A stretch of DNA of 36,900 bases from an uncultured Parvibacter sp. (GTDB lineage Bacteria > Actinomycetota > Coriobacteriia > Coriobacteriales > Eggerthellaceae), in contig CANSTH010000009.1 in the NCBI GenBank assembly GCA_947649875.1, positions 1 through 36,900 of the forward strand, in the 5' to 3' direction. Positions 1-36,900 of the stretch are shown here, piece after piece. Below the pieces are notes generated by a model. That model did not search any database, had not been told where the DNA came from, and saw only the letters and a list, made by a program, of their open reading frames with translations. Every line of letters begins with the position of its first letter. Position 1 is the stretch's first letter. The translations under genes were made by a program, and so were the position numbers.

Positions 1-1073
1 TGCTGTCCACCGGCGAGCACGTTTCCATGACGCTTCTGGCCATGGCCATCGAGGCGCTGGGCTACAAGTCCATGAGCTTCTCGGGCCGGCAGGCGGGCAT
101 CCTCACCGATGGTACCCACAACAAGGCGCACATCGTGAAGGTGGACAACGACCGTATCCAGGATGCGCTTTCCCGCGGGTTCATCCCGGTGGTGGCCGGC
201 TTCCAGGGCATCGACGCTAACGACGACGTTACCACGCTGGGCCGCGGTGGCTCAGATACCACGGCGGTGGCCATCGCCTGGGGTATCGGTGCCGATGTGT
301 GCGAGATCTACTCCGATGTGGACGGCGTGTACACTGCCGATCCGCGTGTTGCCCCCCGCGCCAAGAAGCTGGACGAAATCTCCTACGACGACATGTTGGA
401 ACTTTCCAGTGCCGGCGCCGGCGTGCTGCAGAGCCGCGCGGTGGAGTTCGCCCGCAAGTGGAACGTGGTCATTCATTCGCGCTCTGCGTTTTCCGACGCG
501 CAGGGCACGTTCATCAAGGAGGAATCGGAAATGGAAGAAGCCGTCATCACCGGCATTGCCCACGACACGTCCGAGGTGAAGGTGACCATCCGCGGCGTGC
601 CCGACTGCACCGGCGTTGCCGCCAAGGTGTTCTCCACCCTTGCCGCCAACATGGTGAACGTGGACATGATCATTCAAAACATCTCGAAAGACGGCATCAC
701 CGACATCTCCTTTACCTGCCCCGAGGGCGACCTGGAGCGGGCGAGAGAGACGCTGGATCGCATCCTGCCCTCCATTCAGGCGCCGTCGTACGAGGTGGAT
801 GTAGACATCGCGAAGGTGAGCCTGGTGGGCACCGGCATGAAGTCGTCGCCGGGTGTAGCGGCCAAGGCGTTCTCCACGCTGGGGGAGAACAGCATCAACA
901 TCTTGGCCATCTCCACTTCTCCCATCCGTTTGTCGGTGGTGGTGGATTTGGCGCAGGTGTCCCATGCGGTGCAGTGCTTGCACACCGCTTTCGGGCTTGA
1001 TTCCGACAGCGTGTTCGAGGAAACGCAGCTCTCCGCCGAGGAGATAGCGGCAAAGCTGACGAAGGGTCGGTAG
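1..1073 (+). CDS. lysC: Aspartate kinase, C-terminal part (5' end outside window)
   Basis: Aspartokinase phosphorylates aspartate in the first step of the lysine, threonine, methionine and diaminopimelate pathway. The frame is open from base 3 (L-S-T-G-E-H-V-S-M...), so the gene starts upstream of the window; the ATG at 27 is internal. The visible part has the end of the kinase domain (VTTLGRGGSDTTAVA, SDVDGVYTADPR, SAGAGVLQSRAVEFA), then two ACT regulatory domains beginning near EEAVITGIAHDTSEVKV and YEVDVDIAKVSLVG, the usual site of feedback inhibition by lysine or threonine. The next enzyme of the pathway, asd, follows 206 bp downstream on the same strand. Identification is firm; whether it was called lysC or ask is only a naming choice. 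Confidence 0.95.
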   Translation, partial: LSTGEHVSMTLLAMAIEALGYKSMSFSGRQAGILTDGTHNKAHIVKVDNDRIQDALSRGFIPVVAGFQGIDANDDVTTLGRGGSDTTAVAIAWGIGADVCEIYSDVDGVYTADPRVAPRAKKLDEISYDDMLELSSAGAGVLQSRAVEFARKWNVVIHSRSAFSDAQGTFIKEESEMEEAVITGIAHDTSEVKVTIRGVPDCTGVAAKVFSTLAANMVNVDMIIQNISKDGITDISFTCPEGDLERARETLDRILPSIQAPSYEVDVDIAKVSLVGTGMKSSPGVAAKAFSTLGENSINILAISTSPIRLSVVVDLAQVSHAVQCLHTAFGLDSDSVFEETQLSAEEIAAKLTKGR

Positions 1074-1127
1074 CGGAGGGGCTTCCAAGTTTGGCTCGCT
1101 AACGGATGCCGTTCGGCCGCGACCGCA

Positions 1128-1220
1128 GGATAAGGGCGCCGTGCTCAAACATGCTTCGCTTTGTGAAACGCTCCACTGGAGCGTTTCAGTCGCTGCAGAA
1201 CTGCGCGCGGGCCCTTATCC
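1128..1220. repeat. Nested inverted repeat between lysC and asd (hairpin family R2, copy A)
   Basis: An outer 10-bp perfect inverted repeat (GGATAAGGGC at 1128-1137, GCCCTTATCC at 1211-1220) encloses a perfect 10-bp hairpin at 1165-1187 (GAAACGCTCC and GGAGCGTTTC around the loop ACT). The stretch 1143-1206 resembles 14315-14375 after the fhs gene: same ACT loop, similar flanks, but different stem bases that still pair. There is no long T run, so it is a weak terminator at best. I read it as a dispersed intergenic hairpin repeat that may also end or slow lysC transcription. Confidence 0.6.
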
Positions 1221-1279
1221 CACGTTCGCAGCCTATACTGTTGGGTTTGCAACATATGCGAGTTTTGAAAGGTTTTGCT

Positions 1280-2326
1280 ATGTGGACGAAAGAGATGCCG
1301 GCTAATCCGGTGGTGGCGGTGGCGGGAGCCACGGGAGCTGTGGGGCGCGAGTTTCTGAACGTGCTGCACGACCTGGACTTCCCGGCAAGTGAGGTGCGAG
1401 CGCTGGCTTCCGCGCGTTCGGCCGGCAAGCTTTTGCCCTTCGATGGCTGCGGCCAGGTGCCTGCTGGCGATTTGGTGGTGCAGGAGATGACTCCGGAGTC
1501 GTTCGAAGGGGTGGACATCGCCCTGTTCTCCGCCGGTTCGGGCGTGTCGGAGGCGATGCGCGAGGCGGTAGTGGCCGCAGGTGCGGTGATGATTGATAAC
1601 TCCAGTGCCTTCCGCATGGCAGAAGACGTGCCGCTGGTGGTGCCCGAGGTGAATCCGCAGGACGTGGCCTGGCACAATGGCGTCATCGCCAACCCCAACT
1701 GCTCCACCATCCAGATGGTGGTGGCCTTGAAGCCCCTCTACGACATTTCCCCCATCAAGCGCGTGGTGGTGTCCACCTATCAGGCGGCATCCGGCGCCGG
1801 CGCCCCGGCCATGGCGGAGCTCTACGACCAGACCCGCGAGTACCTGGACGGCACCCCGGAAGACCAGCTCACGGTTTCGGCGTTCCAGCACCGCATTGCC
1901 TTCAACTGCATTCCCCACATCGATAAATTCCTGGATGATGGCTCCACCAAAGAGGAATGGAAGATGGTGGTGGAAACCAAGAAAATCATGGGCGATCCCA
2001 ACATTCAAGTGGCTGCCACTTGCGTGCGCGTGCCGGTGCTGCGCTGCCACGGCGAGGCCATCAACGTGGAATTTGGCGAAGAAGTAACGGTGGAGCAGGC
2101 CCGCGCCGCGTTCGAGGCGGCTCCGGGGCTCACCCTCATGGATGACCCTGCCGCTTGCGCCTACCCCATGCCCGGCATTCTGGCCGGCACCGATGGCGCC
2201 TACGTGGGACGCTTGCGGAAGGATCCGTCCGTGCCCCACGGCTTGGCTTTCTGGGACGTAGCGGACCAGATTCGCAAGGGCGCTGCGCTGAACGCCGTGC
2301 AAATCGCCCAACTGCTATTACCCTAG
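1280..2326 (+). CDS. asd: Aspartate-semialdehyde dehydrogenase
   Basis: The enzyme reduces aspartyl phosphate to aspartate semialdehyde with NADPH, the step after aspartokinase. The protein of 348 residues has the N-terminal nucleotide-binding VAVAGATGAVG, the catalytic cysteine in ANPNCSTIQ (about C141), STYQAASGAGAPAM, and a C-terminal half with RVPVLRCHGEAINVEF. Length matches the family. The start chosen is ATG 1280 because GAAAGG lies 7 nt upstream; the frame is open further up and an in-frame ATG at 1256 exists, but it has no good ribosome-binding site. A -10-like TATACT lies at 1234-1239 without a convincing -35. The stop is two bases before the tlyA start, so asd and tlyA are probably co-transcribed. 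Confidence 0.95.
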   Translation: MWTKEMPANPVVAVAGATGAVGREFLNVLHDLDFPASEVRALASARSAGKLLPFDGCGQVPAGDLVVQEMTPESFEGVDIALFSAGSGVSEAMREAVVAAGAVMIDNSSAFRMAEDVPLVVPEVNPQDVAWHNGVIANPNCSTIQMVVALKPLYDISPIKRVVVSTYQAASGAGAPAMAELYDQTREYLDGTPEDQLTVSAFQHRIAFNCIPHIDKFLDDGSTKEEWKMVVETKKIMGDPNIQVAATCVRVPVLRCHGEAINVEFGEEVTVEQARAAFEAAPGLTLMDDPAACAYPMPGILAGTDGAYVGRLRKDPSVPHGLAFWDVADQIRKGAALNAVQIAQLLLP

Positions 2327-2328
2327 GG

Positions 2329-3081
2329 ATGCCAAAACAAAAGAAAATGCGTCTTGACGACCTGCTGGTAGAACGGGGGTTGTTCGCCGACAGGGGAGAG
2401 GCGCTGCGCGCTGTAATCGCTCGCGAGGTGCGGGTGGATGACGTATACGTTTCCAGCGCCGCGATGCCGGTGAGCCCTAACGCGGACATTTTCGTGAAGG
2501 GGCGAAAAGGCTACGTGTCCCGCGGCGGTTACAAGTTGGCCGGGGCTCTGGCCACTTTCGGCATCTCACCCGAGGGGCTGCGCTGTCTGGACATCGGCGC
2601 CTCCACCGGCGGCTTTACCGACTGCCTGTTGCAAGGGGGCGCGAAGAGCGTGGCCTGCGTGGACGTGAACTACAGCCAGCTGGCCTGGAAGCTGCGTCAA
2701 GATACGCGCGTTGCCGTGTTCGAGCGCACCAACATCAAGGACGCCGCGCCCGAGCAGTTGGGGGCGCCGTTCGACCTGATAGTGATCGATGTCAGCTTCA
2801 TCGGCCTGGCCCCGCTGATACCGGTAATTGCGCGGTTGTGCGCCCCGGGGTCGCGCTTCGTGGGTCTGGTGAAGCCGCAGTTCGAATCGCGCCACGATGA
2901 GACCGATGGCGGCATCGTGCGCGATGAGGCGGTGCGCCAACGCACGGTGCAAGAGGTGACGGAGGCCCTGCAGGCCGCTGGCTTTTCTGTGGAGGGCACG
3001 GTGGAATCTCCCATTACCGGCGCCCACGGCAACGTGGAATACCTGGTTTATGCCGTATTTGATCCGGCTATGTCCGAATGA
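2329..3081 (+). CDS. tlyA: TlyA-family rRNA 2'-O-methyltransferase (hemolysin-like)
   Basis: The 250-residue protein has an N-terminal S4 RNA-binding domain (MRLDDLLVERGLFADRGEAL, about residues 7-65) and a C-terminal FtsJ-like SAM methyltransferase domain. Visible motifs are SRGGYKLAGAL (catalytic Lys), DIGASTGGFTD (SAM-binding loop), VIDVSFIGL, LVKPQFE and the final NVEYLVYAVF (catalytic Glu). Characterised TlyA proteins 2'-O-methylate cytidines in 16S and 23S rRNA and affect capreomycin sensitivity in mycobacteria; activity on this host's ribosome is inferred. The start ATG 2329 follows the asd stop by two bases; ATG 2347 is an alternative. There is no strong Shine-Dalgarno, which fits translational coupling to asd. 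Confidence 0.9.
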   Translation: MPKQKKMRLDDLLVERGLFADRGEALRAVIAREVRVDDVYVSSAAMPVSPNADIFVKGRKGYVSRGGYKLAGALATFGISPEGLRCLDIGASTGGFTDCLLQGGAKSVACVDVNYSQLAWKLRQDTRVAVFERTNIKDAAPEQLGAPFDLIVIDVSFIGLAPLIPVIARLCAPGSRFVGLVKPQFESRHDETDGGIVRDEAVRQRTVQEVTEALQAAGFSVEGTVESPITGAHGNVEYLVYAVFDPAMSE

Positions 3082-3099
3082 GGGAGTCGCCGAGAAGGT

Positions 3100-3243
3100 A
3101 TGCCGTTGGAAGGTGCACTGTTGGATAGGCGTGCCGCAGAGGCACGCATAGACCGGGCTCGCGGGGACGGCGATGATCTGATGCTGACCCGGCGCCTGCC
3201 TGGTGACGTTATGACGCATCGGTGGCAAGAAGCGACCGAGTAA
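3100..3243 (+). CDS. Possible 47-residue ORF of unknown function
   Basis: A short frame begins MPLEGALLDRRAAEARIDRA and ends ...HRWQEATE, 18 nt after the tlyA stop. It is charged, has no membrane segment, and resembles no family I recognise. A purine stretch GAGAAGG is present but sits only one base before the ATG, too close for normal initiation. A hairpin (GCGTGCC / GGCACGC, 3129-3147) lies inside it. It may be a chance frame in the tlyA 3' region. Confidence 0.2.
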   Translation: MPLEGALLDRRAAEARIDRARGDGDDLMLTRRLPGDVMTHRWQEATE

Positions 3244-3250
3244 GGCCAAT

Positions 3251-3296
3251 GCGGCCAAGAGGCAAGGAGATGGGAAGGACTTGCACTCTTGGCCGC
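3251..3296 (+). terminator. 11-bp inverted repeat between convergent tlyA and the ferredoxin gene
   Basis: GCGGCCAAGAG (3251-3261) and CTCTTGGCCGC (3286-3296) form a perfect 11-bp stem with a 24-nt loop. It lies between two convergent genes, where a terminator is expected, but the loop is long and no T run follows on either strand. A second, smaller hairpin is at 3129-3147. I call it terminator-like only. Confidence 0.35.
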
Positions 3297-3338
3297 GCTC
3301 AAAATGCGGACGGTTTCAAGACGAGGGTTGGTCGAAAA

Positions 3339-4004
3339 CTACTCTGCTCCCTGCCAAGTTCTATTGCGCAGGATGAAAGCGTAGCTGGGTTTATTGCCGA
3401 CGTCCGGCAGGCGATGCACATCGGCTTCAGTGAAAGGTGCAACAAATTCGCTCAATTTGACCCTCATCTTCGAGAGGGTGATATAGTCCTTGTCGGCACC
3501 GACCATGTCTATGTTGCCGGGTCCTTCCAAGTTTTCAATGCCCTGATCAATATCGCCGAAGAAGCGGGCGCGGGCGCTGCATTGGGAAACACATTGGGGC
3601 AGTTCCCCTTGGGCGATCTTTTGCTCGCAGAGGGTACACTTTTCCACCACGCGTTCTTCTTCGTTCAAGTAACGAACTCCGTAGGGGCAGGCCATGGCGC
3701 AGAACTGGCAGCCAATACACTTTTCTTTGTCTACCTGAACAGTTCCATCTGCCAGCTTGTGGCTGGCTTCAGTGGGACAAACGGCCACGCAGGCGGGGCT
3801 TTCGCAATGCTGGCAGCTCACTGGAAGAAAGTACATTTCCAAATCAGGAGCCTCTGCTCCCGGATATTTCGGGTTCGGCCCGATGCGAAGCGCCTTTATC
3901 CAGAATGCGCCCACTTCCATCCGGTTGACTGCCTTGCAGGCAGTAGTGCAGGCGAGGCATCCTACGCAACGGTTGAGATCGGTAACTATGGCAAACTGGG
4001 TCAT
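3339..4004 (-). CDS. 4Fe-4S ferredoxin subunit of a molybdopterin oxidoreductase (DmsB/PhsB/NrfC type)
   Basis: The 221-residue protein carries four iron-sulfur cluster cysteine sets typical of electron-transfer subunits of DMSO-reductase-family enzymes: CVGCLACTTAC (C13, C16, C19, C23), CQHCESPACVAVC (C64-C76), CIGCQFCAMAC, and CTLC with a later QCVSQC. It has no Tat or Sec signal of its own, so it probably rides out of the cell bound to the Tat-targeted catalytic subunit, as known for DmsAB-like enzymes. It starts 3 nt after the stop of the catalytic gene, with GGGAG upstream (the reverse complement of 4010-4020), so the two are one operon. No NrfD/DmsC membrane anchor is encoded nearby, so the partner that takes electrons from the quinol pool is not visible. 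Confidence 0.92.
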   Translation of the reverse strand: MTQFAIVTDLNRCVGCLACTTACKAVNRMEVGAFWIKALRIGPNPKYPGAEAPDLEMYFLPVSCQHCESPACVAVCPTEASHKLADGTVQVDKEKCIGCQFCAMACPYGVRYLNEEERVVEKCTLCEQKIAQGELPQCVSQCSARARFFGDIDQGIENLEGPGNIDMVGADKDYITLSKMRVKLSEFVAPFTEADVHRLPDVGNKPSYAFILRNRTWQGAE

Positions 4005-4007
4005 TGC

Positions 4008-6905
4008 TCACTCCCTTCCCTCATAGACGGGCATCCATTCTTTGAGGCGAGCATCGGTGGCGTCGCAAATGACGGGAGTTCCGTCATCATCGCAGGGACA
4101 TGGGTTCCCGAAAGGCGAGTTTTCGGGAGTGGCTTTGTAGATTTTTACGGGGAAGGATCGAAGGGTGGATATACCCGAAGTGGGATCCTGATCGTCGGCG
4201 TACACAAGCACGTTGATTGCGCTCAGATCCCAGCCCTTGCCGCATTTCTTTGTTTCTGGGTACCACCAAGTATGGTTGGCGTTCACCACTCCTCTCTTTA
4301 GCCCATGATAGATATCTACCACTTGGCGGATCTTGCCATTCTCGTTTTCGATCCAAACCCAGTCGCCCTGCTCAACGCCAAGGCTTCGAGCATCATCTGG
4401 GTGCAGTTCCACCCGAGGGGCTGGCCAAAGCTCGCGACACCAAGGCAACTGCCGGTGCTCGGAGTGGAAGAATGTGGGGTTTCTGGAGCCCGTGGTCATA
4501 ATGAAGGGATATTCTTCGAACAGTTCTGGCGCAGAGACCGGCGTCTTGTAGGGCTCGTCGTAGTCGGGCAACGTGAACCGTTCCCATTGGTCGCCCATGG
4601 CGTATTCCATGATGGTCGACCATATTTCTACTTTCCGCGTAACGGTGAACATGCCGGGAAGCTTATCTGTGAGAGGCTTTATGCCAAACCCGGCAGGAGT
4701 GTGGAGCTGCCCCATTTCGTAGCGATGGAAGGTGCCCCAGCGTTCGGGAGTCAGCTTCTTTACGAGCCACCATCCGTCTTTTTCAAATTTTTCAGCATAT
4801 TCTTCCCAGGTATAGGGTTTCTTCCGGCCTTCTTCCGGATAACCTCGTACATTCTCCACCAGGTAGTTCATGTACTCATCTAGATCGGGCCAAGGATTCG
4901 CTCCTTCCCGCTTATTCCACGGTACGCCCATTATCTTGGCAAACCAAATCTGGAATTCCGCCTCGGTTTTGGCTTCTCCCGGAGGGGTGGCGCAGGCGAT
5001 GGTAGCCCCTTGGCCTCCAGACGGGCCTTGGGAAAGGCGCGGGAAGCTTGTTTCTAGCCAGTGAGCGCTTGGGAAAAGCACGTCCGCTAAATCCGATTGA
5101 GGCACATGCCACAAGTCCTCCACTACCATGAATTGCATTCCCTTGAGGGCTTCCCAAGCTTTGATGCTGTTGCTCTGGGACATGAAGTTGCCGGTGCACG
5201 ACATGCATCCTACTACTGGATACGGTTCGCCGGTTTGGGCGGCATTCCAAAGGGAATTGGCGTCCGTCCAGTTGCTGAAATAGCGGGTAAGGGGGAATTT
5301 ATCGACTCCTACCATAGTCTTGCGCTTTTCCCAATTGGGAACAGTGGGCTTCTTCGACGGACCTTTTGGATTCACCATTATGGGGGTGGCGGAAGCATTA
5401 CCAGCGGTGGGCCCGCGGCCTCCGGCTGGGCTGTCGAAGCAGCCGCAGATATCGCAAAGCAGGTTTAGGCATCGAATGGTCTGAATGACATTGCCGCATT
5501 GATCGGTGGCCAGCTGGAAATGGATGCCTCCGTTGGGCATAGTGGGATCAGTGCGAGTAGCCCAGGCAAGCCCTGCCTCTTCGATGGCCTCAGCTGAACA
5601 TCCGGTGATTTCTGCGGCATATTCGGGGGTGTACTTGTCAACCCGCTCGGCGTAATACTCCCATACAGGCTTTGCCTTTACCGTACGGCCGTCCTTTAAG
5701 GTGATGTCGAACTCCCCGTAGAGCGCGGGGCTTTTCATGGGGTCGAACTGCGAAGGATCTGGTAGCCAGCCATTGTATATTTCGCGGCCAGTGGTGGGTT
5801 TGACCCGCTCGTAAGGCTCGTCTTCCCACTCGCAAATCTCGGTATCGTACCAAGTAAGGCCATTTTTTATCTCGTCCCAAACCATGAAACGGTAGGGAGA
5901 ACCACCCTCGACAAGGTCGCTTTCCTTTAGAAGGCGCGTTTCGTAATTAAAGGCAGTTTCCCCTTCGAGGATAAAGGCGCCGGTAGGTTCGATTTCTTTA
6001 CAGACCAGATAGGGGGCGTTTGTCCAGCGACGGACGAACAGATTATCGTAAAGTTCTCGATCGATGACCAGCCGCGTCCAAGCCATGGCGATAGCGCCAT
6101 CGGTTCCAGGACGGACGGGTAGCCAAATATCTGCCTCTTTGCCAATGGGGGTAATGCGGGGGTCGATGAGAATACGCTTGGCAGCTCGCTGCGATACCTC
6201 GACCATGGTTCGGCAAGAGTCGTCGTAGTTGGAATAGGCGCACTCGGTGCCCCATTGCACATACACGCGATTTGGCAAAATGTCTACGTTTTCCAGCCAG
6301 TAAGAACCGAACATGTCGGTGAGGGTTCCAGAAAGATTGCGGGGGCCTTTGCAGATCTGTCCGGCTGAGTAGCGGTTGAGCGTGCCCAATACGTTGCCGA
6401 ATCCATTGCCGCAGCTGCCCCAGACACGGCTAGTGCCGGTCATGATCATGATGGAGTTGGGGCCATATTTTTCCTGGATCTCCTTGAGGCCCCGCGAAAC
6501 TAGCTCGCCCGCTTCATCCCACGAGATGCGGACCCATCCAGGGTCTTCTCCTTTTGGATTACTCCGCTTCATGGGATAGGTGAGACGGTCGGGGTGATAG
6601 GCGGCCTGCATAGATGCTTGTGACTTCGTGCAGCAGTTTCCGTTGGTTTGAGGGGCGCTTTCGTCTCCCTCGATACGCACGATCCTGCCGTTTTGCACGG
6701 TTACCCAAACGCCGCATTCGCATTTGCCGCAGCCGCGGCAAGCTGAACGCACTCGTTTGACTTCCGGCGAAGGCGAAGTCGTTGGCTGGCTTTCGGCCAA
6801 CGCCGGACTAGCGCCTATGGTAGTCGCTGCCGATGAGGCAATGCCTGCCGCCGCAACTGCTTTTAGGAAGCTGCGCCGCGTGAGTTGCCGTTTCCTCTCG
6901 CTCAT
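4008..6905 (-). CDS. Tat-exported molybdopterin oxidoreductase, catechol-dehydroxylase-like
   Basis: This 965-residue catalytic subunit belongs to the DMSO reductase superfamily (bis-molybdopterin guanine dinucleotide). It begins with a twin-arginine signal, TRRSFLK at residues 9-15, a hydrophobic stretch, and a likely cleavage after ALA near residue 37. The N-terminal 4Fe-4S motif is CRGCGKCECGVW (C56, C59, C62, C64) followed by GNCCTKSQ (C91, C92). This motif and the next segment (AAYHPDRLTYPMKRSNPKG, then DPGWVRISWDEA) closely resemble my recollection of Eggerthella/Gordonibacter catechol dehydroxylases (Dadh, Cadh, Hcdh types). The C-terminal molydopterin-dinucleotide domain includes TGSRNPTFFHSEHRQLPW. 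The start has a strong AGGAGG five bases upstream. Its partner is the adjacent ferredoxin and its probable regulator is the divergent LuxR gene. Substrate is unknown; a different catechol, another phenol, or another oxyanion cannot be excluded. Confidence 0.88.
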   Translation of the reverse strand: MSERKRQLTRRSFLKAVAAAGIASSAATTIGASPALAESQPTTSPSPEVKRVRSACRGCGKCECGVWVTVQNGRIVRIEGDESAPQTNGNCCTKSQASMQAAYHPDRLTYPMKRSNPKGEDPGWVRISWDEAGELVSRGLKEIQEKYGPNSIMIMTGTSRVWGSCGNGFGNVLGTLNRYSAGQICKGPRNLSGTLTDMFGSYWLENVDILPNRVYVQWGTECAYSNYDDSCRTMVEVSQRAAKRILIDPRITPIGKEADIWLPVRPGTDGAIAMAWTRLVIDRELYDNLFVRRWTNAPYLVCKEIEPTGAFILEGETAFNYETRLLKESDLVEGGSPYRFMVWDEIKNGLTWYDTEICEWEDEPYERVKPTTGREIYNGWLPDPSQFDPMKSPALYGEFDITLKDGRTVKAKPVWEYYAERVDKYTPEYAAEITGCSAEAIEEAGLAWATRTDPTMPNGGIHFQLATDQCGNVIQTIRCLNLLCDICGCFDSPAGGRGPTAGNASATPIMVNPKGPSKKPTVPNWEKRKTMVGVDKFPLTRYFSNWTDANSLWNAAQTGEPYPVVGCMSCTGNFMSQSNSIKAWEALKGMQFMVVEDLWHVPQSDLADVLFPSAHWLETSFPRLSQGPSGGQGATIACATPPGEAKTEAEFQIWFAKIMGVPWNKREGANPWPDLDEYMNYLVENVRGYPEEGRKKPYTWEEYAEKFEKDGWWLVKKLTPERWGTFHRYEMGQLHTPAGFGIKPLTDKLPGMFTVTRKVEIWSTIMEYAMGDQWERFTLPDYDEPYKTPVSAPELFEEYPFIMTTGSRNPTFFHSEHRQLPWCRELWPAPRVELHPDDARSLGVEQGDWVWIENENGKIRQVVDIYHGLKRGVVNANHTWWYPETKKCGKGWDLSAINVLVYADDQDPTSGISTLRSFPVKIYKATPENSPFGNPCPCDDDGTPVICDATDARLKEWMPVYEGRE

Positions 6906-6936
6906 ATTCTCCTCCTCTTCCTTGGCTTTACCCCAG

Positions 6937-6963
6937 GCGAGCTTCCCCTGATCAGAGGCTCGC
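6937..6963 (-). promoter_or_regulatory. Hairpin in the 5' leader of the molybdoenzyme mRNA
   Basis: GCGAGC (6937-6942) and GCTCGC (6958-6963) pair around a segment holding the 8-bp palindrome CTGATCAG. It lies 32 nt upstream of the molybdoenzyme start codon, within the expected untranslated leader. It could be a regulator site or an mRNA structure; function is inferred from position only. Confidence 0.3.
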
Positions 6964-7032
6964 TTTTGGGAGAACTGAGTTTCAGCATAGAAAAGGCGAA
7001 ATGAAAAAGCGCCAGACTCAGGGTCGCAACTT

Positions 7033-7116
7033 ATTCATTAGCAGTGAATCTTTCTTCTTTTAACCGAAGGAGAGAAGTGGTACCTCTGGTCTCATTTTTC
7101 TAGTACCGAAGCGGTA
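7033..7116. promoter_or_regulatory. Operator-like repeats in the divergent intergenic region
   Basis: Between the divergent molybdoenzyme and luxR genes (6906-7289) I see: an inverted repeat ATTCA / TGAAT with a 7-nt spacer (7033-7049); ACCGAAG repeated directly at 7063-7069 and 7105-7111, 42 bp apart or about four helical turns; and TACCG / CGGTA flanking AAG (7104-7116). These are candidate sites for the adjacent LuxR-type regulator. On the minus strand a -10-like TATGCT lies at 6984-6989. No match to a known operator consensus was recognised. Confidence 0.28.
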
Positions 7117-7289
7117 AAAGCCCAGATGACGACAAGTGCAGGATCGGTTGGCTTAAGATGGCTCTGAATGGATGCTTAGATTTGCTATCATCTGGGATGC
7201 TGAAGAAAAGCAAATGCCGTTGTCGATTTAGAAAAGATCCCGAGGGACGGCGGGGTGAGTTCGGGCTGACGATGGGGAGGTGCAGGGCA

Positions 7290-8846
7290 ATGAAAAACAG
7301 TAGTTTTGCGCCTCGTGAAGGAAGAGTCGATGCCCAGTTCCTATCTTCGGTTTTGGGAATTGGTTCGCTTTTGGCGATATATTCTTTCTACCGGGTCGAT
7401 TCTTCTTTGGGCTTAGTCACAGAAACTGATTGGCTCTATCTGCTTCCCTACGCTGTGGGGGCAATGGCATTCTTGTTTGCCTTTGGTCTGGCGGTGGCGG
7501 GCAGGCTGCAAGGCAATCTTCCGTGGCAGACTATGGATCTTTGCGCTGCCATCATTGGGGTGCTATCTGCGGTGGCTCTTTCTTGCTGTAGTCCCCATTC
7601 GGTCGAATGGCTTACACGGGCTTGTCGGGTGCTTTTGCGTATCGTAGTGTGCTATTTCTTCGTATCGTGGGGGTCTATTCTCTTTCGAGAGTCTGTGCGA
7701 TCCACGGTGCTTGTGCTTTGCGGAGCCTTCTTGGTGCGCGCGGCATTCTTTCTCCTTTGTGGCCTTGCGGGCCCTCAAGCGATGGCTCCCTCTGTGGTAT
7801 TCCTTCCAGCGGTGGTGGCGGTTTCCCTTGGGGTGATGCGCGAAAACTCGCTAATAGGAAACAGGGCCGCAGCGCTTCCTCAAGAGTATTGCATTGCGCC
7901 TTTTTCCGGCCGCGATGCTGCACTGCAACGTAAAGCTGTGGTGGCCCTTTGCCTCATGGTGGGGTGTTGCGGCTATCTTTTGGTGTTTGCTCGAACCACG
8001 TGGTTCGGGTTTCAAGATGCGCAGGGAATTATTTGGCTGCAGTTCTTCCAGGCTCTCAGTAATGCGGCCATCGGCCTGTTGTTCTGGGTGCTCTATCGCC
8101 GTCGCTGGAATCCTCAGTCGGTCTCGACTTTTTGGGCGTTTCCGCTTGTGGCCGTCATATGCGCCCTGCTGTATGTGCTGTCCAATGTCGATGGCCGTAT
8201 CACGCTCATCGGTAGTTTTGGAGTCGATTTCGCAGGTTCTATTTTGCTTGCAGCCACAATTCTCGTGCCCTTCTTCTTTTCCCGAAAACGACGGCTGGTG
8301 GCCTACTGTGCGCTCAACGCTTCGCGCACTCTGTTCCAAACGCTGGCTACTGCTGCGTTTTCCCTGTCGGCGGCCGTGGGGCTCCAAACGGCGCTTTCGG
8401 TGCTGATGTTGATGCTTTTGCTTGGATCGTTCGTTTTCTATATTCCTACCATGCAAAAAGCGGCTACCCAATGGTTCAGACCTTGGCGCGATGATGCTTC
8501 GGCTGATGGTGGTGTAGCGGAAAGCGAAGAGCTGCTTTCGATCCGCAGCGAACTCGACGGCCTGCGGGATGAATTGCAGACCATGCGATTCGCCGATGCC
8601 GCTCGATCTGAAGAGGAACGTTGGCGGGAATTGAGCCGCCGCTTCTCCCTTACGCGTCGAGAGGAGGAGGTATTCCTTCTTCTTGCCTCGGGGTATACGG
8701 CGAAAACGATTGCCGACAGGCTGGTGATTTCGGTATCAACAGTTAAAACCCATGTTGGCAATGTGTATGCCAAGATAGGGGTAAAGTCTCAGCAGGAATT
8801 ACTGAAATGGTTGGAAGAGGCTGCCCGCGAAAGCGAAGAGCAATAA
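7290..8846 (+). CDS. Polytopic membrane LuxR-family transcriptional regulator
   Basis: The 518-residue protein has many hydrophobic helices over roughly its first 400 residues (for example FLSSVLGIGSLLAIYSFY, LLPYAVGAMAFLFAFGLAVAG, AALSVLMLMLLLGSFVFYI appear in order), then a soluble linker and a C-terminal LuxR/GerE helix-turn-helix (FSLTRREEEVFLLLASGYTA, IADRLVISVSTVKTHVGNVYAK). This architecture is expanded in Eggerthellaceae, where such regulators sit beside dehydroxylase and other molybdoenzyme genes; here it is divergent from one. It probably senses a substrate or a membrane signal and activates the molybdoenzyme operon. Start ATG 7290 is chosen because GGGGAGG lies nine bases upstream; the frame is open from ATG 7158, which lacks a good site. 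The gene is AT-richer than neighbouring housekeeping genes. Confidence 0.85.
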   Translation: MKNSSFAPREGRVDAQFLSSVLGIGSLLAIYSFYRVDSSLGLVTETDWLYLLPYAVGAMAFLFAFGLAVAGRLQGNLPWQTMDLCAAIIGVLSAVALSCCSPHSVEWLTRACRVLLRIVVCYFFVSWGSILFRESVRSTVLVLCGAFLVRAAFFLLCGLAGPQAMAPSVVFLPAVVAVSLGVMRENSLIGNRAAALPQEYCIAPFSGRDAALQRKAVVALCLMVGCCGYLLVFARTTWFGFQDAQGIIWLQFFQALSNAAIGLLFWVLYRRRWNPQSVSTFWAFPLVAVICALLYVLSNVDGRITLIGSFGVDFAGSILLAATILVPFFFSRKRRLVAYCALNASRTLFQTLATAAFSLSAAVGLQTALSVLMLMLLLGSFVFYIPTMQKAATQWFRPWRDDASADGGVAESEELLSIRSELDGLRDELQTMRFADAARSEEERWRELSRRFSLTRREEEVFLLLASGYTAKTIADRLVISVSTVKTHVGNVYAKIGVKSQQELLKWLEEAARESEEQ

Positions 8847-8903
8847 TCGAGGCCGGGCCTGGGCAAAAGTGGGACGGGTGCCGGACAGCAAGCGCTCTCT
8901 GGG

Positions 8904-9026
8904 GAAATCGGCGGCATTCTTGCCAGGAAGGCGCTGGTGGACGCGGCGCTCCTGGCAGTGCTCGTGCTCTCGTCCATGTCCATAGTCTCCAGCGCCTACA
9001 ACCCCTTCATCTACTTCCAGTTCTAG
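8904..9026 (+). pseudogene. Remnant of an MBOAT (AlgI-like) O-acyltransferase C-terminus
   Basis: An open stretch ending at TAG 9024-9026 reads GGILARKALVDAALLAVLVL then SSMSIVSSAYNPFIYFQF. A final hydrophobic helix followed by YNPFIYF(R/Q)F is the characteristic C-terminus of AlgI-type membrane-bound O-acyltransferases. No start codon, ribosome site or upstream catalytic part is present; in this frame the first stop upstream is that of luxR at 8844. I read it as the leftover of a deleted gene. The remaining 9027-9241 holds no gene or RNA I recognise, apart from the ribosome-binding site of the next gene. Confidence 0.6.
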
Positions 9027-9241
9027 CAAATTTCCGGATCGAAGCAGGGACTCTCGAACACGCCGGGGCTGAGCGGCAAGCATGTTACTAGCGGAGCGTG
9101 GCAGGTGGCTTTGCTCCTACGGGCGAAAAAAAGCCGAGCCCACGGTCCGTGCGGTTCAAGGGGCGCTAATATGGGCCATACGTTACAAGCGCCGGTGCCA
9201 CCTGGCGTTCACAAGTCTCATTTTGCGCCGAAGGATGTCTC

Positions 9242-10606
9242 ATGCAAATTACGCCTCAGGAAATTGCCGAAACACTGGCGATGGTCAATAAGCAGAATCT
9301 GGACATACGCACCATTACGCTTGGGTTGAACCTGCGCGGATGCGTTGACAGCGATATCAACGTGGTAGCGCGCAAGGTTTACAACCGCATGACCACTGCC
9401 GCCGAAAAGCTGGTGCCCACGGCTGAACAGCTGGAGCGGGAATTCGGCATTCCCATTGTGAACAAGCGCATTTCCGTTACGCCCATCGCAGAGGTGTGCG
9501 CGGCGGTGACGGCGGTGGACCTTACGCCGGTCGCCGAGGCTATGGATCGCGCCGGCAAAGAGGTGGGCGTCGATTTTGTCGGTGGCTTTTCGGCGCTGGT
9601 GCAGAAGGGCGCCTCGGTGGCAGACACCAAGCTCATGGAGTCTATCCCTCATGCGTTGGCGGTTACCGATAATGTGTGTTCGTCGGTAAATGTGGGCTCT
9701 ACTCGTGCGGGCATCAACATGGATGCGGTGCTGAAGATGTCCCACATCATCCTCGACACCGCTAAGGCCACTGCCGACCGCGACTGCATTGGCGCGGGCA
9801 AGCTGGTGGTGTTCTGCAACGCAGTGGAGGACAACCCCTTTATGGCGGGCGCCTTCCACGGTTCCGGCGAAGCGGATGAAGTGGTGAATGTGGGGGTTTC
9901 CGGTCCCGGGGTGGTGCGTGCGGTGCTAGCGGACCTGCCCAAGGATGCGGATATCACCACGGTGGCCGAGGCCATCAAGGCCACGGCATTCAAAATTACC
10001 CGCGCTGGCGAGCTAATGGCCCGCGAGGCCTCGCGGCGGCTGGGGGTGCAGAAGGGTATCCTGGATCTGTCGCTGGCCCCAACTCCTGCCCCCGGCGACT
10101 CGGTGGCGGAGATTCTGGAAGCCATTGGCGTAGGGGAGTGCGGCGGCCCCGGCACCACGGCGGCGCTGGCCATGCTCAACGATGCCGTGAAGAAGGGCGG
10201 CGTTATGGCGTCGTCTTCCGTTGGCGGCCTGTCCGGCGCCTTCATCCCCGTGTCGGAGGACGCCGGCATGATTCGTGCTGCCGAAGACGGGGCGCTTTCC
10301 CTGGAGAAGCTGGAAGCGATGACTTGCGTGTGCTCGGTGGGGCTGGACATGATTGCCGTTCCCGGCGACATCACGCCCGAGACCATCTTTGGCATCATCG
10401 CCGATGAGTGCGCCATTGGCATGATCAACTGCAAGACCACTGCCGTGCGCCTCATTCCCGCCATCGGCAAGAAGGTGGGGGACACCCTGAACTTCGGCGG
10501 CCTTCTGGGCTATGCGCCGGTAATGCCGGTGAACACCCATGCCGGCACTGTGTTCGCCCATCGCGGTGGCCGCATGCCCGCTCCGCTGAACTCGCTGAAG
10601 AACTAG
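9242..10606 (+). CDS. UPF0210 / DUF711 (PFL-like) family protein
   Basis: The 454-residue protein is a full-length member of the UPF0210 (DUF711, 'PFL family') group, recognisable by [17 protein letters not shown] near the start, [34 protein letters not shown]-like glycine-rich segments, and [20 protein letters not shown]. The fold is related to glycyl-radical enzymes of the pyruvate formate-lyase type, but no biochemical role is established. In many Firmicutes and Actinobacteria a small ACT-domain protein (UPF0237) is encoded just before it; none is visible here. AAGGA lies six bases before the ATG. The stop interlocks with that of the convergent coaX gene through a shared CTAG. Confidence 0.88.
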
Positions 10607-11373
10607 CGCTCCTGCGCTTCCAAAATAAGTCGTAGCCCCTCCAGCGTGAGGTCGGGATTCACCACTTGGATAGTCTCGCACAGGGGCGCCATCGCCTCTG
10701 CCAGGCCGCCGGTGGCCACTACGGTGGCCTCGTATCCCAACTGACGGAAGATGCGCCGTACCAGGCCGTCTACTCGGTCTGCTTCGCCCAGCATCACGCC
10801 GGATTGGATGGCCTCGACGGTATTGGTGCCTATCGGCTGCAGCGGTGCGGACAGCTCGATGGCCGGTAGCAGGGCGCCATGGGATGTGAGGGCGGCGGCG
10901 CTGGTTTGCAGCCCCGGCGCGATGATGCCCCCTACGAAGCGACCTTCGCGGTTTATTACCTCGATGTTGGTGGCGGTGCCGAAATCAACCACCACTACCG
11001 GCGCGCCGTACAGGGCGCTGGCCGCCACTGCATCGGCTACGCGGTCGGCACCTATCTCGTGGGGATGGGGATAGTCGGCGGCAAACAGCCCGGCGGCGGT
11101 GCGGGCGTTGCAGCACAGCATATCGATACCGTTTGCATCGTGCACGGCCTTTTGCCAGGCGCTGGTGAGCTGTGGCACTACTGAGGCAATGGCGGCGCGA
11201 TCGATGGCGGCAGAGTCGATGCCGGAAGCCTGCATGAGCGGCGTTAGCACCGAACGCAGCTCGTCGGAAGTGTTCAGGCGATTCGTGCCTATTCGCCACG
11301 AAGCCAGCAGCTTGCGCCCATCGTAGATTCCTACTACCGTGTGGGTGTTCCCAATGTCCACAACAAGTAACAT
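10603..11373 (-). CDS. coaX: Type III pantothenate kinase
   Basis: CoaX phosphorylates pantothenate with ATP in the first committed step of coenzyme A synthesis and is not feedback-inhibited by CoA. The 256-residue protein starts [19 protein letters not shown] (the phosphate-binding DIGNT motif), and has [16 protein letters not shown] (substrate-site GADR), [14 protein letters not shown] (second phosphate-binding aspartate) and [11 protein letters not shown]. Length is normal. The ribosome-binding site is weak. It is divergent from the OmpR-type regulator at 11497 and overlaps the UPF0210 gene end by four bases. Confidence 0.93.
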
Positions 11374-11496
11374 AATTATGACAACCTAACTGTACTTTTC
11401 TCCACAATAGCTATATTTTAGACGAGAATTATATCGAACCCTAAACGGTCTGCCCCCAAGGGTGCATCTTCAGAGTGACGAGAGAAAGGCATTGTC

Positions 11497-12192
11497 ATGA
11501 CAGAAACCCCCAGCCGCATCCTTGTTGTTGACGACGAGCCCTCCATCACCGAGTTCGTCAGCTACGCATTGAAGAAGGAAGGCTACAACGCCGACGTAGT
11601 GGACAATGGTGAGGAGGCGTTCGTCCTTGCGAGCAAGAACAAGTATGACCTTTTCATCTTGGACATCATGCTGCCGGGTATGGACGGCTACGAGCTGTGC
11701 CGCCGGCTGCGCTCAAAAACCACGTCGCCTGTGCTGTTCTTGTCTGCCCGCGATACCGAGCTTGACAAGGTGGTGGGCCTGGAGATTGGCGGCGATGACT
11801 ATCTGGCCAAGCCTTTTGGCGTGCGCGAGCTTATTGCGCGCGTGCGCGCGCTGCTGCGCCGCGGCGCCGGTGGCGATTTCCCCGGAGCCAGCAACTCCAT
11901 TACCGTAAGTGGTATAACGCTGGACGAGGATGCCCATACGGCGGCAGGCGACAATGGCGAGATCGATCTTACCCCGCGCGAGTTCGAGCTGTTGGCCAGC
12001 CTCATGAAGAGCGCCGGCAAGGTGGTTTCCCGCGAAGACCTGCTGCGTGACGCCTGGGGCTGGGAGTACCTCACCGAAACCAAGACGGTGGACACCCACA
12101 TCAAGCGCCTGCGCGACAAGATCGCCGGCGCCGGCTACGACCCCGGTCTGGTGGAAACCGTCCGTGGCTACGGCTACCGCTTCCATGCGTAA
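11497..12192 (+). CDS. OmpR/PhoB-family response regulator (orphan)
   Basis: The 231-residue protein has an N-terminal receiver domain (ILVVDDEPS acidic pocket, phospho-acceptor D56 in LFILDIMLPGMDG, conserved Lys in LAKPFG) and a C-terminal winged-helix DNA-binding domain (LTPREFELLASLMKSAGKVV, VDTHIKRLRDKI, VRGYGYRFHA). GAAAGG lies seven bases before the ATG. No histidine kinase gene is adjacent: the gene is followed at once by a strong terminator. It therefore works with a kinase encoded elsewhere or is controlled differently. Target genes cannot be told from sequence. Confidence 0.93.
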   Translation: MTETPSRILVVDDEPSITEFVSYALKKEGYNADVVDNGEEAFVLASKNKYDLFILDIMLPGMDGYELCRRLRSKTTSPVLFLSARDTELDKVVGLEIGGDDYLAKPFGVRELIARVRALLRRGAGGDFPGASNSITVSGITLDEDAHTAAGDNGEIDLTPREFELLASLMKSAGKVVSREDLLRDAWGWEYLTETKTVDTHIKRLRDKIAGAGYDPGLVETVRGYGYRFHA

Positions 12193-12218
12193 GTCGCGCC
12201 TAACGCAAAGCTTCCCCA

Positions 12219-12244
12219 AGAGGGCCTCCGGGCCCTCTTTTTTT
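12219..12244 (+). terminator. Rho-independent terminator after the response regulator
   Basis: An 8-bp perfect stem AGAGGGCC / GGCCCTCT with a TCCG tetraloop is followed by seven T's, 27 bases after the stop codon at 12192. It is a textbook intrinsic terminator on the plus strand. Confidence 0.92.
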
Positions 12245-12255
12245 CGTTCTCGTCT

Positions 12256-12381
12256 CGGCAGCCTCGTTACAACGCTGCCACCGAGGCCGCCATCCGAGAG
12301 TCTCGTGACATCATGTCGGGCAAGATGGCCCCCAAGCCCTATGCCTCCACCGAGGCGATGTTTGCCGACTTGAACCAGTAG
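12256..12381 (+). pseudogene. Remnant of a RelB/DinJ-type antitoxin C-terminus
   Basis: A frame ending at TAG 12379-12381 reads YNAATEAAIRESRDIMSGKM then APKPYASTEAMFADLNQ. This matches the C-terminal pattern of RelB/DinJ antitoxins (N-A-x-T-E-A-A-x-x-E-x-x-x-I-M-x-G, then a YxSxxEMFADL ending). The N-terminal ribbon-helix-helix half and start codon are missing; upstream the frame runs straight into the terminator of the response-regulator gene. No toxin gene follows. It is most likely a deletion relic of a toxin-antitoxin locus. Confidence 0.6.
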
Positions 12382-12395
12382 CTATTTCTGTCTAT

Positions 12396-12432
12396 TTCGG
12401 CAGATTTTATCTACGGGACAAAATCTGCCGAA
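12396..12432. repeat. 13-bp perfect inverted repeat
   Basis: TTCGGCAGATTTT (12396-12408) and AAAATCTGCCGAA (12420-12432) form a perfect 13-bp stem with an 11-nt loop, 15 bases after the antitoxin relic. It could be a terminator remnant for the lost toxin-antitoxin genes or a protein-binding site. No T run follows the second arm. Confidence 0.55.
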
Positions 12433-12487
12433 CCAAACCCGCTGTGCCCTCTACCGAGTGGGGGAGGTGAGAGGCTTGGACGCCCTC

Positions 12488-12493
12488 TATAAT
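12488..12493 (+). promoter_or_regulatory. -10 box of the fhs promoter
   Basis: A perfect TATAAT lies 59 bases before the fhs start codon. No good -35 hexamer is present at the usual 16-18 bp distance, so an activator or a non-consensus promoter is possible. Confidence 0.45.
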
Positions 12494-12552
12494 GGGGGCA
12501 GTTGACGACGAAGGCGCTTTTGGCGGAGCGTCTGAGGGAGAAAGAGGGCTTC

Positions 12553-14241
12553 ATGCTGACGGACATCGAGATTGCGCAGGCGGCCGAGCCGAAGAAGATC
12601 ACCGAGATCGCTGAGGCGGCAGGCATTGGTGAGGAATACCTGGAGCTGTACGGCAACTACAAGGCGAAGGTGGACTACAACCTGCTTCGCCGTGAACAGC
12701 ACCAACCCGGCAAGTTGATTCTGGTGACCGCCATCAACCCCACGCCCGCCGGCGAGGGCAAAACCACCACAACGGTGGGTTTGGCCGATGCCCTTTCCCT
12801 CATCGGCAAGAACGTGGTGGTGGCGCTGCGCGAGCCCTCCCTTGGCCCGGTGTTCGGTATCAAGGGCGGCGCGGCCGGCGGCGGATATGCCCAGGTGGTG
12901 CCTATGGAAGACATCAACCTGCACTTCACCGGTGACTTCCACGCCATCGGGGCGGCCAACAACCTGCTGGCGGCACTGCTAGACGCCCATATCCAAAACG
13001 GCAACGAGCTGGGCATCGATGTGCGCAAGATAACCTGGAAGCGCGTGGTGGACATGAACGACCGCCAGCTGCGCCACATCGTGGACGGCCTGGGCGGCAA
13101 GGCCCATGGCGTGCCCCGCGAGGATGGCTTCGACATCACGGTGGCCTCCGAGGTGATGGCGGTGTTCTGCCTGGCCACCTCTATCACCGACCTCAAAGAG
13201 CGCTTGGGCAAGATTGTGGTGGGCTACACCTACGATGACAAGCCGGTGACCGCTCACGACCTGCACGCCGAAGGTGCCATGACCGCGCTCCTGAAGGATG
13301 CCCTGAAACCCAACTTGGTGCAGACCCTCGAGGGTACGCCGGCGTTCGTGCACGGCGGCCCCTTCGCCAATATCGCCCACGGCTGCAACTCTATCATGGC
13401 CACCCGCATGGCGCTGGCACTGGGGGACTACTGCGTTACCGAGGCCGGCTTCGGTGCCGACCTGGGCGCCGAGAAGTTCCTGGACATCAAGTGCCGCCTG
13501 GCGGGGCTGGCCCCCGATGCCGTGGTGGTGGTGGCCACGGTGCGCGCGCTGAAGAACCATGGCGGCGTTGCCAAGGCCGATCTCAACGAGGAGAACCTGG
13601 AGGCGCTGGAGGCGGGCCTGCCCAATCTGTTGCAGCACGTGCAGAACATCACCGAGGTGTACAACTTGCCTTGCGTGGTGGCCATCAACGCGTTCCCCAC
13701 CGACACCAAGGCCGAGCTTGACCTGGTGGAGGCCAAATGCCGCGAGCTGGGCGTGAACGTGGCCCTCTCCGAAGTGTGGGCCAAGGGCGGCGAAGGCGGT
13801 GTGGCGCTGGCGGAGGAAGTGGTGAAGCTGTGCGAGAACGGCGACGAAGCCGGCCGCAGCGCCGAGACATTCACCTTCTCCTACGACAGCAACCTGTCCA
13901 TCGCCGAGAAGATCGAGGCCATCGCCAAGCGCGTCTACCATGCCGATGGCGTCATCTTCGAGCCGGCTGCCCAGAAAGAGATCAAGCAGCTGGAGGGTTT
14001 GGGCTTCGGAGATATGCCGGTGTGCATGGCGAAAACTCAGTACTCTTTCAGCGACGATGCCTCCAAGTTGGGCGCCCCGCGCGACTTCAAGATCACGGTG
14101 CGCCAGGTGAAGGTGTCTGCCGGCGCCGGGTTCATCGTGGCCCTCACCGGCTCCATCATGACCATGCCCGGCTTAGGCAAGGCCCCCGCCGCCTTCAAAA
14201 TCGACGTAGACGAAAACGGCGTTATTTCCGGGCTATTTTAG
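12553..14241 (+). CDS. fhs: Formate--tetrahydrofolate ligase
   Basis: This enzyme makes 10-formyl-THF from formate, THF and ATP, feeding one-carbon metabolism (purines, fMet, or the methyl branch of the Wood-Ljungdahl pathway). The 562-residue protein has the family N-terminus MLTDIEIAQ, the P-loop TPAGEGKT (about residues 64-71), [20 protein letters not shown], and the C-terminal [20 protein letters not shown]. Start ATG 12553 is chosen because GAGGG lies five bases upstream and it fits the family start; the frame continues up to a TTG at 12502, which would overlap the promoter region. No folD or other pathway gene is adjacent, so a role in acetogenesis cannot be claimed. Confidence 0.95.
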
Positions 14242-14265
14242 TTCCGGGTAGCTAAGTTCTTGCGC

Positions 14266-14304
14266 GCCGCCCGACAACTCACCGCGGTGGAGTCGGGCGG
14301 GCAC
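14266..14304 (+). repeat. Repeat R1, copy 1 (hairpin after fhs)
   Basis: The segment starts GCCGCCCGA and contains a 9-bp perfect stem, CCGCCCGAC (14267-14275) with GTCGGGCGG (14292-14300), enclosing the palindrome CACCGCGGTG. About 33 of 39 bases match 36790-36828 near the end of the window. It is the first of three repeats packed into the 599-bp gap between fhs and the lipoprotein gene. Confidence 0.6.
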
Positions 14305-14314
14305 ACCCTCAGTC

Positions 14315-14375
14315 GCTCAGACAGTCCTGCTTTGGAAAAGGCGCCACTGGCGCCTTTTCGTCGTGCGGAACTCGC
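14315..14375 (+). terminator. Hairpin repeat R2, copy B; likely fhs terminator
   Basis: AAAAGGCGCC (14336-14345) and GGCGCCTTTT (14349-14358) form a perfect 10-bp stem around the loop ACT, ending in four T's. The element, from GCTCAG to GAACTCGC, is related to copy A after lysC (1143-1206). Three stem positions differ between the copies and all three remain paired. It is probably both a terminator for fhs and a member of a dispersed repeat family. Confidence 0.7.
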
Positions 14376-14423
14376 TTTGTGAGGGCATGCCCGCCCGCCC
14401 AGTTCGTTTCTGGCGGGCGGCTG

Positions 14424-14575
14424 AACATCGTGGATGGGCCGGTTCGGCGGGCCGGAGCGAGGTCCGGCCAAGCGGAGCGCAGAGGAGATCCACTCGGTCG
14501 CGAAGCGGCCGAGTTAGCTCCGATAGCGCGGAGCGTCGAGCGCAGGCCTGGCGAACCGGCCCACCTTTGGGAGAG
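14424..14575. repeat. Cloverleaf-like repeat R3, copy 1
   Basis: The core 14435-14563 (129 bp) is bounded by perfect 12-bp inverted ends TGGGCCGGTTCG and CGAACCGGCCCA. Inside are three hairpins: GGCCGGA / TCCGGCC, ACTCGGTCGC / GCGGCCGAGT (one G-T pair) and GCTCCG / CGGAGC. Together they would fold as a closed stem with three arms. The same element occurs at 19764-19910 and starts again at 36848. No open reading frame is carried. It could be a miniature inverted-repeat element or a structured RNA. Confidence 0.75.
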
Positions 14576-14592
14576 CTCCGAGCAAAAACGTA

Positions 14593-14598
14593 TATAAT
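14593..14598 (+). promoter_or_regulatory. -10-like TATAAT upstream of the riboswitch
   Basis: A perfect TATAAT lies 60 bp upstream of the cobalamin aptamer and just before an intrinsic-terminator-like hairpin (14602-14637). It is the best -10 candidate for the lipoprotein transcript; no convincing -35 was found. Confidence 0.4.
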
Positions 14599-14601
14599 CT
14601 C

Positions 14602-14637
14602 AAGCTGCTGTCGTTTGCGCGCGACGGCAGCTTTTTT
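14602..14637 (+). terminator. Intrinsic terminator-like hairpin
   Basis: AAGCTGCTGTCG (14602-14613) pairs with CGACGGCAGCTT (14622-14633), 12 bp with one G-T pair, and a run of six T's covers 14632-14637. It may stop read-through from fhs, or form the very 5' end of the riboswitch transcript if the TATAAT just upstream is used. Confidence 0.75.
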
Positions 14638-14652
14638 GTTGGAGCGCGAAGT

Positions 14653-14818
14653 GGCCTGAGTTCGGGGCAGGAGTTTTTCTGCTGTGGGGCGCTGCGGGTA
14701 GGGGAGTCCTGCTGCGGCGCGCCTCGGGGAATGGGGGTGGAAGTCCCCCGCTATGCCAGTAACCGTAAAGCCCGCCTGTGGGCGGCGAAGTCGGAATGCC
14801 GAGCCGAACCGATAGGCC
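14653..14818 (+). ncRNA. Cobalamin riboswitch-like aptamer
   Basis: The leader of the DUF4430 lipoprotein gene has the cobalamin-aptamer core: GGGAA, then GGTGGAAGTC within a G5/C5 stem (14733-14749), CGCTATGCCAGTAACCGTAA (B12-box-like), a GC hairpin (CCGCC / GGCGG), and AAGTCGGAATGCCGAGCC. The ends can close as P1: GGCCT (14653-14657) with AGGCC (14814-14818), and TTCGG (14661-14665) with CCGAA (14804-14808). The ribosome-binding site of the next gene starts four bases after P1, so translational control is plausible. Identification is by eye, not by covariance-model search; ligand could be adenosylcobalamin or a smaller cobalamin. Confidence 0.78.
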
Positions 14819-14840
14819 CTGGAGAGAAAGGTTTGTACCT

Positions 14841-15344
14841 ATGTTCAAATGTGTCGAGAAGCTGAAAGGCCAGTTTGCTGCCGTGTGGGTGGCGCTAGCA
14901 GTGGCATTTGCCTTGTGCGTGGCGCCTGTGCTGGGCGGTTGCGCGGGCGACAACGGTACCGCTGCCAACGACGGCACCCAGCCAGCCGCTGAGGAGCAGC
15001 ACGGCGATCCGTCTCAGGCGCCGGTGAACGATGGCGCCGATGCCAACAAGATTACGGTGAACGTGGCGGTGATGAGTGCCACTGACGAGGGCGCCGCGCT
15101 GTTCCAGGAGGATATGGCGGTGGATGCCGGCACCACGGCGCTTGCGGCACTCCAGGCTACCGGCTTGGACGTGAAGGTGGAGGATTCCCAATACGGCCCC
15201 TACGTGACCGCTATCGGTGACACGGTTGCGGAGGGAAATAGCGGCTGGACCTACACTGTGAATGGCGAGAGCCCTACGGTGAGTGCCAATGAGACGGTGC
15301 TCAACGAAGGCGATCAGCTGGTGTGGCAGTTTGTGACGTTCTAA
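14841..15344 (+). CDS. DUF4430 (transcobalamin-like C-terminal domain) lipoprotein
   Basis: The 167-residue protein has a type II signal peptide with a lipobox LGGC (lipidated C34), a low-complexity acidic linker, and a DUF4430 domain from about residue 70 (ITVNVAVMSATDEGAALFQE) to the end, including YGPYVTAIGD, GWTYTVNGE and LNEGDQLVWQFV. DUF4430 resembles the C-terminal beta domain of transcobalamin and intrinsic factor, which helps hold cobalamin. With a cobalamin-riboswitch-like leader just upstream, a role as a surface cobalamin (or corrinoid) binder is a reasonable inference; it is not shown. Start ATG 14841 is chosen because GAGAGAAAGG lies nine bases upstream; a longer frame from GTG 14778 lies inside the aptamer. 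Its stop overlaps that of convergent tsaE. Confidence 0.85.
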   Translation: MFKCVEKLKGQFAAVWVALAVAFALCVAPVLGGCAGDNGTAANDGTQPAAEEQHGDPSQAPVNDGADANKITVNVAVMSATDEGAALFQEDMAVDAGTTALAALQATGLDVKVEDSQYGPYVTAIGDTVAEGNSGWTYTVNGESPTVSANETVLNEGDQLVWQFVTF

Positions 15345-15856
15345 GCGGTTTTCTGCAGGCGGGACTTGGAATCTTTCGCCCACACGCATAGCAGTTGGCG
15401 GGAGCGGGGGCCGAAGGAGTGCACCCGCACCTGGCGGGCATTTTCGTCTGCAGGGTCGCGGCGAATGACCACTTCCAGATAGTCGCAGGGTAGGCTTTCG
15501 GGGAACTTCTCGGCCCATTCCACGAAAGCTACCCCATCGGAGTCGCCGTCGATCAGCTCGTAGTATCCGATGTCCTCCAGCTGGGCCGCATCGTCGAGGC
15601 GGTACAGATCCATATGGTGCAGCGGCACGCGCCCGTGGTAGTAGGACAACAGAATGTTGAAGGTGGGGCTGGTCACCGGGGTTTCGATGTCCAGCGCGGC
15701 GGCGAAGCCCTGGGTGAATTGGGTTTTCCCGGCGCCCAGGTCGCCTTCTAGCACAATGACATCGCCAGGATGCACGTAGGGCGCCAGCGTTGCCGCCAAC
15801 TGCTTGGTGGCTTCCACCGAGTTGGTTCGCCTGATGTATGTGAGTCCGTTAGCCAT
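15341..15856 (-). CDS. tsaE: tRNA threonylcarbamoyladenosine biosynthesis ATPase TsaE
   Basis: TsaE is the ATPase that works with TsaB and TsaD to make the t6A37 modification in ANN-decoding tRNAs. The 171-residue protein has the P-loop LEGDLGAGKTQFTQGFA, the switch segment TSPTFNILLSYY, HMDLYRLDDAAQLEDIGYYE and VAFVEWAEKFP, all family hallmarks. Start ATG 15856 (MANGLTYIRR) is chosen because it fits the family N-terminus and has GGAG close by; the frame runs open upstream to 15976 but that would overlap the divergent promoter. It is divergent from the tsaB-rimI-tsaD gene, with which it functions. Confidence 0.92.
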   Translation of the reverse strand: MANGLTYIRRTNSVEATKQLAATLAPYVHPGDVIVLEGDLGAGKTQFTQGFAAALDIETPVTSPTFNILLSYYHGRVPLHHMDLYRLDDAAQLEDIGYYELIDGDSDGVAFVEWAEKFPESLPCDYLEVVIRRDPADENARQVRVHSFGPRSRQLLCVWAKDSKSRLQKTA

Positions 15857-15916
15857 GGCTCCATGATAGCCCAAATGGCGGCTTTGCGGTAATGTTCCGC
15901 TGGCCGCCATAAAAAA

Positions 15917-15945
15917 TTGAGGTGGCCTTAAGGTTGGTCTAACAT
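15917..15945 (+). promoter_or_regulatory. Promoter of the tsaB-rimI-tsaD gene
   Basis: TTGAGG (15917-15922) and TAACAT (15940-15945) are spaced by 17 bp, each matching four of six bases of the sigma-70-type consensus, about 33 bases upstream of the start codon. Confidence 0.4.
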
Positions 15946-15978
15946 GTACCAGATCAATTACGACCATAAGGGACATCT

Positions 15979-18426
15979 ATGATGGAAAAGAACTACGTGC
16001 TGGCTTTCGACACCGCCAACGAGGTTATCGCGGTGGGCTTGGGACGCTTGCGTGCGGAAGACAAGACGGTGGAGGAAATGGCCGCCGTGCAGGTGGAGGC
16101 CCACCGCGCTTCCAACACGCGGCTGCTGCCGGAAATCGATCAGCTGATGGCGAGGGCCGGCGTGGCCCGCGAACAGCTGGCCTGCGTGGCGGTAGGGCGC
16201 GGCCCCGGCTCGTTCACCGGCGTGCGTATTGCCATGGCCACCGCAAAAGGGGTGGCCAGTGCGCTGGGGGTGGGCCTGGTGGGGCTTTCCAGCTTGGACG
16301 CGGTGGCCTGGAACGCGTGGGCAGCCGGCCAGCGCGGCCAGCTGCTGGTGGCGGCCGATGCCATGCGCCGCGAAGTGTACCCGGTGTTCTATCGGCTGGC
16401 CGATGACGGTGCCTGGCGCCAAAGCGATGACGCGGTAGAGAAGGCCCAGGAGTTTGCCGATAGGCTGGCGGAAGAGCACGTTGCCGACCTTGCAATCACC
16501 GGTGATGCGCTGGCGAAGTACGCCGAGGTGCTCGCCCCTTCTGGACGGCTGTTGTCGAAAGAGCTGTGGGCGCCCACTGGCAAGGGCTTGCTGCTGGCGC
16601 TGCAGGCGGCTTGGCAGGTGGGGGAGTGCAACCCCTTTGATGTTCGGCGCCACAACCCCGCTTTCGCGTTGCCGGTGTACACGCGGCTCTCGGATGCGGA
16701 GGAGGCGGAGCGGCGCCGCAATGCCCAGGTAGATCCGGCTCAAATGTTGCGGGAGAGCCGTCATACCACCATGCACGACACGGCGGTGCTGAACGCCCGT
16801 GCCAACGACGAGGGCATTGCCTACAAGCCGCTGCGGGCGGCTCGTGCGGCCGACGTGGCCGCCATGGAGCGGGCCACAATGGGGTCGGACGCTTGGAGCG
16901 AAGCGCTGGTGGCAGACGACTTGGCCCAGGCGAACCGCGTGTGGTGGGCTGCCTACCAGGCGGATCCCTCTATGCCGCTGCCGGAGCATGCCCGACTTCT
17001 GGGCTATGCCGGCGGTTTGGTGGTGGATGGGGATGTACAGATTCTCAAAGTGGCAGTGGATCCGGAGTTTCGCCGTCAGGGCATTGCGCGAGAGCTGGTT
17101 GCGCGGGTGGCGGACGATGCCCGCAACCTGAACGCCCGTACCAGCTCGCTGGAAGTGCGGGCATCGAACACTTCTGCCCAAGCCTTCTACGAAACGCTGG
17201 GGTATACGGTGCTGGGCCGTCGCCCTCGCTACTATTCCGATGGCGAGGACGCCCTCATCATGAGGGCGGAGAAGCTGCCTGCCTCCGCCAAAGACGTGGC
17301 CGGCATGGACTTGCAACATCATGCGGGGGCGCGGCCCCAGTCGCATGAGGGCATTTCGGCGGGTGACGCCGGTTTTTCCGTCCATCCCCTCATCCTGGCC
17401 ATTGAGTCCTCCTGCGACGAGACGGCGGCGGCAGTGGTGGACGGTAGCGGCCAGCTGCTCTCCGATGTGATCGCCTCTCAGGTGGACTTCCATGCTCGTT
17501 TCGGTGGGGTGGTTCCCGAGATTGCCAGCCGCAAGCATATCGAGGCTATCTGCGGCGTGTGCGATGCCGCGCTAGAGGAAGCGGGCGCGGCGCTGGGCGC
17601 TTCGGCCGGGGCCTTCAGCTGGCGCGACCTGGATGCTGTTGCCGTTACCTACGCTCCGGGTTTGGTGGGGGCGCTGGTGGTAGGGGTGGCCTTTGCCAAG
17701 GGGGCCGCGTGGGCGCTGGACGTGCCCTTTATCGTGGTCAACCATCTGGAAGGGCACCTCTACGCCAACAAGATAGGCGATAGCGAATTTGCACCCCCGG
17801 CGGTGGTGTCGCTGGTGTCCGGCGGTAACACGCTGCTGGTGCACATGGCCGATTGGGGCAGCTACCATGTGCTGGGGGCCACTATCGACGATGCGGTGGG
17901 GGAGGCCTTCGACAAAGTGGCCAAGGCGCTGGGGCTGGGGTATCCCGGCGGCCCTGCTATTTCCCGTTTCGCCGTGCAGGGCAATCCGGCCGCCATCGAC
18001 TTTCCCCGTGCCATGATGCGCTCAGGCAACCTCGACTTTTCGCTTTCTGGCCTGAAAACGGCCGTGGTGAACTACGTGAATCAGTGCCGCCAGCAGGGGG
18101 AAGAACCCAACGTGGCCGATGTGTGCGCCAGTTTCCAACAGGCGGTGGTGGACGTGCAGATTGCCAAGGCCCGCATGGCACTGCAGCAAACCGGTGCCCC
18201 CACCTTCTGCTTAGGCGGCGGCGTGGCGGCAAATCCGGTGTTGCGCCAGGCCTACGAGCAACTGTGTGCCCAGATGGGGGTGCGGCTGGTTCTGCCCCCG
18301 CTTTCCAGCTGCGGTGATAATGCCGGCATGATAGCGCTGGTGGCGCTGGATCGCTTCCGGCAAGGTAAGTTCTCGCCATTGGCCACCGATGCTGCCGCCG
18401 GCGCCAACCTCGAAGAGCCCTACTAG
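15979..18426 (+). CDS. TsaB-RimI-TsaD trifunctional fusion protein
   Basis: One 815-residue frame joins three proteins that are usually separate. Residues 1 to about 245 are TsaB (AFDTANEVIAVGLG, GRGPGSFTGVRIAMA), the partner of TsaD. About 279-434 are a RimI-type GNAT acetyltransferase (LKVAVDPEFRRQGIARELV acetyl-CoA loop, VRASNTSAQAFYETLGY), which acetylates ribosomal protein S18 in E. coli. About 469-815 are TsaD (LAIESSCDETAAAVV, metal-binding NHLEGH with H589 and H593, SLVSGGNT, CLGGGVAANPVLRQ), the threonylcarbamoyl transferase for tRNA t6A37. Linkers are about 35 residues. AAGGGA lies before ATG 15979. The domains are complete, so the fusion looks functional; tsaE is divergent next door. 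Confidence 0.95.
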   Translation: MMEKNYVLAFDTANEVIAVGLGRLRAEDKTVEEMAAVQVEAHRASNTRLLPEIDQLMARAGVAREQLACVAVGRGPGSFTGVRIAMATAKGVASALGVGLVGLSSLDAVAWNAWAAGQRGQLLVAADAMRREVYPVFYRLADDGAWRQSDDAVEKAQEFADRLAEEHVADLAITGDALAKYAEVLAPSGRLLSKELWAPTGKGLLLALQAAWQVGECNPFDVRRHNPAFALPVYTRLSDAEEAERRRNAQVDPAQMLRESRHTTMHDTAVLNARANDEGIAYKPLRAARAADVAAMERATMGSDAWSEALVADDLAQANRVWWAAYQADPSMPLPEHARLLGYAGGLVVDGDVQILKVAVDPEFRRQGIARELVARVADDARNLNARTSSLEVRASNTSAQAFYETLGYTVLGRRPRYYSDGEDALIMRAEKLPASAKDVAGMDLQHHAGARPQSHEGISAGDAGFSVHPLILAIESSCDETAAAVVDGSGQLLSDVIASQVDFHARFGGVVPEIASRKHIEAICGVCDAALEEAGAALGASAGAFSWRDLDAVAVTYAPGLVGALVVGVAFAKGAAWALDVPFIVVNHLEGHLYANKIGDSEFAPPAVVSLVSGGNTLLVHMADWGSYHVLGATIDDAVGEAFDKVAKALGLGYPGGPAISRFAVQGNPAAIDFPRAMMRSGNLDFSLSGLKTAVVNYVNQCRQQGEEPNVADVCASFQQAVVDVQIAKARMALQQTGAPTFCLGGGVAANPVLRQAYEQLCAQMGVRLVLPPLSSCGDNAGMIALVALDRFRQGKFSPLATDAAAGANLEEPY

Positions 18427-18437
18427 TCCAATGCGCT

Positions 18438-19232
18438 ATGCTTGAGCCCACTATGGAAAATAACGCAGAAACATATCAAGATGCTCCCCTTAGCATCGAT
18501 ACTGCCACTGGCCAGGCGGCCGAGGCGGAACTCTCTAGCGAGCGCGTGAAGCACATTTTCGCCACCATTGCAAAGAAGTACGAGCGTTTCAACGCCATTT
18601 CCAGTTTCGGCTCCTACAAGCTATGGCTGGCGGGCATGATGCGCCAGGCCGACATCCAGCCCTCTGACAACGTAATCGACATCGCCGGAGGTACGGGGGA
18701 CGTTACCTTTTCGGTGGCCCGCGCCAAGCACCCGGCCCATATCCAGTGCACCGACCTGGTGGACGAGATGCTGGACGTGGCCCGCGCCCATCGCCAAACC
18801 GGGGCAGGCGGCGATGTGCCGATAGACTTCGAAGTGGTGGACGCCCAGGACATTCCCTATGGTGATGCCTCCTTCGATGCGCTCACCATGGCCTACGGCA
18901 TCCGCAACATGCCCAAGCGGCAACAGGCGCTCTCTGAAATGTATCGGGTGCTTAAACCCGGTGGGTCGTTCACTTGCCTGGAGTTCTCCACTCCTCCCAA
19001 CCCTCTGTGGCGAGGGCTGTACCACTTCTATTTGAAGCATCTCATCCCCTTCTGGGGCGGCCTGATCACCGGTGATCGCGATGGATTTGTGTACCTGTCG
19101 AAGTCCATCGAGGCTTTCCCCGACCAGCGGGAATTCGCCAAAATGTTGGAAGAGGCGGGGTTCGCTGATGTGCAGTGGAAAAACTACACGGGCGGCATCG
19201 CGGCGGTGCACACCGCCCGAAAGCCGGAATAG
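18438..19232 (+). CDS. menG: Demethylmenaquinone methyltransferase
   Basis: MenG (UbiE family) uses SAM to methylate demethylmenaquinone, the last step of menaquinone synthesis at the membrane. The protein of 264 residues has KYERFNAISSFGSYKLW, the SAM-binding VIDIAGGTGDVTF, YGIRNMPKRQQALSEMYRVL, and the UbiE signature region ITGDRDGFVYLSKSIEAFPD. The start is uncertain: ATG 18438 and ATG 18453 are both in frame and neither has a strong ribosome-binding site. It follows tsaB-rimI-tsaD by 11 bases and precedes luxS by 15, suggesting one operon. Its by-product SAH is the substrate of the MtnN-LuxS route encoded next. Menaquinone fits an anaerobically respiring organism. Confidence 0.93.
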   Translation: MLEPTMENNAETYQDAPLSIDTATGQAAEAELSSERVKHIFATIAKKYERFNAISSFGSYKLWLAGMMRQADIQPSDNVIDIAGGTGDVTFSVARAKHPAHIQCTDLVDEMLDVARAHRQTGAGGDVPIDFEVVDAQDIPYGDASFDALTMAYGIRNMPKRQQALSEMYRVLKPGGSFTCLEFSTPPNPLWRGLYHFYLKHLIPFWGGLITGDRDGFVYLSKSIEAFPDQREFAKMLEEAGFADVQWKNYTGGIAAVHTARKPE

Positions 19233-19247
19233 ACAAGGAGCAAAACC

Positions 19248-19742
19248 ATGGAGCGTATTGCCAGTTTCACCGTAGACCATCGGCTGCTGGAGCCGGGGGT
19301 GTACCTGTCCCGCCGCGATGAGGATCCGGAAACCGGTGCGGTGGTGACCACCTTCGACTTGCGCATGACCGCCCCCAACCGCGAGCCAGTGATGGATACG
19401 TCGGCCGTGCATGCGTTGGAACATTTGGGCGCAACGTTTCTGCGCAACGACGATGAGTGGAAAAGCCGCGTGGTGTATTTCGGCCCCATGGGGTGTCGCA
19501 CTGGGTTTTACCTGGTGGTGTTCGGTGATTATCAGCCCGCCGATGTGGCCGATTTGGTAAGGCGGCTGTTCGCATTTGCCCGCGATTTCGAAGGCGAAAT
19601 TCCCGGTGCCACCCCTGCTGAGTGTGGAAACTACCACGATGCCGACCTCAACCAGGCCCATTGGTGGGCCTGCCGCTACCTGGCCAACACCCTCGAGCGG
19701 CTGGACGAAGCTCACACCACCTATCCCGCGATGTTGGAGTAA
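19248..19742 (+). CDS. luxS: S-ribosylhomocysteine lyase (autoinducer-2 synthase)
   Basis: LuxS splits S-ribosylhomocysteine into homocysteine and 4,5-dihydroxy-2,3-pentanedione, the precursor of AI-2. The 164-residue protein has the metal site H55-A-L-E-H59, the catalytic cysteine in GPMGCRTGFYLV (C83) and the third metal ligand in ECGNYHDADL (C126). All key residues are intact. GGAG lies seven bases before the ATG. It sits behind the SAM-dependent menG and faces mtnN, the enzyme that makes its substrate, with only a repeat element between them. Confidence 0.95.
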   Translation: MERIASFTVDHRLLEPGVYLSRRDEDPETGAVVTTFDLRMTAPNREPVMDTSAVHALEHLGATFLRNDDEWKSRVVYFGPMGCRTGFYLVVFGDYQPADVADLVRRLFAFARDFEGEIPGATPAECGNYHDADLNQAHWWACRYLANTLERLDEAHTTYPAMLE

Positions 19743-19763
19743 AAGGTCGTCTGGCCTGGAAAT

Positions 19764-19910
19764 ACATCCTGGATGGGCCGGTTCGGCAGGTCGGAGCGAG
19801 GTCCGGCCAAGCGGAGCGCGGAGGAGATCCACTCGGGCGCAGCCCGAGTTAGCTCCGACAGAGCGGAGCGTCGAGCGCAGGCCTGTCGAACCGGCCCACC
19901 TCCGGGAGAG
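19764..19910. repeat. Cloverleaf-like repeat R3, copy 2
   Basis: The core 19774-19898 (125 bp) has the same perfect 12-bp inverted ends as copy 1, and the outer stem extends to 17 bp with one G-T pair. Internal arms are GGTCGGA / TCCGGCC, ACTCGGGC / GCCCGAGT and GCTCCG / CGGAGC. The middle arm differs in sequence and length from copy 1 (ACTCGGTCGC / GCGGCCGAGT) yet pairs in both. It fills the gap between convergent luxS and mtnN, where it could also act as a two-way terminator, though no T run is present. Confidence 0.78.
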
Positions 19911-19918
19911 TTGCGCAC

Positions 19919-20620
19919 TTACGGAATGGAGCGCATGAGAGCTTCCACCAAAAGGGCGCTGGTGGCGGCCGCCTTCTTCTCGAACTCGGGGTAGTCCATA
20001 GCGTCGGACCCGTCCGCTTTGTCGGAGATGGCCCGCACAATCACGCAGGGCACCTCGTTCACCAGGCAGGCTTGAGCGATGGCTGCCCCTTCCATTTCGC
20101 AGCAGGAGGCGGCGAAGGTGTCGCAGATGCGCCGCTTTTCTTGCGCGGTGCGCACGAACTCGTCTCCCGAGGCCACGGTGCCCAGCACCGCCTTGATTTC
20201 CAGCTTCTCACCGCACTCCATGCAGTGCTGCGCCAAAATGGGGTCGGTGGGGAAGGCCGCTTGCTGCATGCCCGGTACCTGCCCCGGCGCATAGCCGAAG
20301 TTGCAGGCGTCCATCAGGTGGTTCACGGCATCGCGTGCCACCAGCACTTCGCCTATGTCTAGCTGTGGGTCCAGCGAGCCCGCCACGCCAGTGTTCACCA
20401 TGTGATCCACCCCGAAGCGATCCACCAGCACCTGGGCGCACAAGGCGGCGTTCACCATGCCAACGCCGCTTTTCACCACTACGCACTGGTGGTTGCCCAA
20501 AACGCCTTCGCTGAAGGCCATGCCCCCGTGATTGGCGCGCAGGATGGGACCGTTTTTCTTCATCGCCTCCACCAGCAGCTGCACTTCCACGTCCATGGCG
20601 CCGATTATGCCGAACTTCAC
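19919..20620 (-). CDS. mtnN: 5'-methylthioadenosine/S-adenosylhomocysteine nucleosidase
   Basis: MtnN (Pfs) removes adenine from MTA and SAH; with SAH it gives S-ribosylhomocysteine for LuxS. The 233-residue protein has FGIIGAMDVEVQLL, VKSGVGMVNAA, NTGVAGSLDP, the substrate-binding CCEMEGAAIAQ and the catalytic aspartate in RAISDKAD. The start is GTG 20620, chosen because AGGAGG lies seven bases upstream and MKFGIIGAMD is the family N-terminus; an ORF extending to 20788 has no support. It is convergent with luxS and divergent from the degenerate amidohydrolase. Confidence 0.94.
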   Translation of the reverse strand: MKFGIIGAMDVEVQLLVEAMKKNGPILRANHGGMAFSEGVLGNHQCVVVKSGVGMVNAALCAQVLVDRFGVDHMVNTGVAGSLDPQLDIGEVLVARDAVNHLMDACNFGYAPGQVPGMQQAAFPTDPILAQHCMECGEKLEIKAVLGTVASGDEFVRTAQEKRRICDTFAASCCEMEGAAIAQACLVNEVPCVIVRAISDKADGSDAMDYPEFEKKAAATSALLVEALMRSIP

Positions 20621-20892
20621 CGAGGATCCTCCTTCATGCCGAATTCGCTTTGTTGTCTGGCCCCAGCATAGCCGCCGAGAAGCGCATGCGGGTGCGACCG
20701 TTTTCCGTTTGGCATATGTTGCCACCAAGCGGGCGATTTGTTTTGCATTTCTTGCGCATGGCCGGGTTGGCAGGAGGGGAGGGGGCATGTAATGGTATCA
20801 TTCAAATTTGCTGTGTGCCCTCTCTTCGATGGGGAGCGTCTGTTTTCGAAGAAGGCTATGGCTTGAAGGAACATTCTAGATAGGGAAACCGC

Positions 20893-22251
20893 ATGCTCAT
20901 TTGCGCTCACTACATATTGCCCATCGCTTCCGACCCTATGAGCAGGGGAGCCGTGCTGGTTCGCGACGGCGTTATCTGCGATATGGGGGCGGCGGACATC
21001 ATGAAGCTTCGCTATCCCGGCGAGGAAGTGCGTGATTTCGGCCTGGCGGCCGTCATGCCCGGTATGGTGGACACTCACACGCGCATGGAGTACTCGGTCA
21101 TGCGCGGCATGGTGGATGACCTTCCCTACAACATCTGGCTGATGAGGCTCATGGAGAAGGCGCCGCTCATGGAAATGAGCGACTGGTACGACTCGGCGGT
21201 GCTGGGCTGTCTAGATGCGTTGTCCGGTGGCATCACCACCATATCGGATACCACCTCCAACGGCGCATCGGTTACGGCCACCCAGAAGCTGGGGCTGCGC
21301 GCGGTGATCTATCGCGAAGTGCGGGCCATGGACAAGAACCGCGTCGACTATGCCATGAAGATGGCTCAGAAAGACATCTTCCACTGGCAGGAAGAGGTGG
21401 ACAGCGATCGGGTGACCATCGGCATTGCCCCGGGACATCTGTTCTCCACCCACCCGGCGCTCATGGGCGCGGCGGCTGAGTTCGCGCTGCGGGAGAACAT
21501 CCCCTACGCCATCCATTTGGCCGGAAGCCGCGAGGAGATCAACTTCGTGCGCTACGGATCTTCTTCGTTTTCAGTGGATGCCATGGGGCCCGATCGCGGT
21601 TTCGTGGAGATTCCCCCCTGGATGCCCACAGGGGTGTCGCCAGTGCAATACGCCCTGAACTGGGGCGCTTTCCAGGCGCCGCGTACCTTGGTGGTGCAGG
21701 CGGTGCACGTGGACGACCGTGACCTGGCAACTTTGCGCAAGAACAATGTGGCCATTGCCACTTGCCCGCGCGAGAATGCTCAGCTGGGCATGGGGGTGGC
21801 CCCCTTGGACGAGTTTTTGCGCGCTGGACTCCCGGTGGGCTTTGGCACCGGCAGCCCTGCGGCCACCAACTCTACCGATATGTTCACCGAGATGACCATC
21901 GGCATGTTGATGAGCCGTGCGAACAATTCGCGGCGGTTCCTGGACAGCGGTACCATTTTGGAATTGGCCACGTTGGGCGGCGCCCGTGCATTGGGCATCG
22001 ACGACAAGGTTGGTTCGCTGGAAATCGGCAAGCGCGCCGACATCGTGGCGGTGGATCTTTCCAGCTCGCACCAGGCTCCTGGCGGCAATCCCATATCCGC
22101 TGTGGTTAACACCTGCACCAGCGCCGATGTGCTTATGACCATGGTGGACGGCAACATCCTGTATGAGAAGAACAAATGGCATGTGAACGTTGAGGTGGCG
22201 CGCAGCGTGGCTCGGGCCATCGAGATTCGCGGAAAACTAAGGTCGGAATAA
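20893..22251 (+). CDS. Amidohydrolase-fold protein related to MTA/SAH deaminases, catalytic residues lost
   Basis: The 452-residue protein aligns over its whole length with the MtaD/SsnA/AtzA-like amidohydrolases (PGMVDTHTRMEYS, NIPYAIHLAGSREE, IATCPRENAQLGMGVAPLDE, ADIVAVDL). Compared with the canonical metal and catalytic set (HxH, H-x-x-E, H, GTD), I read H62 but R64 in place of the second His, H208 kept but G211 in place of Glu, Q269 in place of His, and G320 in place of the metal-binding Asp. The frame is intact, so it looks like a maintained pseudoenzyme or a protein with a new function, not a broken gene. GGGA lies before the ATG. Its stop overlaps the next start (TAATG), so it leads the tat-hyp operon. 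Confidence 0.8.
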   Translation: MLICAHYILPIASDPMSRGAVLVRDGVICDMGAADIMKLRYPGEEVRDFGLAAVMPGMVDTHTRMEYSVMRGMVDDLPYNIWLMRLMEKAPLMEMSDWYDSAVLGCLDALSGGITTISDTTSNGASVTATQKLGLRAVIYREVRAMDKNRVDYAMKMAQKDIFHWQEEVDSDRVTIGIAPGHLFSTHPALMGAAAEFALRENIPYAIHLAGSREEINFVRYGSSSFSVDAMGPDRGFVEIPPWMPTGVSPVQYALNWGAFQAPRTLVVQAVHVDDRDLATLRKNNVAIATCPRENAQLGMGVAPLDEFLRAGLPVGFGTGSPAATNSTDMFTEMTIGMLMSRANNSRRFLDSGTILELATLGGARALGIDDKVGSLEIGKRADIVAVDLSSSHQAPGGNPISAVVNTCTSADVLMTMVDGNILYEKNKWHVNVEVARSVARAIEIRGKLRSE

Positions 22252-22469
22252 TGGGCAACGTAAACAAGAACGCAAAGAAACAACAGCGCACGGCCACGGC
22301 TGCTCAAAGGGCGCAGCGGATACGTGCCGCTGAAGAGCGGGAGCGGCTTGCGAAAGAAAAGGCGGCTGCCGAGGCAAAAACCAAGAAGATATTTACCATA
22401 GTGGTGTGCGTTATTCTGGTGCTTGCCTTGGGCATTCCCACTGTGGCTCTCAGCGTGTTGTCGATGTAA
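22251..22469 (+). CDS. Small tail-anchored-like membrane protein, function unknown
   Basis: The 72-residue protein has a basic and charged, probably helical N-terminal part (AAQRAQRIRAAEERERLAKE) and one hydrophobic segment near the C-terminus (about residues 47-69, IFTIVVCVILVLALGIPTVA). The ATG shares its A with the amidohydrolase stop (TAATG), a sign of translational coupling. It precedes tatA by 22 bases. I do not recognise a family; its place before tatA-tatC suggests, weakly, a role linked to the translocase or the membrane. Confidence 0.7.
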   Translation: MGNVNKNAKKQQRTATAAQRAQRIRAAEERERLAKEKAAAEAKTKKIFTIVVCVILVLALGIPTVALSVLSM

Positions 22470-22491
22470 TTCGAAAGAGAGGACGATTACA

Positions 22492-23718
22492 TTGTTCGGT
22501 ATCGGAGGATTTGAGCTTTTCCTCATCCTTTTGTTCGGCTTTCTGATTTTCGGACCGGACAAGTTGCCCGCTATGGCGCGCACGCTGGGGAAATTCATCG
22601 CCAAATTCCGCACTGCCCAAGAAGAAATGAGCGGTGTGCTTAAAAATGAGGTATTCGACCCGAATGCCGAGGATCCCTTCAAAAACCCGTTGGAGACGTT
22701 CGACAAGGCCACCGAGCAGGCAAAAAAGAGCGCAGCGGACTTGAAGAAGGCCGGGCATGAGGTGTCGGAGGCTCGCAAGAACGCAGGCAAGACCGTCTCG
22801 AAGGCCGCGGCGCGCCCCGCAGCCTCCGCTTCGTCTGGCTCGGGCTCGTCCACTGCTCCGGCTGCACGACCGGCCGCCAAGCCAGCTCCGGCAGCAAAGC
22901 CGGCCTCTTCCACGGGGGTGTCGAAGCAGGGGGAGAGTTTCTCCGAACGCAAGGCCCGCTATGATCGCGAGCGCGCCGCTCGTTTGGCGGCCGAGAAAGA
23001 GAAAGCGGCGGAAGCAGCTGCTAGTGCCGATGCTGCCGATGCCAAGCTGAGCGAGGCTGCAGATGCCGCCAAACCCGTTGCGGCTGCGAGCGCTGCTACG
23101 GCCGCTGCGTCTGCCGCGAAGCCAGCCGCCACCAAGCCTGCGTCCCCTGCGGTGAAGGCAGCGCCCAAGCCGGCGTCGAAGCCGGCTGCCGCCAAGGCCG
23201 CCGCTACATCCTCGGCGGTGGCTTCTGCCGCTGCCGCCGCTGGCAAGGCCGCCAGCAGCCCTGCTGCAGCCGCTGCTGCCGCTCGCAAGGCGGCTATGGC
23301 CAAGAAAGCCGAGGACAAGCCCGCTGCCGCCGCCAAGAAGCCGGCTGCAAAACCGGCTGCCGTGAAGGCGGAAGAGGCGGCTGCCCCTGCTGCGAAGAAA
23401 ACCGCCACACCGGCCAAGAAGGCGTCTGCCAAGACTGCTGCCGCTGCCGAGAAGGCACCCGCCAAGGCCGCATCTGCAAAGCCGGCTGCTGCCAAGACCG
23501 CGACCGCCAAGAAGTCAGCTGCGAAGGCCACTGCCGCGAAGGCTGAAGAGACGGCCGCCCCTGCTGCTGCGAAAAAGCCGGCGGCGAGGAAAACCGCCAC
23601 AACGGCCAAAAAGGCTTCCACCACCAAGACTGCTACTTCGAAATCGTCTGCTTCTGCGGCCAAATCCGCTCAATCGTCCGCTGCGGCCAGCGCCGCCAAA
23701 GAAGAGAAAGGGGAGTAG
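22492..23718 (+). CDS. tatA: Twin-arginine translocase TatA/TatB subunit with long Ala/Lys/Pro-rich tail
   Basis: The N-terminus LFGIGGFELFLILLFGFLIF plus GPDKLPAMART is a TatA/TatB transmembrane helix, FGP hinge and amphipathic helix. TatA family proteins are normally some 60-170 residues; this one has 408. After about residue 110 it becomes a low-complexity tail of Ala, Lys, Pro, Ser and Thr (units such as AAKPA, TAKKA, KAAAK) like a histone-H1 tail, ending KEEKGE. The start is TTG 22492 with GAGAGG upstream; a frame open from ATG 22423 overlaps the preceding gene and is unlikely. TatC follows after three bases. The frame is intact, so the tail is probably translated. Confidence 0.85.
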   Translation: MFGIGGFELFLILLFGFLIFGPDKLPAMARTLGKFIAKFRTAQEEMSGVLKNEVFDPNAEDPFKNPLETFDKATEQAKKSAADLKKAGHEVSEARKNAGKTVSKAAARPAASASSGSGSSTAPAARPAAKPAPAAKPASSTGVSKQGESFSERKARYDRERAARLAAEKEKAAEAAASADAADAKLSEAADAAKPVAAASAATAAASAAKPAATKPASPAVKAAPKPASKPAAAKAAATSSAVASAAAAAGKAASSPAAAAAAARKAAMAKKAEDKPAAAAKKPAAKPAAVKAEEAAAPAAKKTATPAKKASAKTAAAAEKAPAKAASAKPAAAKTATAKKSAAKATAAKAEETAAPAAAKKPAARKTATTAKKASTTKTATSKSSASAAKSAQSSAAASAAKEEKGE

Positions 23719-23721
23719 ATC

Positions 23722-24510
23722 ATGCCTATCGGACCGGCACGTATGCCCCTTTTCGACCACCTGGGCGAGCTGCGCATGCGTCTCGTGCGTATCGTGGCCT
23801 GCCTTGCCGTGGCCGTTGTGGTCTTCTATATGGCCACCCCCACCATGGGCCAGTTCTTGCTGCTGCCCATTGCCGAGTACCTGCCGGTAGACCCGGCTAC
23901 GGGCATGGCCTCGCTGCAAGCCATCGATCCCTTCGAGGCCTTCGCGGTACGCTTCCAGATATCTCTCTGGGCGGGCGTTGTGGCCTGCTCGCCGGTTATT
24001 CTCTGGCAGCTGTTGGCCTTCTTCTTGCCTGCATTGAAGCCCAAAGAGCGCAAGTGGTTCATGCCCACTTTCATTGCGGCGGTGGCATTGTTCATCATCG
24101 GCACCATCTTCTGCTACTGCATAATCCTGAACCCTGCCTTCCAGTGGCTCACCGACCAAGCGGATGGCTTGGGCTATGTGGCGGCGCGCATGTCCTCGTA
24201 TGTGGACATTATCATCAAATTCGAGCTGGGCTTCGGTTTCGCTTTCGAGCTGCCGCTGATCATCTTCTACCTGGTTATCTTCGATGTGGTTCCCTACGCC
24301 AAGTTGCGCGGAGCGTGGCGCACCGTGTACGTGGCGCTGCTGGTGATTTGCGCCATCATCACCCCTGACGCTTCGCCGGTCACCATGTTCCTCATGTTCG
24401 CTGCCATGATTGTGCTCTATGAGCTGTCGTTGCTGCTGGCCCGTGTGGTGCTGTCGCGCCGCATCAAGCGCCAGAACGAGGAGTTGGCGAAGGAAGAGGC
24501 CGAAGGCTAA
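23722..24510 (+). CDS. tatC: Sec-independent protein translocase TatC
   Basis: TatC is the polytopic receptor that binds twin-arginine signal peptides. The 262-residue protein has the N-terminal FDHLGELRMRL motif, six expected membrane helices, KPKERKWFMP, the helix-3/4 region FGFAFELPLIIFYL and the ITPDASPVTM stretch before the last helices. GGGGAG lies seven bases before ATG 23722. It is encoded directly after tatA, and its stop overlaps hypA (TAATG). One client within this window is the Tat-signalled molybdoenzyme at 4008-6905. Confidence 0.95.
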   Translation: MPIGPARMPLFDHLGELRMRLVRIVACLAVAVVVFYMATPTMGQFLLLPIAEYLPVDPATGMASLQAIDPFEAFAVRFQISLWAGVVACSPVILWQLLAFFLPALKPKERKWFMPTFIAAVALFIIGTIFCYCIILNPAFQWLTDQADGLGYVAARMSSYVDIIIKFELGFGFAFELPLIIFYLVIFDVVPYAKLRGAWRTVYVALLVICAIITPDASPVTMFLMFAAMIVLYELSLLLARVVLSRRIKRQNEELAKEEAEG

Positions 24511-24878
24511 TGCACGAGCTGGGCATCGTCTCCGGCGTGCTGGACTCCGTGCGCCCGGTGGCGCAGGAGGCGGGGGCCAGCCGGCTTCTGGGCATCACCT
24601 TGCGGGTGGGGGAGATGACCGGCGCGCTGCAGGATGCGCTGCAATTCGCCTGGGAAGCCCTGTGCGAGGGCGATCCCTTTCTGGAGGGGGCACAGCTGTC
24701 CATCCAGACAGTGCATCCGCGCAGCCGTTGCTTAGAGTGCGGCAATGAATTCGACCATGATCAGTTCCATTGGGCCTGTCCTATTTGCGGCAGCGCAATG
24801 ACCGAGCTATTGGCCGGGCGCGAGTTGCAAATCGAATCTATCGAAGTGGACATTCCCGATGGGGGCGAGGGCGTTTGA
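24510..24878 (+). CDS. hypA: Hydrogenase nickel-insertion protein HypA
   Basis: HypA delivers nickel to [NiFe] hydrogenase (and urease in some bacteria). The 122-residue protein begins MHELGI, where His2 and Glu3 bind nickel, and has the zinc site C74LEC77 and C90PIC93. Length is normal. The start overlaps the tatC stop and its own stop overlaps the next gene (TGATG), so translation is probably coupled. No hydrogenase structural gene lies in the window. Confidence 0.92.
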   Translation: MHELGIVSGVLDSVRPVAQEAGASRLLGITLRVGEMTGALQDALQFAWEALCEGDPFLEGAQLSIQTVHPRSRCLECGNEFDHDQFHWACPICGSAMTELLAGRELQIESIEVDIPDGGEGV

Positions 24879-25441
24879 TGGACGTTGGCGCCCGCAATTC
24901 GCAGCGGCAGCTTTCCGTGGCCTTGCTCACTGTGGCTGCTTCGCCCCATGCGGGGAAAACCTCCCTCATCATGGCTTTGGTGGACCAGCTGCGCGACCAG
25001 CTGAATATGGCAGTTGTGCTGGGGCCTGACGCTACGTCAGCTGAGGTGGAGAAGTTCGAGGCCACTGGTGTTGCTGCTCGGGCGGTTGCCGCTGGCAGCG
25101 AAGCCGAAGCAGGGCTTTCGGCCCTTGGACTTGATGAAGACCGGTTGGATCTTGTGATATGGGAAGTGTCCTGGGAGCAGCCCTGTGCCCTGCGGGTGCT
25201 TTCCACGGAAGAAGCGCTTGAGATGCTGCCCGATGGGCCCGGCGCGATGCCGGCGGCCGAGGCGGTGGCGCTTAACAAAGCCGACACCATCGAGCGCCTT
25301 GGGGCCGATCGCGCCGCGCTTGCCGCGGACGCTGCGCGCCTGTGGCCGGAGTCGCGCCTCTTTCTCACCTCCGCTACTACAGGGGCGGGGCTGGAGGCGA
25401 TGGCCCAATGGGTGCTGGAGCGGTTCAGCTCGGTTTTGTAG
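24878..25441 (+). CDS. hypB: Short HypB-like GTPase lacking the Cys-His metal site
   Basis: The 187-residue protein follows hypA with TGATG overlap and has a P-loop ASPHAGKTSLI in the place of HypB's SSPGSGKTTLL, the segment VIWEVSWEQP matching HypB's IIENVGNLVCP, and the NKxD motif ALNKADTI. The usual HypB Cys-His nickel/zinc site (GCHLD) is absent: the protein has one cysteine and one histidine, the latter in the P-loop. It is also shorter than most HypB proteins. It is a divergent HypB or a related GTPase metallochaperone; position next to hypA supports HypB. A frame open from 24770 overlaps hypA and is not the start. Confidence 0.7.
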   Translation: MDVGARNSQRQLSVALLTVAASPHAGKTSLIMALVDQLRDQLNMAVVLGPDATSAEVEKFEATGVAARAVAAGSEAEAGLSALGLDEDRLDLVIWEVSWEQPCALRVLSTEEALEMLPDGPGAMPAAEAVALNKADTIERLGADRAALAADAARLWPESRLFLTSATTGAGLEAMAQWVLERFSSVL

Positions 25442-25462
25442 GGCAGAGATTCTATCTCTGCC
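25442..25462 (+). terminator. Hairpin right after the hypB-like gene
   Basis: GGCAGAGAT and ATCTCTGCC form a perfect 9-bp stem with loop TCT, starting one base after the stop codon. No T run follows, so it may be a pausing, processing or Rho-assisted end of the operon. Confidence 0.45.
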
Positions 25463-25608
25463 TAACGGACAGCCCGCGTCCCCCGACATGCCCATGTCGA
25501 TTCTGGCCTGCCGGCGGTATCGTTACCTTTGCGTCCTGTGTCCGCAATGGGCCGGAAACATTGATGGGCCATACTGATGGTGTTCCGATACGCGAGAAAG
25601 GGTGCTCC

Positions 25609-26427
25609 ATGACGCCGGAAGACATGTACTGCGTATGCTGTGAGGCGCTGGCGGACTATGTGCACAGCGCTGGTTTTGCCGATGTGGTGATTGGGCTTTC
25701 GGGCGGCATGGACTCGTCTCTTGTGGCGGTTATGGCGGTTGATGCGCTGGGAGCTTCCCATGTACATGGCGTGCTGCTGCCCGGCCCGTATTCAACTGAG
25801 CATTCAGTTGACGATGCCGAGGAGCTGGCCCGTAACCTTGGAATTGACCATCGCACGGTTTCCATTTGTGAGCCCTTCGAGGCCTTCGAGCATGTGCTGG
25901 CCCGTGCTTGCGGCGGTCAGTTGAAAGGGCTGGCAGCCGAGAACACCCAGGCCCGGTGCCGCATGGTGTGCTTGATGGCCCTGTCTAATGCTCACGGCTG
26001 GATGATGCTGAATACCGGCAACAAAAGCGAGGCCCAAATGGGGTATTCCGCCCTCTACGGCGATACCGCCGGTGCCTTTGCCCCGCTTGGAGGTGTGTAC
26101 AAAACCGATGTGTACGCCATGGCCCGCTGGCGCAACCGCAAGGGGGTAGAGAACGGCCATGAGGGTCCTGTTCCGGTGAACGTGTTTGTGAAGCCTCCCA
26201 GCGCCGAATTGGCGCCGGGCCAGAGCGATGAGCGCAGTTTGGGAATCGATTACGATAGTTTGGACGCGTTGCTAATAGGGGTGTTGGAGCAGGGCAAGTC
26301 GCTTGAAGAAATGGCGACCCTGCTGCAGATGGACGTGGTGCGTGCCCGCAACATCCTTGCGCGCGCAAAATCTTACGCGTTCAAGCGGGCGCTAGAGCCG
26401 CCCTATCCGCAGGCGAAGTTCTATTAG
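25609..26427 (+). CDS. nadE: NAD+ synthase, ammonia-dependent
   Basis: NadE amidates nicotinic acid adenine dinucleotide to NAD+ using ATP and ammonia. The 272-residue protein has the ATP-pyrophosphatase loop LSGGMDSSL, NTGNKSEAQMGYSALYGD and AFAPLGGVYKTDVYAMARW. There is no N-terminal glutaminase domain, so it is the ammonia-using form. Start ATG 25609 has AAAGGG six bases upstream; the frame is open further up into the previous gene. Its stop overlaps by three bases that of the convergent response regulator. Confidence 0.93.
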   Translation: MTPEDMYCVCCEALADYVHSAGFADVVIGLSGGMDSSLVAVMAVDALGASHVHGVLLPGPYSTEHSVDDAEELARNLGIDHRTVSICEPFEAFEHVLARACGGQLKGLAAENTQARCRMVCLMALSNAHGWMMLNTGNKSEAQMGYSALYGDTAGAFAPLGGVYKTDVYAMARWRNRKGVENGHEGPVPVNVFVKPPSAELAPGQSDERSLGIDYDSLDALLIGVLEQGKSLEEMATLLQMDVVRARNILARAKSYAFKRALEPPYPQAKFY

Positions 26428-27125
26428 GCCCCTTTGACCAAGCCGCTCTCATAGGCAAACACTACCAGCTGGGCGCGGTCGTGGGCGCCGGTTTTTCCCA
26501 TGATGCGGGCCAGATGGGTTTTCACGGTGGCGGGGGATATGAACAGTTCCTGCCCGATTTCCTCGTTGTTCAGACCGCGGGATACCAGCAGCAGAATCTC
26601 CCGCTCGCGGTCGGTTAGCTCCCGTAGCTTCGCCTTCAGTTCTGCTGGCGCCGCCTTGCCCGTTGCGGCTTGAGGGCGGGAGGCCACAAACGTTTCCACC
26701 AGTCGCTTCATGATCTTCGGCTGTATGAGCGCCTCTCCCTGGGCTACTATGCGGATGGCATCGGCAATCTCGTCGGGGTCCACGTCTTTCAGCAGAAAGC
26801 CCGATGCGCCCGCTGCCAGGGCATCGTAGACGTACTCATCGGTGTCGAAGGTGGTCAGCACCAGCACGTGAGTCCTGCGCAAAAGCGGGTTGTTCACGAT
26901 GTCGCGTGTGGCCTCGATGCCGTTTTTCCGGGGCATGCGGATGTCCATCAGCACCACGTCGGGCTTCAGCTGCTGCGCCAGTTCTACCGCCTCTTCGCCA
27001 TCGCGGGCCAGCCCTACAACTTCCAAGTTGTCGTAAGAGTTCAGGATCACCTGGAAGCCGCGGCGCACCAGGTCCTGGTCGTCTGCCACCAGCACGCGCA
27101 ACGGTGCGGCAATTTCCTCGGTCAT
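26424..27125 (-). CDS. NarL/FixJ-family response regulator
   Basis: The 233-residue protein has a receiver domain (VLVADDQDLVRRGF, phospho-acceptor D61 in VVLMDIRMP, Lys in FLLKDVDPDE) and a C-terminal LuxR-type helix-turn-helix (LTDREREILLLVSRGLNNEE, SPATVKTHLARIM). Start ATG 27125 has TAGGAG six bases upstream. It lies eight bases behind the histidine kinase stop, so the two form a kinase-regulator operon. Targets are unknown. Confidence 0.94.
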   Translation of the reverse strand: MTEEIAAPLRVLVADDQDLVRRGFQVILNSYDNLEVVGLARDGEEAVELAQQLKPDVVLMDIRMPRKNGIEATRDIVNNPLLRRTHVLVLTTFDTDEYVYDALAAGASGFLLKDVDPDEIADAIRIVAQGEALIQPKIMKRLVETFVASRPQAATGKAAPAELKAKLRELTDREREILLLVSRGLNNEEIGQELFISPATVKTHLARIMGKTGAHDRAQLVVFAYESGLVKGA

Positions 27126-27133
27126 GGACGCTC

Positions 27134-28375
27134 CTAACTGTCTTGGGTTTGCGGCTGGCCATCCAGGGGCACGGTAACCCTTACCACGAAGCCGCCGTCC
27201 TTGCCGATGCCCGTTTGCAGGGTGCCGTGCAAAAGCCGTACCCGTTCCTCCATGCCCTTCAGACCGTGGCCACTGGTCTCGATCTTCAGCGATTTGGGCG
27301 CACATCCATTGTCTTGTACCACCAGCAGGGCTTGGCGCACGTTGCCGGTTTGCTGGCAGGCCAAGGTGATGGTGGCATGGGTGGCCTGGGCGTGGCGCAC
27401 GATGTTGGTGCAGGCTTCTCGGGCGATGCCAAACAGGGCTACATCGATGAAGGCGGGCACTTGGTTGCGTTGATAGCGGGCATCGTCCAGCTGCGCCTGG
27501 ATGCCGGCGCCCTCAAGGTAGGCAAGCAGGTCGGGCAAGCGGTCGCTGCCGGCAGTGGGGGAGGTCTCGGGGGCATCGCCGCTACGCAGTACACCCACCA
27601 TGGCCCGCATTTCGCCCAATGCGTTTTTTGCGGTGGCTCGAACCTCTTGGATGGCGGCGAGGGCAGCCTGGGGGTCGGTTTCCACAAGGCGCTCGGCCAC
27701 TGCCGCCTGGATGCTCACGGCCGAAAGCGAATGGGCGGTGATATCGTGCACTTCCCGGGCGATGCGCACCCGCTCTTCCTCCACCTGCCGTTGGGCTTCC
27801 ACCTCTCGGCTGCGCTCGGCAGCGCGGGCCCGCTGCTCTGCTTCGGCGGCATAGGCGCGGTTCAGTTGCATCGCTTGCCCGGCAAGGGCCGCGGCCGTCA
27901 GAAGGGCGATATTCTGGACGAGGGTCAGCTGCGCCAAGTAAGAAGGACGCATGGTGGTGGGAACAATGAGCACGAACATGGCGGCCAGGCAAGCGGCGGC
28001 TACTGCTTCGGGGCGCGTGCGGATGTAGGCTACGGTGAACAATGCCACGAGCGGCCCTATGACGGAAAGCGAGATATTGTAGGCGGACGCTTGGGCGAAC
28101 ACCCATGCTGCCAACACGAAGACGAGGCATGGCCAAGGAAAGCGGCGCCGCACTACCAGTGGCAGGGTGGTAATGGCCACGGCGGCGATGGCGTTTGCCG
28201 AGGGCACCAGTGCCTCTATCCCCAAGAAACGCCGCAGCGCCTCATCGGGAATGAGCAGGTTCACCGAAAGGTACAGCTGCAGGCAGCCGAAGGCGAAGGC
28301 GGCCAGTGCAATGGCCACGTCCACGGCCCAGTCGACGGGGCGCATCTTCTGTTTGTTTACAAGCATGTCTTCCAT
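27134..28375 (-). CDS. Sensor histidine kinase, HisKA_3 / NarX-DesK type
   Basis: The 413-residue protein has an N-terminal membrane block of several helices (AIALAAFAFGCLQLYL, ANAIAAVAITTLPLVV, CLVFVLAAWVFAQ, LSVIGPLVALFTVAYI and others) with short loops, a coiled linker, the HisKA_3 dimerisation segment with H210 in RIAREVHDITAHSLSAV, and an ATPase domain (REACTNIVRHAQA N box, VVQDNG, HGLKGMEERV). No large extracytoplasmic domain is present, so it probably senses within or near the membrane. ATG 28375 is chosen; a TTG at 28402 with GAAGAG upstream is an alternative. It pairs with the regulator just downstream. Confidence 0.9.
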   Translation of the reverse strand: MEDMLVNKQKMRPVDWAVDVAIALAAFAFGCLQLYLSVNLLIPDEALRRFLGIEALVPSANAIAAVAITTLPLVVRRRFPWPCLVFVLAAWVFAQASAYNISLSVIGPLVALFTVAYIRTRPEAVAAACLAAMFVLIVPTTMRPSYLAQLTLVQNIALLTAAALAGQAMQLNRAYAAEAEQRARAAERSREVEAQRQVEEERVRIAREVHDITAHSLSAVSIQAAVAERLVETDPQAALAAIQEVRATAKNALGEMRAMVGVLRSGDAPETSPTAGSDRLPDLLAYLEGAGIQAQLDDARYQRNQVPAFIDVALFGIAREACTNIVRHAQATHATITLACQQTGNVRQALLVVQDNGCAPKSLKIETSGHGLKGMEERVRLLHGTLQTGIGKDGGFVVRVTVPLDGQPQTQDS

Positions 28376-28505
28376 GGCACCATCATAGCGCAGTTTGAGC
28401 AATCGGCTCTTCTCTGGAAGGGTTTCGATAATTTCAGAAATCTATAGATATATGGACAAACTCCGAAATCTGAGTCACAGGCACTAAGATTTTTCTGTGC
28501 TGCTG

Positions 28506-28533
28506 TTGCAAAGCTTTGGCAGCCTGTTATCAT
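28506..28533 (+). promoter_or_regulatory. groESL promoter
   Basis: TTGCAA (28506-28511) and TATCAT (28528-28533) are spaced by 16 bp. The predicted start near 28540 puts the CIRCE operator at the beginning of the transcript, as in other HrcA-controlled operons. Confidence 0.6.
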
Positions 28534-28548
28534 GACTTCCGTTAGTTT

Positions 28549-28575
28549 TTAGCACTCACATTATGCGAGTGCTAG
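28549..28575 (+). promoter_or_regulatory. CIRCE operator (HrcA binding site)
   Basis: TTAGCACTC, nine bases, then GAGTGCTAG matches the CIRCE consensus TTAGCACTC-N9-GAGTGCTAA at 17 of 18 bases. It lies 66 bases before groES. HrcA bound here represses chaperonin genes, with relief on heat shock. hrcA itself is not in the window. Confidence 0.96.
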
Positions 28576-28641
28576 CATTCCCCTCTCAGGGAGTGACAAG
28601 CTTAAAGTGCAAGCTATTTGCAACGAAAGGAAGTCACCAAG

Positions 28642-28929
28642 ATGAATCTGAAGCCTCTCGGCGATCGCGTCATCCTCCGTCAGGATGAAGCGGAAGTTAC
28701 CACTGCCTCCGGCCTCTATCTGGCCTCTGGCGCCCAGGAAAAGCCCCAGACCGGTACTGTTCTGGCCGTGGGCGAGGGCCGCATGGACAAGGACGGCAAG
28801 TTCCTGCCGATGCCCGTGAAGGTGGGCGACAAGGTTATCTACAGCAAGTACGGCGGAACCGAAGTGGCCATGGGCGGCGAGAACGTGCTCATCCTGCGCG
28901 CCGACGACATCTACGCCATTGTGGAATAA
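28642..28929 (+). CDS. groES: Co-chaperonin GroES
   Basis: GroES caps the GroEL chamber during protein folding. The 95-residue protein begins [18 protein letters not shown] and has the mobile loop region ([17 protein letters not shown]), [23 protein letters not shown] and DDIYAIVE. Start ATG 28642 is preceded by GAAAGGAAG about nine bases upstream; the frame from 28618 begins inside that site. It is followed by groEL in one operon under CIRCE control. Confidence 0.96.
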
Positions 28930-28944
28930 ATTTCGCGCAAATAG

Positions 28945-30600
<1,656 letters not shown>

Positions 30601-30636
30601 GGTGCTTGTTCCGCCGGTCGGACGACCGGCGGCACC
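30601..30636 (+). repeat. Hairpin directly after groEL
   Basis: CCGCCGGTC and GACCGGCGG pair with a GGAC loop, and an outer GGTGC / GCACC extends the structure. It begins one base after the groEL stop. No T run follows, so it may protect the mRNA 3' end or slow ribosome-free transcript decay; function is not known. Confidence 0.55.
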
Positions 30637-30649
30637 GCTTGACGCTGCG

Positions 30650-30912
30650 AGGCCCCCTGGCCGGCATCTTGGCTTTCAAGGCTTTCCTTCGCGTACCGAA
30701 GTACGCTCAGCCGCCTTTCAAGCCAATCTGCTCGACCAGGGGGCCTCTCGCTTACGTGTTTGGACCTGTGGGATTCTGAAGCGGCCATTTCGAAAGCGTC
30801 CTTGGCCTTCAAGCCTTACCCTCACGTGCGAAGCACGTTCGGCCGGCTTTCAAGCCAATTACGGACGCCGCAGAAACCCTCGCTTACATTTCTGGACCTG
30901 TGAGGTTCTGAA
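30650..30912 (+). repeat. Tandem structured element after groEL (two units, 132-bp period)
   Basis: Unit 1 (30650-30780) has an outer 11-bp stem AGGCCCCCTGG / CCAGGGGGCCT, inner stems TTGGCTT / AAGCCAA and AAGGC / GCCTT, and an apical CGTAC / GTACG hairpin, then the tail CTCGCTTACGTGTTTGGACC. Unit 2 (30796-30912) repeats this plan: outer GCGTCC / GGACGC, inner AAGCC / GGCTT, apical CGTGC / GCACG, and a tail with CTCGCTTAC, TGGACCTGTG and TTCTGAA. Shared landmarks lie 132 bp apart. Several paired positions differ between units but stay complementary. I see no convincing reading frame. It is a structured RNA or DNA repeat of unknown role. Confidence 0.7.
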
Positions 30913-30925
30913 CAATTCTGCTGAG

Positions 30926-30952
30926 GACGGCCCCAAACGGGGCCGTCTTTTT
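30926..30952 (+). terminator. Rho-independent terminator of the groESL transcription unit
   Basis: GACGGCCCC and GGGGCCGTC form a perfect 9-bp stem around AAAC, followed by TTTTT. It lies 325 bases after the groEL stop, so the tandem structured element is expected to be part of the groESL transcript. Confidence 0.92.
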
Positions 30953-30983
30953 GCGTTTGTTGGCCGAATTCGTAGGGCAGATG

Positions 30984-33320
30984 CTAAATCAGTAGGTCGT
31001 CAATCTTGTTGTAGGTGCCTATCTCGTAGCTTTCCACGGCGTTGCCCTTCACTACGTACAGCACGTTGCCAATGCGCACGCCGCGGGCCGGTTGCCAGCC
31101 GGTACCGTTCACGTCCTCGCGCATCTGCTGGCTGAAGCTGCCGTCTGAGTAGCCGTACACGCAGAACTCCTCGCTGCGGCTGCCGCTAACGGGGAAGCCG
31201 ATTATGTTGCTGGCGGGATCGATGAGGGCGGCGCGGTAGTCGTAGAAGATGTCGGAGTAGTAGGCCTCGTCCAACACCTCTGTGGCAACTTCGCTCACAT
31301 CGGCCGGGTCGGACACATCGAACATCGACAGCTTCACCCCGTCGGTGGCGCCGGCGTCGTCGGCGCTCATGCCGATGCCCAGCAGCAGGTTTTCGCTGTA
31401 GGGATGCAGGTACTCGCTGAAGCCGGGAATTTTCAGCTGACCTAAGATGGTGGGATTGGCCGGGTCGGACAAGTCGACGCTGAACAGCGGGTCTACCTGC
31501 TTAAATGTGACGAAGTAGCCGGTGTTGCCCAAGAAGCGCGCCGAGTACACTTGCTCGCCAGGAGCGATATTGCCGATGCGTCCTGTCTCCTTTAGCTGGT
31601 CGTCCAGAATATAAAGGGCGTTTTCGCTTTCATCGCTGCCGCGATAAATGGTGGTTACCACTCGCAGATGGCCGTCGTACTCGTCCAAGCAGAAGCTGTC
31701 GTCCACAATACCGTCCACCTTCGCCTGTGCCACGCCCTCCAGCTTGCCGCCTTCGAAGGAGAACTTGCGGATGCAGGTTTGAGTCACGTCGGATTCAGAA
31801 GAAACAGGCGCTTCGTCCTCTTTGGCGTCCTGATTGGGGTCATCATTCGCCGGGGTCTGGTCGTCGGCAGGCGTTTCGGGCCCGAGGCTTTCGTCCTCTG
31901 CGAAGACCTCATCCTCCGCTTCCGGCTTATCGTCGACCGCTTCTTCGCCGTTGACGTTCTCGCCGGCGTCGTTGCTGGGCGAATCGACGGCCGCGCCTTC
32001 GGTTGCGTCGTCGTTCTCGGTGACATCCTCGGCGATCGCGTCCACTTCGCCCACTGTGTCTTCAAAGCGGGCGATGGGCATGATGCCCCAGTTCTGACCC
32101 GTGGTCTCGTACAGGAAGATGCTCTCGCCGCTCATGTACACGCTGCCCCCGTCGCACAGTACCGCCTTCTGGTCGGCAGTGGTGCCAGGGTTCGCCGTGC
32201 TGATGGAGGTAATCACCAAGTAGTGATCGCCTAGCTGCGCGGGCGGCAAGTAAATGTCGCCGCATTTCAGGACTTCTCCGTTAACGGAGGGCACATAGGC
32301 GGCGGGGTCTTCGCGCTTGGCTGTATCGTAGCTCCACAGGTCGCTGAACAGGTACACGTAACCGTCAGCAAAACGAGAGGTGCGGTAGGTTCCGCTTTGG
32401 GTGAGGGTGGCCAGGTGGGTGGGATTGGCCGGATCGGATACGTCGTAGGTGTCCAGCCGCGTGGTTTCCGGCGGGAAAGTGTAACTGCCGTCTTCTTGCT
32501 CAATGCCCTCTGGGAACACGGTGGATAACAGGTACAGCTTCCCGTCGTCCAGGTAGAATTCGCTCGCTTGGGCCTCTTCCGGCGCTTCAACAGCGCCGAC
32601 GGCGGACATGCGCCCATCACCCGGATCGACTATGGCGATAGTGGCCGCATCGTCTTGCAGAATGTAGAGATGCCGCCCATCGGTTTTCACCACGTCCGCT
32701 TCGCCCACGCCCTCGGTGCGCACGTTGGTATCGGTGAAGGCGGCGGCATGCTTCGCAGAAGAGAGGCCGCCGTCGGCTGAGAGTCCCGCTGCAACGGTGT
32801 CGGCGGCGGCGTTTTCTGCGCGGGCGATGCCTTTGGTGACAAAGGCAGATGCAGCTACATCCTCCGTTACCTCCTCGTAGGCCACCAGGCAGGCGCGCAC
32901 CTGCTCGTAGCTCTCGGCGGTGGCGAATGGGTTGGCGGCGGTGGCCTTAGCGGCTTCATCGAGTGCCTGGGTGTCGGCGCCGTCCAGGCTGTTCTGGGGC
33001 AGCGCCGCCGGAGCATCGAAGCCGGTGTTGAAGGGGCCGAACAGCGCTCCCTGGGTGGTCGCTGCCGCCACGCCTGCGCCGGCCAACAGTGTAAGGCAGG
33101 CGGCCAGCGCTATGGGCCAGCGACGCATGCGCGGGCGCTGGCGTGCGGCTCCCACTTTGAAATCCGGCATCGACTGCGATGGATCGGTGCCGCCCGTGTT
33201 CTGCCGGGCTAGCAGCATCGCCTCGATGGCAGCCGGCTCCAACGACGCGGGAATCGGCTCTTGCTCCATTTCGGCCCTCAGGGCCTTGGCCGCGGACTCG
33301 ATCTCTTCTTGTCGGGTCAT
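30984..33320 (-). CDS. Membrane-anchored beta-propeller protein, likely anti-sigma factor
   Basis: The 778-residue protein has a cytoplasmic N-terminus (about 1-67), one membrane helix (about 68-88, WPIALAACLTLLAGAGVAAA), and an extracytoplasmic part with the C-terminal beta-propeller family (distantly WD40-like) signature TNVRTEGVGEADVVKTDGRH and repeated units such as YDVSDPANPTHLATL, VDLSDPANPTILGQL and FDVSDPADVSEVA. About residues 423-508 form a strongly acidic Asp/Glu/Asn/Pro-rich insert. The ATG overlaps the stop of the ECF sigma gene, so it is very likely the partner anti-sigma factor, with the propeller as sensor. No zinc-binding anti-sigma Cys-His motif is seen. Signal and sigma targets are unknown. 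Confidence 0.85.
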   Translation of the reverse strand: MTRQEEIESAAKALRAEMEQEPIPASLEPAAIEAMLLARQNTGGTDPSQSMPDFKVGAARQRPRMRRWPIALAACLTLLAGAGVAAATTQGALFGPFNTGFDAPAALPQNSLDGADTQALDEAAKATAANPFATAESYEQVRACLVAYEEVTEDVAASAFVTKGIARAENAAADTVAAGLSADGGLSSAKHAAAFTDTNVRTEGVGEADVVKTDGRHLYILQDDAATIAIVDPGDGRMSAVGAVEAPEEAQASEFYLDDGKLYLLSTVFPEGIEQEDGSYTFPPETTRLDTYDVSDPANPTHLATLTQSGTYRTSRFADGYVYLFSDLWSYDTAKREDPAAYVPSVNGEVLKCGDIYLPPAQLGDHYLVITSISTANPGTTADQKAVLCDGGSVYMSGESIFLYETTGQNWGIMPIARFEDTVGEVDAIAEDVTENDDATEGAAVDSPSNDAGENVNGEEAVDDKPEAEDEVFAEDESLGPETPADDQTPANDDPNQDAKEDEAPVSSESDVTQTCIRKFSFEGGKLEGVAQAKVDGIVDDSFCLDEYDGHLRVVTTIYRGSDESENALYILDDQLKETGRIGNIAPGEQVYSARFLGNTGYFVTFKQVDPLFSVDLSDPANPTILGQLKIPGFSEYLHPYSENLLLGIGMSADDAGATDGVKLSMFDVSDPADVSEVATEVLDEAYYSDIFYDYRAALIDPASNIIGFPVSGSRSEEFCVYGYSDGSFSQQMREDVNGTGWQPARGVRIGNVLYVVKGNAVESYEIGTYNKIDDLLI

Positions 33321-33790
33321 CAGTTCACATCCTTCAGTTGGGCCGCCAGCTTCGCTAGCGCTCTTCTCTGTTTCGATCGTACGGTGCTGGGGTTTAGGCT
33401 CATCATCGCGCCTACCTCTTTCGAGCTGTAGCCGCCGAAAACCGATAGCGCCACAATCAGCCGCTCTTCATCGGGCAGTTGGCCGAACAGCTCCCGCACC
33501 GCCAAAGCAGTGGCAGTGTCGGGCCCCTCCTGCGCCCGCTCTGGCACTTCCTCAATGGGCTCCGGCGGTTTTCGCCCCAGCCTTTTGCGGCACACGTTGG
33601 CGGTGATGGAAAACATCCAGCTTTTGAAGGCCTCGTCTTTGCGCAGGCCATCCACTCCCGCATATGCCGCCAGCACTGCCTCGCTCACCGCGTCTTCTGC
33701 ATCGTGGGCATTGCGCATGATGCAGAGGGCAAAGTGATAGAGGTCGCGGTAGATCATTCCGTATTGTTCCGTAAACGCGTGTGCGTCCAT
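33320..33790 (-). CDS. ECF-family RNA polymerase sigma factor
   Basis: The 156-residue protein has sigma region 2 (YHFALCIMRNAHDAEDAVSE, FKSWMFSITANVCRKRL) and region 4 (QLPDEERLIVALSVFGGYSS, NPSTVRSKQRRALAKL) with a short linker and no other domain, the ECF layout. Start ATG 33790 (MDAHAFTEQY) has GGGGG four bases upstream; the frame open to 33856 is not needed. Its TGA overlaps the ATG of the propeller gene. It probably directs a small envelope-stress regulon, including its own operon. Confidence 0.93.
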   Translation of the reverse strand: MDAHAFTEQYGMIYRDLYHFALCIMRNAHDAEDAVSEAVLAAYAGVDGLRKDEAFKSWMFSITANVCRKRLGRKPPEPIEEVPERAQEGPDTATALAVRELFGQLPDEERLIVALSVFGGYSSKEVGAMMSLNPSTVRSKQRRALAKLAAQLKDVN

Positions 33791-33971
33791 TTGTCCCCCA
33801 GGTTGGTAAAAAGACGTCTCATGTATAAGAGTAACTGCGAGTCGCATTTGTTGCATCGATTTTGAAATGTTTCTTCGCGGCGCGGGTTCTCTTCATGCTG
33901 CCATCGATGCGACGATGGCTGTGCCCATCTAGCCTCTCGGGCCTTTATCTGCCCAATCGGGTGGCGGGAGG

Positions 33972-34068
33972 CCCAGAATAAGCGCCTATTCTGGCCACTT
34001 TGTCTATCGGTGGCTGGAATACGATCCATTCGGAGATCTCGAGCCCAGAACAAGCGCCTATTCTGGGC
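33972..34068. repeat. Two similar hairpins upstream of the ABC-F gene
   Basis: CCCAGAATAAGCGCCTATTC and CCCAGAACAAGCGCCTATTC, each followed by TGG, are 72 bp apart (33972 and 34044). Each folds as CCAGAA / TTCTGG with an internal AAGCGCCTA part. They lie in the 443-bp gap 33791-34233 between the divergent sigma gene and the ABC-F gene. A 10-base repeat (TGCGCAGCTT at 34072, then TGCGCAGCTC at 34085) follows. No gene or RNA was recognised in the rest of that gap. Confidence 0.6.
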
Positions 34069-34233
34069 GATGCGCAGCTTGAATGCGCAGCTCGCACTCT
34101 TCTGAGAGGTGGGAAACCGACGCAGGAAACTGGAATCGTGCTCTACCGGGGGGCTGGGTGAACGGGGAGGCCAGTTGCGGTAGAATGGCCGCTGGTAAAT
34201 TCTGTTGGGCTTGTGCGCGAATGGTTGGGCGGT

Positions 34234-36366
34234 ATGGCGTTTCTCTTGGGTTGCGAAAAGGCGGAAGTGGACTTCCCCACGAAAACGGTGTTCTCGGGCA
34301 TCTCTTTAGGGGTGGACGAGGGCGACCGTATTGGCATTGTGGGGCGCAACGGCGACGGCAAGTCTACGCTGCTGCGGCTTTTGGCCGGATTGGTGCAACC
34401 CGACGAGGGGCGCGTGCTGCAAACCCGAGGCACCCGCATCGGCATCCTGGGGCAGGCGGACGCGCTGGACGACGGCGCCACGGTGAAGGAGGCCATTCTG
34501 GGGGACTTGCCCGACTATGCTTGGGCGAAGGACAACCGTGTAAAGGGGGTGCTGGCGGGGCTGGTGGCCGACATCCCCGGCACTCGCCTGGTGGGCACCT
34601 TGTCGGGTGGCCAGCGACGCCGGGTGGATTTGGCCCGGCTTCTGGTAGGGGAGTGGGACGTGCTGATGCTGGACGAGCCCACCAACCACCTGGACATCCG
34701 CGCCATCACCTGGCTGGCCAATTGCCTGAAGACCCTGTGGCGCAAGGGCCAAGGAGCGCTTTTGGTGGTCACCCACGACCGCTGGTTTTTGGACGAGGTG
34801 TGCACCTCTATGTGGGAGGTGCACCATGGGAAGGTGGAGCCGTTCGAGGGCGGCTTTTCCGCCTATATCATGCAGCGGGTAGAGCGAGAGCGGCTGGCGA
34901 ACGTGGCCGAGCAGAAGCGTCAGAACCAGCTGCGCCGCGAGTTGGCGTGGCTCTCTCGCGGGGCGCGGGCGCGGGCCACGAAGCCGAAGTTCCATGTAGC
35001 GGCCGCCCAGGCGCTCATCGCCGATGTGCCGCCGCTGCGCGACGAGTTGGCGCTCAAGCGCATGGCCATGGCCCGCCTGGGCAAAGACGTGGTGGAGCTG
35101 AAAGGTGTGACGGTAGCGTATCCGGAGAGGGGTGCTTCCGGAGACGGCGAAGGCGGCCAAGTTCGGGGGGTGCTAGAGGCTGATCGGTTTCCGATGCAAG
35201 AGAATGCCGCAGATGCAGGCCTCCCGAACGGCGAGGCTGCCGCAGCGCAGGCGGTTGTCGCGGGCGGCAAACACAGGGGCCTTGCCAACGACAAGACGAG
35301 TTCGTCTCATAAAGTGCTGGACGATGTGTCGTGGATCATCGGCCCGGGCGACCGCTATGGCATCGTGGGCGGCAACGGCGCTGGAAAGACCACGCTGCTA
35401 AAGGTTATCCAGGGGGCGCTTGCGCCCACTGCCGGTCGGGTGAAAATCGGCAAGACGGTGCGCTTCGCGGTGCTCTCCCAGCACTTGGACGAGCTGACGG
35501 CCCTGGGAGACGATCGGGTTCGCCAGGTGATATCGCGCTATAGCCGTCGTACCATGTTGGACGGCAAGGAGATGACGCCGGCCCAGGTACTGGAGAAGTT
35601 GGGCTTCTCGAAGGCGGATTTGAACGAGCCGGTGTGCGATCTGTCCGGCGGCCAGAAGCGACGGCTTGCCCTGATGCTCATCTTGCTGGACGAGCCCAAT
35701 GTGCTGATTTTGGACGAGCCCGGCAACGATCTGGACACCGACATGCTGGCAGCGGTAGAGGACCTGCTGGATGGCTGGCCGGGCACGCTTCTGCTGGTAA
35801 CCCATGACCGTTATCTCATGGAGCGGGTGACCGATCACCAGTTCGCTATCTTGAACGGCAAGGTGCGCCACCTGCCTCGCGGCGTGGAAGAGTACCTGGA
35901 GCTGGCGGCCCAGGCGGAAGTGGAGGGGGCGTTGCCGCCCGGATTCGCTTCCGTACAGGAGAAGGCGGCTGGTGCCATTGGGGTGCAGGCACAACTGCTG
36001 GAGGCGATGGCCGGCGATGGGACGAATGCGATGGAGGGCGGTAAGGGCGCGAATGCGATGGGCTTAGGCGGCTGCGGTGCTCTGGCCGATGGGGCCGTTA
36101 CAGGTGACAGCTCTGCCGACGCACCTTCCGCCCCGCGGCTCTCCGGTGGCGAGCAGCGGCAGTTGCGCAAACTGATGGCCTCCAATGAGAAAAAGACCGA
36201 AACGCTGCGGGGAAAGATTGCCGCCAAGCAAGAGGAGATGGCCGCCTGCAATCCTTCCGACTACCTGGCTCTCACTGCCGTCCAAACCGAGATTGCCCAG
36301 ATGGAGGACCAAATCGAAGCCCTCGAGCTGGAATGGCTGGAAGCCGCTGAAAAACTGGGGGAGTAG
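34234..36366 (+). CDS. ABC-F family ATPase (Uup-like)
   Basis: The 710-residue protein has two ABC ATPase domains and no membrane segment. Domain 1 has VGRNGDGKSTLLRLLAG, TLSGGQRRRVDLARLLVG and LMLDEPTNHLD; domain 2 has VGGNGAGKTTLLKVIQG, DLSGGQKRRLALMLILLDEP and LILDEPGNDLD. The link between them is extended by a low-complexity stretch (about 35120-35310), and the C-terminal end is a predicted coiled coil (NEKKTETLRGKIAAKQEEMA) as in Uup. ABC-F proteins act on the ribosome or, for Uup, in DNA or translation quality control; this one's exact job is unknown. Start ATG 34234 (MAFLLGCEKA) fits the family; GTG 34213 is an alternative. Confidence 0.9.
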   Translation: MAFLLGCEKAEVDFPTKTVFSGISLGVDEGDRIGIVGRNGDGKSTLLRLLAGLVQPDEGRVLQTRGTRIGILGQADALDDGATVKEAILGDLPDYAWAKDNRVKGVLAGLVADIPGTRLVGTLSGGQRRRVDLARLLVGEWDVLMLDEPTNHLDIRAITWLANCLKTLWRKGQGALLVVTHDRWFLDEVCTSMWEVHHGKVEPFEGGFSAYIMQRVERERLANVAEQKRQNQLRRELAWLSRGARARATKPKFHVAAAQALIADVPPLRDELALKRMAMARLGKDVVELKGVTVAYPERGASGDGEGGQVRGVLEADRFPMQENAADAGLPNGEAAAAQAVVAGGKHRGLANDKTSSSHKVLDDVSWIIGPGDRYGIVGGNGAGKTTLLKVIQGALAPTAGRVKIGKTVRFAVLSQHLDELTALGDDRVRQVISRYSRRTMLDGKEMTPAQVLEKLGFSKADLNEPVCDLSGGQKRRLALMLILLDEPNVLILDEPGNDLDTDMLAAVEDLLDGWPGTLLLVTHDRYLMERVTDHQFAILNGKVRHLPRGVEEYLELAAQAEVEGALPPGFASVQEKAAGAIGVQAQLLEAMAGDGTNAMEGGKGANAMGLGGCGALADGAVTGDSSADAPSAPRLSGGEQRQLRKLMASNEKKTETLRGKIAAKQEEMAACNPSDYLALTAVQTEIAQMEDQIEALELEWLEAAEKLGE

Positions 36367-36373
36367 AAGGCGC

Positions 36374-36727
36374 CTACTTGCCCAAGAGGTGGCGCACGGC
36401 GGCTATGGGGTGCTTGGTCATCATGCGGGGGCCGGCGTAGCGCATCACGGCGCGAATCTCCTCCCGATCGGCGGGCTTATAGCAGTGATAGGGACACTGA
36501 TCGCAGGAGGTTTTCTTCTCCATCTGACGGCAGCGCTCGGTGCGCAGCACAGCGTTGTCGTCGATGGCCTTGCAATGGGGGCACACCGCTTCGCCGCAAT
36601 AGGCGGTTTCGGTGCGAGATGATTCGTCATGGTGGCCGGCGCAGTACATAGCCACCATCTGGGAGATGGTGCGCTTTTCGCGTGTCCGGCGCCGAGCGGT
36701 TTTCGGATTGTCATTCAAGTTAGCCAT
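36374..36727 (-). CDS. YgbA-family (nitrous-oxide-stimulated promoter) protein
   Basis: The 117-residue cytoplasmic protein has the family pattern: basic N-terminus, EKRTISQMVAMYCAGHH, CGEAVCPHCKAIDD, the cysteine cluster CRQMEKKTSCDQCPYHCYKP, and REEIRAVMRYAGPRMMTKHP with IAAVRHLLGK. Cysteines suggest metal or redox binding. YgbA proteins are induced by nitric oxide in enterobacteria; the role in this organism is not known. It converges on the ABC-F gene with seven bases between stops. No Shine-Dalgarno precedes the ATG, but a -10-like TATACT sits seven bases upstream, so the mRNA may be leaderless. Confidence 0.88.
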   Translation of the reverse strand: MANLNDNPKTARRRTREKRTISQMVAMYCAGHHDESSRTETAYCGEAVCPHCKAIDDNAVLRTERCRQMEKKTSCDQCPYHCYKPADREEIRAVMRYAGPRMMTKHPIAAVRHLLGK

Positions 36728-36734
36728 GGTTGTC

Positions 36735-36740
36735 AGTATA
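36735..36740 (-). promoter_or_regulatory. -10-like box of the YgbA-family gene
   Basis: On the minus strand TATACT is followed by seven bases and then the start ATG at 36727, the geometry of a leaderless transcript. The -35 position reads TGATGG at 17 bp, a poor match. Confidence 0.4.
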
Positions 36741-36771
36741 GCGGCCGAAACCCGCCTCCATCAGAAGAGCA

Positions 36772-36785
36772 AAACCTATAGGTTT
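36772..36785. repeat. 14-bp perfect palindrome
   Basis: AAACCTATAGGTTT is its own reverse complement and is nearly extended by flanking GC on both sides. It lies 45 bases upstream of the YgbA-family start and could be an operator for that gene, for instance of a nitric-oxide or redox regulator; this is inference from position only. Confidence 0.45.
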
Positions 36786-36789
36786 GCGT

Positions 36790-36828
36790 GCCGCCCGATT
36801 ACTCATCGCGGTGGGGTCGGCCGGGTAC
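36790..36828 (+). repeat. Repeat R1, copy 2
   Basis: The segment begins GCCGCCCGATTACTCATCGC and matches 14266-14304 at about 33 of 39 bases. As after fhs, it is followed by a cloverleaf-like R3 element, here only 20 bases later and without the R2 hairpin between them. Confidence 0.55.
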
Positions 36829-36847
36829 GTTCCTGGCGAGCGGCAGG

Positions 36848-36900
36848 ACATCCTGGATGGGCCGGTTCGGCAGGTCGGAGCGAGGTCCGGCCAAGCGGAG
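36848..36900. repeat. Cloverleaf-like repeat R3, copy 3 (cut by window end)
   Basis: From ACATCCTGGATGGGCCGGTT onward the sequence is identical to the start of copy 2 as far as the window goes, including the inverted end TGGGCCGGTTCG (36858-36869) and the first arm GGTCGGA / TCCGGCC. The rest lies outside. Confidence 0.75.

Follow-up and report, generated by a model that had tools for sequence, protein, structure and literature searches.

Catechol dehydroxylases, a bis-MGD enzyme family of Coriobacteriia, carry out the molybdenum-dependent reductive removal of hydroxyl groups from catechols of plant and host origin. Those of the Eggerthella type follow a three-subunit architecture, in which a catalytic subunit A, a subunit B and a membrane anchor C are encoded together (PMC11887054). 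Acetylene hydratase is the published nearest neighbour of the family, which stands clear of the other DMSO-family enzymes (PMC7028382). An amino acid identity above 30% to a characterised member has been used as the cut-off for family membership, and one of about 72% to a characterised enzyme as the cut-off for an isofunctional cluster (PMC11585353). LuxR activators with 10 to 12 transmembrane helices in the N-terminal part and a C-terminal LuxR HTH have been described for this enzyme family, although the paper that characterised them reports no binding site for them; the same work showed that residue 506 decides the activity of Dadh, the Ser found there in DSM 2243 being a known inactivating allele (PMC9734109). 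Genes for such regulators also lie divergently beside Dadh and Cadh (PMC9734109, PMC11887054).

The window analysed here, a stretch of 36,900 nucleotides from an uncultured Parvibacter sp. (assembly GCA_947649875.1, contig CANSTH010000009.1, positions 1 to 36,900), holds a three-gene cassette of this kind, with the following features:

3082-9241, strand not applicable: tlyA-DUF711 segment holding the compositionally foreign cassette (GC of the cassette 0.52-0.57 versus 0.60-0.65 in the flanks)
3339-4004, minus strand: subunit B, a predicted 16-cysteine ferredoxin electron-transfer subunit, 221 aa
4008-6905, minus strand: subunit A, a predicted Tat-exported bis-MGD molybdopterin catalytic subunit of the catechol dehydroxylase family, 965 aa
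7033-7049, strand not applicable: candidate operator ATTCATTAGCAGTGAAT, a 17-bp 5-N7-5 inverted repeat 127 bp upstream of the A start
7158-8846, plus strand: polytopic membrane LuxR-type regulator, divergent from A, recognised by its GerE/HTH domain and hydropathy

A preliminary description had read this module as catechol-dehydroxylase-like, composed of a Tat-signalled molybdopterin subunit, a four-cluster ferredoxin and a divergent multi-helix LuxR regulator, and all of these elements were recovered in our analysis. The ATG of A is preceded by a strong Shine-Dalgarno sequence (AGGAGGAG), and the protein begins with the twin-arginine signal LTRRSFLK and matches three molybdopterin oxidoreductase domains (Pfam PF04879, PF00384 and PF01568). 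The motifs singled out earlier, CRGCGKCECG (first noted as CRGCG...ECG) and GNCCTKSQ, are genuine; residues C56, C59, C64, C92 and C185 are invariant in an 11-row family alignment, all 4Fe-4S cysteines being conserved and C185 being the conserved Mo-ligand candidate. Furthermore, A has an Arg at the position equivalent to Dadh 506, and the same Arg is present in 102 of 108 Eggerthella-type rows. Among solved structures, acetylene hydratase (2e7z) is the best match of A by sequence (E=1.4e-65) and also the best fold match (E=6.8e-35, with 23% identity in the structural alignment) of a moderate-confidence model, which was built from 11 rows and whose pLDDT of 63 is sufficient for a fold match and not for active-site detail. 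The Mo/W cysteine is common to both proteins, acetylene hydratase being a single-subunit tungsten enzyme that carries out a non-redox hydration. The 16 cysteines of B are by count enough for four 4Fe-4S clusters, and its top PDB match is 2vpw_B, an NrfC/PsrB-type subunit; B has no signal peptide of its own and is thus presumably exported along with A.

Phylogenetic placement relied on two trees, one of 118 rows and a more carefully made one of 42 rows, from which pyrogallol transhydroxylase was left out (24 bits against A). As a yardstick we used genome G096, taken as E. lenta DSM 2243 on the basis of the published dadh qPCR primer sequence (PMC7028382), an A gene starting MGNLTM as in the published full-length primer, and a Ser at Dadh position 506 (PMC9734109). 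Hcdh was recognised because it is 64% identical to the gene that opens the five-enzyme cluster (published Hcdh versus Elen_0497: 60.6%). The assignments of eCadh (Elen_0515), located by counting genes through the cluster, and of Cadh, recognised by how closely it matches Dadh and eCadh, are presumed. In the tree comparison that the preliminary description had proposed, A grouped with the dehydroxylases, inside an Eggerthella-type clade (support 93/93) together with Dadh, Hcdh, Cadh and eCadh, and E. coli DmsA, NapA and FdnG fell outside. Within this clade A forms a four-row group with L003, L002 and L031 (100/100), and the next well-supported set beyond these three closest relatives comprises 17 rows, including Hcdh, Elen_0497 and Elen_0501 (98/99). 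Outside the clade come the Gordonibacter-type enzymes and acetylene hydratase, before DmsA, NapA and FdnG split off (99/98).

Pairwise identities between A and seven E. lenta DSM 2243 enzymes span 44.6-52.1% over 923-952 aligned columns. A therefore exceeds the 30% membership cut-off, and it also lies in the clade by which the family has been delimited (PMC7028382) and retains the metal ligands and Arg506. In contrast, it remains below the 72% isofunctional cut-off with respect to Dadh, Hcdh, Cadh and eCadh, the best value being 52.1%, with 63-64% for the best uncharacterised relative. The preliminary reading of A as a catechol dehydroxylase is supported; as an enzyme, A adds to the uncharacterised members of a known family. 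Like the loci of E. lenta Dadh, Hcdh, Cadh, eCadh, Elen_0497, Elen_0501 and Elen_0511, the window has a Tat-signalled A (about 950-1160 aa), a four-cluster B, conserved metal ligands, a place in the same clade and the divergent 10-12-TM LuxR found in most of them; it differs in having neither a C anchor nor accessory genes, in an A that is at most 52% identical, and in a regulator that is below 30%. The nearest loci, at 60-64% identity and in the 100/100 clade, are those on G042 C73 (L149), G098 C145 (L148/L031) and G002 C12 (L147), all three of which carry a divergent LuxR as the window does. Among them, G042 and G098 retain C (G098 also E-F-G-H), whereas G002, of the same genus, is without C like the window. 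The Gordonibacter-type enzymes Dodh, Cldh and Gp Hcdh resemble the window in being two-subunit A-B systems without an anchor, and the representative tested likewise has acetylene hydratase as its best solved relative. However, these enzymes are smaller, form a separate clade and are described as cytoplasmic (PMC11887054), whereas window A carries a Tat signal and matches the representatives tested at 25-30% identity.

The regulator bears a C-terminal GerE/HTH domain (Pfam, E=1.1e-16) and 11 hydropathy peaks, and its single-sequence model shows 12 helices followed by a confident HTH, the rest of the model being low-confidence. Judging by the ribosome site, its more likely start is the ATG at 7290, which gives 518 aa. 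This layout is that of the published 10-12-TM activators, and DadR, HcdR and CadR likewise combine a multi-helix N-terminus with a C-terminal GerE domain and are divergent from the dehydroxylase gene (PMC9734109), yet the window LuxR is only 23-28% identical to the E. lenta regulators compared. A search of 138 family genomes returned no close relative of it and one weak match (28%, E=4e-22). Deducing the substrate from the regulator, the route used for Gp Hcdh, failed, as the window LuxR is less than 30% identical to every regulator compared. The regulators of the sister loci are 25-29% identical to it, so their inducers probably differ. These values, combined with the 60-64% identity of the nearest A relatives and the single weak LuxR relative, indicate that window A belongs to a separate cluster.

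We scanned 43 non-redundant LuxR-A intergenic regions (e.g., L142, L143, L031, L169, L209, L171, and L204) for shared operator-like elements. The pattern TCATR-N5..8-YATGA was found in 14 of them against 0.21 expected in shuffles, while control spacings and orders of the same half-sites gave 3 each versus about 1.2 expected. In nearly all 14 regions the gap from TCAT to ATGA is 8-9 bases (TCATR-N6/7-YATGA), and the element mostly lies 126-166 bp upstream of A, including at E. lenta dadh, Elen_0497 and Elen_0501 among others, making it a candidate binding site for the membrane LuxR regulators. Inverted repeats of the 5-N7-5 type, located 100-185 bp upstream, occurred in 18 regions versus 4.6 expected, the largest excess of the spacers tested; spacers 3-5 and 9 were likewise above expectation. 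The window repeat ATTCATTAGCAGTGAAT has a counterpart in sister locus L031, TCATATGTTTCATATGA, of the same spacing class and at the same 127 bp distance. Since its arm sequence is unlike the common form, the assignment of the window repeat as an operator is based on its layout and location. We dropped a TACCG-N3-CGGTA palindrome at 7104-7116 as an operator candidate, since it is present in 1 of the 43 regions, its own.

A C-profile search found no subunit C up to 2.6 kb downstream of A, where the next gene is tlyA; the earlier statement that no membrane anchor is encoded thus holds in cis, A and B of the three-subunit architecture being present and C absent. The same search was applied to the sequence following all A genes retrieved and was extended to longer flanks where a case was doubtful. 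Each locus was counted once, and an operon entered the count if 400 bases or more could be read beyond B; genome-wide counts rest on genome searches and the retrieved stretches. The source genome (G000) measures 2.19 Mb at 86% completeness and has 47 matches to the molybdopterin oxidoreductase Pfam domain. Operons without versus with C numbered 9/1 in this genome, 17/0 in G001 (P. caecicola) and 19/1 in G002, so that 45 of the 47 readable A-B operons of the Parvibacter group are without C, the two exceptions being Hcdh orthologues (L167 and L206). By comparison, C is present in 7/7 operons of E. lenta and, by hand tally, in about 53/57 operons of the other genomes sampled, E. lenta included; the four non-Parvibacter operons without it (G036 L238, G060, G114, and G159) have E, F and I nearby, and mostly D too. 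In the window's own four-member group, C is absent from the two Parvibacter members and present in the two others, which suggests that it was lost in the genus. As far as these genomes allow us to judge, the missing anchor is a trait of the genus that extends beyond the window. A separate observation concerns the five-enzyme cluster of E. lenta DSM 2243 (L143-L145), in which all five C subunits share 93-94% identity, against 46-55% between their A partners; this points to homogenisation of a part held in common.

Candidates for the missing functions were found elsewhere in these genomes. P. caecicola and G002 each have one stand-alone C, divergent from a LuxR of its own and set in conserved surroundings; these two proteins share 96% identity with each other and 63-64% with E. 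lenta C. On the syntenic contig C124 of G000, the sequence breaks off within the stand-alone C, and of the 59 residues that it still covers, 58 equal those of P. caecicola C; as this genome is an incomplete MAG (86%), the orphan C could not be seen there in full. The genes, syntenic in Parvibacter genomes, are the following:

L224, 6396-7277: stand-alone C
L225, 2371-3252: stand-alone C
L226, 5051-5227: stand-alone C

There is thus about one stand-alone C per Parvibacter genome versus some 18-20 A-B operons. In addition, G000 contig C137 carries a complete E-F-G-H set, in which F is nitrate-reductase-delta/TorD-like, G is a multi-cluster ferredoxin and H is a membrane Fer4_5 protein, this H being 62% identical to that of the E. 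lenta set serving the five-enzyme Cadh cluster. The preliminary description had left the electron route open; its premise of an anchor absent in cis stands, but an anchor and NapGH-like proteins supplied in trans offer a plausible answer.

Our preferred reading, at a probability of about 0.75, is that of a horizontally mobile, substrate-inducible Eggerthella-type catechol dehydroxylase cassette that obtains C and E-F-G-H in trans. The membrane LuxR would sense a particular phenolic compound and activate transcription of A-B, probably via the 17-bp inverted repeat at 7033-7049. Subunit A, carrying bis-MGD and one 4Fe-4S cluster, would be exported by Tat together with B and would reductively strip a hydroxyl group from a catechol, the latter acting as respiratory electron acceptor, with electrons passing from the menaquinone pool through the B clusters to A. 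The stand-alone C gene would provide the anchor, and the shared E-F-G-H operon the proteins for maturation and quinol oxidation (E, TorD-like F, and NapG/NapH-like G/H). We infer an electron path from quinol to H, G, B and finally A, in which C would act as an auxiliary or docking part. The gene deletions published for Gordonibacter (PMC11887054), described below, also speak for this reading. A broader proposition, to which we give slightly less than an even chance, is that the Parvibacter group practises a plug-in respiration, in which each genome would have about 20 substrate-specific, Tat-exported A-B heads, mostly equipped with a membrane LuxR each, that would all dock on the one orphan C, itself divergent from a LuxR, and on the one E-F-G-H operon. 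If so, the import of a three-gene cassette like that of the window could open up a new substrate. Sharing in trans is weakened by one test of E. lenta accessory genes, which proved cluster-specific in that the Cadh set did not support Dadh (PMC11887054). Moreover, no homologue of the DadhD helicase, which is essential for Dadh expression, was located in the G000 stretches examined.

A strictly anchorless arrangement, in which soluble extracytoplasmic A-B would receive its electrons from NapG/NapH-like ferredoxins alone, leaving the orphan C to serve something else or nothing, is the best-surviving alternative, and we regard it as possible though clearly less probable. It agrees with the disappearance of C from nearly all Parvibacter operons and with deletions in Gordonibacter, where dadhC was dispensable while dadhB and dadhD-H were essential; in G. 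urolithinfaciens, loss of dadhC had no effect on dopamine dehydroxylation, for which dadhG and dadhH were required (PMC11887054). However, the near-identity of the retained orphan C across the three Parvibacter genomes argues for a conserved use, and C is kept in most related operons outside the genus.

Returning to the cassette with partners in trans, its substrate class can be approached through the position of A, which is on the Hcdh/Elen_0497/Elen_0501 side and not on the Dadh/Cadh side; this gives only faint hints of phenolic acids or lignans. A could also be a dehydroxylase by descent that acts on a non-catechol substrate, either another phenol or, as in acetylene hydratase, through a non-reductive reaction. 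The nearest solved relative indeed does no redox chemistry, and the closest relatives of A are only about 63-64% identical. Most members of the clade are, in addition, uncharacterised (121 of 126 clusters; PMC11585353). We nevertheless consider this reading unlikely, as A sits amid characterised catechol dehydroxylases in the tree and shows Arg at position 506, and a four-cluster B would be superfluous for a non-redox hydratase.

Apparent orthologues of known dehydroxylases, namely Hcdh, Elen_0497, Elen_0501, Cadh, eCadh (two) and Elen_0511, were observed on G000 contigs C73, C2, C34, C19, C72, C80, C46 and C66, so the organism probably dehydroxylates many catechols. The Elen_0501 orthologue (L166, C34 769-3917) is split over two frames with an internal stop and may thus be a pseudogene or an assembly error.

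By its composition, the cassette is a foreign low-GC insertion. It is bordered by lysC, asd and tlyA upstream and by a DUF711 gene, coaX, a response regulator gene and fhs downstream. Third-position GC is 0.56-0.62 in the cassette versus 0.77-0.86 in the neighbouring housekeeping genes, and reaches 0.84-0.88 in the Elen_0497 and Hcdh orthologues of the same genome; a codon-usage gene caller missed the LuxR gene and truncated A, in keeping with the atypical composition. At the syntenic site of P. caecicola, lysC-asd-tlyA and DUF711-coaX-response regulator-fhs occur in the same order with 2.1 kb between them, and the cassette is absent; this interval gave no Pfam match in the two reading frames tested. 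Different contents were found beside DUF711 in G002, which has another molybdoenzyme module, and in G024, which has another dehydroxylase-LuxR module, suggesting that the tlyA-DUF711 interval (window 3082-9241, L220, and L229) is an insertion hotspot. We found no tRNA or flanking direct repeat that would account for mobility. At 8847-9028, the LuxR stop is followed by an in-frame tail ending ...LVDAALLAVLVLSSMSIVSSAYNPFIYFQF*, which we guess may be what is left of the 3′ end of a membrane acyltransferase-like gene interrupted by the insertion.

The foreign composition, this possible tail of an unrelated gene and the absence of accessory genes in cis are also what a decaying or non-functional import, stripped of its anchor and accessory genes, might display. 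Such a fate is highly improbable, given three intact reading frames with good ribosome sites, the retention of all ligands and Arg506, and an anchor loss that runs through the genus and is no peculiarity of this locus. An ordinary polysulfide/thiosulfate, arsenate, DMSO, nitrate or formate oxidoreductase was rejected, since the weak partial NCBIfam matches to PhsA, Fdh-alpha and DmsA models are far under curated cut-offs (PhsA 180.8 versus 694 bits), the tree puts DmsA, NapA and FdnG outside, and acetylene hydratase ranks first by sequence and fold.

More than 100 gut catechol dehydroxylase clusters are without a substrate, and electron delivery to them is poorly resolved. What stands out here is the genus-wide loss of the anchor together with a single conserved stand-alone anchor, which makes the electron route a testable model. 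Where a genus has lost the anchor from almost all of its operons and kept one copy, the roles of C and of the NapGH-like ferredoxins become amenable to testing by one or two deletions, for which P. caecicola DSM 22242 offers a culturable type strain. The candidate 17-bp operator may likewise provide a handle for mapping the regulons of a large LuxR regulator family. Should the partners in trans indeed be shared, a cassette of three genes would be the smallest unit that lets a gut bacterium acquire a further phenol for respiration.

Follow-up and report, generated by a model that had tools for sequence, protein, structure and literature searches.

Two units behind groEL in Parvibacter belong to a dispersed, structured element family of one bacterial order

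The groEL 3' region and its two units

The window, that is, the whole stretch of 36,900 nucleotides analysed here from an uncultured Parvibacter sp., carries groEL as an open reading frame on the plus strand (28972-30600), 97-98% identical to the groEL of other Parvibacter records. Its stop codon precedes two structured units, and past both of them we read from the sequence the intrinsic terminator of the groE operon (30926-30952, plus strand), with a 9-bp stem (30926-30934/30939-30947), the loop AAAC and a T5 run at 30948-30952. An earlier note on this DNA had placed two units, spaced by 132 bp, between the groEL stop codon and the terminator. Both the direct repeats and the arms were confirmed: a 34-nt repeat pair (30747-30780/30879-30912) is 85% identical and a 31-nt pair (30697-30727/30829-30859) 87% identical, each at a spacing of 132 bp. 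The compensatory pairs that had been pointed out (AAGGC/GCCTT against AAGCC/GGCTT, CGTAC/GTACG against CGTGC/GCACG) are present in the sequence, as are the differing outer stems of the two units.

The element begins earlier than the unit first read, with a small hairpin before unit 1, as in most relatives. This inverted repeat, hairpin 1 (30608-30635, minus strand), starts 7 nt past the groEL stop codon and, read on the folding strand, comes after the rod on its 3' side; in relatives, an equivalent small hairpin separates the stop codon from the element. The rod of unit 1 (30637-30768, minus strand) is supported by its fold, by alignment and by pair counts, and it consists of an outer stem (30649-30663/30733-30747, arms 93% complementary) followed by inner stems and an apical loop. 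The rod of unit 2 (30771-30900, minus strand), supported by its fold, is diverged and has neither its own hairpin 1 nor the gene-proximal linker. In the covariance model R1 (see below) the two rods score 136.6 and 95.5 bits, respectively, both being among the 30 sequences used to build that model.

Folding of the groEL 3' region gives a z of -7.0, and none of 100 dinucleotide shuffles folded equally well. Unit 1 reaches -75.5 kcal/mol on the minus strand versus -65.4 on the plus strand, and unit 2 reaches -56.1 versus -48.6 kcal/mol (z of -3.3 and -2.8, respectively). The plan of stems and tails drawn up before is present, but its better-folding strand is the minus strand and not the groEL strand. 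That the units form an RNA of the groEL message is only half borne out: they come before the terminator, but selection on pairing acts on the strand complementary to that message.

Each unit has a 34-nt tail, which is the first of the direct repeats given above (unit 1, 30747-30780; unit 2, 30879-30912, with the same role). Its plus strand reads CTCGCTTAC...GGACCTG...TTCTGAA in unit 1; on the folding strand it becomes CAGGTCC...GTAAGCGAG, the 5' end of the element, and relatives mostly have CAGG(TCC) as their 5' border. The tail had been called conserved. It is indeed found in both units, but a search of the own genome allowing up to 3 mismatches returned the window copies alone, and a slightly shorter form searched in 60 relatives again matched only these. 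We conclude that the conserved part is the rod and not the tail as written, and the tail pattern was given up as a family marker in favour of the rod. The confinement of the exact tail to this locus would suit a chance structure or a tandem duplication local to groEL with no wider meaning. This explanation is scarcely conceivable, being refuted by covarying copies elsewhere in the genome, the family and the order.

A covarying family dispersed through one order

A DNA-level search with the region gave 20, 18 and 11 matches in three members of the genus. R1 was built from 30 Parvibacter copies and comprises about 133 nt and 37 pairs. It matches 102 of the 138 genomes of the family (E <= 1e-3, with scoring limited to 24 candidates per genome) and 148 of the 297 genomes of the order (1e-4, at most 11 candidates scored per genome). 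In a sample of the phylum, 13/296 genomes match, and all 13 come from the same family or order. Eight genomes from other families of the order hold 18, 28, 36, 3, 32, 7, 3 and 3 copies; the own genome and that of P. caecicola hold at least 24 each; Adlercreutzia, Gordonibacter and Parvibacter are among the named genera with matches. No match to the element was found in the plasmids, phages and viral contigs searched. At gathering score, no Rfam 15 family matches the window element or any of 15 further loci, and a relaxed threshold gave nothing credible there (best E 0.33). The sole Rfam gathering match in the window lies elsewhere, an AdoCbl-II (cobalamin) riboswitch at 14712-14809 on the plus strand (46.7 bits).

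The two window units are thus members of a family of dispersed, structured elements of about 130 bases each, known so far solely from the order containing Parvibacter. That this family exists as described is hardly open to doubt, and we consider its identity secure. The idea of an undescribed structured element or of a mobile repeat in the operon was right in kind, with covarying copies genome-wide. The covariance model and the genome and family search suggested in the earlier note returned copies, also at homologous groEL 3' ends, and what would have spoken against the idea, no further copies and no covariation in such regions, is not what we observed.

On the folding strand the element opens with 5' CAGG... 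and continues as a rod of about 100 nt; the linker (CGCAGCGTCGAGC-like) comes next, then usually a second, short hairpin, and last the complement of the stop codon. CGTC is frequent in the linker (CGCAGCGTCGAGC), where CGCC or GGAC also occur. Covarying stems make up the rod; between them lie conserved tandem mismatches of purines, mostly G.A, and a U.G/G.U step. In the Parvibacter alignment, which includes 30 of 31 elements (the truncated copy L021 was excluded), both sides have changed in 24 of the 37 pairs of the rod in minus orientation. Standard pairs make up 94.8%, compared with 75.8% in shuffles and 34-47% with the partners slid, and the covariation score is 0.553 versus 0.210 shuffled, a value that none of 500 shuffles reached.

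A larger set combined 70 of 94 listed rows with all 64 of a second set, giving 134 and, of these, 123 distinct copies; reverse-strand matches, duplicates, the truncated L021 and L024 and matches below 59 bits had been excluded from the 94 rows. Across 34 mostly Watson-Crick column pairs of these copies, 3774 of 4176 cells (90%) are Watson-Crick. Two more column pairs are mostly U.G and G.U (94/121 and 92/123, jointly in 74/123). On the folding strand, tandem purines form symmetric internal loops, with GA on both sides in 78/123 copies for loop 2 and 108/123 for loop 3, and with loop 1 all-purine in 111/123. Copies outside the family, for which 28 of 30 were aligned (one duplicate and one truncated copy excluded), share the inner pattern GGTGCC..CAGATTG/CAAGATG..GGTGC, GAAAG.../...TTGA and the apical GCGTAC/GTACGC. 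Apical loops of the C(TTCG)G type are common on the folding strand; since the apical-loop tally contained misplaced loops, only the counts of this type and a separate list were used. Hairpin 1 has GNNA tetraloops on the folding strand in 54/59 cases, just 8 of them GNRA. Its strict pattern, which is narrow, occurs 3 times in 433 kb of the own genome and not at all in 400 kb of another. A subtype with another apical internal loop (CCAAG/CGCCGTG, not CTGAG/CGAAGGAAA) was noticed among ABMPRH_67_1 copies (L020/L128, L017, L023, L029, L032).

Strand, siting and turnover of the copies

The two strands of the element are not equivalent. RNA folding energy is lower on the strand opposite the gene in 122 of the 123 copies (mean -78.4 versus -63.7 kcal/mol), DNA parameters make this strand the more stable in 121/123, and outside the family the antisense strand is the more stable in 30/30 copies. 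The alifold energy is -74.3 for the folding strand versus -42.5 for its complement. Among the mismatches of the folding strand in the 34 column pairs of the 123 copies, there are 196 G.U against 54 A.C or, per mismatch type, 98 G.U, 27 A.C and a mean of 19 for the eight others. This excess indicates that the folding strand tolerates G.U as a pair and that its complement treats G.U nearly as a mismatch. According to the folding energies, the alifold result, the balance of G.U and A.C, the U.G/G.U columns and the tandem-purine loops, we take the strand opposite the gene to be the functional strand. Hairpin 1 has no G.U excess on the folding strand (20 vs 30).

In long quasi-palindromes, one arm can be corrected from the other. 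A function of the double-stranded DNA, as a cruciform or as a site for a topoisomerase or another protein, could be accompanied by covariation created by template-switch repair between the arms. Neither process predicts a strand bias, and arm correction should erase the tandem G.A loops, yet these were kept (78/123, 108/123 and 111/123, as above). REP/BIME elements are described as binding DNA proteins in part of PMC2817692, which lends this explanation a precedent, but we regard it as very unlikely.

The element is locked to the gene whose stop codon it follows. The called gene 3' of the folding strand points toward the element in 116/120 cases (94/97 in the family, 22/23 outside), counted over 153 copies, 33 of them without a gene call, with genes from a simple codon-bias ORF caller and not from annotation. 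In 63/93 cases the distance between stop codon and model end is 20-45 nt, a gap that corresponds to a spacer of 0-8 nt and hairpin 1. Copies outside the family often have their outer stem directly against the stop codon or overlapping it. Downstream, the next gene is convergent in 28/105 cases (19/84 in the family and 9/21 outside, with backgrounds of 28% and 36%). As convergent pairs are close to or below background, the element was rejected as a 3' UTR of the convergent neighbour. In Pfam, scanned for 10 of 49 genes picked from 78, the genes before the element encode DAHP synthase, GreA, thioredoxin, rubrerythrin, GAPDH, RF-1, a family-3 binding protein, a glutamine synthetase C-terminal domain, EF-Ts and L20. 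Some copies follow tRNA genes, of which tRNA-Ala and tRNA-Leu were recognised by eye. Codon adaptation of the followed genes is weakly raised above background in the own genome (p 0.03, 12 genes) and raised in P. caecicola (p 2e-5, 15 genes against the background of the own genome). A gene of about 210-230 aa, an element and a gene starting MTDTTA... recur together in the own genome (L015, L018, L027) and in P. caecicola (L008, L019), the elements of the own-genome pairs being 96-98% identical.

The position directly past stop codons would also fit a sense 3'-UTR element, whose co-transcribed complement would stabilise the mRNA or modulate translation termination like E. coli REPs. The complement, too, folds into a strong hairpin, with the mean of -63.7 kcal/mol given above, and according to part of PMC12306157, E. 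coli REPs less than 16 nt from the stop codon reduce translation. However, on the sense strand A.C outnumbers G.U about fourfold, the opposite of RNA pairing rules, and G.U is barely commoner there than other mismatches. In addition, several copies stand past terminators or after tRNA genes, and in 20/153 copies a terminator-like hairpin separates the element from its gene. Consequently, we judge a sense 3'-UTR role distinctly unlikely.

Copies 3' of groEL vary among close relatives. GroEL proteins 97-98% identical are followed by no copy in P. caecicola, one in ABMPRH_67_1 and two in the window; R1 also matches 3' of groEL in L071, L121, L118 and L132, and most other groEL 3' ends compared have a terminator without the element. 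A function specific to groEL is not supported, since other copies follow unrelated genes and tRNA genes and the groEL of P. caecicola lacks a copy. The groES-groEL spacer of Adlercreutzia, Eggerthella sinensis and other records is filled by a longer related rod, again opposite in strand to the genes (L091:2831-2984, L080:2825-2977, L134, L098, L085, L067, L112 and L122, minus strand, mostly 30-46 bits). In nine folded spacers, the minus strand is 14-35 kcal/mol more stable than the plus strand. These spacer rods stand outside our counts, except that of L117 (62.9 bits), which is included in the 123.

Further signs of turnover come from other loci. Truncated older copies precede complete ones at L224, L226, L102 and L031, and copies of one genome are up to 92% identical with unrelated flanks. 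At the orthologous pair L006/L216 the gene is 98% identical and the elements are different. In 14 orthologous locus pairs, chosen from 51, we counted 30 double-compensatory and 21 G.U-type changes versus 37 disrupted pairs. Patchy and differing copies together with compensation in place indicate that loci are both replaced and maintained. Sequence conservation ends about 5 nt ahead of the model start; no clean pair of empty and filled sites and no target duplication was found.

Compensatory change in place at orthologues, pairing selection on the antisense strand, the tie to a single gene and its stop codon and apical loops of the UNNG type are what would be expected of an antisense border RNA. 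Here, transcripts arriving from downstream would fold into rod and hairpin and be stopped or neutralised before the coding region. The followed genes, which include GreA, EF-Ts, L20, GAPDH, thioredoxin and RF-1 and have raised codon adaptation, are in line with such a role, and bidirectional bacterial promoters are documented in part of PMC10268837. Against it, a T5 run occurs within 60 nt behind the structure, in its own direction, in just 1/153 copies; this also led us to reject an intrinsic terminator in the folding direction. Nor is there a promoter signal ahead of the folding strand, the best -10 score for sigma70-type signals being 7.59 versus 7.78 in shuffles, and no conserved positions were found upstream of it. 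An autonomous small RNA gene was rejected on the lack of such a sigma70-type signal. Convergent neighbours are not enriched (28/105), and presence is patchy between sister species. Altogether, an antisense border RNA is an unlikely explanation, albeit one to be taken seriously and the next in probability after the ssDNA reading given below. Its elaboration, by which order-wide border RNAs with three tandem G.A modules would bind a putative lineage-specific factor, halt transcripts at the stop codon and shield housekeeping genes, seems rather unlikely.

A REP-like reading and known systems

In our judgement, the element is REP-like and formerly or still mobile, and its functional form is a single strand of antisense polarity, either DNA or RNA from antisense transcription. 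Within this, it is tempting to propose a mobile palindromic element whose folded ssDNA intermediate would be the functional form, a proposal that we hold tentatively and at somewhat less than an even chance. A palindromic DNA cassette would spread by copying and could be lost, and gene 3' ends would tolerate it or put it to use; the antisense-polarity strand of the cassette would fold as an ssDNA intermediate, to be recognised by a putative recombinase or transposase. The cassette borders, the dispersal, the patchiness, the siting at stop codons and the GNNA loops of hairpin 1 argue for this reading, a GNNA preference being a mark of stable DNA rather than RNA loops. Several observations weigh against the ssDNA form. 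No transposase is tied to the element, and two genomes with at least 24 copies each have no Y1 transposase, the compensation at the 14 orthologous pairs exceeds what a structure needed only for movement would predict, unless it came from template-switch repair of the palindrome, hairpin 1 lacks the G.U bias and the common C(TTCG)G apical loops suit RNA.

We looked for enzymes that could be associated with the element. Y1_Tnp is found in 71/138 family genomes, but neither in the own genome nor in P. caecicola; of 26 Y1 loci searched, one has an R1 match, at a distance of about 1.4 kb from the ORF of the transposase. An origin driven by RAYTs was rejected, as 25/26 Y1 loci have no element and the loci inspected carry other inverted repeats. 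RAYT-like Y1 loci (L191-L203) are flanked by another palindromic repeat (GACAAGGGGACGG.../ATGAGACAAAGGGACA...), and in P. caecicola (L065) a repeat similar to that of the RAYT locus (GACAGGGGACGGGGG...) follows the groEL terminator. RVT_1 (reverse transcriptase) occurs in 0/3 genus members, which rules against a retroelement such as a group II intron or a retron.

With this family, a well-sampled order of gut bacteria gains a large, strongly covarying structured element that had not been listed before. If the constraint on the antisense strand is real, the readings of REP-like repeats as message hairpins or as ssDNA or antisense RNA become separable, and they could be tested at dozens of loci per genome. 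The element would also aid intergenic annotation in these genomes and perhaps explain assembly breaks.

Among known systems, ERIC, BOX and NEMIS-type repeats are dispersed structured repeats of about 100-150 nt without a gene of their own. The element resembles them in size and dispersal and is set apart by its strand bias and stop-codon lock, which, to our knowledge, have not been described for them. Integron attC sites fold on the bottom strand into an imperfect hairpin just after their own gene, with locked orientation. The element shares with them the antisense-strand hairpin after a gene and the orientation lock; it differs in that no attC-type boxes were seen by eye and in following scattered chromosomal genes and tRNAs instead of lying in cassette arrays.

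We found no description of the element in the open-licence PMC text searched. The main texts of PMC3733652 and PMC2817692 lack the words 'Eggerthella', 'Slackia' and 'Coriobacteri', and 'Eggerthella', 'Collinsella', 'Gordonibacter' and 'Coriobacteri' are absent from the available text of PMC12306157. Palindromic structured-RNA candidates from the human microbiome, read on both strands, have been suggested to originate from REPs or terminators (PMC8040213, in part). The four candidates shown there are associated with Bacteroidetes or phages, unlike the element, and the main text leaves Eggerthella, Gordonibacter, Coriobacteri and groEL unmentioned. The closest likeness is to REPs and BIMEs, dispersed extragenic palindromes mostly downstream of genes near stop codons. 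As described in part of PMC3733652, they are found between co-directional and convergent genes, with conserved unpaired positions and tandem or clustered copies, all of which the element shares, and like REPs it is sited close to the 3' ends of coding regions (116/120). REPs are 20-40 bp long with stems of 8-9 bp (CGTC type), and they form GTAG and CGTC superfamilies with RAYT transposases, the letters being those of an unpaired tag at one end (PMC3733652, same part). In contrast, the element has no link to a Y1 transposase, comes from one order among those sampled and is locked in antisense to its gene, and it measures about 130 nt, has 34-37 pairs that covary and contains several tandem G.A loops.
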